Position numbers and translations under genes: made by a program. Source: Lineus longissimus (lineage: Eukaryota; Nemertea; Pilidiophora; Heteronemertea; Lineidae). From it: DNA of 64,000 nucleotides. Numbering within the stretch: position 1 is the first letter of the stretch; every line of letters begins with the position of its first letter. Positions 1 to 64,000 of this stretch are shown one piece after another. The notes beneath the pieces are model-generated. The model did no database searches, was not told the DNA's origin, and saw only the letters and a list, made by a program, of their open reading frames with translations. The stretch lies in assembly GCF_910592395.1 (NCBI RefSeq), contig NC_088319.1, forward strand, positions 14,322,001 to 14,386,000. The letters run 5' to 3'.

Positions 1-643
1 AGGTGCCTGGAAAGATAAACAGAAAACAACATTAGACCGAACATGCAGAAAACTTAAATCATTAAAAATCTCCTACTTTTAAGATCAGGCCGTGTTGCAG
101 CTTTATAAACAGATATCATGTTGCATGCTGAAATACATTTTGACGATAAAATGCAATAAGGTTTATCTGTTTTTAGTCACATCATAGATTGATTGTGATG
201 GAACCAATCTAGCATTGGTTACTCAATAAAGCTTTGATAGTGATTGATGAACAATTGACTGGAAACTGGAAAAAAATTGTGGCTTTAATCTCCCTGCTAT
301 ATGAGAGGTAAAGGCTCTGTCAACTGTTGTTGCATTGAAGGAAAGTATTTTAATGGACAAAACAGCACATGGGATGATGGTTTGATCCGGTCACCCATAA
401 TATCATAAAGGAATAAACAGGTGGGTGGGGGGGGGGGGGGCTAATTCTGTGATGTCAGACAGGACAGAACTCACATCAGAATTATCCACCTAGGTCAAAT
501 AACCATGGCAACAAAACATCGCAGTCGGACTGGAAATCATCTATTGTTGATGTCACGTTCTGACTATATATCATTTTGCGACCGTAATAACTGGATTCTG
601 CATGGCCCATAAAGCTAACGACAACTTTGGCAGCTTCATCACA
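1..643. other. non-coding, no gene recognised
   Basis: AT-rich sequence with no exon that I can support. A run of about 16 G sits near 424-440. The remaining Kv-beta exons expected on the minus strand (see 4641-16459) were looked for here and not found. Confidence 0.5.
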
Positions 644-874
644 TCAAATATTTAGTGTCCTGTTGCAGTTATGACAATTTTGTGACAAAATTGTTGCTAT
701 GGTAACTGCCATATCTGGGACGAATGCAGCAGATTGGCAATGATTGCAGCTACCTATAGGGTAGTTTTCAACTTGGATATTGGGTGTGCGAAAAGTATGA
801 CACTCGCCCATCTCAGTTGGTAAACCTGCTTTGTGACACACTGTACATTTCATATCCATTGCAACACCTTCCAT
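644..874 (-). CDS. small YgiT/MqsA-type zinc-finger-like ORF (76 aa)
   Basis: The ORF has a real ATG and a TGA stop. From its third Met it reads MKCTVCHKAG, then HTFR, then GSCNHC. A CxxC pair, a 29-residue gap and a second CxxC is the layout of the N-terminal zinc finger of the YgiT/MqsA family, best known from bacterial type II antitoxins. The region after the second pair ends in a further NCHNC. No helix-turn-helix follows, so only the finger would be present. The ORF is flanked by ordinary non-coding DNA, and no toxin-like partner ORF is recognisable beside it. It could be a genuine micro-gene, an exon of a larger unrecognised gene, or a chance cysteine-rich ORF. The resemblance is seen by eye only. 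Confidence 0.4.
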   Translation of the reverse strand: MEGVAMDMKCTVCHKAGLPTEMGECHTFRTPNIQVENYPIGSCNHCQSAAFVPDMAVTIATILSQNCHNCNRTLNI

Positions 875-3800
875 CTCAGTCCCTAAACCTATACCACACT
901 TTCCATTTTATTGATGATTTCGTATTCTGAACAGTGGCGGATGACATGAAGGTGATAGGAGAAGCATTCCAAGGCGGCGCGTTGAATATTAAACATTCTG
1001 GTGGTCTTGGACTATAAGGATGAAATTTCTGAGTCAGAGATCCAGTCTGTTGTTGTACAGTTGAGTTAGCAAAGGCATTTTCCAGGATTTCTTACAGTTC
1101 TATTCACTAAAAACCTTGCTTGCAGTGCAAAACACTTCATTCCTGAAACTCATTATCGACAGGCTTTCTGCTCCCTCAGTGAACCGGTCTAGTTCCAGCA
1201 CTTTCCTAGCTTGAATGAATTAGTGTTTCTATATTCATATGACAATTTCATAATTTTTTTAACATTCACTTCAGAAATAATCAATGCCAGCTGAGCGGTT
1301 CGAGATAATCTCTCTATACCAGGTCAGAAGTTACAGCAATTTCTTTGCATAAATCTATTTGGCATTTCCACACTTCCTTTACCTCTTTCATAATTTTTTC
1401 AAGATCGGCTTATAATCGATGATCGGTACAGTAATCAAGCAGTGACCAGACTGCCTCGTCTATTCAGTCAGATGATTGCAGATTGAGATGAATGAAAAAT
1501 GTTCTGTTTTAATTCACCTCCGTAATTGCCTTGCAAAGTTTTGTCACAGAAGAAATCTCAGAGGTGGATCAAATGATATTCTCCCGGGGACCACTGTTGG
1601 TGGTGACTAAAGTTAAGTACATGGCATGTTGCAGGCATTGGGTCAAGGGGTACTTTTGAAACCAGCATGCTCTTAAGATTTTATGCCAATTTGGAGCTGT
1701 TGGCATGCCGTTTCCGGGAAAGCCATCTACCCAAGGAAAATTTTAAAGTAGCCTATACATGATCTGAGATGCGACTTTAGGTCAATCCTGATGGTACAAT
1801 GTATGTATAAATTGAAAAATGTTTGCTGCAGTGACCTTGCAGGGAGTCTGGACCCTTCTAAACCCTGGATGTGCACCTGAATCTATGAAAGCATTTTCAT
1901 ATGAATCATAACTCATAACGCATCATCAGCCTCACACATTCTTCTTGTCACTCAACAATCTCTCCATAACATGCCTATCCACCATGTTGTAAGGTCCTAC
2001 CAACATTAATAGGTTTCTTAACTCCCTTGTAATGTTATGTGTACAAGGTTTCTGCAAAAACCTGATAATGGTTCCAGTATAATTATTCCGGAGGTTGGAG
2101 TAATTGTCATGATATCTCCCATCATTCATGCCATCTACAACAAAAGATTGAGTTTCAAAAGGTCAAGTATTGTATGCCTACATGTATCTTGGACAATTGC
2201 TTTTTGGTGGGAGGGGAATCATTTATTTAAGAAAAGGTTAATTACAACAAATGCAACTTTAACCCTCAAGGGGCAATTGCTTATACGTGAGTGTAGGCGC
2301 AAATGACCATATGGCTTTGGAGCAAATACGATGAATAATTAATTTTGTATAAATGGAGTTGTGGGAATCAATGTGGCAGGCATTTGACTGCAAACAAAGG
2401 AAAAGTCAATATCCAATGTCACCGGACTGCTGTACAAATATGAGTGCGCTGGCTAAATATAATAATTTGTAGACAAATCCATCAAAATGTGATTGTGTAA
2501 TGAAGTGAGGTAAGAAAAGCATGTTGTAACCTCATCATAAGCTATTTCAGAGGGCTGACCCATGAGATTTAAAATTGCTGAGTAGACTAACTGGCAAGCT
2601 ATTCTCTGATCTAGTATTCACTTAAAGGCCATCAAGCAGCAACTAAATTTACGCTATGACATGTAAGACCTAAAACACTGCTGAATTGGTTAAAAGGTCA
2701 TGACCTATCAGCAACAGATTTTACAGTAAGACCTGTGAAACACTGCCAGATTGGTTAAAAGTTGAGACCGAGCAGCAACTGATTTTACAGTAAGACCTTA
2801 AACACTTCAACATTGGTTAAAAGTCAAAATGAAGCCTGCATGGAAGCTCTTATTTGGTCAATTTGATCTGGAGAGGGAATCCTGCTCTCCATTGGTGGTC
2901 TAACAAAAGTCGTTAAACGAGGCAAGAGTGCGCCAGTGAAGCTTTTCTGGTTTAGAAAAAGCAATGTGAGAACCTTGCAATCTGCAGGAGGCCACCACAA
3001 ACTTGCCTACCTTAGAAAAATGTGGGCCAGTAAAAGTCTGAGCTGGTCGCTGTAAGTTTATATGGAGGCAGAAGATCTTCAATAGACATACCAGGATGAA
3101 AATGAAGATCAGAGCTCAAAGATAACTTTTAAGTATAATTATTGGAATCACCAGGAAAAGCACCTCAGAAACTTAAACTACGCTTTGAAGAAATACTATA
3201 CACTGATGACGGACATTCATGGCAAGGAAACCATGCATTCCTACATCAATACACCGCCAGCAGAGTTGTTGTGGGCTTTTTTCTTGACAGAAACATCCAC
3301 TATCTCTGTTAAAACATTCAGTTTGATATGTTTTGAGAGCTACCTGGAGATAGGTATCGCAAAACCATGGCGAAAGTATTGTGGATGGACTCACTAGTCT
3401 TTACATATTCTTACCAGTTTTTCAAAGAGAGAAGATCAGAGCAGCGAGCAAAGGCCAGTCCTTTCATTTTCATCTTGTATCCTGGCCAATGACCTTTAAA
3501 ATATCTTTCATTTCTTCTGACACAGTCTACAGGAGCATTGGTTACCAACTATTGCTTGTTTAAATAAGATCGTTTTTCACAAGCATGATACTGTACTCGA
3601 AGATACCATCCTGGCATTGGGCAAGAACCGTGGTAAAGGTTTTTGCTTCCACACTTGTCTCATCTTCTGTTCAGTGACATCTCAAACATCTCCAGTTCCT
3701 TCTGATACCTAAGACAAGACAATATTACAAAAGGTGCTGTACCAACTAGGATAGTAAATGTATTTCAAGACCTTTGTATTATACTCTTGATATACCACAC

Positions 3801-4640
3801 TGGTCAGAAATTATCTTCCCGGTGCTGGGCAAAAAGATTAGTAAAGTATTCGATCAGGAGGCCATCAGAATGACCTGCCAAGGATACAGCGTTCAAGAAT
3901 CAATTTGTAACAGAAACTGCAATCATATCATCAATAATCGAAAGGTTTTACCTTTTGAGCCACTTTCTGGGCCAATATATAAATGCTTTGGGAAGGGAAC
4001 AACTGGAACATCATACCCTTTCTGTCTATTGAGCCAATTTATGGTTGGCAATCATTGTGGTTTCTTGAGAAGAACAGTGTAAAACTATTCTGTATACATT
4101 CCAGTAAACAATTAGGAAGATTCAAGCCGTGTATCAGAAGCAGGTAGATAGGTAAGTGGTGCCTCCAGGAAGAAAGGAAACCATCGCTTTGAATGTAGGC
4201 TAGTTTGAAGAGCGCAGACATGTTTCTAACTATTAATTCTGACTGTGGTAAGAAGGCTTACAGCTTCTTCATGTGGGCATGAGTATTTTGGTTGGGATGC
4301 TACAAGTGTATGACCAAGTCCAGCGGCTGGGGACAACTCGGATGAGACCTACAATGGGAAGAGAGTCACCCTCACATGAGTATACAACGACTGACCAAGA
4401 ATGGAACAAGGGAACTCGGAGGTGAGAGGCACTGATGCTTCCATTGAATCGCTCCAGCAGCCCAACTCTCTGTCAAAACCATGTAATACCCCAGTGTCAG
4501 TCAGTTCCAAGCAGAAGCCATCACAGTTTTATCGGATCCCTATTGTAAGACAATCTGAGGAACTTTTAACCGTGAGGTAGAATGTCTCAAACCATGACCA
4601 TGTATAGACGACTGACCTAGAGGAAAGGAAGAGTACTTAC
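875..4640. other. non-coding, probably Kv-beta intron
   Basis: No exon recognised on either strand apart from the tandem repeat listed at 2632-2825. It lies downstream of the second Kv-beta exon, so it is most likely intron of that gene. The next aldo-keto reductase exon was searched for by degenerate reading of the minus strand and not seen. Confidence 0.45.
2632..2825. repeat. tandem repeat, ~63-64 bp unit, about 2.7-3 copies
   Basis: Units begin with GTAAGACC at 2663, 2726 and 2790. Each contains an ATTGGTTAAAAG block, and the units are separated by a CAGCAAC..TTTTACA segment. Copies differ by several substitutions, so the array is not recent. Confidence 0.8.
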
Positions 4641-4684
4641 CCAAGCCAATACTTGAGACCCGGAGACCGGACTTGCCTAAATTC
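4641..4684 (-). CDS. KCNAB-like: Kv-beta exon 2 (first barrel strand)
   Basis: A 44-nt exon encoding NLGKSGLRVSSIGLG with split codons at both ends. Acceptor CTTTACAG and donor GG/GTAAGT are both strong. A 44-nt length for the corresponding vertebrate exon is as I recall it, not checked. This exon alone identifies the family. Confidence 0.85.
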
Positions 4685-7600
4685 CTGTAAAGAAAAAAGA
4701 CAAGAAGACATGAGACACAGCAGTATTTAGTATGAACAGAATAATAATGAAAAAGTTTTGGGACTGATGATGTTGGTGATGTTGGTTCATTTTGAGCAGA
4801 AAAACAAAAAGTGAAAAAAATATTTGGACTTCGTGTTTCAATGTCACAGCACATCATGTTGGTCCAACGGAGGAACAGCCAGATTAATGTCATACCATGG
4901 TCTGAGCATGAGTACTGGTCTGATGGCCCAATGTTAAGTTCAATAACGTGATTATGTGAACTATGTTGCCAAAGTTTTTACTTTCTTGCTGCAGAAGAAG
5001 ACAGTGAATCAAATGATCTTGCCACTGAACCATGGCTGTAGTGAACACATCAAGTCAAAATAGAAATTTTGGTGACAACCACAACACAACCATCTACAGG
5101 CACTGACCTTTCAAAATCATAACGCAATACATGCCTGCCGTAGAATAATTGGCTTGCTGCTAAATAACGATACGTATCGGTTAGCGAACCATGGCAACAG
5201 CAGCGGCCGCTAGGATATCGATCATTGATTTCACACCGATTTCCTGCTGATCAGTGACAATGCCAGTACACTATGCTGTCCAGGGCGGGCAGGCTATACT
5301 CTAGTGTCAACGATCTAAGACCGGTTAATTAATCATTAAGAAAAGGAAACTGGAACTGAACTCGAGCTGGAACTTCATGTCATGACCATCAGACAACTTG
5401 GTGTTGATATTATCCAGTGCCAATTAAAATTGAACCTGTGACTGGCAACAAATGCCAATATTCATAACATCTAGCTCGAATTGCCTATCATGAACAGTCT
5501 TATAACACTGAAACTACAGTATTTGGACATGGATATGTTTGGCTACCATTGTCATAGTCAATTCTTTGATGTCTAAATGAGTGGATACAATGTTGGGATG
5601 GATGAAGCTAATTTGAGAGGGTACACAATACCATTATTGATGTGTTCAGGAATGAGTCTTTACACAATCTAACTGTAGAGGATTTATCTGGGAATGAGGT
5701 TTAGAGATGTAGTCCCTCTATTGCTAATCGTTGCCGTCATATTAGAATTTAGTCCACTTTGCCACCACATGACAACTGTGATGAGGTTGTGCAGGTTGCA
5801 GGCTGATTTGTCCATAATATTTCATTTCAACATTTGTCTGTTTTTCTCTCTCCATGTATCGTATTTAAAAAAACTCACCAGACCTATTACAACGCAATAC
5901 CATTAAAAATATGCCTTCCTCGAATTAGGTAAGATAATGATGACACCTGATTAATTAGGGTGTGTCAGCATTATGTTTTATAATCAATACAAGATTATAC
6001 AATACAAGATTACACAACCTCGGGCAAAGGCAATTGGAAAAAAAATTGCTTCTCCCAAAGATGCTATTAAAGGCACTTGGCGCTAAACTAAGATTCAATA
6101 TAGGATAACGCTTGGGGCATAATGACAACAATTTGTTATTTTCATGGATTTTATGACTATCCATTAAAGCGTTATTTTAGTACCAAGGGTGTTTTTAGTC
6201 CAGTTCGTGTAAAGTAGGAAAGTTTTGTGCAATGAAAATTTCAGGATGTTCCCAAGTGGGTCAAGCTTGCAAAAAAGGGTGAATTTTCCCAAAAAAGAGT
6301 GCTTGATGGATTAATGGACACATTGAAACTTGGGGAAATAACCTGACACAAACAATTTTAATGTGAGATTCATGAAAACTTTCAAATGTCTCATGTATTA
6401 CACTAATTCCATGATTAAAATTTTAAGCAAGTTACTTCGCAGATTGTGGGTGTCAGCAATGTACACTTAGATACAGTCAGTGAAATGTTAAGGTCCCAGT
6501 GATTCCCAGTGACAACATACATCCTCCCCTGCATCCATACCAAATGTTCAGCCAAATGACATCCACGTTTTTCCAAACCACAGCTTTTAGTGGCAGCACG
6601 CCAAGCATGATTGGGACGAACAGTTTGTAACGACAGCTTTTTGAAGTTGTACAGGGTGTGAATTTGACAGGCAGCATCAGAGTTCATCCTCAGATCAATA
6701 TTGTTGACGTCATCAGCACGATCTGCATCATTTCTTTGACGAAGAAGAGGATATGGGCAACAGAAGAGGTTGAAGCAACAAATGTTATTTCTAGTTGCAG
6801 GAGGTACATGACTATAGGCACTGGTCACCCATCCAATTCATGCCTGCTCAACTTTGCTGAACTTCCAGTTCGGATAGTCTTCTATAGATTCTTCTTAGCA
6901 ATGCCTCTCCACATTGAGTTATTCTCCAGGGAGTATTCCAAGGTGGTATGAGTGTTTTGCAAACTAGAAAACCCCAGATCACAACTGCCTGAAGGTTTCA
7001 TTTGTACTTCATCAAGGAAATCACTTATTCAATACGGCAGTTGGACTGCCTCTCAGCACACTAATGAAGACAGTACAAGGAAGGTGCCAATCAGGGCTTA
7101 TCCTGCAAGGCATGGTGACGACAGCTCATACCAGTGACGTGAAGGCTATCAATTTGACCTCCTAAATCCTGATTATAGATGCCCCCTTTGAATAAATGAC
7201 AAGCCCAAAGGTCAGTGTCAGAAAATGTTGCAGAACTGGAAGTCTTTAACACCGCTATAACCTTTGTCAGGATTTTTATCTGAAACCAACTTTGATTTAT
7301 AAATCTGTAGGTGACAAATCCCCAGGTTGCGTTAGAGTTTCTCAAAAGGCCACCCAGAAATAGACCATTGGTTAATATGAAAGATGGATACATTTATTAG
7401 TTATTCCCACACAAAATTGTTAGTGATAGGTTATTGTTTTTTAGTATCTGAGATTTCTGGATTATTTTAGAAATATTGGCATTGGTTGGAAAAATTGAGC
7501 TAGCCAAATTTTGCTAATGTATTTATTTCCTTTGACAAGTCATTGAGAGCTAGATGATAAACAGATAACATAAATATGCACAGTGGTATTACTATAGTGG

Positions 7601-10600
7601 AGAGGTACAATTTGGAGCGGGTTGAAGATCTAGGTTTACCATTTGAACTTGAAGGAGGTTGTGGGTGAAGACTTTGCCTCTCTAAAACACCTTGGTTACA
7701 ACGCTCCAATGGGTGATATGAATAAAGGCTAGCAAATGCTTTTACTTCAATTTTGTACAGAAAGGCCAAGTGTAAATGTACATGGAGTTTTAGATAAAAG
7801 CATTTACTACTCTTTATTCATATCACCCAAGGAGCCTCGTTCTGACCACAGAAGTTTGGTAAGACAACCATACTCTTGTACGACTAACACATAACAAGTT
7901 TGAGTTGCTTAAGAGTAGAAATTGATGCCTCAATGTCGGTCTTGGTTGTCACAGCAAACACCGAACTTGTGACACTGTCATTTCGCCCAAATCACGACTG
8001 CCCCCTTGGTTTCGACCAACATTTCAGCTCCATCAAACCTCCTGGTTGGTGAGACAACCAATACCTCCAGTTCTCTATCAAAATTTCTTAATTACCCTTT
8101 GCATTAAATGTGATGTTTGCAATCGAATATGATATGAATTCATGAGCAAAACTGTACATCTGTGTATATAATTGCACTATACATGTACCAGGGACATTAA
8201 AACATTATACATAAATGCTAAAATGCACCACCTCTGCCAAAGTTCTAATCTAGTATAAAATCTTGAGGGTTCCAGCTGCTGCCAAACATATGGAATATCG
8301 TGATACACCTGTCGAGGGATAGAATATAATGTAAATAACTTAACTAACAATAGGATACAAATACAACAGCATTCATTCATATACACACTGCGCTGCTGAA
8401 ATATACATGAGTTTTTAGATATTATAGGCATGACCGGAATAGCTTCTGCATAACTTTTAAAAGTACCAAATCGTGAAATCTTCACTAAGCTAAAAAGTTG
8501 ATGAGTTTGCTGTTTTCAATTGGCAGTAGACTGAATAATGAATGCTGAAATGTAATGGGAAGTGCATTACAATTGAAATTTTCACACTTTTAAAGCATTT
8601 GACGACACATTTTCAAAAATCTCATAAGTACTGGTAACAATTCACAGTTTACAGCATATGATAACCCTGAATGTACTTCATCTGAAAATCAGTTCAGCAC
8701 ATACTGAAATGACATGATGCGAAAACTACAATGAACTAGATCACCACAATTTTCCCATCATAATGTTGACATTAATCGCTTAGAAAAATCACATAGTGCC
8801 AATTAAAGCAATTGTTCCATAATATATTGCATGTTGACAGACCTATGACTTGTATTATCTGTGCAGAGCGTGATATTGCAGTTATCACACGATATATTGG
8901 TTTAATAATGGATGGAGGGGAAACTGTAGATTGCCGTGATTCTAGGGAGCACACACCCATAGTTTAAAAACACCTAATGAAAAAGTTATGCAGTTTTTGC
9001 TGTTTCCAAGTTTTCAAAAGGTTTGCTGTCAAAGAGTGACTATAATCCCAAGTGGAAACACCAATAGTCCAAGTATGGTGGATAGCAGGGCTCATATAGT
9101 TCGACCAAACTTTTTGTATGTTAAAACTCTTTCACCTGCAATGGTAATGCATGGTCTTCTTGATGTAACTGCTGCATATCAGGTCCATGGTCCCGTTGTT
9201 GGGCACCTATCCACAATAAAGAATTAATGATAAGGAATGGATAAATGAACGATCGCAAAAAATTTCCTATTGCCAAAGAACCCATGAAATCTCATCTCAT
9301 CTCATCTCAATCTTCTTCCAGCACAATATGCTGTGAAATTTTTCCCATTTGATGGATCTATGCAGACACTGCTTGGCCAGAACCAATGTTATTGCCAAAA
9401 ATTCCCATGGGAAGGATCTTGTAGATAAGCGTTGTGCATTGGTCAGCTAAAATTCACCATGTATCGCCAGACTGTACATACAGAATTTCCATGTTCTGAA
9501 CTGGGAGCGCTATCAGTATTTTTTTATTACTTTATTTACATTTCACTGAAAGCAAAAAGAAGAGATCTGTGGATTCGAAACCTGATTCATATCATGTAGC
9601 CAAAATTAGAAAGCATCATAGGGAGATACTGGAATTATCAGTATGCATGGCTAACAACCGAAGCACAGAAGACTGTCTTAACTAGTTTGCCCTTGGCAAT
9701 AACACCCAAATCCAATTTGGCATGATACCCGGGCTATATCAAATTGAAATTGTTATCCATCACCATAAGACGACCGCCTCTCAGCAGATAAGCAGAGATA
9801 AACATTTTCTTTCATGCATGTACAGAATCTTCTTATTGTACGTAGAATGACATCTTGTTGGAATGATGTCAGAATGACTTCAGGTTAGTATCAGAATAAC
9901 ATCACAAGATTTGATTATCCTGCAAATGCAATATCATGACCACAGAGGTTTGTCCAGTGTTCATGACCTGTGGATTATCCGGCAGGGCAATGACCAGAGG
10001 AGCTTATCCAGCAGTGCAATATAAGTGCCCATAGACTTGAAGTTGAATGCACCTATCCAAAAACCAGTCAATATCAAAAGTTCTTAAAGCAAATGATTAA
10101 CAACACAGAAAGTAACAAAAGTGAAAGTAACAATTGTTCTTACTTGTATGTGACAAGTCCATCCATTTTAGCGCTTGTATCCAAAAGCAGCGCTCAGATA
10201 TACCAAATTAATCCATCATTCCAAAAAATGCCGTCATAACCTCAGCAGTACCATGATGATGTGATCAGTACGATAAGGGCAGAAGATACGGAAGACAAAG
10301 TGATGAATTCGCGGTTGTAACAAACGTGGAGGTTTATCGGAGGTGGGAGCATATGCCAGTGAATGCTGGTCAGTACCACTGGTAGATCAATAGGGATGCC
10401 GGGTTGTTGGAAAATACCATTACGGTGGATGGAGAGGGGGGGGGGGGTGCACAAGTGTTATCTACACACAAATATCTGACCCTAGGGTGTGCGTGTGTGT
10501 GGGGGGGGGGGGGGGAGTGTACATGTATAACATTCCTGTGGCTGGAGGGGGCACAAGTGTAATGTAAACACAAAAATACCACCCTAGGGTGCCGAGGGGA

Positions 10601-13600
10601 GGGGTAGAACCTATTTTGGGGATATTTGCTCTTCCCCTTCCCTGCTTGAACCGGCCCTGATTTGTCTTCCAAAATACTAGAAATTGAAAGGTTACTGGTA
10701 TACTGTCTGTACATGTACTTGTTGACATTTATTTGATGACAGCTCTCCCCAATTTCATAACCAGCCATAACATTCAATATATTCCCAGGCTACGGGCTCC
10801 AGGCTGCGGCAGATTATTGAAATATTGGGTGAGCTTGCTCGTATTTTAAGAAACATCTCATCAGCCTGTCACAGACTAGAGCAATTAATGGATGTTTCAC
10901 AAGATCGATATCCTACCATAACATTGGGACAATAGGAAAGTAAAACTTTGATGAAAGCCATGCACTAATGGTGGAGTAACACATTGATTATTAACACTTT
11001 AGGTTGTGGGTCAAATCCTAAAAGCAAAGTCAAAGATAACATCATATCATCATAAAGTTCTCACAATATAGTTGCATGTTAACAGGATATACTCTGGCTA
11101 ATCACAAGAATATCCAAAGCTAAGAGAAGTCATTTTAGTTCATCGTTACACTCCTAGGTGGCTGAACCTGCTTCCTTCAGTCCTGCCACCTAGGAGGCAA
11201 CTCATGAACTTAAATCATTCCTGCAGTTGAAAAGATTTGGGATAATACCGACCTGGCAAGTTTTCAAAACCATTGGTTGGTACGATGCAATATCCACATA
11301 GTCAAGAACACATTGAGAGACACCCTGAGGAAGAGTACAGAACTCGGCTGGATCAATACCGTAACATACTGGCTCCATCACCATCGTCATCGCTGCACGC
11401 TTAGTTCAGCAAATTGATCAGAGATGGCAATAGTGAAGATTCTGAAGCGCGGCTGTACAACACTTGTTATAAAGATTCTGAACCAGAATCAAAAAAAGAT
11501 CATTTCAAATTCCAAATGTCGAAATTTCGAATTTCAGTAGTGTCTGATGTCATACGACACAGAGTAACATGCATCATACTTAAACCTTTTTATTCATAGG
11601 TCCTTCTCAGGTCATCCAATCTTCTGCTCGAATTCTCAGACATGCCAGAGATCCACTCTGGCTGCTTATAAAGGTTGAATGGTAATAGAACCAAGCAAGA
11701 AGATTCCCAGGGGCATTTAGTAGAAAATATCAAAGGTTGAAGATGTAAAGCTTCACAGCAAGAAAAGGTTTGCCATTCACACTTCAAGGTAAACTAAAGG
11801 CGGGAGCCAGGTGGGCCAGATTAAGTTTCATGTAGCCACCACTTGGTGACTCTCTTCTCTTACAGTACAGTAGCAGTAGTCGCACCTGTACAAGGAACAG
11901 TTTTATCACTGTGCATAAACCACATGGAGACCACTGCTTCAGCCAGTATCCCCACTTTTGAGTGGGAGTTCTATGCAGTTTCCCACATGGCCATCATGGT
12001 TAATCTTCAGATAAAAAGCTAAAAACTTCAGATTTCTGCAGAATTCACACATTATTTTTGATGAAAGGTCGTAGGCAAACTCCAATTAGGTCAATGTCCA
12101 GGTAAAGCATGTCTGCAAGGATTTTGTCCCCAAAAGCAATTCTTTTGCCTATAGTTTTTTTTCCTTCAGAATAAGAGCAATGCTCCACTTTGCTAATATT
12201 TTATATGAAAGGTCATAGTTAAGAACCTGTTAGGTCATTGTCCTGGATTTAGAAGCATACCCAAAGGAAAACCTGCACTGTGCTGTGATGGCAATCCTTC
12301 TTTTTGCTTTACACTTTGAATCTGTTCCCTGCTAAAAAGTAAATTCCTCTGCCTCATTCAATCTACGGCTGATTGGAGTGAAAGTAAAGAATAGGAAAAG
12401 TACACTGTAAATGAAAGGTCATGGTGTCGGATGATGTCTGATGGATTAATAAAACTACTCCCTGGGGTATCAAAAGGATACATCAAAGAATGTCAGACAA
12501 GATGAGCTAAGTCCAAGAATGGCATATTAAGGATTTAGATGGATAAGAACTGCTTTAGAAAATCTTTGCTTGGTTGATGTGCATGGAAGGGGTGGCATGA
12601 ACTGGGAGGAATCGGACTTATTGGTTTAAGGTGCTGCTGAAGAATGAGATACACCATGCAGTATGAAGGATTGTCAAATGGCCATCAATATTTCATGTTC
12701 AGGGGAAACACCTGTGCATGATAGATTGTCAGATTTGCTACCTAAGAGCCATGATGATATGTACAGCACATTAGATGATAGATTGTCAGAGCAACTCTCA
12801 GAGAGCCAAGCTATTCTGTACAGGGGAAACAACTCAGCATGATGGATTGTCAGAGCTACTCTCAGAGAGCCAAGCTATTCTGTACAGGGGAAACAACTCA
12901 GCATGACGGATTGTCAGAGCTACTCTCAGAGAGCCAAGCTATTCTGTACAGGGGAAACAACTCAGCATGATGGATGGTCAGAGCTACTCTCAGAGAGCTG
13001 TGCTAGTCTGTACAGGGGAACATCTCAGCATGATGGATTGTAAGAGCTACTCTCAGATAGCTGTGCTATTCTGTACAGGGGAAACACAGAGTTGCTATCA
13101 GAGAGCCCTGCTCTTTATCTGAGGAGAACAAGATCTAAAAGGGAATGTCATTAATGGAGGTATATCTATGCTACAGAGGATGGATTGTTACCAAGCTGGC
13201 TTCAGAGCTTCTCAACATCATTGACCAGCCAATTAGTCATGTTGCTATAGTGTCCTGGTTTCAGCATGGCCAGCACTACAGCTAGTAAGTGAACTCTCAA
13301 GGGACTGATACTCATACATATTGAATGGACATTCGTTCATCAGTGCACTGTTGCTAAGATAATCCACTCACGCACGAAGTCTGGAACAATATTTAATCAT
13401 CCTGGTGGGCTATATGAGCAGATATTAGCGATATTTGTTCAGCAGCCGTTGACTGATTACACAAAGGAATTACTTTAGGATCATGCACACATCATATTCA
13501 TGTTTTGTATACATTTTCCTGTGCGCTATTTGAATCATGATAACTTGATGCAATGAGGATTTCCCATAATCCCATGGATAAAACTGGAAGTCTGTATGTC

Positions 13601-16459
13601 CGCGGACATGACATTTATTCTGAAACGTGTTATCAGCTGATATGCATGCAGACTTGCATAAAACCCGAGAGGCCAAGTTAGAAAACATGAACATCGGTGC
13701 GCCATGTTTTGAACGACCGTCACCATTGATAGACCACCAGCAGTCTGCAGTGGCGCTACCGTAGTCACTAACTTCCAGGCTCCTTCGGCAGCAAGAAAAC
13801 ACTGAATACTTGTAATCATGGCGGCTGTTAGAGAAATGGGAGAATATTGATTTTGCTGATTCTATACAGCTACATAGTGTCACAGACACCATCATGACAC
13901 CATCAAGACTTAAAGCTGAACTGCTTCATATTGATTTTCTTACATTCGTGATACAGATTGTCCTGATATAGTACAGGGCTGGACTGTTGTCCATTGCTGT
14001 ATAGAACTGCTAAAGGCTCTGTATCCAAGGCACTATCTGAATCGAACAATAATGGTAATGGCTCTCAGCAACAATGACTAGTTCACGACTTGGTTTTATG
14101 AATGATATGGCTGCAAGGTATTGACCTATAAATATCATGGACACCAAAAACACAAACCAAATACCAATGATCTAGGAAATATATCTTTCAAATTCATTCT
14201 TTTTTAATCCAAAACCCAAAACAATGAAATTCTGAGATGATCCCTTTGCATATCAAGTAAATGAAATTCTGATGTGTTATCATGAAATCTGTTACCATGC
14301 CAACAGTGAACCACTAAGATTGGTATGGCAGTGTAAGGTGAAGGTATCACGCCACAATTGAAAGAGACTTCAATAAATTGAACTGGGACTGATCAATCAA
14401 ATCAACGCCGTATCAGCTCAGACTCAGCTGATGTATTGTCATGAAAATAGTAGATTTCAGTTTTGAGTCAAGCAGGACGAGCTTAAACGAAGTCAGCTAA
14501 TGACATCACAACACAAGCGACACAATGGAATAGATCTCACAATATATAATTGCTTTTGGGGTTTTTTGGTGTAAAAACTTTTCTCTGTATGAGCCCAGAC
14601 TCGACTCGATGTGACTCGATCAATGCACCTTCTAGTGGCTTCGACTGCAACATTCTCATGTCTTGGCTCATGTGAGCCTTTTTCTTCTACACCAACACAA
14701 TTGGACACAAATTTCAGTTCTGGCATAACCATGATTATTATTCCTTCTCACCAAGCAGATGGCACCTTTTTACTATCACTTCTTATACCCTGCGTTCCTA
14801 TAGCGAAGTCACAGCAAAATGATTGATAAGGTCACATGACCAGTGTCTAATTGATTGGAATAGATTGGAAGTAATTAATGGAAATCGAACGAATGCTATT
14901 AGCGTTGGAAAAAGAACGATGTATATTCATCATCATTCATCCGTTATGAGCAAATCACGAAAGTGTGTAGCTGGTGAGTCAAACTGAGAATTTCTTGTTC
15001 TGTCAGGTTGAAAAATCTAGCAAAAGTAATAATATTCAGACTGTTTCTTGGCAGTCTTCTTCTTCTTCTCGTTGAAGTGAATGACAATTTCAAGGTCCAC
15101 TTTATTTTGAAGGAGTTCTAATTGCTTTAGGATATCAAGTTCGAACCAAAATGGTGGTGCCTCTGGTCAAACTCTTTAAATCCATATATTTCGAGTTGCG
15201 CACGCACACGCATGCGTACACGAGATCAACATGATCTTTGGATGATTTCCCATCAGGCCATGTCATGATTCCCCAATCTATAAAGTATGGATTTTATTGA
15301 TGGATGTATTTGTAGGAGATTGCCATCAAGATGTTACATTCAAATCCGCGATTGGTTAAGTGCCAGATCTTGCCAGCATTGACAGCTGAACGGGTGCAGC
15401 ACCTTTTCCTGCCGTCATCACACCATCACGTCATTCTCTGATCACTTACCAATACAATACTGAATAGGCTTATGGATTTATTGATGAATTTGTGGGAGAT
15501 TGCTATTCATACATATTCGATTTCTATCGGAATTGCTTTTAGCAGCCTGTGGCTTAGTACGTCTGGGTTTAGCAATATCAGTCGTGGCACCTATACTTGT
15601 TGTCAGCGGCAAGGAGTTTTGAGAAAAATAGCTAGATATGTGGCGACATATCATTTAAAGGGAAACTATAGGCAGCAACTAGGGAGTCAAATTGGTAGTC
15701 TTCAGGTGACTATCATGGACCATTAGAGACCTGGGTTGTGTTTGACTAGGTAATAATTAAACCCCCTTACACAAGCGTGAATAGTTTCGATGTAGTGTGA
15801 GACTGGAGCGGCCCCTACCAGTGACTTTGCCTACTTAAATCTGACCTAGCTTTGCTCCTGCCTAATGCAAGTATCAATTCGTGTCTTGTACCCCCCCTCC
15901 TCAAGGGTACGACACCTTATCACCCTATAACGACATCTTAAGGCTCAAGCATCACCCTTTTTTCACCAATGCTACTTTTTCTTTCGTCAAGACATCACCA
16001 TCAACAATATATCAGTTATCACCGTCATATAAAGTAACCAAACTAATTTTACTGGGTAAGGCTGTATGTTCGACAAGACATCGACACATTAGCATCCTTA
16101 TTCTTTCCAGCTTCGCCAAATTTTCACTAAAGGAAAAATAAATACTACTCAAGCATCGGCAAAGATTAGTGGTGATAGCTTAACTACCCTTGAGGAGGGG
16201 GGGTACAAGAAACGAATTGATACTTGCATAAAGTCTCCCTTTAAAAGCCTGACCTTATAGTTACCGGGTGATGACCAAAATATATACAGAAAAGATGCGA
16301 TAAAGATAATTACCTGTAATGTTTCTTGTTGAGCAATGGTCCCTGGCCTGGTGGTATATCCTTATACAGCACCCTTGGTTTCAACTTTAAGGGGGTACCC
16401 GTAACCTCTGTTGAGGGTTTCGGGTTACACCCCTCGTCCGCGTCCATTTGTGAACTCAT
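4641..16459 (-). CDS. KCNAB-like: voltage-gated K+ channel beta subunit (Kv-beta / Hyperkinetic type), 5' part only
   Basis: Kv-beta proteins are cytoplasmic aldo-keto reductase-fold subunits that bind the T1 domain of Kv1 channels and alter gating and trafficking. Exon 1 runs 16459..16314, with ATG opening MSSQMDADEG and the donor after AAACATTACAG (phase 2). Exon 2 runs 4684..4641, 44 nt, with acceptor TTTCTTTACAG and donor GTAAGT (phase 1). Spliced, they read KKHYR then NLGKSGLRVSSIGLG. This is the near-invariant block that opens the reductase barrel in Kv-beta, and the join completes an Arg codon exactly. The N-terminal ~48 residues are Pro-rich and not recognisable, as usual for the variable Kv-beta N-terminus. 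Catalytic residues (Asp, Tyr, Lys, Asn) lie in later exons that I do not find in the window. A second Met four codons on has the better start context. The gene presumably continues beyond position 1. Confidence 0.8.
7710..7829. mobile_element. 120-bp MITE-like inverted-repeat element, copy 1
   Basis: It begins TGGGTGATATGAATAAAG and ends with the near inverse, CTTTATTCATATCACCCA. The ~34-bp terminal inverted repeats also carry GCTAGCAAATGCTTTTA on the left. The centre reads CTTCAATTTTGTACAGAAAG. A second copy sits at 22423-22540. No coding capacity. A target-site duplication is not clear. Confidence 0.8.
9292..9309. repeat. (CATCT)n microsatellite
   Basis: About four head-to-tail copies of CATCT. 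Confidence 0.85.
10430..10620. repeat. duplicated ~115-bp segment with poly-G tracts
   Basis: Two diverged copies both read G-run, GCACAAGTGT, AAACACAAA- or ACACACAAA-like sequence, and ACCCTAGGGTG. The first starts near 10448 and the second near 10550. G runs of 12-16 precede or separate them. Confidence 0.7.
12775..13115. repeat. 64-bp tandem repeat, ~5 copies plus decayed edges
   Basis: Units start with GATTGTCAGAGC at 12781, 12845 and 12909, then near 12973 and 13037. Each contains CTCTCAGAGAGCC and TGTACAGGGGAAAC. The three central copies are almost identical, while outer copies drift; weaker traces extend left to about 12660. The CTCTCAGAGAG core is itself palindromic. Confidence 0.9.
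15771..15807 (+). repeat. interspersed repeat fragment (shared with 27101-27136)
   Basis: ACAAGCGTGAATAGTTTCGA followed by TGTAGTGTGAGACTGG matches a block at 27101-27136 with a few substitutions. The upstream sequence (15661-15718, with GGGAGTCAAATTGGTAGTCT) resembles the minus strand of 7105-7180. Together they suggest a dispersed repeat family. Confidence 0.5.
15865..16229. mobile_element. 365-bp foldback element with 45-bp terminal inverted repeats
   Basis: Left arm 15865-15909 begins ATGCAAGTATCAATTCGT and ends CCTCAAGGGTA. Right arm 16185-16229 is its reverse complement with a single mismatch. The arms include a C7/G7 tract. The interior has no recognisable coding content. This is the form of a non-autonomous DNA transposon. 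It lies only ~85 bp from the donor of Kv-beta exon 1. No flanking duplication is evident. Confidence 0.85.
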
Positions 16460-17845
16460 TGGAGAATTCGGCGCGGGCAAATCGCAATCAAAAGTCACCT
16501 GCGACAGCTTGACGGTTTACGCAGAACAGATAAATATGAAAATGTATCTTCAAGCCTTTTTCTAGAACATGAGACACAAACTCCAAATCTCAAGTCATTT
16601 ATCCACATTTGAAGAATTGTCAGATATCCTTCATTTTTTCGAAATAGAAGCAGTTCAATTCAACGAAAGCAACACTGAGCGCCGAAGGCGAATTCCTCAT
16701 AATCCAATATGCATCTGTCTCTATTGGTGATACACGAACTCTCTGCAAATGAAACTGCAGGCTATTCTGCGATGCAGTGTACATAAAAATATTGGATATC
16801 AGTTGGCGACAAAGCTTCAGCACGACTATACCAGTAGCCGATGTAATGGAAGACTTTTCCTGATAATCAATTTCCGCCGTTATCGATGCCGCATAAAGTC
16901 TCAGCATAAGACGAGCTCATGTTCAAAAGCGATACCTTCCAGTCATACCACAGTATGTTCCACTCTGCAGTCTTGACATCCTGTGATTCTGACGATCAAT
17001 TGCAAGTTCGTTCCTCCACGCTTGTATTAATAGCTACGGCAGGGTAGACCCACGTGCATAATCTATGTACAGTCAGCTAACAGTACATTATCCAATCGTA
17101 TCTCTTTTCCAATAGTCGATGGCGGGGAATATTGCGTGACTTTCTTTTGCAACGTGTCAGCATCACTTAACCCCCGCTACATCCAGAGGTCTGTTGATAA
17201 AGCCAATAGACTTACAATTTGTATTTCTTAAAGAAAGAGTGGTATAAATTATCACTGGTTGTCTGCTGAATGTAATCCCGGTTATTTTCCAGTAATCAAC
17301 ACAATTTGTCCCACTCTTCCTTTAAGGTTGAGCCAATATTTATTTAGCACTTTTGGCTTTCCAGATGCCACCTGTGCGATGAATCACAGCATAGACTTTG
17401 TAATAACCAGGCCTACAAGAATTGATTTTGCTCTGGGTTATCAGCAATATTTTTTGAACATGTTCTGGAATACAGGTTTTATTTAAAAGAACAGAACAAT
17501 TGACAGTGGTGCTGAACCCAGAGACCTTCAAATGTCTACTCCCCAGAGATCCAATTAGGCCTGATCCCATTAAGGTTTTCTCTTGCAGCAGAACAAAATT
17601 TTGCCCAGTGGGTGTTTGGTAATTCAAATTTCTACAGTAAACCACCAAATTTTGTGCCTTTTTATATTTCTGATTTGTGAAATTTTCCAGAAAAGAAAGC
17701 CTATCCAGAAACCTCAAATGACCATTAGGACTCACTGAGGGATTTTCAAAGTTTCTATGCTGACAATGCTCAACCCTACACATCCCCTCTGGTAACGAAG
17801 CTCCAGTAAATAAAAACCAAACTACTAAGTAATCAGACCAGTAGT

Positions 17846-17920
17846 CTGCACCCCATGCCTGCACCCCATGCCTGCACCCCATGTCTGCACCCCATGCCTG
17901 CACCCCATGCCTGCACCCCA
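17846..17920. repeat. 13-bp minisatellite, ~5.8 copies
   Basis: Head-to-tail CTGCACCCCATGC with one T variant. It creates a spurious Gly/Ala/Trp-rich minus-strand ORF, which I do not call as a gene. Confidence 0.95.
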
Positions 17921-19147
17921 GAGCCCAAAACATACAAAACATAGCCGACAAGGAATAAACCCATAGCTTGAGTTAAAGCTGCTAGCATGAAAACAGCAGT
18001 ATGATGAAAAAAGGAATACCTCTCATACCTGCCACAAACTCCATCAAGGTAGCAAGAGTATCCACCATCTGTTTAACTTCAATGCCATCAACGCAAATTT
18101 TGATGCTATTATTAGACCAATGCCCACAAGAAATGGTGAAATAGCTAGGCCTACAGTCCATTTGTGGTAACTAGTTGGCAAAAGTCTGGCTGACAGAAAA
18201 CCTGCATCTCAGAGGCGGCTTAGGCGGTAGCACATGAGGCACCCCCTCCTTTCTAATTTACCCCCTCCTTTCTTTCACAATCTCCACCCCATATATTTCT
18301 CACACGCAATGTCTAGTTGTGTGTGGGGTCAAACTAGTAATAGCATCAGGAACTGAACCTAAATTTTATCTCATTCAAAAATATTTTGCCTTGGCCTTTG
18401 ACTACCTGTGAATATAGCATGCTGACCCCAACCACTTTCAGATGAGCATGTTACACTTTGGTTGAAAGTAAACAGAAAGATTATGCTGCTCAACACCTAG
18501 TGCCTATAAATACTTCACCCCAGATTTCTACCATATTACCTATTTAACATGTTACAGCCAAGCAATTTTTATGGCACAGAAGTGTGATAAAGAGATAACT
18601 TGTCTGCAGGCAGAATAAATATCACTGCAATACCGACCAGTCCTGTCCTTGTGTCCAGTAAATCAAAAAGGCCCCATCCTGATTCCCAAAACAGGCAATT
18701 TTGGCAAATTCCAAAGCAATTTTCTTGCATTTTCGAATCCCACTTAAATAAGGGTTCCGACCATTTGGTCCATCCCAGCATAGAAGTTAGAAATATCCTA
18801 GGATAGAAAGTCTGGGGAACAAATGATTCTTTTATGCATTTTAATCTCTATACAATAATCCATCAGAATACAATAAGGCTGTACTTTTTTTCCAGAGGGA
18901 CATTTTCCACTTCTACACCAAAATCCTGAAATAGACAATACTCAAGCTAATCACGAATATGAACCTAGGCCAGATGAACAAGCACATGTCAATTTCTTGG
19001 TCCATTAACCAAAGATTGAGATGAAATGCTAACTATAGGCTTGTTTACCCGCCTCATTGATTCATATGTGAATTGAAATCATTCAGGGTTAGTAAGACTG
19101 GCAAGCCTCAATGAGTCAATTAGTTATTAGATGGACCATACACATAA

Positions 19148-19544
19148 GCCGCACTTACACCACCTGAAAATGGACCACCAATCTTGGTTCGGGAACCAAT
19201 GCCGCACCATCGAAAATCCACCAAGCGCTTACACCAGCGCTGCAGCTAGTTATAAAATCCGGCTACAGATGGCGCGCAAACAATAAATTGCATGCGCAGA
19301 CAGCGCCATTTCGAAAGCGCCGCCTGGAGCCGAACCATCTAACTAGCTAATTGCCGATCCATTTGCGCGTACACCACGACAAAGCCGAGCTTTTAACAAG
19401 CCGGGCGAATTTGGACCATCAAGCTTGGTGGGACAAATTCGCTCGGCAATTTGTATCGGCAATGGATTGCCGAACCAATTTGTCGCGGCAATGTGGTGGT
19501 GTAAGTGCAATTGGTCCACCAATATTTCGTGGTGTAAGCGCAGC
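19148..19544. mobile_element. 397-bp non-autonomous DNA transposon with TAA flanks
   Basis: The left end reads GCCGCACTTACACCACC. The right end, read on the other strand, gives GCTGCGCTTACACCAC, and a second inner copy of ACTTACACCACC is present. TAA sits immediately outside both ends (19145-19147 and 19545-19547). This fits the 3-bp TWA target duplication of PIF/Harbinger elements, although the terminal sequence is not one I recognise. The interior has many short inverted blocks around GGACCA and CCAAT. Confidence 0.7.
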
Positions 19545-20117
19545 TAAAGTCTAAAAAATCGAGGTGATGTATGAAGTTCACATTTTCAATAAACATTTTC
19601 AGGGGCAAAGTGCCAAAATCCCATCAGCATATTTAAAGGGGCAGCTGACATAAATATGTTTACATCATCTTTGAAACTGTATATAGAACATGTCAGATGC
19701 AAGGGGAGGAGTATGTGAATGGCCCATGGTGATAGTAGATAGAAGGGGAATGGCCTGGATGCGGGAATGGACCAAAAAATGGCCAAGATTATGGAGATTT
19801 GAGGAAATCTTGCATGGGTGGAAAAGTGTGTTGAGATTCGCCAGTAATTGGGGTATAGGGCCTTTTTTAAAGGGACAGGTATCCCTTTCCCTATTCCTGG
19901 GATGCATTTGAAATGCAGTTCACCTCCAGCTGTTATCATATACACTGGCGGAAACATATCATAGTTTATTGGGACTCCCAAGGGTCTTCCATGGAAGCAT
20001 CTCCATGGTTACAGGCAACTAGAGGTTTGAACTCCAAGTGTCTAAACTGTTACACCCTTCCTGTCATATCTCTACCCCACACTCCCTGCATACAATATTG
20101 TGGCCTCATGGCAGCGG

Positions 20118-20223
20118 GGGGGGGGGGGGGGGGGGGGCAGGGGCAGGGGCAGTGGCAGGGGGAGGGGCAGGGGCAGGGGCAGGGGCAGGGGCAGGGGCAG
20201 GGGCAGGGAGGGGGCAGGGGGGT
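20118..20223. repeat. poly-G followed by (GGGGCA)n G-rich repeat
   Basis: A ~20-G run is followed by about ten GGGGCAG-type units on the plus strand. It should be G-quadruplex prone. ORFs across it (Gly-Gln or Gly-Ala repeats, or Pro-Cys on the other strand) are low-complexity artefacts. Confidence 0.95.
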
Positions 20224-21470
20224 AGGGGCCACTCTTCACAAAAATGTGACAGGGTTAACATTTGTAGCTTTGAGGCAGCAGCAAGGCCGAAGGTTCTGAC
20301 TAATTCAGCCTAAAATACTGAAATAGCTTAGGCCTAGCATATTTACTGGTAGGCCTGAAAGTAAAATGACCAAAAATGAACCAGATCACAAGTCCCCCCC
20401 CCCGCCTAAACTTGCAAATGGTTGCCGTGGTTGCAGTCTGGTTACTGTAAGTTGCATTGTAACCAAAATCAAAATGAGGTCCAATTGACACTATTTACCC
20501 TAACATCACTCTTATCACTGGCATTGCGAACAAAGTAAACGGTTGATAATATATCATACAGAGTATAACGTAAATGGCTGTGACTGACACAAATGGAGAG
20601 AAATAAGAAGTGACTATTATGACGTGACACTGATAGGCATCCAGAATTCCAAAATCCCGCCAAATCTGCCTGTCTTGATGAACCTTATCCGTAGAATGGC
20701 TTACCGTTCTAAAGAATACAACAAGGTTACAACCACTAGAAGAAGAAACAGACGCACAGTAGCGCTGCCCTCTCGTTTAGTATTGATCCATCCCGATGTA
20801 TGTTTAGAGGATGCTTAGTGTAACTAGGTCAAACCAACAAGAGATGTGTTTCTTCACATAGGATCGAACCTATTTTAATGGGCTATTTTTCTTGCGTCCT
20901 TGCCTTATTTCATCTTGTCATGACGGTCATCACTACCACCACCTGGTTTGCCTTGAGTGAGGACAGAATTCAGAGTGCAGCTGTCTCATTTGTCCATTAA
21001 AATAGGCTTCGATTCGCTACGCTAAGGGGCCAGGCCGGTACTGTCTCACTGGCAAAGTCATTTAATACAACATGGGGCCACGATATAAAACTCCGTATGA
21101 CACTTGTCACATCACTATCAAGTGCTGCCATCTGAGCTAAGACATTGGAAGTAGGCATTGCCTGAAATAAAAAAATCACGCCCGTTTTTAGGGCGGGGGA
21201 CGATTCACAGCATTACTCCTGTGGTTTTATCCCCATGACGTTATCTGAACGTATAGAGTAAAGCATAAGAAAGTTCATTCACTCCAGACGACCACGTTTG
21301 TCGTATACAGGAGATCAAATATTCATGAGAGTGTTTGCCTAAACAATATTCACACTTTCAGAAAAAATGATATTCACTCGATCAATCAGGGCTTGCCAGC
21401 GCATCAGGTCAATCATCTTTGCTGGCACCTGTTGTATTAATGCACCAGCAACAAAGGTTACTGATAGAAC

Positions 21471-21543
21471 GAATCGTTGGACTAGTGGTGCGATCATCGC
21501 TTAGGCTACGAGAGGTCCCGGGTTCGACTCCTGGGCTAGCCCT
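21471..21543 (+). pseudogene. tRNA-Pro(AGG)-like sequence, probably SINE head or tRNA pseudogene
   Basis: Body contains an A box (GGACTAGTGGTGCGATC), an anticodon loop TTAGGCT carrying AGG, and an excellent B box (GGTCCCGGGTTCGACTCC). T-arm CCGGG..CCTGG is largely paired. The acceptor stem is broken (5' GAATCGT against 3' GCTAGCC) and the anticodon stem has mismatches, so a functional tRNA is unlikely. Downstream sequence could be the body of a tRNA-derived SINE, but only one copy is seen. Confidence 0.55.
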
Positions 21544-22422
21544 TCTGTTGATAAGTTGGCCAAACGTCTGTGCTGCCAACTGGTGTGTCAGTTTTACACT
21601 GCAGGGGATCTGGGGAGGGAAGGTTGCTTGTTACCCATTCTCCTTGGATGCAATCAATCTTCTAATGAAGGATGCTCTTTTCCACGTTTTTATTTTTACT
21701 GTATCGACACGAGCTCGCAATAAATATATCGATCATTCATCAGCGATTTACAAAAATAGTTTAAATTCATATCGAACCATTATTTGATATGGGGAGGTAA
21801 ATGTCTGTAGAGATCTTGTTTGTGTTTTTAGAGTACACAGAAAGAATTCACTAAGCGCTGCCATCGAAAACTTGATATTGCTTATGGTGATAGTTTCTAA
21901 CGTTCGGCAATGAGAAACTGCAAGGGAGACAGTTTCAAACGCTCTTCCTCTGTGTTCGCCACTGGTTCCACTGGTCACTCCGTGCAGCAAGCTTTCCATC
22001 GAAATTGTCTCTGCTCTGCTATCACTCTTGTCATGACCAGTAGAACAGTCTGTGCGCTTCCCTGTCAATAATTTGGATGAAACCATGCGAATTCAGTGAT
22101 TGATGGAGAGCCAATTTCATGCTTGAAATAGTAAAAGTTGAAAATAAAAACTCTCGCACTTGTGAAAGAACTTTTTGAAAGAAATCAATGTCTTACTTGT
22201 ATTGTATTAGAGATGCCATGGGTCTTTGTACCGTCTTGCTTCTTTTGAGGAATGGACTGGCTGCAAAAGCAGAAAGGGACGCACGTTGATTTGACTGATA
22301 TTACTCAAAGGGACAAGGCGGCACGAGCTGTGTTGTTTTTCCATACCAAAATGACCAGGACCGCAACTTCTACAAACAGAAAAACCACTTTACAGCTGAC
22401 AGTGCACTTCAACAGATTGCAA

Positions 22423-22540
22423 TGGGTGATATGAATAAAGACTAGCAAATGCTTTTACTTCAATTTTGTACAGAAAGGCCTAGTGTAAATGTACATGGAG
22501 TTTTAGATAAAAGCATTTGCTAGTCTTTATACATCACCCA
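22423..22540. mobile_element. 118-bp MITE-like inverted-repeat element, copy 2
   Basis: Nearly identical to 7710-7829, in the same orientation. It begins TGGGTGATATGAATAAAGAC and ends GTCTTTATACATCACCCA. Inner arms carry TAGCAAATGCTTTTA and its inverse. High identity between the two copies implies recent mobility of the family. Confidence 0.85.
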
Positions 22541-24781
22541 ATCACACGGAATACAATCACCTGAAATCCGCAAGTCATCCAAAACAGCGCCTTGCAACAC
22601 TAGCGAAAAGCTTTTATAAGACTAGCTTCATTGGGAAGCTATCTGTGGCGGTGCATTATGGCAAACAGGGGTATTATCAACCTGGTCACCTGTCCACCTT
22701 ATTCCATGCTCAAGTTGTCCATTTAATGTCTAGTACAACCCCAAGACAAGTTGCAGGAGATGCGTTTGGGCCAATACAGCCCATGCTTTATCATCCTGAG
22801 ATCAGGCTTTTTTATACTCCTTCGTCACAAACAAAAAATAAAAACATATCAACAGGCAGAGTATATTGAAAACCACTGGTAATGCCAGAGTATAACACCA
22901 GATTCACTCTTACGGGGTAACTGATTACACCAACGTTGGTCTATCGAAAATGAAACGTTGTTACAGGGTCAAATCAATATCACTAACAGATCCAATTTGG
23001 ACACCCGATATGAGGAAGTATTTATTGATGCTTATGAAAACTATGTACTGCTGTCTAACCGTCCAAAACCTTCAATACATGTATGAGGCTGCATGTTCTG
23101 CGGTCCATGTAATGTACGTAGACCTTTATGCACGTATAGACTGCATACATCTGCAATTCAGCGTTATAACCACTGAAACTTTTGCATTAACCTCTTGTGG
23201 TTATTGCTTTTCATTGACTGAAATAATTGAGTAGATCGTCACAATAACGCTAAAAACAATAACGATAACGGCATGATATAAGAAGAAAGTTCCGATGTGG
23301 CTACAGCGTTAGTGGGTAAGAGATCGTTCTGCAAACACGGACTCTAAGAAAACGAGAGCAATTTATTTTCACAATATATATACATATGAAAGAAAAATAG
23401 TGTCAATCTTAGCCTCGTTAGCGTCAACGGGGCGATGTCGCTGTGCCTGCGAATGTAATTTATACATGTAGTTCAAATATATATCTTTGCAAAAAATCCT
23501 AAGTAATGAGCACGTACTGAAGGGCAGTCCCACAATCTTTGATACCGGTAGGAAGAACCCAATGATTAAACGTGACCCACCCTACATATAGCTTGACTCA
23601 ACTCAGCGTGAATATAAAAATGTGAACCTTGAAGAAGACACGTTAGTGTAGTGGTATAGTGTCGAAAGCTAGTCTTAACAAAATTCTATGTCGATCTACA
23701 AAAAAATTGGTGTTATTTTATACTTTCTTTCTGATAACGGCGACAATAGGAACAGGACGGGGGGGGGGGGAGAGAAACGAACTTTGAGAAAAACCTACGT
23801 TGATGTTGCAAGATATTCCTGGAAACATTGCGTAACTCCATTTTGTGTCCAAAGTGATTAACAGCCGAAATTTACCACCCTAACTCCCCACCGACCATGA
23901 ACTAAACTGCTTCATGCGCTACTCCGACAACCAATCTTTCCCCAGAAGGTTATTTGAGTTTATCCAACCTAAATTCGACAGCAGACGAGTATCAAGTATT
24001 GTTTATGTTTGGCTACGCAATAGATGCCAACCGCTCCAGCGGGTAAGTTTTATTCACCAAAATTAGGTTTATTTCCCCTTCTCGGTTCAGGCCAATGGAC
24101 CTCCATCAAAACTGTTTTGTGGGGGTCGATGTTATGAAGATTTGACCTGATAACCCTTTGATAAGACAATAGAACAATGGCAATTAAAGCCTTCGGTGCG
24201 AGCGAGCTTTGTTTAAAGTATTGGGCTAGGTCTGAGTTCTTTTAACTGCGTGGTAAGGGACAAAATGATGTCATGAAATATTCGCTAAAGCTAGAATTTT
24301 CCGGCCGCGACCATAGCGGGAAAACTCCCCATACGTTTTGTCTCGTGTCTATTACTCTCAGCTAGCAGGCCCAACTTCCAAAGGAAAATCGGTTGGATTT
24401 TCCGGAAAGAACATTATTCTTGAACTGAATCCTCGGCCTTATTCGCAATGGGGGTCATTTATAGTGGACATGAACCTAGTTTGAGATTTGCATTGGGTTT
24501 TCCGTTTCGAAAGCTTGCATGCGTAATGTGATCACGCAGGCCTTTGTTAGCGAAAAGGCCTGTTTTGTTGTTGAAGCAGGCCCATTTATATAGCAAGATG
24601 GAATCAGCTCCTAGATGTTTTTGAGACAGCCTAGTGCCCGCGCTCCGCAGACTGGTTGTATATTTCGGTATGTAGTTTTCTTTAAACAAAACTAAAGGAT
24701 GCCCACAACGAAACTCTTGTTGGTATTCTTGTTGACATGAATAAGCAATGATCCAAACATCCTTTGACGCCTCCTTGCTCT

Positions 24782-24816
24782 CGTTATTTCAGACAGAAGG
24801 CTGAGAAGAATCCAAG
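24782..24816 (+). promoter_or_regulatory. probable 3' splice site in the otopetrin 5' UTR and start context
   Basis: CTCGTTATTTCAG at about 24780-24792 looks like a 3' splice acceptor, so the coding exon may be joined to an upstream non-coding exon. The start codon context is CCAAGATGGCG, a favourable Kozak sequence that also resembles a YY1 site. Confidence 0.45.
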
Positions 24817-26793
24817 ATGGCGACCAGAAATCAGACCTACATCATCGGTTCAATATTCCTCGCTTTTTCCGCCGCGTTAGTGAGCACCTACTATCTACGA
24901 TCGCAAAAAGGTTTTTCCGTCATCCATATATACATGTCATTGCTGATGGTGACAAGCAACTTGGCCATGCTTCGGTACCTAGTCCCAAGGCAGAAGTTCG
25001 TCGGTGCGAGATTGGTTTCGACGCATGCGCAGAAGCCTAAAGAAGTGGTTATTTCGCACGTGGCGAATGGAGGAACGATTGTGTTTGCACTGGGTGCCGT
25101 TTTCTTTGACACTGTGTGCTTCCTTGCGGAGATTGATTGCATAGGTGTTTTCATGGAAGTAGACTGTCATTGGAGGTCGCACCTTACTAACACGTTTTAC
25201 CTGACCCTAATGGTCCTATTCATAGGACTACAGATGTGGTTTCTGTTCTCTGAAAGTTACACGTTTGCAAAACTAGGTCATTCAAACACCAGCAAACATG
25301 TCTTCATCTTCAACACCATTGTCAATGTCACAGTTATCCTTTACACGAGTCTTCACGTGGTGATAACCGATGACAATGGTCCCATCTCATGCAGGGACTC
25401 CGTGTCCAAGGTAAACTCTACTGGGGCGTTAAAGTGCATCAACCATGGGACAAAACTGTTCAAACTTCGTAAACACTTGTTACCCTATCTCTACCCATTT
25501 CATTCGGAATACTGCATCCTTGCCATGACACTGAATCTGATTCTCTGGAAGCACTTCCTGAACGCCAGAAAATCCAAGGTGTGCAAACCAGACTTTGTGG
25601 GCAAGACTTGGGTCCGGCCGCGAGGTGGCAGACAAGCGGAAAGAGTGCCTGTTTCTCTTACATCAGCTGATATTGGATACGATGGCCCTGAACAGGAAAC
25701 AGACGCTTTGCTTCCAAAGCGGGAAAACGACAGGCAACCAGCTGAAATGGAGACTTCGTTAACTGAGACTTTCAACAGCATTCAAGTCGAGTCCAGGGAC
25801 GAGGATGCTGATGCAGACGACATGGATTCGAGTCTGCCTGCTGCCAGCAGATATGGGACAGTAGAAAATGGGGTTGAAAATGACGGTGATCCCATCCGGC
25901 GGGGAGGCGTGGTTGCCATATTCAAGGAGTGCGAGAGGTGTTCAGAATGTCTCAATCCAAGACCTCGTTATATCTACGGGCCGGGCAACGGTTGTGGTTT
26001 CTTCGCCTTCATAGGCTTTGCCCTCCTTATTGTCTACGCGGTCCCAGTTCTTCTCTTGCGATCTACTAATGGTTTTCGCATAGAAATATTCACCACACTG
26101 CACGTGCTAGGGATGATTCTGAACGTGATAATGATAGCAGCAGCTCTTTTGCTGGCGATCGGAACAAGCAGAAAACTGGATCTGGGACCGAAGCTCCATG
26201 AGACACTATCCGTCGGTTCTATTGCCCTAATTTTGTCGGCGTTAGTGTTTTTCATCTTTGATTTCCTATTTGCGGGCGCGGCGTTGTTTGTGGCTCTTCA
26301 TCCTCCAAACATGACCGAATTCAACCACGACCACCAAATGCCAAACGATGTTGCTGCCATGCGCCTCTTCGAGCAGAACGTACTGGATATCATTACCATT
26401 GCTACAGAGTGTCTACAGGTGGCCTTGCAGACCGACATTGTTATCAACAACCATCGGATGATGAAAAGGTCATACTTTGATGACGTCATTACCACGTCAA
26501 CCATGATGCAATGCACATCGTTTTTGATGGCGGCAAATTTGTGCAAATGGGTGGTCGGTTCGGTCGTTGAGATGCACCAGCCGAAACTCAACTGGGCACA
26601 GAGTTTTTATTACGGAGACGAGAACTGGAAAATGCTTGTTAGCTTGCTTTTTCCCTTTGTGATTTACTACCGGTTCCACTGTGCGATGGCGATGGCGGAG
26701 TACATGATCTGGAGGAGGGGGCTTCTCGGCGCTGGTAGGGCCAGGGCGAGCAGGGCAGGGTTTGTACCAACAATCGGAACATTGGCATACTAA
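24817..26793 (+). CDS. OTOP-like: otopetrin-like proton channel (658 aa)
   Basis: Otopetrins are 12-TM plasma-membrane proton channels used in acid sensing and, in vertebrates, otoconia formation. Hydrophobic segments are visible near residues 8-27, 34-53, 84-108, 125-146, 160-182, 225-248, 392-414, 423-448, 463-495, 517-540, 562-582 and 603-622, giving two six-helix halves. The halves are separated by a long acidic, polar linker (about 250-385). The signature LYPFHSEYCILA (residues 225-236) matches the conserved Y-P-F-x-x-E-Y block of the family, including the Glu in helix 6. Length is slightly above human OTOP1 (~600). The whole coding region is one exon from ATG to TAA, with favourable Kozak AAGATGG. 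It is transcribed convergently with the AFAP1-like gene. Which otopetrin subgroup it belongs to cannot be told. Confidence 0.85.
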   Translation: MATRNQTYIIGSIFLAFSAALVSTYYLRSQKGFSVIHIYMSLLMVTSNLAMLRYLVPRQKFVGARLVSTHAQKPKEVVISHVANGGTIVFALGAVFFDTVCFLAEIDCIGVFMEVDCHWRSHLTNTFYLTLMVLFIGLQMWFLFSESYTFAKLGHSNTSKHVFIFNTIVNVTVILYTSLHVVITDDNGPISCRDSVSKVNSTGALKCINHGTKLFKLRKHLLPYLYPFHSEYCILAMTLNLILWKHFLNARKSKVCKPDFVGKTWVRPRGGRQAERVPVSLTSADIGYDGPEQETDALLPKRENDRQPAEMETSLTETFNSIQVESRDEDADADDMDSSLPAASRYGTVENGVENDGDPIRRGGVVAIFKECERCSECLNPRPRYIYGPGNGCGFFAFIGFALLIVYAVPVLLLRSTNGFRIEIFTTLHVLGMILNVIMIAAALLLAIGTSRKLDLGPKLHETLSVGSIALILSALVFFIFDFLFAGAALFVALHPPNMTEFNHDHQMPNDVAAMRLFEQNVLDIITIATECLQVALQTDIVINNHRMMKRSYFDDVITTSTMMQCTSFLMAANLCKWVVGSVVEMHQPKLNWAQSFYYGDENWKMLVSLLFPFVIYYRFHCAMAMAEYMIWRRGLLGAGRARASRAGFVPTIGTLAY

Positions 26794-27100
26794 GGGTTAG
26801 CCAGATATTTTTAGGAAAAGGACAGTGCCAAGCTTACATATTTGGAGGTCATTCAGTGCTTTCTTTTTAAGTTCCAGTGGATTCAGTTTTTGCTGAACTT
26901 ATTGTCGGCTATTCCTTTTAGCTGTTTACCACGCAGCTCTCCAAAAGCAAAATACCGAATTTGGTGATAAGCACCTTCCTTATTACTTCAGTGATGCGCT
27001 GGTCTTAATGGGGGGGTATAGGCAGGAGCCATCTTTTAGTTGACTATGTGCAGTATAAGGGGCTGGGTCTTGTCTGATCACCACTAAATATATTCCTCGA

Positions 27101-27136
27101 ACAAGCGTGATTAGTTTTGACGTACTGAGAGACTGG
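27101..27136 (+). repeat. interspersed repeat fragment (shared with 15771-15807)
   Basis: ACAAGCGTGATTAGTTTTGA then CGTACTGAGAGACTGG is the diverged partner of the block at 15771-15807. Confidence 0.5.
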
Positions 27137-27226
27137 TTCCCTATTGGCGATATCGTGTATCTTTATCTTTATCCTCAATGGTGTCTCTTTAGGTTTGAAT
27201 TGAACCACTATTAAATGACATTCTTC

Positions 27227-27278
27227 AACCACAACAAAGGGCAGTCATGCTAAACCACAACAAAGGGCATTCATGCTA
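27227..27278. repeat. 26-bp direct repeat, two copies
   Basis: Two adjacent copies of AACCACAACAAAGGGCAKTC followed by ATGCTA, differing at one position. Confidence 0.85.
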
Positions 27279-28433
27279 AGATAACATCCGGGATTCTTCA
27301 AGACATGTCCGTTCAGTTTCGTTTTGTTGATACTTGGTAGTTTCTTAGTCAAATCAACTGTTTTAGGCTTATGTCATGATTTCATTTGAATGGGTATAAA
27401 ACTACCCTAAATGTCTCCACACAATTGGCATTTGGGCGTTTCGACTTGGCCTACCCGGTTTCAAACGGTATCCAATATACCAAGAATTTTTATTTACGTC
27501 CACTCGTATATAATATTTGATGGGGCGATGGAGGCCGACTACAGTTGATTTAGTGAACACAATACATATACGTCTGACGCACCCGCACTTCTTTTATCCG
27601 GGGACTATACAATTTTAGCACGATATGAACCCAAGATTCATAGGCTGCGTCTCAAACTGTAATGAATGAGAAGCTGACCTCATTATATAGCCCGCATATA
27701 ATACAGTTCCTGACCATTTTACGCCCGATTCCATAACAATACACCTTCTCGATATCTACTAGTGAGTTGTTTCCTAAATCAATATTATTCGCAAAATCCT
27801 TAAAAAACTCGCTCACTAAAACTTGGCGGTTCACAGTAGTTGGTAATTCAAGTTGCCTGCTAGCGTCGTGAGCGGGAAGTGGAAGCATCATCTTGACAAC
27901 AGCCAGGAATACCCGAATGATCCCGCGCCCGAGAGTAGTTTGTCGATGATATCAAGATTTGATCCTTTGATGATGGTGTTGAACAGTGGGAATTTAGGGT
28001 AAGGTGCGAGCGGGCTTTGTTTGAAGATAATACACCGTGCATCGGGCTCGGCCTGACCGTGATGTTGTTCTTTGGCGTTGGTTGGAAAGGTGCTCTGCGA
28101 TGATATAGGAAAAGTGTTTTCCAAAAAGTAACTGGAGTATCTTATAAGGGAAAAGATGTGAAGAAAAGAATCACTCACAATCATGTTAAAGGTATATAAT
28201 TTCATCTGGCTGTATTCAAGAACATAATCATAATGTAAAGCATTCACGTATAGTCAATAAAAGATGTTATATAAATATGTGCAAGTCCTTCGACATTTGT
28301 AACTCGAACTAACAACATTTTGAGAGTAAACTGTTCTGATATACTGAACATTCGATTGAGAGCATCACTCCAGCCTATATTTTCAATCGTGAGCTCGAAT
28401 GTTTGTGTCTTCGTCCATCTTTCAGACGACAAG

Positions 28434-28439
28434 TTTATT
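28434..28439 (-). terminator. AFAP1-like: candidate poly(A) signal of the AFAP1-like gene
   Basis: AATAAA on the minus strand, about 410 nt past the stop codon. Position is plausible but not unique. Confidence 0.35.
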
Positions 28440-28847
28440 TGGACTGGTGCAATTTTTAAGCATCCCAGTCCTTCTGTCGCCAATACGTTGCTGATAAATC
28501 AGCTGTTCTAAGTCCATCTCAGACGTCACTTGATACAAAGTAAACCTGTGTAAGGAAACAGTGTCCACCTTGAAATAGTGTCCTAACCTGGGCTACGGTC
28601 ACAGACATGGTTATTGAGACGATTACCTGAGCATGCATTGTAGTCTTCTGTTCCACAGACACTTTCTCCCAGGGACAAAAGTTTTTTTACATGAGATACC
28701 GTTCCTACCATAAGTTGGTAAGATTGAAGCGCCCGTCACACTCTAAATGTAAAAAGGTTGACTACTGCTTTATAAAGTGTGTCAGTCTTTCCTTAGGAAT
28801 CAGGTTACGCATGTAGTACGAAATTCGTCGGATTAATCCGTATCTCG

Positions 28848-31800
28848 CTAAATCCGGAAGCCTTCGCTATGCGATCGCAAAAACATCTTGGACATCTTTT
28901 CAAATTCCTGAAATCGTGAGAGGATAATAATGTTAACGACGCCTTCAATAACTATATGTACGTTAACGGCCACCAAAGCAGACAGTAAATCATTATAGTC
29001 ATGCATCTAAAATCATGTTTTCTTATCCCAACGAATAGTTTTGAACACAAAAGACACAATTTGGTTCTAAAATAGCAGATATTTGCCACTTCTGTGTATG
29101 TGGTTATGCGCCTATACTGAAGTTCATTTAATATATTTGATCTCTGTGCGCCCCTTACCTCAATTTCCGCCAAAGCATTCGGGTCAATTTCCAATTTTGG
29201 CTTCGGTCTCGGCTGCTCGCTTAATCGTTTGTGTTTATCTTTCACACCCTCACTGACTTTCCTGGCGACAACATCAGCACCATCTGGTGAGGTCTGCGAC
29301 CGCGCCCGGGAATAAACCGCGGCCAATTGGGAAGAGGACTGACTCAGGTCCTCCGTGCTAGCCGAGGATTTTCGTGACTCCAACGTCGCAGATAGCGAAA
29401 GATTCTTAGACATATCACTTGAACTAAATGAGTTATGCATTCGTTTCTTTTCGTTTCTGATTTTGAGCTTTTCTTGTTGAGATTGCTGTTTCGTTAAGCT
29501 CTCGCTTATAGTTTCTAGTTTTCCGGTGAGTTCTTTTAAATGTGATTCTAATTGGTCCATCTTTGGCTTATTGTGTGCGTTATCAGTGCTATGGTCCTTC
29601 TTGTTCATGGTGAATTTGAATAAGCGTTTTTCAGGTTTCTTCTGAGATTCGTGAAGTTGTTTCTGGATCGTGTCGACCTGTCAGAAGAAAGAAACAAACA
29701 TAGGTAAAATACTGAAAATGGGATTTGTACAAAGTGTGAGTGCGGTGGTGCAGAGATGGGAGGAGCAAACACCTGACGGAGGGATCGTTCTTTCGAATCC
29801 CTGTGGAGCCACTCGCTCCTTCTTTCCACCCCGCCTGTCAGCACCGGAAGGCCGGGTATTGATGCACTCTCTTGAAATCCTCCGACTCAAGACTCTGGGA
29901 GGGGGAGCGCTTTGAGCAGGTATCTGTTGGAAAGTGCAGTTGAAGAAATCCACCTTTTTGGGGGCGAAAGTCACACAATTTGTTGTTGTCCTCAAACCTT
30001 TTTTCCACAGTTGGAAATCATTAGTAGCTGCATAGAGTAACCAGCTGGTAACGCTATGGTTGCTGCCACAATGTTGATGAGACCAAATAACTTCTTACAA
30101 GCTTCCATGCTCGTCACATTCTAAAGGAAAAACCTTTGCACTCAACCAGTAGTTCTCTTGACACCAAATCGAGTGACCTCGTACCTTAATTTGAGTTGAG
30201 ATTCTCCTCTGCTTCAGGTAAGTAATATCCCTGACCATCTGTAGCTCAGTATGCCCGTCCATGACGTCAGAAGCCTCACCAGTCACGTGATCGTGGTCGA
30301 GATCAGCGCACTCCGGCGTGGCCACCTTCTTGGATGATTTCCGCCTCGCTTGCTTGAGTTCAAGGTCGTGTTTTTGTTGAAGAAGTTCATTGAGGAGTTG
30401 TTCTTTCCGTATTTTGGCGAGTTCTTCAATGAATTTTCGCTTCTTTTCTTCCTCCTCTAAGTGATGATCGATATCTGGAAAGAAAGAGTATCTTTTTGAT
30501 GGGTGCGAGTGGTATGGATTGCTGAACTGATCATATTCATCGTGTCATATTTATCGTAACGTGTGCGAAGGGGAAGCCGGCATGCGGCTGACTCTGCCGC
30601 GTATTCGAGGATTGCTGATTTATGGATGACGAGGTGTTGTTCTCAGCTACCTGAGCGAAGTTACAACTTACCAATTTTAAAATCTCTACTGTTGGCATCC
30701 TCCAAGTTCAGACCTTCGATTGACAGCTTCGTGAGGTCGTCCTTCATGACGTCATGCCATCGGCGCGTCGTCTCTTCGGAGCCAGCGAATAATAGGATGG
30801 AGCCACTATCCTGTTGAGAAAAAGTGAACGAGTTATTGCATGAAGAGTGAATAAATTGCTACATGCATGTCGTGGACCTGACCACTCTGCCACCTAGGCA
30901 AATAACCAGTGGTGCTGGCTGTGGGTCTCAGTGGCGGCATCCAGTGACCGTTGTCAACATTATTTCCTATCCCGCTATTCGTATTTGTGTATAGTCCCTT
31001 CAAATGTGTTCGGAAATCGGCTTCAGCGGAGAATCAAGGGTTGAGTACCTCATAAAATGAAGTCAGTGGAGTGGCCCCGTAAGCACTGGTGTCTGCACGT
31101 CGGTCTAACATGCACAAAGACATCTTGTTGGTTGGAAGGAGAAATTCTCTGTCAATATTCGAATTTCGGTCAGAATTCTAGATGAATTATGCTTAAAGCA
31201 GTTGATGTGTCACTGTTTAATAACAACATATAATCTTATCTGTCACAGTCATGCGACCTCGGGAATGTTTTCAAAATTCGAACCTAATATGTTAGGAAGT
31301 TGGATCATATGATTATCAATGTCAAGATCGGCGAAAAGAGACTTTCTGATTCGTTGGAAACAAATTGAAAACCCCTCTGCGAGTTGGTCGATGTCACAGA
31401 ACTGATTGGCATATATGTGTCAGATGTAAGAAAATAGACTACAAAACCAAAAAGTGTCATTACCAACTTTCGCTGTCATTTTATTTTTGCTGGCCGCCGC
31501 TAGGGGCGCTCACCTTCAAGATGGATGCGCCCATGGAAACCGCGCTTCAGTGTGATCAGCCGTACAATCTACGCAAAAAAAATGTCAATTACACAGAACT
31601 GTTCGACTTAAAGATCCAAACTGAACGCAGAAAGGCTGTACGAGTACCCAACGTTGTTCTAGACGAGCAATATTTCATAGAAAGAATAATAACGAAGAAG
31701 AAAGAGGCAAGTGTTTAACGCAAACCTGCTACGCTAGCAAATATACACGCCAAATGTGTACAAATGCACGGCAAACTGTTGTGGTGTGTAACCATTTCAA

Positions 31801-34800
31801 ATTCTAATACAAATTATTGGGTGTCGTCGTTCTTTGACTTCTACTTGGGGTAAACTAGAGACCTACATTGTTGGACGGCCTGCCTAAATAGATTCCAGGG
31901 ACAGGGTTAGCCGTCTGTTTTTTTAAAAAGGCTATGTACCCCCCCCCCCTCCCAGTGGCAGTGATCCAGCACCCACTGGCAGCAGGTCACACTCCAAAAA
32001 TATTTGTGTTTATTCGCTTGCAGTAACCCTGCTAGGCCAAGTATAAGTACCATTTGCCTCCCCTTCTTGATTTTTTACACCCTTAAGGCCTGTTCCTCCT
32101 GTCGAGCTGCACGGTCAGCGAATTCCTTTGTTCAATTCCTGGCATTTGCTCTGGAATAAAGGATTTTTCCTTGCGGCGGTAAAACGGGACAGTCGGTTCA
32201 GGCCCTTAGATCCCAACCAGTGTGCAGGTTTTTAATAAAGTATCTTTTTTCAGGGGAAGTCCCTGCAGTACCTAGTACAGTGGAGAGGGTTCGGACTCTA
32301 TGATGTCACATGGGAACCAGCTTATCATATTCCCAAGGCGTGGATCGATCAATTCAACAATCCAGATATCGACTTAATCGACACAAAACGCCTCGTCTTT
32401 GCTTCGAAAGATTTTTATGAAACTCTTCAACGTGGTCTTGTAGAGGGCAGTGTTGAAGTGAAAATCCCGTTCCCACTTGACATTTTCCGTTACGTTTTTT
32501 ATGGCAAAGGACAACCAAATGATATCAATGATCAGGATCCAGCTTTTTTAAAGTATGACAGGGATGATTTTGCTGAACTAAACTTACCTGAAAACTGGTG
32601 GTACAGACTTGACAAGAAAGGACAAGGAGTGAAGGTTACATTCCCAGTGAAGGCCAAAACTGTGATTTCATTTTCCCATGGTTCATACTGTGTTCAAGAT
32701 GGTGTGTTAGTCAAAGGATGCAGATTTCCAAAGGAGTTCCTTGTGTTGAAAGTGTTGTCGGTTGCCACTGACGTTGCCACTTTGTTCGTTTGATGTCGCA
32801 TCCTTTATGATTTATTTGCCATTGTGATTTGGGCCTACTGTACATGCATGTAAGGTGTAACTTTGATCATCTTTACTCAGGAAAACATTTTTCACAAGGT
32901 TGTAGTTTCACTCCAGCACTGTCTTCAGAATGTCTGATTGTCTCAGTAAAGTACAGCTCATAAAATTCTCCCAGGAAGTTGCAACAGTCACATCATTTGA
33001 TTACCTTAGGTCAAGATGTAGTGAACCAATAGCCTTTTCCCTCAATCTTACTAATCTGTTTGTTAAGGAGTTAAGTAGCCTTAAAGCTAAATACCCGGAG
33101 CTCACATATGTTTCACTGCTTAATTGTGCTTTGCGGTTCTACAAAATCAAAGATTACTCGGAGCGTGTGAACCAGCGTTTGGCAACTATTTGTTCTAGAG
33201 TAACTAATGAATTTCGTGGACTGAAAGGTGGTAGACGTTTTCAACAGTTGAATGAAAAAAGCAGGTCATTGGCAATTTATGAAAGTGAATTGATTGATGT
33301 AAAAAAGCTGCAAAATGATCTACATTCTGTCACACAAGTAAGTGAGGAGTTGACAAAAAGGTGTGCCTCATTGTATGATGAACTTTTTTCTGTCAAGAAG
33401 GAAGTTCATCAGTTGCAAAATTCACATACTGAGTTAAAAGAACAGGTTGAAAAATTAGAAAGGGAACTTGCAGCCTTAAAAGATGAGAATGTGTTTTTGC
33501 ATGATCATATCAGAAAACTACAAGGGTATCCACTCAGAGCTTGTCAAGGTAAAAAAATTCCACACCTCAAGAGACAGCAGCAGGTGAGAAAATTGAAAGA
33601 GTTGAAATCTGCAGCAGAGCGTGCATTATGGTTTGCGAAAACCTATGGTCTGATCCCTGAAACTTTAACTCTAAAATCCACTGTCTCTGGAGAGTCACAT
33701 AAGGTAGATTTTCTTGACAACCATGCACACACTTCTTTTGAGAAAATACCAGTTGAAGAGAAGAAAAAAATTGAAAAACTTCTCTACATCTTAGACACAT
33801 TTTATGTAAGTGATGCAGCATACCACGAGATAGCCCTAACCAGTGACTCTGGTCTGCCATCGAAACATCTGATTGTTCAGTGCAGAAATAGCCTATCAAC
33901 ATTATTCACCATACATCGATGTAGCGGTGGTGTGCCAGGGGCCTATGTTGACTTTGAGGAGCAAATTTCAAACCTTATTATATACTCTCAAAGTGAAATG
34001 ACAGACCTGAAAAAGATTGTGAAAATCAGTGGTGATGGTGCCAAAATTACTAGGGCATCTAATTTTCTCACCATGTCTGTGTCCCTTCTCAAACAAGAGG
34101 GTTTACCTTGTAGCCCTACTGTCTTGGCTATTGTCAGTGCATCAGAATCATATGAAGTCCTTGACAAAGCTTTAGGTCCACTGATACTACAAGTCAATTC
34201 TGTCATTGACAAGGGTAAAATTCAGGTTGATGATCAGGAAGTCTCTATTGAAGTACTTTTTGGGGCAGATATGAAGTTTCTTCAGTTAGCTTTTGGACTA
34301 AATGGTTCAACAGCCAATCAAAGTTGTGTGTGGTGCAAAGTTAAGAAAGATGACCTGTGGGACACTTCAAAACCATGGGATCTGTACAGTACTGATGAAA
34401 TGAAGCGCACATACAAAAATGTTTGTGAGGATGCTCTGCAGGGTAGAAATGGAGTAACAAAAGGTATTCCTTTGTTCAAAATTGACTCTGACAGTGTAGT
34501 TGTTGATGAGTTGCATCTCATGTTGAGAATATCAGATGTTCTACTGCGTAATCTAATTTTTGAGACTAAGGATCAAGATGCAGAGCTTCATTTCAACAGT
34601 AGTGCCAAAGACAAAGCTTTGATAGGACCAAATTTGAAATGCTTGTGTTCTTCCATAAGGGCCTGTGGGGTAACATTTAATATCTGGGAAGCCAAAGACC
34701 CAGTTACCCATGGTGGAACTGGAAAACTGGAATGGACATCGCTTCAAGGTCCAGATATGAAAAAGTTACTCATACATTTGCCCCAGAAACTACGCTCATG

Positions 34801-37800
34801 TGATATCCTATTTGCTGATACTAAAGATGACATAATCAAACTTTGGGAGGACTTTCGGTCATTACATGTGTACCTCTGTGAAACACCACAAGATGTTGGT
34901 GATGTCCATTTAACATGTTTCCAGAAGGCAAAATCCTGGCTAGACAGCTTTATTTCCTTGGGAAATAAGCGGAAGGGTTATAAAAAATTGAACGTTACAC
35001 CTTACATGCATGTGTTAGTATATCATGCACCAAATGTTATCAGACATCATGGGGCATTGAAAAATTATAGTGCGCAAAGTGTTGAGAAGCTTAATGATAT
35101 TGTGAAGCGAGTAACTCTTGGAAAATGTAACCGGGCAGATGCCACCAGGGATGCACTACTTGTGCTGAAGAGAATAGAAAACTTGAAAGGTAAAGATTTG
35201 TCTAGAAGAAAGCGTTCTTATCATAAAGTATCTGAAAAGTACTGGGGGAGTGAGAAAAAGGAAAGGGCTCTGAGTAAGAAGCAAAAAATTCTTGAAGAAA
35301 TAGAAAATACTAATGTGCCTGATGAAGAATTCCCAAGCACTGTAGATGGAATAAAAAGCGAGCTTCACAAAAAATATGGGTACAAAACCACTGCCAGAAG
35401 TTATGAGAAATTGAAAAATATCCTGAAGATGAAGAGGAAGTTATCAACTTAGGCCAAATAAAAGAATAATTTCCAAAACTGAAGGGATCCAGTATTTTTT
35501 AGGTAGGTTGACCCCCCCCCCCCCCCTTTTTGAGAATATGGAGTCATTCCTGAAAAAGAGCGCAAAAATTTGATGAATAAGCTTTCATAATATGGTGTAC
35601 GTACTGAGTTTGTGGACAACTTTCAAGACTTAAAAGTAGTTTTGTTGGGGGTCAACCTACCATAATGTAAAAAGTATTGCAAAAATTTTGGGGCATCAGA
35701 GGTGAGCGGAGACTATCATCAACATATTTGTTATTTGATGAAAGCAGTTAACAGACATTTGACAAAGCTGGATTGGAAAATAACAAATTAATGTGTGTGA
35801 GAAAAGCACTGCAGAATCAAAGAAGTTTTGTTAAAGGCATTTTTCTGTTTGAAGTTTTTATTGTTGAAGTTTTCAAATATTTTTTATTGTAATTGTTTTG
35901 AAATATTTTTGTATGTACTTTTTAACATAATCAAAAGTGAAGCAAAATGCTCAATAAAGTTTTATTTGTATTGTTGATTAAATATTCTCCCTTTGGTGTT
36001 TGTATTTTAATCCTAGGATAGGCTAGGAGTATGACAGTAGTGTCATACTGAAAAACGCGGAACCTCAGTTGAGCCGTACTTCTGTGGGATAGGCCTCTTC
36101 TGACTACCTGTGTTTCACTCTGAAGACACTTTTGGAGATCAAATGACAGCAGAGCTTCTTGATTCTTTGTTCAACAGTCATTCTGAAAAATTTAAAGAAA
36201 GGCAGAGGACTGCCAACCCCATTTTCAGAGGTTATGGACTCTCTACCAATCCCTAGTTAAAACCTGCTTTGATAAGAGAGGCCCTTAGTTCTCACCAAAC
36301 CCCACATTTGAACTGTAAAATCAGTTGGCCAAAGCATTCAGCTGGTGGCACACCTTCGCCATCTAGCGGGAAGAAGCGAAACTAAAGCCCTTGAAGTAGA
36401 ATCCTTGGCGGGAACTTGATTTTCGATGGAGACGATTTTGGTGCGCTAATCTGATTTTATGGACTTTTATGAGCCAAATTAGGTTGAATGGATCATATTT
36501 CAACCAAAAAATGGAAGTGGATGGATGTTTTGAAAAAGAATACTTTTATATTGGATTTTATTGACGAACACCTCTAGTTTATAAGGCCAGGTGAAATAGA
36601 ACAATTCCGCCTCATACTTTTTGTCAAATTGCATTCGAAAATCGTGTATTTCAGCATTTTCCTGTTTCTCAAGGCCTCGTAATAACACTAGACTACTCAT
36701 TTTCAACAGCAAAAAGGAAGCGTATGAACTATTTCCTTTTGATTTAAAATTGATATGGCTGCCTTTATAAACACCTGAAGTTGCCAGATCCAGGTGAAAT
36801 ATTTCATTTCCGTTACTTATGTGACCATAGGAGGGGTTTTTCCTTAGCCGCCTATGCATTGACTGTACATACGCTGGACGTCGCGGTAGCGTCATGGCCG
36901 CGCCTGCGCACTACCCGATGGTAGCGAAAGTTGGTAATGCAATATTTAAGTTTGATTCATCGAATCGATGACAGTGATATCATGACAAATTGCGTTTGTG
37001 ATATTTTTAGATAGTCTAGTTTTTATGGAATTGTTTCCCCCTGTCAGATTGGAATAATGAACCCATTACTGCACTCCAGATTACCGCATTGTTGTCGAAA
37101 AACGCCGATCAGACGATTATCAAATAGTTCCGAATGATATTGGTGTCAAGTGTATGTATCTCATGATCCAAAAATAGATGTTATAAAGGAGGCTATAAAC
37201 CGGTTTCGAGTACCGAAATTTGGTCATCCTTTGTATCTATCTCCGAATCGTTGATCGTTCCTCATCGGAATCTATTCGTCATCCTAGTCATACTTTCTTC
37301 AGGGGGATTGACGGGACCGATCCACAGCCTTGTTTCACGCCATTTATGGTTAATTAAGTCACATGATATATACATGTAAACTGGTTACAGAAATGTAATT
37401 TGTAATGGGCTTGATGTTGTGCCTAGCATCCCGCCATGGAGAACTTATCTGATGATTCAAAACTCTTGTGAGAGACTTACCTTCTGTGACAGTTTAATGC
37501 CAGGTCTTCTGTCCAGCCCTCCTTCGTCCATAACGATAGAATATCTGGACAAGGTGATGAGGGTCTCGGGGTCGATTGCTGTATGGTTAGCGTAAAGTCC
37601 CAGGGTCAGATCATTGTAAACTGCCCAAAAGCTAGAAAAGACGTGAGAATTCAGTCAAATATCAAACATGTCCATGTCATGTCCAGAATATACGCTTATG
37701 TTTCAGACCCATAGATAATATGCCCCACAATGTGGATCTACTTGCATATACCATACCATACCCTTGTTTGGCGAATCTTGACATGTAACGTATTCTGATT

Positions 37801-40800
37801 AATAAACATTGCGTCAGTCTTATTTATTTTGGAGGAGAGCAAATTTGCAGTTCTTGTACCAATGACGCCATAACATGTGGCCAAACATCCTCACATGAAA
37901 ACAACGCTTCGAAACATACCTCCGCCAAAGGACGAAGCAATAAAATCGACAAACATGCTAACAATGCGACCCAAACATTTGAATTTGAGGGCTAAAGTAA
38001 ACATGCGAGGTTGTTTTCTTTTTTGTCCCTCAGAAATCATAAATATGCAATAGCTTGTTTAGGCACGTGGGTCTATCAAAATCTGCGGTGTCTATGTCAT
38101 GAAGTATAGATCCTGAAGCTTGGAGGAAAGAAGTAACCCGAAAAAGGAGAGCATTGGTGCCCCAGAGAGCACTATACCAAGAAGTTGTAACCTTCTTTAC
38201 AATAATTTCATTACACTTCTACAGCAAGTTGCGCGAAAGCGGACCGGATATGCAAGGCTCTGAGGTCACAACATATCTGCTGGCAGAAAGACATTATTCT
38301 TTAACTTTATGCATTCGAACTCTCATGGTTTAATACTCCCTTTAAATGTACGATGGCTTTTATGTGGTTGGACTTCATACTAGCTTACCTTTGACATATC
38401 CCGTTCTCATCTACCGCCTCGACCTGACCCTCAAGTGCTATCCGGGGGATGATGCTGGGCCGTCCTTGATGGAAGCTGTCATTGCTGGCGGAACGTAACA
38501 CACCGTACTTCGGCTCCAGACACTGGTTGTGATAGTCCGTAGGGATGTTGACACTACTTGAACGCTTACGGGTTCTTTCTTGGTTGTGCTAAAGAACAAT
38601 CGTAAGATGCATATTTAGCCGAATAAGGCGAAGTGCATATTGAAAGTGCAAAGATGTGGAATTAAGCGCACTCGGCGGAAATGAAGGCTGAAAGCTCTTA
38701 GAATGGTTGTTGAGTCGACCACCACATTGGTGCGTCTGCTCGGTTATGCGCCACAGTCGTGACATGCGGGAATCCATCACCCAAGGTGTTTTAGATGTGT
38801 CACTAATATCCCTTCACCGCTTTCTCCTCCTTGGCCTTAATTTTAGCTGCTATTTCGGCGAGTCTTTTCTGATCTAAAACCAGTATGTCCACTATCTGCA
38901 TGGGACGTAACACTGAAAAATAGCGTGCCTGCAAAGTGGTACCACTGAGGTTGGCGTTCTGAAACTGCCTTAATAGGAAAAGACGTGACTGGAAAATGAC
39001 ACCACTCCAAAGAATGATACAAACTGACCTGAGCACTGGAGTATACCACGCATAGACTAAGTATATTGTCACTAAAACCCACACTCAACATTGTTTATTC
39101 TCCTTGATGACCCCAAAGAGGACAAGTTACAAACTAGTCATAAATCTATAGATTGTAGATAATGGTGCGAATTAATTATGAATCATTATCTACATCATAT
39201 CAGTGAAAGCCATACCGAGACAAGTGGAGTAATAGCCCGTTGGCATGCCATTGATATACAATAGAGAGGTTCAGATGTTGATATGAGAACGAGAACAAGC
39301 TGGCATTTTGACGTCCGGTATCGCGTTGCAAGTTGTCAAGTTTTGATTTGGTTCGTTGGTACAAACATTATTTACTCACCCCTTCCTCACTTGCAGTAGA
39401 AGCAAGGGAGTCCCTCTTGATGCTGTTGTCGGAGAAGTGTCGTTTCAGCGCCGCGGGCTGGAGGTTTCTCCTCAAGGGTGTCTCCAGGGAACCACTTCGC
39501 CTTTGGCGCTGCCATCTCTCAGATAGCTCCGCTTCCACTCTCCTGTTTTCATTGTAAATATTCAAATCGTCTTCGCTGCTGCATTCACTTGCCGCGCTGT
39601 AGGCCAATCCCTCTGACAGTACGGGGCTCTCCGTCCCCGGAGCGGAAAGGTCAAGGTCAAGGTTAACTTTCAAGGTCAGGGGGCTAGAATGGAGCACCGG
39701 TGCTACAGCGGGTGCCAAGGTACTTTGATCACTTGGGATAATGATTTCTTCAGAACTAGAATCCGTCTTTGCATCAATTTGCAAAGTTGCAAAATTTTGC
39801 TCTCGTGTTTGACCTTGAAGCGGAGAGTCGTGTTCCTTAGCCTTCTCGTCACCACAGTCCGGGTCATCCAAAGCTTTGGCTGGATCAGGCACCTCTTTCG
39901 TTGGCGACTCGGCATCTAATGGATTTGAATGAATTGCTTTGATGATTTCAGCAGAGTACGTGTCATCCTTTGACTTTCTGTGATGAGGCACCTTCGCAAC
40001 CGTTGGAGGTTTGGCGTCAGTGAGCATGTGGCCCGTTGAACGCCGATAAGTGTCATTGTCAAAGCGTTTCAGAGGCGATGGAGTTCCGTGCCTATTTTTA
40101 CGAAGAGCACTCTCGTCTATGGACAATGCCGAATCTTGTTCCGATCTGAGGTCGACAAGGTCTTCCAGAGATCTCCGAACGCCATCGTCAAAGCAAAACG
40201 ATTCGGTCGTGCTACGAAGAGCAGACGACAAAGCTACATTCGGAACTTGTACGTCATTTCCGGGCAAAAGTTCCTGGATCCAACGACTGAAATCATATCG
40301 ATCCTGTGCAGCGAAGACGTGGTCGTTCCCATCAGACGTGACCTTGAACTCAAATCCGACCTTGTCCGTTATTGCGACATGACTTACACTCAAATCAACA
40401 CATATCTCACAACGTTCAGCTGGACCTTTAGTCTTAAATGAATACATTTTACCTTCGTGTATCACACACCAGCATTTTGTAACTTTGTTATGGTCCTTAA
40501 ATCTCAAATACGTTGCCAAGGTGACCTTTTTGAGCGATTCTAAAGTAACCTTGACCTTCTTTACTCCCTTTTTCCCGCCGTTGTGTTTGCGCATGGGTAC
40601 CGGCGAGCGTGGCAATTTCAACCCAGCGAACCCTTTTGATCTTTTTGGCGTAATTTTTTCCATCAAAGATTTTGAATGTGAATGTTTAGTTTGCTTATTT
40701 GCCTGAGATTTCTGCTGTTCCCGATTGGTTGCCATTAGGTATGAGACTCTCCTCTGCGGCATAGGGGAGAGTTGCGGTGGTTTGGACGTCGGAAGAGGTG

Positions 40801-43800
40801 CCAGGCCTTCTTCATCACCAGATTCGTCAGAAGTCGACGGGGCTTTGTAGCTACCGGTGGAGCTCTGAGGCGAGTCCCCGGCAAGATAGTCCGTTTTGCG
40901 GAACAGTGCTGTTCCACCACCAGTATCATGCTGGTGTAGTTTATCATCCCGCGTCACTGATCCTTTGGCGGTTGGGTTATACCCAGGGGATTCCTTCATG
41001 TCCTTCACAGGGGTTGGGTAGTACCCACTGCCCATGCTTCCGTTCACGGAATCCGCATCAACATCACTGGCGCTCTCGTCTGATGAGTAAATGTCCGTAC
41101 TGTGATCAACAGCGTGTCGCAGGGCCTGAAGCCATTCATTATGATCCACGATACTATCAGCGGCGAAGACTTTCTCCTTCTCATTGCACGTACTACTCAC
41201 AACAATCTGATACTTCCTTGTACTTCCGTTTCCGGCCGACGACCGGAAGAACATCTCGCGCACGGCGCATGCCGGAAGAACGAACACATCACTAGCCAAG
41301 TTTGATTGGTCGTTTTCGAAGACACAAAACAACATATCATTGATGACGCACCACTTCTTGCTATCGTCTGCCTGGTCAATCAACCAACCAGAAAAATCAG
41401 GATCCAGGAGATCGACCATAGAAACGTCAAAAGATCCCCTCATCTCCATTTTGAGATATTTGCGAAGTTTCCGCTTCACTCGTTCAGTAACCGAGTCTCT
41501 TCGGATATTGCGGCCGCGTGGTTCGGGGATTTCGATGACCGATTCGTTGTTCCCACGTTCTTCATCTTCGCTGAGGCTCGACGGGTTTCTCACGCGTTCA
41601 ATCTTTAGGATGGGCAACTGAAAGAGAAGAGTAGAGTGATATCCGGACAGTGAGATAGGTTAGCTGTTGCGACACGCGCCAGAGAGTGAACGATATACGG
41701 ACCAAAGTCAAGCCAGCTCGAATTCTTTCCGCAACTGACAGCCAATATCAAGTTATGCCTCGTCGTTCATGTAGATATCCATTTTATAACGGCTTGGAAC
41801 AGGACTTACAATGTAACATCAGTCAAACATAGTGCTCGCTCTCTCATACATTTGTCATGTCAACTGAACAAAAAGTAGAGTGGCAACTTCAAAGTTGTTG
41901 AGATATTGGTGTAGGCTGAACGTCCTCCAACAAGGGTGTTTAACTCTCACCAAAACAAAACGTCAAGTGTTCACTAACTTGGCACAGGGGAGGAAAATCA
42001 TTAAGCTTCTCCATGTGCAGCCCAATTAATCCTAGGCCTGCACCTCCCGCGGTTGATATCCCGGCGCGTGCCGCGAATTAAAGAACAACGTCCTTGGTGC
42101 CCTAATGTTCCCAGGTTATCAGAAGTTACATTAACGAATTTTTAACTCGCTTTACTAACAATCCTGGTGAGCGCATATTTCATTCCGATTTTTACATTCT
42201 TAAAGGCGAAGTGCACCATTTAACATTTGAATTTGAATTTTCCAATTCGGGCGATATACGCCCTGAATTGCTGTTGTGTGTACGACATGGATACAGAATC
42301 ACTCTGCTGCCAAGTTTTATCGCTCTGGCTGTGCAATTCACTGCATTAAGGCCACGTGTACCTCCAGCGGGACATCTCACAGGAACGAACCTAGCCTTTG
42401 ATTACCATTCACATTTGCTTGAAACCTGCTTAATTCAATCGGATTTGATTTAAAATGTTTGCCCAAGGGCTGATGGGGAGACGCTTGCTTTTGGAGCACA
42501 ACTGTTAAACCAGAAATATTGACAAAATGTCTCACTGTCACTATTGCATAATCTCCTTGAAACATATCGATATGTAATAGGTAATAACAGTAAATTATAA
42601 ACCCAGCACTGTTTCCCACCTAAATTAGGGCCTGAATGTAATATTCTCTTCGCGAAATTGATACCTTCAAAACATTTAAACGTATGCACATACTGAGTGC
42701 TTCAATTACATTATGCAAATCAAGCCAGTGCGGCAGTCCAGAACTTCCTGGAACAACAGTATTCTGAATCAGCTTGGCTTGTTGAGGGGACTTTTTTGTT
42801 GAGAGATCTCAAACCATCACATTCTTGAGGCAGGAGACCGGTTGAGGAACACCGTCGTTGTGCGTATATCCGAGACTTAGGACTGATAATCACCGCCGAC
42901 AAGTCAGCATGGTATTTACTAGGGTCTTACATTTAAGGATTAACTTGAAATTGACTGAAATTTCCAACAGGGAGGCAGCTTTGGTCAGCACGACACCCTC
43001 GGTGACAGTCCTATGGTCATTGGCCTCAGTAATCAAGGGTCGTTGTATCAAGTAATTACTTACTCTCCAGCAGGGAAAGCAGATTTGACGAAATGTAGCA
43101 TGAGACCAAGGATATCAAATAATGCTCAGGTCGTTTTGCTCAATGGCCATTGCTTTGATATACCAAGACCTAATTTACAAAGGAGTGTGCTGGGTGCGGT
43201 TATAGAAAATGCATGTTGGTATGATTTTTACCTTGAATTATTTCACAGAAGCCTCATCCCCAACAAGTATACGGATTCATCACGGTCCTCTGTTTGATGT
43301 GCGGGGGTGGGGGAGGGGAGTTTAAAAAGTGGGCCTTAAAGGCTACATCTCCGAAGCAGTCTCCGTACCGAGTGAAAATCCCCGCACAGGATCCGTCCAT
43401 TGTCAAAAAAGGATATTGTCACAAAATATCAGAACGATGTATACCCAAGAGTGCACTATAAATTAAAGGGAAATTCCAAGCAAAAAAACTGTGAAAAATA
43501 AACACTTGAGCTCAGTATAATTCATTGAAAAAAACCCACTTGTTTTCGATAAGGTGATATCAACACTCTATGACCACAATATATGGCCCGCGGTCAAGTG
43601 CCATCCAGATTTCTGGGAAGAGTGAGTGACCTCAAGGACGTCCCCTCCTTCTTTCTACCCACAGCGAATTTCTTGCTAAGAAAAACAACCTAATAAGTTG
43701 ACCATCTGCCAGGAATAAATTCATAATAGTCACCCGCCCGGCAATAATAGGATGCATTGATAACAAAACACCCTGTACACACTAATAATGTACACTTCTG

Positions 43801-46800
43801 CACAGTGTATCATACCTGTGTATATAAACAGGAACTGAGGCACTGGAAACGAGGTCACTACCTAACCTCGATCAATAGCATTGTTGATATACAACGCGAA
43901 CGCCTCGTTAGTCATAGCGGGTTTCGTAGTGTAGTGGTTATCACGTCCGCCTCACACGCGGAAGGTCCTGGGTTCGACCCCCAGCGAAACCAACTTATTT
44001 TTTTATTTTTTTTAAAATACGTTTTCTTTTTTAGTTTTCTTGAATGAAAATGTGTTTAAGCGCGAAACAGTATCGATCGGCGACTTAATCACATCTTGGT
44101 ACCTGGCCCTGCCTGAAGTCTCCTTTAAAATGGCGGACGGCCTAAATTGTAGTTTGACTTTTAATTGTAGTTTGACTTTTACACCCGACCGACCGTAGTT
44201 GGTTTTAACTAAATGTTGCAGGTACCTGTATATCCGAATTATGGAGTGGAAAATAAACTTACTGCGGTTTGAGAGTCTATCGACGTCACATTCGTGCGCT
44301 CCATCGTCACATCCGGTTCCGGCATTTCGTTGTCTGGTCCTTCTGCCGATTTGTCTTCTTCCTCCTCTGCCATCATAACATTTTCATCGTTCTTTGAACC
44401 ATTTGCTTCTTCATCTGAAGCCGATTCCTTGTCGAAAAACCTCCTTTTTGTTGACATTGACGACCTTGACCAAACGTGATCATGCTCTGGCATTGCTTCT
44501 TCGATCACTTTGGCCAAGTCTCCATTTTGGTTCGGAATTTCTTTCGCGGGGCTCTCAGTTTCACTGCCCTTGCTCCTCGGATGTGATTCCGAGGTAACAT
44601 GCGGTACAGAATCGCCATTTCGTTTAGAGTGATGGCCAAGGCCATGATGGCGGTGTTTTTTCGATTTATGTGGCTCACACAGACCCTTCAGGTGGAGAGT
44701 TTCCAAACTGAGTCTGTTTGGTCCCAGGACGGTGGTATTCTGGTTGATGTCACTGTTTTGCCTCGTCGGTTGTCGAAACTGATTGGTTTGTTCTTTGACG
44801 TTTATGAGAAGTTCTTGTATATCGCGTCGTTTTGCTTCACATGTGACCGAGATATTTTCTTCACCCAGTTCCGCCAGGAACTGGAGAGTTGACGAAATGG
44901 CCACGGAGAAATCTGAAACGGTAGAAAAGCGATCGTAAGAATGGTTACAAGGCGAAGAATAACGGTTATTTAAGATTGTACACTGGACAACACCAAACTG
45001 GCTTCACCTGAATGAAATAAAAGACATTTAGAAGAAAGCTGCTGTCTTCCAGTTTCATGCTCCTCCCCTCGCACACCCATTTTTTGCTGAAAGGCCCTAA
45101 AGCGGAAAACAGCCGTTCTTTTTTACGATTATAATGGCATCATATCAAATGTATCCACACTTAACCCATTGAGGTGACGTGACTGTCAAACGCCGTCATT
45201 CCTTCACAACAAACATATCCTGGCATTATTTTGTCAAGAAATTCCTTATTATTTAGAATTGTACGATTTCCTTAAATTCGCTTTCTTCCCACCCAATCAA
45301 AATCGAAGTATGGAGCGTAACAACAGAAAAGTCTCCGTTATCCTCTATTGCATCCACTTCAAATCGGCGAATGTCTGCAATACGAGCTTCACCAACAAAT
45401 ATACCGGAGTATAAACGGAAAGCGTGGTCAAATTTATTATACCATATGCCTATTTTATGGGATTTTCCTGGAGAACTGATACGTCATTAGAGTAATTACC
45501 CTCAGCGCAAATGTTTGCAAAGTTGAACTCGAGTCCGGTAAGGAACAAAGCGCGTGTGTTTTCGCTTTGGTAAAGCCATACATAGAGGTCGAATTCCTCT
45601 AATTATACTTAATATCATTGCAAACTTGAACGTCCAAATTTGTAGGCCTTTTTTCTAACTAGCCATCCTGAGACCAGGCATTTTTGTTTGAAATATCGAG
45701 AGGCGGAGTATACTGAAAACAACTGGTGCCAGGATGCTTACTAGCTGGCCTTCGTGGAACCTGGTGAGACTATATATGAAAGCAGCATATTATCATATTG
45801 TCATGATTTATTAAAGATCCATGGATGACGATAACGAATTCACTTGTTGCCGGTCCATTGAGCCCAGCCATCCCATGTCTTCTTTCAACACCGGTGTAAA
45901 GGTCTGAATAAGTTTATGGCCATCTACAATATTTTAGAACACTAAAACGTTTTCAACATGCGTAATAAGTCACTCTTTACACATTCCACGATCAAAGTAT
46001 GGCTTTTACTGCATTTAATTCCTAAGTATACAGACCTTGATTTTGACTTAGTTAGGGTAGGCCAAGAGTTCAAAGAAAATTGTGCCTTTTTCAATAACGT
46101 TATTTGGAAACACACGATTCTTATCTCGGTGGTCGACTACACGCCATACTCTGACGCCCAGCTCTGATGTTTTAGTACATGTATGTAAATCTGGCAATGT
46201 TTCGTCAAAACCGCATTTTATGACACAGCTATTATGAGATACGACAAAATGGGCCCCTGTATAGGGTTTAAGACACTTTATGACAGATATAAAGCTATCT
46301 ATCCGGACGATAAAAACACCCAGCACAGCAACCATGCCTCAGCTATCCGGGGACGAAAAAAAGGTTGATATCGGTGAATTGTATTGGACGTTTCGATTAA
46401 TGATATTAAAGATAAGATTCACCAGTAAAAAGCTTGATCATTATGACCTGTATAGGTCGAGGAATGATTTTCAATTCGAAAGTACCACAGAAATACGTGT
46501 ACATGCCTGTTCCGCGGGCTCATCTTGACCCGCAATGTCGATAGTGCTGACGCAAACGCATGAGAGTCAGGATCGTTCCAGCTATGATTTGATAGATGAG
46601 AGAATGTACATAAAATATCCTTTCAAAAACCTTTTTACATCCTGCAAGGACTTGCTTCGTTTGCTCGGTTGCATTACGACGTAAAACGGGTTCGCAGCCA
46701 TGTCAAACCTTTTTTCTGGTTTAAACTCATGTCATCGACCAAGTTTATGAAGGAGGCAACAATTAGGAGACAAACATGAGGGAACTTGGCCACCCGGTGA

Positions 46801-48375
46801 CGGAATTATATAATGGCCGTATGCTTCACGTATTCGACCGGTCGTAGTTGATATGAAGTCCTGGAACTATATCGAACTCACAAGCCTTGGACCAGGTTCA
46901 TTCCTTGCACGAAGCACAGGCTGAGAAGAGCTATGAGACAGATGATCGCTCCTGCAGGGACAAGCAATGCCATTTACAAACAGCAAATTTCGTATAAAGA
47001 TATATGAAATTGTTTCGACCTACCTGTGGACCAAGCCATTAGGCCTAAATTCTATGGTTATATACTAGTCCGTTGCAACATCTGCTGTATGCTCTCGAGC
47101 ATAAATATTGTATGTATGATAGGATATTCTTATATTCTGTTGGTATTCAGTCCGTTTCATATGGTAAACATAATAAAGAAGAGTCAACTGGTTTACAACT
47201 GGGTTTATTAGAAAATTGACGCCAAATGACAGCGAGGAATCCTTGTCGTGTGTAAACGATAAATAGGTCACAGGAAACATAGTCCGTAACTATTGTTGGA
47301 TGGACACATCACAGGAATGAGTGCCTATCCAGCGGTTATGTCAGTACTAAACGGTCAATGGGTCACTCGTCCTGCATTTAAGTGATTTTGTCTCTTAGAT
47401 TATACAAGTCTAGATGGACTCGCGGATGAGAAGTGGTCACGAGTGTATAGAGATAGTGCTGCGGACAAAGATAAATGATCTCTCATGCCAGCAGTTTCGC
47501 TGAATCAGAGTCCCGTCACAAGTAAAAATGATTTCCCTACCTTTAAGTTTTAACCAAGCCATCTCTTAAGCTGATGATGAGAATATCCGAAAAAGTAGAA
47601 ATCTCCACAGTCGACAAAATTTATATTTCGCGAGTTCATATCAAAGTTTGGAGCAACCATATACGTTCATGTTCCCTGCATGGCGCTGGATTATTACGCC
47701 ATCGTAATACTATTTGATTGACTAATGTTGCCATAAAAACGGGATAATATCAACAATTTTGAGTAGGCGCCTGTGACATTAAACCTGCACCACGAAGTCG
47801 AGACTGACACAGAATGTATGAATGAGTCGAAAATATAATATTTGCTTTCCTAGTATGGGTGTTGTTTGTTCGTACTTGGTTTACCTTTTTCAGTCATACG
47901 AAGATAATCTTTGAATATTGACAGATACAATCAGTGTGAGACCAATGTAAACAGCTTTAACCCCTTATTATCATAAACCCCATTTTACCCTTTAATGCAG
48001 TCAGCTCAGTGATATCCATGTTTAAACGAAGTGTTTAAAGGGTACGACGTTCGTGTTTACTGGTCAGAAATATAGAAATGCAGTTAGACACAATGGCTAC
48101 TGTAGAGCAGTTATCACTTAATGCAAATTTGCTGAAACTTTGACCAGTATACGCAGCTGTCATCATTTTATATGACTTGGTCTTTCGATCCAACCCGAGT
48201 AGCTCAAAGCAGCAATTTCATTCACACTTTACGTAGATGAACACCAAGAGATATACACACCATATCAGACATCGCCTACGCTAACATTAATAGTGGTCAG
48301 TTATATACTGAGAAATAAAGATTACATACCTCTGATAAAGTATTCCCAATCTCTCTGCATGGTCGATCCATCCAT
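28848..48375 (-). CDS. AFAP1-like: actin filament-associated protein 1-like adaptor (1467 aa, ten exons, complete)
   Basis: AFAP family proteins are PH-domain adaptors that bind Src-family kinases and bundle actin. Exons: 48375..48330, 44912..44263, 41617..39380, 38928..38818, 38588..38389, 37631..37481, 30810..30672, 30474..30185, 29677..29159, 28907..28848. All junctions are GT..AG, all phases agree, and the total is 4404 nt with no internal stop. The start ATG (MDGSTMQRDWEYF) has context ACAACATGG. The N-terminal leucine-rich helix (residues 16-50), two PH domains (307-403, 596-684) and a trailing TTESFCFDD match AFAP1, which has QTFCF at that place. Beyond these lie a PH-like fold (about 1040-1160), a charged coiled coil (about 1180-1235) and a Ser-rich tail ending GFRI. 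The weakest boundary is exon 4 (acceptor TTTGCAG, donor GCG/GTGAAG). Non-coding 5' exons were not sought. Confidence 0.85.
29159..29677 (-). CDS. AFAP1-like: AFAP1-like exon 9: coiled coil and Ser-rich tail
   Basis: 173 codons, phase 0 at both ends. It opens VDTIQKQLHESQKKPEK, continues with a heptad-like stretch (MDQLESHLKELTGKLETI), then a phosphorylatable Ser-rich region and basic segment. Donor GAG/GTAAGG. The following 19-residue terminal exon (28907..28848) starts EFEKMSKMFL and completes the helix. Confidence 0.8.
30185..30474 (-). CDS. AFAP1-like: AFAP1-like exon 8: charged coiled coil
   Basis: Encodes HLEEEEKKRKFIEELAKIRK and similar Glu/Lys heptads, then a short acidic linker and DITYLKQRRISTQIK. 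This corresponds in position to the AFAP1 C-terminal coiled coil used for self-association. Acceptor TTTCCAG, donor AAG/GTACGA. Confidence 0.8.
30672..38588 (-). CDS. AFAP1-like: AFAP1-like exons 5-7: PH-like third domain, interrupted by a 6.7-kb intron
   Basis: Exon 5 (38588..38389) ends with GQVEAVDENGICQ. Exon 6 (37631..37481) reads FWAVYNDLTLGLYANHTAID then a beta-rich segment. Exon 7 (30810..30672) gives GSILLFAGSEETTRRWHDVM. The strands followed by a C-terminal helix with a Trp are the hallmark of a PH fold. Vertebrate AFAP proteins are described with two PH domains. The intron between exons 6 and 7 (30811..37480) hosts the plus-strand chromodomain and RAG1-like genes. Confidence 0.7.
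31521..32793 (+). CDS. chromodomain protein (241 aa, two exons)
   Basis: Exon 1 runs 31521..31706, exon 2 runs 32254..32793 to a TGA. The exon 1 end is AAAGAG/GCAAGT, a GC donor with otherwise perfect consensus; the acceptor is TATCTTTTTTCAG. Joining them keeps phase 0 and rebuilds a chromodomain (about residues 50-95): YFIERIITKK, then YLVQWRGF, then DVTWEP and WIDQF. Aromatic residues Tyr51, Trp72 and Phe75 sit where the methyl-lysine cage of HP1-type chromodomains lies. The remaining ~145 residues, including LPENWWYRLD and a Val/Phe-rich stretch, are unrecognised. It could be host-derived, or the first gene of a transposon whose second gene starts 136 bp downstream. It lies antisense within intron 6 of the AFAP1-like gene. 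Binding to methylated histone is inference from the fold. Confidence 0.75.
32930..35452 (+). CDS. RAG1-like DDE recombinase/transposase (840 aa, intact)
   Basis: A single uninterrupted ORF; start context CAGAATGT. Residues ~110-200 are a coiled coil (EQVEKLERELAALKDEN) and the tail is Lys-rich. The core carries SGDG (Asp369), FGAD (Asp447), CVWC (Cys466, Cys469), YMHVLVYH (His694, His699) and VEKLN (Glu719). In mouse RAG1 the catalytic and zinc residues are D600, D708, C727, C730, H937, H942 and E962. The D708-C727 gap (19), C-x2-C, H-x4-H and H942-E962 gap (20) are reproduced exactly. Segments around SASES, ALGPLI and HAPNVI..HGAL also resemble RAG1. Asp369-Asp447 is shorter than in RAG1 (78 against 108). 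I see no RING finger. Transib, or another RNase H-like superfamily sharing these motifs, is possible. It encodes either an active transposase or a domesticated relic; no terminal repeats were identified. Confidence 0.75.
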   Translation: MSDCLSKVQLIKFSQEVATVTSFDYLRSRCSEPIAFSLNLTNLFVKELSSLKAKYPELTYVSLLNCALRFYKIKDYSERVNQRLATICSRVTNEFRGLKGGRRFQQLNEKSRSLAIYESELIDVKKLQNDLHSVTQVSEELTKRCASLYDELFSVKKEVHQLQNSHTELKEQVEKLERELAALKDENVFLHDHIRKLQGYPLRACQGKKIPHLKRQQQVRKLKELKSAAERALWFAKTYGLIPETLTLKSTVSGESHKVDFLDNHAHTSFEKIPVEEKKKIEKLLYILDTFYVSDAAYHEIALTSDSGLPSKHLIVQCRNSLSTLFTIHRCSGGVPGAYVDFEEQISNLIIYSQSEMTDLKKIVKISGDGAKITRASNFLTMSVSLLKQEGLPCSPTVLAIVSASESYEVLDKALGPLILQVNSVIDKGKIQVDDQEVSIEVLFGADMKFLQLAFGLNGSTANQSCVWCKVKKDDLWDTSKPWDLYSTDEMKRTYKNVCEDALQGRNGVTKGIPLFKIDSDSVVVDELHLMLRISDVLLRNLIFETKDQDAELHFNSSAKDKALIGPNLKCLCSSIRACGVTFNIWEAKDPVTHGGTGKLEWTSLQGPDMKKLLIHLPQKLRSCDILFADTKDDIIKLWEDFRSLHVYLCETPQDVGDVHLTCFQKAKSWLDSFISLGNKRKGYKKLNVTPYMHVLVYHAPNVIRHHGALKNYSAQSVEKLNDIVKRVTLGKCNRADATRDALLVLKRIENLKGKDLSRRKRSYHKVSEKYWGSEKKERALSKKQKILEEIENTNVPDEEFPSTVDGIKSELHKKYGYKTTARSYEKLKNILKMKRKLST
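35457..35462 (+). terminator. poly(A) signal after the RAG1-like ORF
   Basis: AATAAA only 4 nt beyond the stop codon. A second AATAAA lies at 35953-35958, followed by T-rich DNA. Confidence 0.55.
35502..35661. repeat. 160-bp inverted-repeat element with 15-bp arms
   Basis: Left GGTAGGTTGACCCCC (35502-35516, continuing into a long C run) and right GGGGGTCAACCTACC (35647-35661) are perfect inverses. It lies just past the RAG1-like ORF. It could be a small MITE, or hairpin-forming DNA linked to that gene's 3' end. Confidence 0.7.
35953..35958 (+). terminator. second poly(A) signal downstream of the RAG1-like ORF
   Basis: CTCAATAAAGTTTTATTTGT, about 500 nt after the stop, with flanking T-rich sequence typical of a mammalian-like cleavage region. 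Confidence 0.5.
39380..41617 (-). CDS. AFAP1-like: AFAP1-like exon 3: tandem PH domains (746 codons)
   Basis: The largest exon, phase 0 at both ends (acceptor CTCTTTCAG, donor GGG/GTGAGT). PH1 starts FSGWLIDQ, has KKWCVIND and ends HNEWLQALRHAV. PH2 has LATYLRFKDHN, KCWCVIHEGK and FSRWIQELL. The linker contains SPMPQRR, a basic HKQ/KSL block and LPRSPVPMR, proline motifs of the kind that SH3 domains bind in AFAP1. The C-terminal part is acidic and Ser-rich, and ends in KRHFSDNSIKRDSL. Confidence 0.9.
43920..43992 (+). tRNA. tRNA-Val (anticodon CAC)
   Basis: All arms pair: acceptor GGTTTCG/CGAAACC (7 of 7), anticodon stem TCCGC/GCGGA around loop CTCACAC, T stem CTGGG/CCCAG around TTCGACC, discriminator A. 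The D-arm segment is GTGTAGTGGTTATCAC, the eukaryotic tRNA-Val form. Downstream TTATTTTTTTATTTTTTTT gives a strong Pol III terminator. It lies inside AFAP1-like intron 2, on the opposite strand. Confidence 0.97.
44263..44912 (-). CDS. AFAP1-like: AFAP1-like exon 2: N-terminal helix and acidic/His-rich linker
   Basis: Acceptor TCTACCGTTTCAG, donor GCA/GTAAGT. With exon 1 it reads EYFIRDFSVAISSTLQFLAE, matching in form the leucine-rich AFAP1 N-terminus. It is followed by a KKHRHHGLGHHSK segment and an acidic stretch rich in Asp and Glu. An in-frame GTG at 44904 could be mistaken for a start; the exon actually begins upstream of it. Confidence 0.85.
45700..45722. repeat. dispersed repeat fragment (shared with ~22850-22885)
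   Basis: GGCGGAGTATACTGAAAAC followed by AACTGGT resembles GGCAGAGTATATTGAAAACC and ACTGGT near 22855. CTGAGAYCAGGC lies 25-60 bp upstream of both. Confidence 0.35.
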
Positions 48376-51298
48376 GTTGTCCACGAGTCCAATCCTTACC
48401 AACAGATCGCCAACAAATGCGTTAATATTCCGTCACCAAACTAATTGCTCACTTGTTGCATGCCAAGGTCGTATACTAGGGGCCTATCTGTTGGCCCTGT
48501 GTTCTCCAACAACAACCTTTGAAACCCCTTGCAGAGATCCACCAGCCTGCTCAAAGGTTCCATGCAGGGTGTACTATTATACCCTGGGTCCTGTATTCGC
48601 CGCCAAAGCAGGGTAGTTTAAATTGTAGCAAAGATTGATCGACCCAGCAGTTTGTCATCCCGTGAACAAAAGTGCAAACAGGTTCCTAGTACATGTAGTG
48701 CTTTATGATTAAATCAGAGCCTGAGATCACAATCTAGCTGTATACGTTGTTTGGTTTCAGAATTCTGATGAAGAAGTTGATGTCTGATCCTTATCTGATG
48801 AAAGTCAATGATATACGTGTATCACGCACCAACAGTACCAACAGAGTTATCCCAAGTGATTTCTTATACAGAGATATACAGTGGAATATAACCAAGGTGA
48901 TGTCAGTTCAGATAGCGTTAACAGTAGAAATACAAGCCAAGAGATGCGATTAATGCGCTGATATTTCACAACAAGAATTCCTTAGGCCGCGGTAATTAGG
49001 TTTACACCTATTTCATCCTTGTCTGTTGATACCTGCAAGACATGATCGAGGGTGTCTGTGGAATGAAAAATAAATCTATCCACGTAAATTATTACCCAGC
49101 AACACTTTTAACATCATATTTTCAAACTGATAACATTATTCACATCCCCTTGAGTGAATATGGAAACTATAGATCTCAACAAAGATCTTATAAATTATAT
49201 TTAACAATAAAACAACTATTGGAAGCTGTTGGAACAAAATTCAAGATGGCGTTCGATGCGGCCATATTTGGTGTCACACGACCCCGAATTCGCCCTCGTG
49301 GTCGGCGGAAAGTGTTTTGAGACGCAGCAGTGGGTTGGTGATTCAAAGATCTCTGTTCCTAACTCTATGGCAATTTGCACTTCTGGTATCTCGGAGATGA
49401 TTAAAATGGATGGCAATGCAATCGTAACTGCAGAAGCACTGTATTCTGCTACTGATACCAATGGCAAGATACCTATTGCTGAATCGTTGGAAATGCCATT
49501 CCTTGGAATAACAATTTCTTGAGCAATATTAGTAAATAAAATGCCTTCTAGGACGAACAAGAATAACATAGCAGATCAGTAGATTTTGTTGAGCAGATGC
49601 ACTTGATTAACCAGTACAGACAACCTGTTGAATTGAAGATGGAGAAAACGATAAAAAGTGACTATCTATTCCTACTATTTTTGACCACGCTCACTTCAAT
49701 TCTTCTGATTATAGCAGAATGTTTTTCTTCAAATATGCTCTCTGTCAAACTGTTTCGTTATTCAGCTTCGGGTGTCCGTGTATGAAAATCCGATAGCTTC
49801 GTCTTTCCTGTAACCCTGCACAATCCTGAATACAATGAAGATAATTATCAAAAAGCCAATTAAGTAACTGGAGAAGTGATACTGAAGAAATAGGTCCGAT
49901 ATATGTCCGATTGGTTCATTTGTTGTCCTGATAGGTGTTCTTGCAAGTACCTACCTTTGAATTCCTGGCTTTCAAACTTTGATAATTGTAGATTTCTAAA
50001 GGTTTCTCCGTCTTCTGATAACTTCTAAAACAGTGCGTTTAACAGGATTGGACACAACCCGGATCAACAACTTAAGCAAAACCAAGTATATAAGCTTATG
50101 CGTACCATATACTGAATAATGTTACACCATGAAGACCCTTCTTCTAAAGCCTTACCGAAATTTTCAAATCAAGATGCCCTCTAAATTTGTTTTGACCGAG
50201 GTTACACTTCGCTGCCAGGCTTTAGAAGAATTCCTTTGAAACATCCTTAAGGCGTATGTATACTTAGTGATTAACGCCGGGAGGTACATGCATTGCAAAG
50301 GCCAAATAGAGTGTTTTGTCGGGGTTAACAAAGATAAAAGCCCAATTACATTGAGAACAAGGCTCACACTCAACGTTCATTAAGAGGTTTCTTTAATAAA
50401 TCCTGAACTAAAAAGGCAGCAATATGCATGACCACATCTGCCAACGGGCGACGAAAATGGGAAAGAAAAAACTGCTTTAAATGACGGACTCATAATAGGT
50501 CCAGTTAAGGGTTCCCGATGACAATATATTTGTCAGTCAAGTCGAGTCTGGTCCAGACAGGGAGTTCTAATCAGAGGTCAAGATTATGGCCAATATTGAA
50601 AATGTACGAGTTATTGGATTAGGACGCGCCGCGCCCTTCCAACTCCCTGTCCGACTTCATCTCTGAGGTTGAATAACTGTTATCTCAACCTCTGTATCTG
50701 GCCTTTCCCTCCGCGAGCTCCATGGATTCTTTTGCAGCACCAGTCAAGTTGCTACAGGTGTAACAAGTTGCTACAGGTAACAACATAATAAAAAGGATAC
50801 AACTTCAACCATGCCCTTCGCTTCAACATTCAGTATGTAATAAGTACCGTTTTTTTCATTCACGTTGAACAGTTAACAAACGTTTTTTGCACGTAAAATT
50901 TATTCAAAATTTACATGTAACAGTATTTTAACAACAGAACATTGTGGGTAAACCAATTTTATAATTAGTGTCAATATTACAAACAAAGGAATGCCTTATT
51001 CATAACGATAACGTGTAAGTTTGCGATAACGTATATACATGTACATACTTTACAGAAAAAACATTTACGCAGAGTATGCCAGCTTCAAATACACAACACG
51101 CTTTCCCGAGACGCTTTCTTCGTAACACCATGGAGGTACCCTTTGCTTGCTCATTTAATTAATGAAGATTTATCACTTATTAATTGCTTTAAAGCGGAGT
51201 ACAGTAACCATGATAACTGTTTTATAAACATTACCAAAAAGATCCTTTTTACTATTCTTTTCCATCTCCGCTATATTGAGAATGATTGAAAGGTTTAT

Positions 51299-52196
51299 GC
51301 CTGTTTCGCCTATTCCTGTTTCGCCTATTCCTGTTTCGCCTACAAAATTCCTGTTTCGCCTATTCCTGTTTCGCCTATTCCTGTTTCGCCTACTTTCCAG
51401 TACCCCTACAATAAATCGACTCTCCCAGGGGGAACCTTAGGGATGCATGTCCATTTTATGGGGAAAACGTGAGGGGACAATTGGATGATGTTAACGATGT
51501 GATGACAATTTGACTAATCAAATGCCATCAACTTTGTTAACAAACCATGCCATGACCGTTTTGAAAGAGTCACCTTGAAAGCGGGGACAGTCCGGGACTT
51601 ATTTGACCATATGACCATACTGACACACAGTAAAAACTAATAGATTAAGTAGAGTAAAGCAGTCGCTTATTTTATAAAAACAGGAATTCATGACTTTTTG
51701 ATAAAAATACATAATACTGTACATTCTCATAATTATTTGATCAAAATCAGCTGTAAAACCCATGTCATAGTAAAGAACAATGTAGCTATAGGTATTCTTT
51801 CTATTACGAAGCCAGTTACTGACTAAGACAAAAGAAAGAGAATCAACAATACAAAATGCAGGCCTAAGAAACCTTTCTCAAATCTGATGAAAGGGTAAAA
51901 TTTTCTTACTATTTTATTTCTTGCCTTTTAAAATAAGCTAAAACATAAGCCGATGCAAGCTATGTATAATTTTCCAAAGTTATTCCGAATAATACTGAAA
52001 TAATTGACATGTCGCTAAATCCATTATTTCAGACTTTATTCTTAATGATAGCCTTTAACACTATAGTAAGGGACGATTCATATTCCTACGTCTGTGGGGA
52101 GGTTAGCAATACATTTGAATAGGCGAAACAGGAATAGGCGAAACAGGAATTAGGCGAAACAGGAATAGGCGGAACAGGAATAGGCGAAACAGGAAT
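51299..52196. mobile_element. ~900-bp element bounded by inverted arrays of a 15-bp repeat
   Basis: Left array (51299-51393) has six copies of TTCCTGTTTCGCCTA, with an ACAAAAT spacer after the third. Right array (52118-52196) has five copies of the exact inverse TAGGCGAAACAGGAA, one with a G substitution. The ~720-bp interior is AT-rich and lacks a coding signature. Arrays of subterminal repeats are seen in some DNA transposons where they bind the transposase, but here they form the outer boundaries. No target duplication is obvious. Confidence 0.75.
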
Positions 52197-52681
52197 ACAC
52201 CGATTGAAACAGTACGACAGATATGAACATCAATTTGTGCGAAGAATGGTTGTTCTTACTTGTCAGGCACATCTTTAGATAACGATTGTATAACACAATG
52301 TATGACATATAACATAAAACAATAATGGCTTTCGTCAGCGACTTGATATACAGTAGAACCCCGGTCGGCGACCACCCCGGTAACGCGACCAATATGACTG
52401 CAATATCCAACGATTGGAGTATCCTTCAGTTTAGACTTGTCTCTCAACCTTACAGGGTCGGCATGGTCGTGTCCACCATTTTTACGATCGATAGCCTAAG
52501 TTTCAACCAGCTGCCCGGCCCGAACGAAAGTTAGAAGTTCCTCCCTTTCACGACATTGACCCTGAAAGTAGGTAGGGTTGAAAAGTTCAATACACATTGG
52601 GTCTACTTAACCATGCACTTGAAAAAATACCTTAAATGTGACTCGAAAATATTCATATAAAAAGCTTTTGATATCAGAATC

Positions 52682-52687
52682 TTTATT
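52682..52687 (-). terminator. poly(A) signal of the guanylate cyclase gene
   Basis: AATAAA on minus, about 85 nt past the stop codon at 52770. Supports 52895..52770 being the terminal exon. Confidence 0.6.
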
Positions 52688-52769
52688 GCTGTTTTTTTAG
52701 GATGGTGACGACGTCAGGGTAAAGAGACGAAATTCGGACAAGCGTCAAGGTCAGTAACCAAAACCTCTC

Positions 52770-55700
52770 TCACTCACCTGTCACCAGTTGGCTTGGCTCC
52801 GAGAACCCTTGAGAGTGGCACGTTGGCATGCACGGGAGGGATTCCTCCAAACCTAATTTGTCCAGGAGCCAATACGTCTCCATCGTGCCTTTGCCCTGAA
52901 ATCATAGATAAGTTACCTAGTAAATTATCCAAAATTATCAGTGGAGAGACAAACGGTATCACCAATTCCTGAGGTTGAGTAACAACACAGGGTCAGGAAA
53001 ATTTGAATCTTTGTGGTGTGGGGTTGACCTCGTCCTATACACCAGTCAGGCATAGGGATCCCCATTTTGCGAATATAGCCGATTCGACTGTGCAAGGAGC
53101 GAGCTCCATTTTTGCATTGCCCGAACATCCTTCCATACGTGACATAGTATTGACATATGGCAATGCTAACCTCAGAATCGCAACTGTATCTGCGTTGTAC
53201 AGTGTCCGACTGAAAATAAAACGGGCCGAACATTAAAAGCAGGTCAGGTCACATTGACGTTTTGAACACCGATATACTCCATTATGATTGGTTGGAAATT
53301 GAAAGCTGCTTCGAAGTAGCAGTGCCAATGGCTGCTGATTGGCTAAACAAGCTCGGGCTAATAGGATATGAAGTCTCAAATGTGTTGCATTGTAGGAAAA
53401 TTGCTCATCAAAAACGACCCAAGGTTCTATGGATCGTTTTTGGGTCAATATAAAACGATCGTAGTATAATCTCACCGCTAATTCGATATCTCCTCTCAAC
53501 TCAATGATGTAATCTGGGTCCACTGCGAGGAGGTCTCTTGTCGCTTTGCTGATGTGTACTTTGCCGGCTGGAAGAGATGGAAATTACGGTTATTACGTGT
53601 ATATATGCCGACTCGCCAGTTAATTCGTTTTTTGCACGTCGACAGTAGACTGCCGATCATCAAATATCTAAAATCTAAACAACAAGGGAAAAGAAACGCA
53701 TTATAAAAATAAAATATAAAGAATAAAAAAGAAAAGGAAAATGTTGTCCACAACCGGATTCGAACTCGCGACCTTTGGATTGAACATCGTTTTCTGCCAT
53801 TTCTGACGAGCGCTCCACCAACTGCTCTAAAGTTTCTAAGACTTCTGACGTCATGTATTTGTCGAAATCTGATTGGCTGAAAGTCCCTGTACAAATGTAC
53901 ACTACAGTGCTCCAAAGGTTCAGGAAAAAAAATTCGCGGGCGGGACTGTGGTTGTTATCAATTCATGAAAGGACGTCATCGACAATTTTGAATAATACGA
54001 CTGTCCCACTCATCTTCCTTGCATATTTCCGCATGGCAATAGTACGTCAACGAACTATTTGAACAAAATTTGGCGGCACCATCCGATAGAACTTTTGACC
54101 ACAGTACCAAGGGTCCAAGTTTTCTCGATGAACACTTACGAAGTGCGTTAGCTTCCATTCTTGAGGCTATGTTCACAGAATCCCCAAAGAGGCAGTACCT
54201 GGGCATCTTGGAGCCCACGACTCCGGCGACGCACGGACCTGTAAACATGATAATAGAACGTATCCCGTTGCCTGGTGTCGAAATATAGCCATGCCTCACT
54301 TGTAATCGACCAGAAAGTTAGGTTACAGAGTCTGATGCAAAATTTGGCCCTTCTTTGGGTACCCGGGTTAACTTACATAACATTCTAACTTGCCTCTTCA
54401 TGTGAGAGATGACAAGTATAGCTAGTACACGACAGCTGTCTAAATCGGCTTGGTTATTTCATTACTTCCACCTTTTCCATGCATCTGGCCTTTCCGAAAT
54501 TTGTGTTATCAAGTTTCATTGAACTAACATTTAAAGAAATTATTAAGGCGCCATATTGTATTATGAATCACCTGCGTGTGGTGTATACTCTACCTGAATG
54601 TATACCAGCGCGTAGCTGCATCCGGGTTCCTGGGAGGTGGGGAATTTCAAGATGGCTGATATGATGCAGGAGATCAAGGGCCATAGAGGCCGCTTCAAAT
54701 ACATGCATTCTCCCTATCCTCTTTGGGACACCTGAAAATTGGGTGGTAAAGATTGACAGTTTCGTGGATTTGTAAACTTTCATACAGACATATACATTCT
54801 AAGTTTTAACAAGGTGTAAAGATAGAATGGTCTTGCCATTATTTACTGCTCTTTTATCAGCGGCTACATGTTGTTTTTGGGTAACTGACATTGTCACTTT
54901 GGCTGCTCACCCGCCACCGCGAAAAACGTACTCACCGGAAACTACCATATAGGCGTCTCCAATGGTTTCTACCTTGTAAACATCGTAGATCTCAATCCTG
55001 GCATCGAAGCAGACATACAGATTGTTCAACATGTTGACAACCTGAAGTGGCTCGCAGTCTGCGGAGATCCGAGTGAATCCGACAATGTCAGAAAAGAAGA
55101 TGGAGGACTCGTTGAAAGCTTCGGCAGTCACGTGTTGGTTCCGCTTCAATTGTTCAGCTACTGGCTTGGGCAGCATCTGGTATAACAGCGTGTCCGTCTT
55201 TTCTCGTTCCGAGGTCAGCGCCTTGGTTTGCGTTGCCAGAGTGTAAGCGTACTTTTGTATGTCGGTAATGATCGCCCGGATAGAGATTGTAATAAGTGGT
55301 GAAACAATGAGGACAAGAACAAACAGGCTGATGCTAATGGATACTTCTCCCATATCCCTTACCAAAGACATGTCCAAAGCTTCTAAAATTAGCTCGGCCA
55401 ACTTGAGCTGGACCTCAAACATGATGTCAATGTAAATCGTCATATTGTCAAACCACCAGGTACTCATCTCCCAACTTGGATCTCGACCTGTCAAGTTGCT
55501 TCTACTGATATCCTGTCGCATTAAGTCAATAAACTGAGTGAAATTGTTATCATATTTTGCTTGTTCTTCGTCAAATATCTGCTGAACTGCGTAACTGAAT
55601 CGCTTTGCTGCCTTAAAGTTCCCAATACCCACGCTATGCTTCTCTAGATACCAAAGATAATCCTCATAACTATCAAAAGCGCCCTTTGAGTAAAATATCC

Positions 55701-58417
55701 CGCCCAATGTCCGCTCGACACCCATGTCCTCTTTTGCCATGATTAGTAACTGATAGGACACTAGGGTACGCCACTGATCGCCATCACGTGACTTCTGTAT
55801 GCCCGTGTACAGCCAATCAATGAAGATGGCGATCAGTTTTGAATAATAGATGACTTCCAAATAAGGATCAGTCTTGAGGGAGTCCAGTTCATCTCTATGA
55901 GATTTCAGTTGCCGACGAAATTCATTCTTGGAGGAAAAAGTGAGAAGGTTTCCTTTAAGATCCGTAGGCCACTGTTCTAAGGCATTCAACGCTTCATCAG
56001 TGTCGGGGTATCTTAAAAGAAAACGCACAAAATGCACCAGATTATGAGCAAGACAATTCTTAAGCGCTATATTTTGTCATCGTTTCAAAACTGACCCGGT
56101 GTCAAAAATTACAAACACCATTCTTTCCCAATGATAATTCCTAAAGACAGATGATTTTAATATATACTCTCTGTTGTAGAGGCCATTCGAACGCCCTCGG
56201 TCAATTTTCACCGGCACTGTGTTCAGAATTGAACCAATCAGAAAAGATCATTTTGGCATCAGTTTCGATCAAGTGTCGTTCCATATGCAGCATTGGTGTC
56301 TTGAAGCGATGACAACTTTTGGATTGTCTCATTAATAATCAGACATTTAGCATTGATAAGACCCAGCATGCCAGCAGAAACAGTAACGGCTGGTTAATCA
56401 AAAAACCTAGATAAATTTTCCATCGAACGCGCGGTTTGTTATTACGTAAATGTAATCTGTTTCCAAGAGTTAAAGATCAAAGGCAGAAGAGAAGCACAAC
56501 GTAAATACTTTCAACAGTAGGGTTGGTATTGTTGTCCGTATCACTGGCGACGCCACTACTTTATCAAAACCAGTAATATAATCTCATGCGGCGCAATAAT
56601 ATAGCCCAGTCAAGTGGCTCCGACGCTGATGATGATAATTACTCGGGTGTAGTACCAGTCGTGCGTGGTGGAATCCAAGATGGCTGCCATAGTGGCCATG
56701 ATGGATTCAATAAGTAGGCCCTCAGAGGCAAATCCGTTAGTTTGTTCGTTTCGTCTTGGCACTCTTTCGGCACCATACGTTCTCATGTTGATGTAACAGT
56801 AACTATTGTCTAATGCATGAGAATTTTAAAAGCTGTGATCATATTCATCAATATTCATTTCGTCATAGCTAGCAATTAACACATCTTCTTTTGCAGAATT
56901 GGCATGCTGATAACTGTTATGTTACAACATAGAGACACGATATGTTTCAGATTCGCACAGCAGCAATTAAGATAGGAAGAATAGACCCAATAATGATACC
57001 TCCACTAATTTGAACCCTGAAATGTGTGGATTTTGACCCTTCCCGAAGGGAAATGTGTCTTATTTTCACCATGGTGAACTGACTGCATTTCACAATGGTG
57101 AATTGAGACGGTTAAATATTTCACCATGGTGAGCATTGTAAACACTGATTTCACGATGGTATGCGCTAATTCACCTTTTATCATGGTGAATCCGAGATTT
57201 TTTTCGTAAGGGTTGGAGCTTCGGATACAAGCGCTATAAAATTAACACCATCAACACAGAAACGCTATTTGGACAGCACGGCCCTGGAATTAAAAATAAA
57301 AATTGTATTCCATCGAATGACGTAGAGGAGAGCATACAGCAATACAGGAAATGTGGCCATACCTATCACGTAAGAACATGCGCGTTTCGGCGCCCATACT
57401 GCTTAGATGCAATGCGGTCATGTCCCTCTCCCTCTGCAGGTAGTGGATAAGTAGACCTGTCTGGGAACTGAACCTGAAAAATAACAGGAAATCGATCTGC
57501 TTAACTTCAGGAGTTGAAAAATGCATCTTGGGACCTCGTAATGTAATGGGAATCTGTGTTGGCAGAGAGAAAGTCATTTAATATGCTTGCAGAATGGATA
57601 CAAACCTGATCGTCTGCCTGACAATGTTCTGGTACTCATTCTCCTTTGCGATCATACTGAGGTCGACCACGGTGATCATACACAAGGCCAGGATTGGAAT
57701 CATGGTTAGAATCAACATTTTCGCCATCTGGACACGCTTCCCTGGAAGATACGATCGCATTCGTTTAACTGTCCTTTTGATAAATTTATGAACAAGGCGT
57801 CGGTGAAGAGTTTGGAGAGTGATGTCATATATTTCCGTCCACTGCTTTGTTACTTTTGAAGAAATTACCTCCAGTCAAAGATGGCTGCCGTGGTGGCCAT
57901 GTTGGATGAGGGAGACGTACATGATGTGTATTGCAAAAGGCGTAACACGATCATTTCTATTTATGATTGACATATTGAAATCAAATTTTCACTATTAAGA
58001 TATTTTGCTCAAATAGTGCAATATTTTTAGATCCTTGCCGAAAGATAATGTCCCGGGTCATACGCACAATGCGTTTTTCTCCGCCCTTATCTTTTTAGAC
58101 CCGATTCTCACTTAAAGGTGGCTGCGGAGTCTATTCAAAATGTTGACAAAAACGAAATGGTACCAGACCAGGGTCCCAGTGCACAATTCTGTTTTTGAAA
58201 GAAAGCTTGGGTTAAATACATTCGATCCGAAAATCATACCTGATCTACTCAAGGGGTTCCCAGAGCACAATGATTTTAGTCCTGTTTCTTTCTGAGTCAT
58301 TAACAGGTCGCTGATTGTCTCGTTCATCTTGGACCCGGAGCCCATGGAGAGGACGCTTTCTGAGATCTCGCTCAGATCAGACATCTTGCTGATGGAATGG
58401 ACCCTGTTGCGCCCCAT
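52770..58417 (-). CDS. NIT-domain receptor guanylate cyclase (651 aa, eight exons, complete)
   Basis: Makes cGMP from GTP at the plasma membrane. Exons: 58417..58240, 57741..57606, 57473..57363, 56011..54936, 54731..54594, 54238..54140, 53567..53476, 52895..52770. All are GT..AG with consistent phase. ATG lies in CCACCATGGG, a perfect Kozak. A ~60-residue cytoplasmic N-terminus precedes TM1 (about 68-90). An extracellular NIT (nitrate/nitrite sensing) domain follows, with [15 protein letters not shown] and [13 protein letters not shown]2 is about 365-389, then a signalling helix ([14 protein letters not shown]) and the class III catalytic domain. Metal Asp450 (FFSDIVGFT) and Asp494 ([10 protein letters not shown]), GTP-selecting Glu490 and Cys562, and transition-state Asn569 and Arg573 (GDSVNIASR) are all present. 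NIT-GCs are known from invertebrates and linked to nitric-oxide signalling. The end is slightly ambiguous: GGT GAG TGA could be a stop or a GTGAGT donor. Confidence 0.9.
53690..53845 (-). mobile_element. tRNA-derived SINE-like sequence
   Basis: On the minus strand an A-box-like segment (GAGCAGTTGGTGGAGCGC) is followed by a B box (GGTCGCGAGTTCGAATCC) and, downstream, TTTTCC/TTTTCTTTTTT tracts that would end Pol III transcription. The anticodon region is too long and unpaired for a tRNA. It lies in the intron between guanylate cyclase exons 6 and 7. Confidence 0.6.
54936..56011 (-). CDS. guanylate cyclase exon 4: NIT domain, TM2 and start of catalytic domain
   Basis: Acceptor TTTTCTTTTAAG, donor TCCG/GTGAGT. 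It covers most of the NIT four-helix sensor, TM2 ([19 protein letters not shown]), the HNOBA-like linker and the first catalytic Asp through [11 protein letters not shown]. The ATG at 56037 in this frame lies upstream of the acceptor and is not the protein start. Confidence 0.9.
57064..57191. repeat. cluster of five TTCACNATGGTGAA palindromes
   Basis: Near-palindromic motifs at about 57064, 57088, 57118, 57149 and 57181, spaced 24-32 bp. Two are perfect (TTCACCATGGTGAA or one base short) and the others vary at the centre or end. They lie in the intron between guanylate cyclase exons 3 and 4. Confidence 0.7.
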
Positions 58418-60251
58418 GGTGGATTCGAGTTGCAGAAACAGTCCACTGGTTACGTTGGCTCTTCTTTGGCGTCTAAGCGACGTCCTGATGGTGTCTTATA
58501 GTTTTGCCGCAATTATGAGTTTTACGCCGGGATATTCAGTTATGCTGGAAAGCAAATCATGGGGGAAAAGCCAAATCCAAAACTATTGCATAGATTAAAC
58601 ATACATGTACATGTAGATGAAGTAAATCCGACAAAATGGACTTTTAACAGAAATTTAACGATTGAAATGGACCTTACCTTATTTCTTTAGACCGACACAC
58701 TAGAAACGCCGGTATAGATAAAAACTGTCCACTGCAGCATCAGCGATCGAATTGATCAGTAAGCTGTCCTCACGACGGGAACGCAACTGAAAAACGATGG
58801 GACTATTTCCGTCTTCACCTGCTGGGAATTACGGTTTCTTGCGTTACCAAGTAACGAAGAAAACATTCCAACAGACACCCCACCATTTCTTACAGCAGTA
58901 ATAATTAAAACTAAACATGGGTGGTAACCTTTGATTATGTTCAGAAGAAGACACCAATCCATGACAGCGGGAAGGTCTAATACGAACATAACCTGATAAC
59001 TTTTAATGTCACAAGGACGCAACCGAGGCCACAAAGTATTTCACGCTGGGGAAATCTATCGCTTCAGGGGTAATTTTGGTTTCTGTTTAACCGAAGGGAC
59101 GTCGAAGTTCTCATTAAATAAGGTACAATCACAACTCGTGATGTCTCTTTATACCTGCCTAATTACTTTGTGGCACTGTTACGTTCTGGGAGAAATGTGA
59201 GACATAGTCACATCCTACCTGGTGCAGTTCCCAAGGTGTACTGGTTGTATGATTGAGACAGCTTTACATGTCGCCTGGTCGAAGTAATGGTGGTACAATA
59301 AGGGACTTCATTGGCTCCAATAGAATACTGGTCTTTTCAATATGAAATGGACATAGGACCTGTGGGTTGTGAAAGGGGCGATGCCTAATTCTTCATGGCC
59401 AAGTGTCTCCCATTACATCCTGTCTTGTTATCGTTTCTGTGTAATGTCCTGGTTCAAAGTGACAGAGTCAAATCAAGTCAAGTTTCACTGTGACATCCTG
59501 GCATACGTCAAAATTCAGCCACATACATGACTAATCTAGTTCGTCAAGTCCAATTTAACCATAGCACCAGTGCTGTTCCTTGTACAATGTAACAGATATC
59601 TGCAACCTTGTCTCTGTGAAAATCACAGCAGCATTATGATGTAGTTTTCTGTTATGAAGTCTCAAGGTATATTTTCACTGAAACTCTTGAAAAAATGGTC
59701 ACAATCATAACACTAATAGAGACAACTCATTTGATGAAATACGATTTATTTCATTTGTATCTAAAAATCAAGGACATACTGTGCCAGTCCAAATTTACTG
59801 GAGACCCTCCAGTAAGAAATTAAAACATTTTTAAAACGTAAAATACCTTTTCTGACAAATTCTCTTATCTCCAGTGTCTCGCCCGACTATTTACGAGCTG
59901 GTTTTGATACCTGTAGTATTGCAGCCCCCCCCCCCCCCACTCTCAAAAAATATGCGAGCTGAAATGTTTGATATGCTTTTAAAAATAAACTCTCTTTTAA
60001 CATGTTACCCCCTTAAGGGGGGACTACAGATGGTCCCTTGATATGGCCCACCTGGCTCATGTCTTTATTCCCCCTTTAGAAACACTGAAAAGAATTGGAA
60101 ACTATCCCAGATACCAGCCGTAACATCCTGCCATCTAAATGCCTGTCAGTGATATTCTGTTAACTTGGTAACAATTAATCAATGTTCGATAACGTATAAA
60201 GATACAAAATCAGACTCCCAGAATCTTCTGAGACAGGATAATGATTTCTGA
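58418..60251. other. region between guanylate cyclase 5' end and hydrolase 3' end
   Basis: Expected to hold the guanylate cyclase promoter and 5' UTR and the hydrolase 3' UTR. A C13 run lies near 59927. No coding exon recognised. Confidence 0.5.
60064..60069 (-). terminator. candidate poly(A) signal of the alpha/beta hydrolase gene
   Basis: AATAAA on minus, about 185 nt past the TGA at 60252. Another AATAAA lies at 59745-59750. Confidence 0.45.
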
Positions 60252-63200
60252 TCATTTTTCCTGGGGCTTTGTTTTTGCTTTCGAGGCCTTGTACTGTTTT
60301 ACTGTCCGTATAATTGGGTCACTAATGGCATCTGGCATCCGGTAGAGCATCCGGTGATCCCCTCCATTCACTACTATGTATTTGGATTGTGGATGTAATG
60401 TGGATATCAAATGCTGATTGGATTTTGCCCAAGCCTGAAAAAAAAGTTTGAAGGTGTCAATTGTCATAGAGTATAGCACATGTATGTTATCATGCTTCTG
60501 CACTTATTTCATCACATTCACATTTTATGGTTTGATATGCCTTTGGGACCACATGACATGGTGACTTTTGCTATAAATCGCTTCTTTTTAAACTAAAATA
60601 AAAAAAAAATTTACCCCAAGACATCACAGAGTAACATGTGGCAAATCAGAATATCATTTATGAAAAGCCTACCTTATTCAAAGCACTGGGAAGCTGCTCG
60701 TCATAATAATTTCCTGTGATGACTGTCACAGACACGTTGCTAGGGAATGACTTCATGTTATATAATAAGCTGAAAAAACATGTCAAAGAAATCTCTTATT
60801 TCTGTGATGTGTAAAATTTTCGATCAAAACCTAAGAATTCACCACTCTCATCGTTGGGGTACTATGATATTCCAGTTTTTCCTATTGAAATGAATTCATG
60901 AAGAAAGGCATGAAGAACATGTTTCTTTGATAACTTCAAAAGGGTTTAACGTTACTCACCTAATTTGTGCGAATGAATCGTTTATGAAATGGTGCTCGTC
61001 CACCACCGAACTAAGATGCCTCGGGTGACAGAGAAGGTGTTTCTGAAATAAAACACACGATTTTGAAAAAAAAATGTATCACTCTCTTGCCAAATCTAAT
61101 CCATTATAACGGGCAAGCCATTTCCCTGTCAGGGAAAATGTCTGCAAGTGATTCTGACCCACTTCTTATACATTGATGCTGTTGTAACTGAATGCCTTGG
61201 TCAGCAGTACCAGGCTGTATGCACTTACCTGCCGTGTTATTACTTCCTCTGGCACTAAGTTGCCAGTGATAGGCTGCTCTATGAGATGGAATAACAGGGC
61301 TATTCTCGTGAGGCCGGTAGCCGCTGCCAGTTGAAGGGACTGGAATGAAGGCAAGAGGTGGCCAAACCTGAAGAATAATCAAATGAACATAAATGATAAA
61401 CAAATAAATTATTGAAACAAAAAAATCTGATCTTGTGCCCTCCCTCAAAGAGCAAATGACATGGGACTGGTAGCTAAACACTTTTCAATGGACTTTTACT
61501 GTAGCGACACCTAACTAGACAAAAGTTACCGATTGACTTATCAATGTTCTTACCAAAACTGAGACCACACTCCTGAATCATGTGTAAATAAGTTCTCGAC
61601 TAGAGGATCCACTAGTATTACATCACTAACATCACTGAAAAGAGATCACAAATCAAAATTGAAGTCTGAGGGCCTGCTACCTCACATTGAAGTTTATGAC
61701 TCGAGTGGTATATTATAAAGATCATACGAGCATTGCTAAAATGTATTGCACTTCTAGTCACTGCTAGTATTACAGGTGAGGATTGTGTAAACTATCTCTG
61801 CATGGACAGGTCTTCAGGGCTAATACATTTAACATTTTTAAGACAAATCTAATTCAAGTGTCTATTCCAGTTGCCTAACGCGGGATTTCAGAATAAATTA
61901 CCAGTTCCTTGATAAAGTTCTCGAGTTCATACCTTTCATATAACTGTGTATAGAACCTGGCTACCAATGCTCCCATCTCGGATCCGACCAAGATGAAGGG
62001 TTTAGGCTGCTCGCTACTAACTGTTATCAGTTTGGACAAATCATCAGCCATTCTGTAATTGGAACAAGAATTTGTGATTCAAGTAATCCATCATAAGTAA
62101 ATTGATATTGCTTGGACCAAAGCAGGTATGTGTGCAGAGGGTTTTGGAGCTTTGAATACTAAAACAGCATTTACTATTCCATTCTGGTACGATGAACTTA
62201 CATGTATCAGGCAAGCTTTCGACAAACAATATGTAAAACCTGACTCAGAAGACAACTGTAGACAGAGCCAAAGAATGATACCAACCTCTCCACAGTGAAT
62301 TCAGCCCACCGACTCCCACTACTTTTTCTTGAAAAAAAGCTTTCTTCCTCAGTCGGATCATCCTCTTTCTCTTCTTCTGTTGGTTCTGTTGTATTACTTC
62401 TCTGAAGAAAACAAAACCGCTTTTTATTGGTGGAATTTCAATTCTAAAGGCCTTGGTGACCCGATATCACTCTTTGTAATAGGAAACATGTCCAGCCTAA
62501 TTTTGATTGCAGCTTTCTTTGGAGTCTGACCACTTGATTTGTTGATGGCTAAATTTCGCTACGAGCCATTTTAGATCAAAATAAATATGTTGCTGTAGGT
62601 ACTCGGTTGTCTTATCATTCTTGATGGCATCCATTCCACATGGTTCTCTTTGGTTATAATAATAGAGGCTGATATAAACAACATTTAGAGAATGGCTAAT
62701 CACGCAAATAATTTACTCACCACATAAACGGGTCTGTCGCTGAAGCCAAGACCACCTCGATCATAAATGCAAACCTGAAAGGAATTACTGACTCTCTTAA
62801 GTATCTCTAAAAAACCCCAAAATATTACCCAGTATAAACGCTTTCAGAAACAATACAACAACACTGCAAATGCCCAAATCATGCCTTTTTGAGCACCAGA
62901 AAGTAACAAGATGCAAACTTCTTCGGAATGTCTTAGCCTGATTTCAGGAAAACTACAAAATTACAAACTCACAAAATATCAAAGAGGGATACTGCCAGGT
63001 TTGATCTTACCTTTGTATACTTGGCCACTTTTTGTTGGACAAGGAACCATACATCAGAAGACATACCAGTGGGGGCATCGAGAATAACTTGAAAGAGAAA
63101 GAATAGAATATTAACTAGGCAAAGACAAGTTTTGCAAATTAAAAAAAGACTCTCTGGAAAGAACTCGACAAAGCCAAAAGGAAAGTTCAAATCCACAAAC

Positions 63201-64000
63201 ACAAACTATAAAATAGTGGGACTTTTTCTTGAATACAAGTCATTTGGTTAGATTTCAAACAATGTTCTTTGCTTTACCTGTTGGTGCTCCCTTTCCAATG
63301 CAGGAAAGAAACAGCCTTTGTCCCCAGCCAATATCATACAGTTCTCCAACTGAAATGAAGCATAAACTAATTAACTATACATGTAAATGTGCACTGTGTG
63401 TAAAGTCTTGTAAGAAGAGACTTGGTGGTAATTTCAACTTTTTCATTATCCTAGAATCTGCAATACTGCAGATAAAGACTACAAGTTTGTCCATGATTTA
63501 TCGAACACCACTCCAGGGTCTATGGCTATGTTATTCTGCACTATAAATTGCAGGCAGAACGAAAACTTCAAGCTGACAAAACAGAGAAATTGGAAATAGA
63601 CAAAGAGTACAGACATGACGGCAATGAAGATACCTTTTGGCTTTAAATGTGTAGCCTCCCTCTGCAGTGACGCATAATTCAAGAATGGCGGAATCAGGAT
63701 GATTAGGAGGAAATACTTGAAGAATGTTTTGCATCGGTTGAACAGTGTTGGGTGGTAAGTAGAGCGCATATTCATGTCAAGGACCTGAAAATCATATATG
63801 AACATTAACAGATATCAGAGTCATGCAGTGGGGACGAGGGGTCATGTCAAATCGGTCATTTACCTGGGGTCTCCCATTTGCCTTTAGAGAAGAAACCCTT
63901 CCTCCCTGGCCACTCTCAACAACCTCACTTTTCTTTTGATCCTCATCGATAACTTTCCCCTTCTCCACTTTTGGGGGGAGTTTCTTTGGCCCATCAGTAT
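60252..64000 (-). CDS. membrane-anchored alpha/beta hydrolase, 3' twelve exons (435 aa seen)
   Basis: Exons: (64000)..63864, 63784..63634, 63349..63278, 63087..63011, 62774..62721, 62401..62286, 62052..61933, 61634..61554, 61367..61229, 61042..60960, 60769..60673, 60434..60252. All are GT..AG and in phase. After a charged N-terminal stretch comes one membrane helix (YFLLIILIPPFLNYA), then a hydrolase core: GKGAPTVILDAPTG (oxyanion strand), VCIYDRGGLGFS, a Ser/Glu-rich insert, nucleophile elbow ILVGSEMGALVARF (Ser of GxSxG), ILVDPL, and NGGDHRMLY supplying the catalytic His. The acidic member of the triad is not certain; an Asp or Glu in the NYYDEQL block is possible. Substrate and orthology unknown: the core resembles ABHD-type lipases/esterases. 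The start codon is right of the window. Confidence 0.85.

Follow-up and report, generated by a model that had tools for sequence, protein, structure and literature searches.

In a 64,000-nt stretch of the Lineus longissimus genome (GCF_910592395.1, NC_088319.1, positions 14,322,001–14,386,000 of the forward strand; hereafter the window, in whose positions all coordinates are given), a first-pass annotation had singled out an intact RAG1-like reading frame, assigned it to the RAG1/Transib branch or to a sister family, and read it as either recently active or domesticated. The locus raises the question of what kind of element carries this frame, here called ORF2, and how it relates to RAG1. The following features were placed on ORF2:

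32930–35452, + strand: ORF2, RAG1-like transposase, 840 amino acids with one terminal stop (translation, profiles, model)
33299–33526, + strand: predicted coiled-coil helix, residues 124–199 (structure model, low confidence, pLDDT blocks 49–75)
33755–35215, + strand: RAG1-core-like region, residues 276–762
34034–34036, + strand: D369, putative first catalytic aspartate (family alignment; model strand 361–372)
34268–34270, + strand: D447, second catalytic aspartate (GADMKF aligned by HMMER with RAG1 GYDEKM)
34325–34336, + strand: C466 and C469, zinc ligands (CVWC aligned by HMMER with RAG1 CTLC)
34505–34516, + strand: D526-x2-H529, an invariant D-x-x-H motif (family alignments)
35009–35026, + strand: H694-x4-H699, zinc ligands (TPYMHVLVYH aligned by HMMER with RAG1 TNYLHKTLAH)
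35084–35086, + strand: E719, catalytic glutamate (HMMER alignment to the RAG1 chain)
35342–35446, + strand: SAP-like C-terminal helix pair, residues ~805–839 (Pfam SAP in relatives)

The catalytic and zinc-binding residues named by the annotation are all in place. RAG1 uses D600, D708, C727/C730, H937/H942 and E962, and the distances from D447 to C466 (19) and from H699 to E719 (20) match the intervals in RAG1. The corresponding patterns, D.{18}C..C and H.{4}H.{19}E, each occur once in ORF2, at 447 and 694. Of 20,000 shuffled versions of ORF2, 503 contained the first pattern, 845 contained the second, and 12 (about 6 in 10,000) had both in this order. Within an 8-member family alignment (A1) all seven columns are invariant. 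When D526 and H529 are added to give nine key columns, 20 of the 21 complete members of a 30-sequence alignment read DDCCDHHHE and the one exception carries Y in place of H699; the other nine members are partial, one having S in place of C469. A FastTree phylogeny within the family, built from the 30-sequence alignment, was exploratory.

Searched alone, ORF2 returned no RAG1 among the 25 of 41 Pfam matches listed and none among PDB sequences; these single-sequence searches gave coiled-coil and chance-looking matches only. We took DivIC, ZapB, myosin and the like, here and in the profile searches, as coiled-coil noise and rejected TetR_C_40 (3.8e-4 on the core), which fell below its cut-off. 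The top matches in the fold and profile searches, by contrast, were RAG1, ProtoRAG and HzTransib, and HMMER aligned D447, C466/C469, H694/H699 and E719 to a RAG1 chain. The profile E-values for RAG1 are sums over two stretches, each weak alone (best chain 0.017–0.24 and 3–5). The residue alignments displayed do not extend to D369; its putative equivalence to D600 is based on its position in model strand 361–372 and its invariance in the family. Pfam RAG1 (PF12940), the profile that the annotation had proposed as a check, was matched in 3 of 20 proteins, but the ORF2 core alone gave no match and the best scored relative reached 17.0 bits against a cut-off of 25. An hhalign comparison of alignment A2 with a broken RAG1L on contig C7 gave a weak match over residues 446–548 only (E 0.03, probability 1.6), in which D526-x2-H529 lies opposite DSTH of this own-genome RAG1L. 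Taken together, profiles and model support a RAG1-type core with a predicted RNase H fold. Outside the core, the coiled coil that the annotation had noticed is the low-confidence helix listed above; no RING finger was found among the 25 of 41 listed, weak Pfam matches, again as annotated, and neither was SAP, for which two of 18 relatives had a Pfam match, the better one at 7.5e-4.

Beyond what the annotation had described, ORF2 is one of two genes of a transposon, its partner being a chromodomain protein:

31458–36939, + strand: whole transposon, 5,482 bp (homology ends at the inverted repeats in three of three copies; flanks unrelated)
31458–31474, + strand: left terminal inverted repeat, CATTACCAACTTTCGCT (17/17 identity with the right end)
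36923–36939, − strand: right terminal inverted repeat, a perfect 17-bp match to the left end
31506–31509, no strand: GCGC of a GGCGC-type box, 49–52 bp from the left end (weak evidence, two families)
36900–36909, no strand: GCGCAGGCGC box, 31–40 bp from the right end
31521–31712, + strand: predicted ORF1 exon 1, 64 amino acids, ending within the chromodomain (splice model)
31713–32253, + strand: predicted ORF1 intron, GT...TTTTTTCAG
32254–32793, + strand: ORF1 exon 2 (whole ORF1 243 amino acids, chromodomain at residues 49–100)

Further copies with terminal repeats, for which the annotation had suggested a search, were found on contigs C1 and C20. The C1 copy is 5,481 bp long and differs from the window element at a single point, one base fewer in a C-run, while the C20 copy is an internal deletion derivative of 2,854 bp that retains the whole of ORF1. 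Within the element we detected no RAG2L (kelch and PHD) gene, and the single minus-strand frame of at least 90 amino acids outside ORF2 (36503–36895) had no Pfam match at E up to 0.1.

The ORF1 splice model was picked from 19 frame-keeping combinations because it yields a complete chromodomain. The predicted protein matches Pfam Chromo at 6.5e-10 (39.2 bits, above the curated cut-off of 25.1), has CDYL2 as its best PDB match (4.1e-9), and carries aromatic residues at the three cage positions. It resembles CDYL/HP1-type proteins in this domain but differs from them in its C-terminal part, which has no Pfam match, and in sitting within a transposon; a single-sequence structure model of exon 2 was uninformative (pLDDT 36.6). 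Families B and C, two diverged families in the same genome, have similar first exons ending in RIITR(K/R), and share with the window family (family A) the two-gene order, the strand, the split point of the chromodomain and the C-terminal part. An HMM search for exon 2 over 8–9 kb each found none around families D, E and F (L038, L039 and L036) or at loci L040 and L033, the last of which does have an exon 1-like match; more diverged versions of ORF1 could be missed, since the HMM was built from families A–C and locus L030.

The element's termini are CA..TG. CATTACC starts both ends in families A and C, the second family with such ends being about 34% identical in protein to the window family, and family C has counterparts of the inner boxes, GCGC at 46–49 bp from the left end and GCGCATGCGC at 30–39 bp from the right. 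A search for terminal inverted repeats in loci L033–L040, six of them searched twice, gave a convincing pair in L035 only; an end search in family B gave no definable ends, and the homology edges of families B and D–G, on inspection, were without such repeats. None of the five insertions examined is flanked by a target-site duplication. At the C15 insertion we judged both a TCAT repeat that is offset by one base on each side and a 9-base word common to −19 and +24 to be chance. In the C20 and C10 flanks, common words 6 and 7 bases long occur at a distance. Spy DNA transposons are a different, PIF/Harbinger-related group. Like the insertions examined here, they lack target-site duplications according to a title cited in PMC12730594.

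These features would place the element beside, rather than inside, the known RAG1-type systems. It is like the RAGL transposons (ProtoRAG, TransibSU) and vertebrate RAG1-RAG2 in the fold of the RAG1 core, in the spacing of DDE residues and zinc ligands, in having a second gene with a chromatin-reader-type domain, and in its few intact copies (noted for autonomous Transibs in PMC4411706). By contrast, its partner is a chromodomain protein and theirs a kelch-PHD protein; its genes lie in tandem on one strand whereas RAGL genes are convergent (or divergent in AanRAGL, according to PMC9435367); its ends are CATTACC without a 5-bp duplication where RAGL elements have CAC ends with one; and ORF2 bears a coiled coil but no Pfam-recognised RING- or Chapa-type N-terminus. 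Transib is described in PMC7204232 as having one gene, CAC ends and 5-bp duplications, all of which separate HzTransib from the present two-gene element. With the CMCT clade (CACTA/EnSpm, Mirage, Chapaev, Plavaka, ESTA, Lanisha) the element shares CA..TG termini as well as the C2C and H3-4H motifs between the second D and E of ORF2, but not the 2–5 bp duplications. Chapaev differs in its Chapa zinc domain, which is joined in two of its subgroups by a RING finger (PMC4411706). ESTA, likewise recognised by HHpred as RAG1-like, is a fungal group that has TET/JBP and makes TA duplications (PMC12730594).

Could the element be a diverged Transib or RAGL transposon proper? Its best matches are RAG1, ProtoRAG and HzTransib, its ends begin with CA, and its structure-search identity to each of the three, 14–15%, is lower than but near the <22% that PMC7204232 gives for Transib against RAG1/RAG1L. 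Against membership, the CAC there called invariant is CAT here, the 5-bp duplication is missing in all five insertions, a chromodomain gene takes the place of RAG2L, and a genome scan with the RAG1 Pfam model (E up to 0.001) listed RAG1L loci on C7 and C16 and none of this family. We regard this reading as quite improbable. A place inside CACTA/Mirage/Chapaev (CMC), with RAG1 looking nearest only because the solved structures of the wider group are those of RAG1 and Transib, is unlikely, if less so: C2C, H3-4H and CA..TG are common to the whole CMCT group (PMC12730594), and the structure lists contain no CACTA, Mirage or Chapaev structure, so that the structure search cannot separate these from Transib/RAG1. 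On the other side, Pfam searches with 10 proteins at an E limit of 10, in which the majority of matches above 0.1 were filtered out, did not list CACTA/EnSpm Transposase_21 (PF02992), while RAG1 was matched as given above. Nor did the same searches list KDZ, hAT, MULE or P models, hAT and KDZ being the unrelated superfamilies that the annotation had named as examples. Of the annotation's two placements, a sister family fits better than the RAG1/Transib branch itself, because the ends are CATTACC instead of CAC and duplications are absent.

Doubts may also attach to the genes. ORF1 could be a captured host chromodomain gene without a role in transposition; its chromodomain is close to that of host-type CDYL2, and exon 2 was not found at the five loci named above. 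Neutral cargo should have decayed, however, and in families A–C the shared layout is kept and the frames are open although exon 2 is only 27% identical among them, making capture very improbable. The long intact frame of ORF2 would likewise suit a domesticated host gene, but the single difference in 5,482 bp from a copy on another contig, the perfect inverted repeats and the deletion derivative argue for recent activity and leave domestication a negligible probability; of the annotation's two alternatives, only the former stands.

We therefore consider it likely that this is an autonomous, recently active two-gene transposon of a lineage sister to Transib/RAG1, not itself Transib or RAGL, within the wider group that includes CACTA/EnSpm, Mirage and Chapaev, working as follows. 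ORF2 would dimerise through its coiled coil, bind both ends via the CATTACC heptamer and perhaps the inner GCGC box, and cleave with the DDE/two-metal chemistry of RAG1, probably leaving a hairpin on the flank, after which the element would be pasted elsewhere. ORF1 may be the partner that guides the complex to, or holds it on, chromatin with a methylated histone tail. The RAG2 PHD finger does the corresponding job for RAG1. A point against this reading is that five of five insertions have no target duplication, as against 2–5 bp in CMCT and 5 bp in RAGL elements. More tentatively, the family might represent an unnamed animal superfamily in which a RAG1-core transposase was independently paired with a chromatin reader, with duplication-free integration and asymmetric, 12/23-like bipartite ends (heptamer plus GCGC box at ~46–52 bp on one side and 30–40 bp on the other).

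We found no relative in prokaryote genomes (alignment A1, one peptide pattern), in phage records (window ORF2 search) or in IMG/VR contigs (alignment A2, one pattern), and among the titles and abstract openings listed in literature searches no chromodomain-bearing RAG1-type transposon was described.

Among the questions about how V(D)J recombination arose is how RAG1 gained its histone-reading partner, and the element appears to be a separate relative of the transposon ancestral to adaptive immunity. If our reading is true, a second RAG1-type lineage with its own chromatin reader would suggest that such pairing arose more than once, favouring selection (for choosing or tolerating chromatin) over accident as its cause. 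If the absence of duplications holds, the joining step differs from the one used by RAG and Transib. Being intact, and having a near-identical second copy in an animal genome, the element is directly usable in a transposition assay.

The transposase gene in the window, ORF2, is intact: 32930-35452 on the forward strand translates unbroken into 840 residues, and D369, D447, C466/C469, H694/H699 and E719, together with the RAG1-type spacings reported in the first-pass annotation, are matched exactly. Shuffling the ORF2 protein produced both spaced patterns in order in 12 of 20,000 trials. Among 21 family members complete at nine key columns (these seven residues plus D526 and H529), 20 are identical there, and nine more members are partial. 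The catalytic and zinc residues are conserved, and the fold is predicted to be of the RAG1 type.

We observed that ORF2 belongs to a mobile two-gene element. Across the assembly (391 Mb, 30 contigs) it has 40 matches, two of them full length with 100% protein identity (the window and contig C1), and a 100% identical fragment lies on C20. DNA homology between copies starts at 31458 and ends at 36939, with unrelated flanks. A single base in a C-run is all that separates the two full copies. On C20, the 2,854-bp copy has lost the transposase interior and keeps ORF1 whole. Both ends bear CATTACCAACTTTCGCT (17/17 matching), and a second family (copies on C15 and C10), whose ORF2 is 34-35% identical to that of the window, ends in CATTACCAGCAAT. 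None of the five insertions of these two families adjoins a direct repeat of 2-10 bp. The element has moved, and recently, and its anatomy comprises two genes, ORF1 being a predicted model. In both families a GCGC box lies 30-40 bp from the right end versus 46-52 bp from the left, a sequence pattern that hints at asymmetric ends. The 3' subterminal part also holds a 43-bp direct repeat (72%; 36567-36609 and 36770-36812), possibly a candidate transposase-binding or regulatory repeat.

Other features of the window
31521-31712 joined to 32254-32793, forward: ORF1 model, predicted splice with GT donor and TTTTTTCAG acceptor
24817-26793, forward: otopetrin-like gene, host neighbor
39371-41617, reverse: PH-domain ORF, host neighbor
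43920-43992, forward: tRNA gene, host neighbor

The ORF1 splice is one of 19 frame-keeping combinations, chosen because it yields a complete chromodomain (Pfam Chromo, E = 6.5e-10, passing the cut-off; nearest solved chromodomain CDYL2, 4.1e-9).

Related loci in the same genome (G000)
Family B of the transposase: L034/L037
Family C of the transposase: L035/L010-L025
Family D of the transposase: L038/L017/L022
Family E of the transposase: L039/L026
Family F of the transposase: L036/L014-L019
Family G of the transposase: L008/L009
C7:11998413-12000092: L041, RAG1L by PF12940, three stops in the match
C16:11365392-11368190: L042-L046, RAG1L by PF12940, five pieces, two with one stop each

Within each of the six families B-G, copies are about 94-99% alike in DNA, so several were copied recently, by transposition or duplication. 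By tblastn, an ORF1 homolog lies upstream of the transposase gene in family B (4e-16) and in family C (3e-13), with partial matches in L030, L024 and L003. An HMM from the window family (A), B, C and L030 agrees with this distribution and detected no ORF1 exon 2 around families D, E and F or in L040 and L033. The exon 2 sequences of B and C share 27% identity with that of the window, and their first exon likewise ends near RIITR(K/R), directly before the YLV of exon 2, at approximate splice sites. In the window family, B and C alike, aromatics occupy the three methyl-lysine cage positions. Frames upstream of the C7 and C16 RAG1L loci contain cysteine-rich stretches that resemble the Chapa/N-terminal region.

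A first protein search with ORF2 found seven relatives (24-85% identity), and a profile search listed 19, 16 of them new (P0009-P0024). Their sources include the nemertean Tubulanus polymorphus, the molluscs Mytilus coruscus and M. galloprovincialis, and the cnidarians Exaiptasia diaphana, Acropora cervicornis and Paramuricea clavata; the named relatives are annotated as uncharacterized, hypothetical or unnamed. Searches of limited reach in prokaryote genomes, phage records and IMG/VR contigs found no relative. The ORF2 C-terminus is a SAP-like helix pair, whereas the distant relatives P0007, P0013 and P0018 bear, by eye, a CCHC-like zinc knuckle near theirs (Pfam zf-CCHC_2 in P0007, 0.13). 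Another distant relative, P0008 (1013 aa), has a long C-terminal extension that resembles a Ulp1-type protease; Pfam at E up to 10 gave it no Ulp1 name.

Mechanistically, ORF2 would perform RAG1-like DDE cut-and-paste chemistry as a coiled-coil dimer, the ends would be recognized through CATTACC, and ORF1 may target chromatin.

No Chapa zinc domain was recognized in the window family. Its best structural alignments with RAG1, RAG1L and Transib show 14-15% identity. The literature gives Transib <22% identity to RAG1/RAG1L (PMC7204232), a combined RAG1L-core and Transib set 26% on average (PMC9435367), and ranks Chapaev and Chapaev3, with a Chapa zinc domain, as Transib-superfamily clades (PMC4411706). 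In the published account of the CMCT clade (which includes CACTA/EnSpm, Mirage and Chapaev), members have C2C and H3-4H, mostly CA..TG ends, and 2-5 bp duplications (PMC12730594); by that account the window family shares the residues and ends but lacks the duplications. PMC7204232 describes RAG-like transposons (RAGL) as starting with CAC, making 5-bp target-site duplications and carrying RAG1L and RAG2L genes in convergent orientation, and the window family differs from that description in all three. These comparisons lead us to a family that, as far as sequence can tell, would work like RAG1, yet we assign it to neither RAGL nor Transib.
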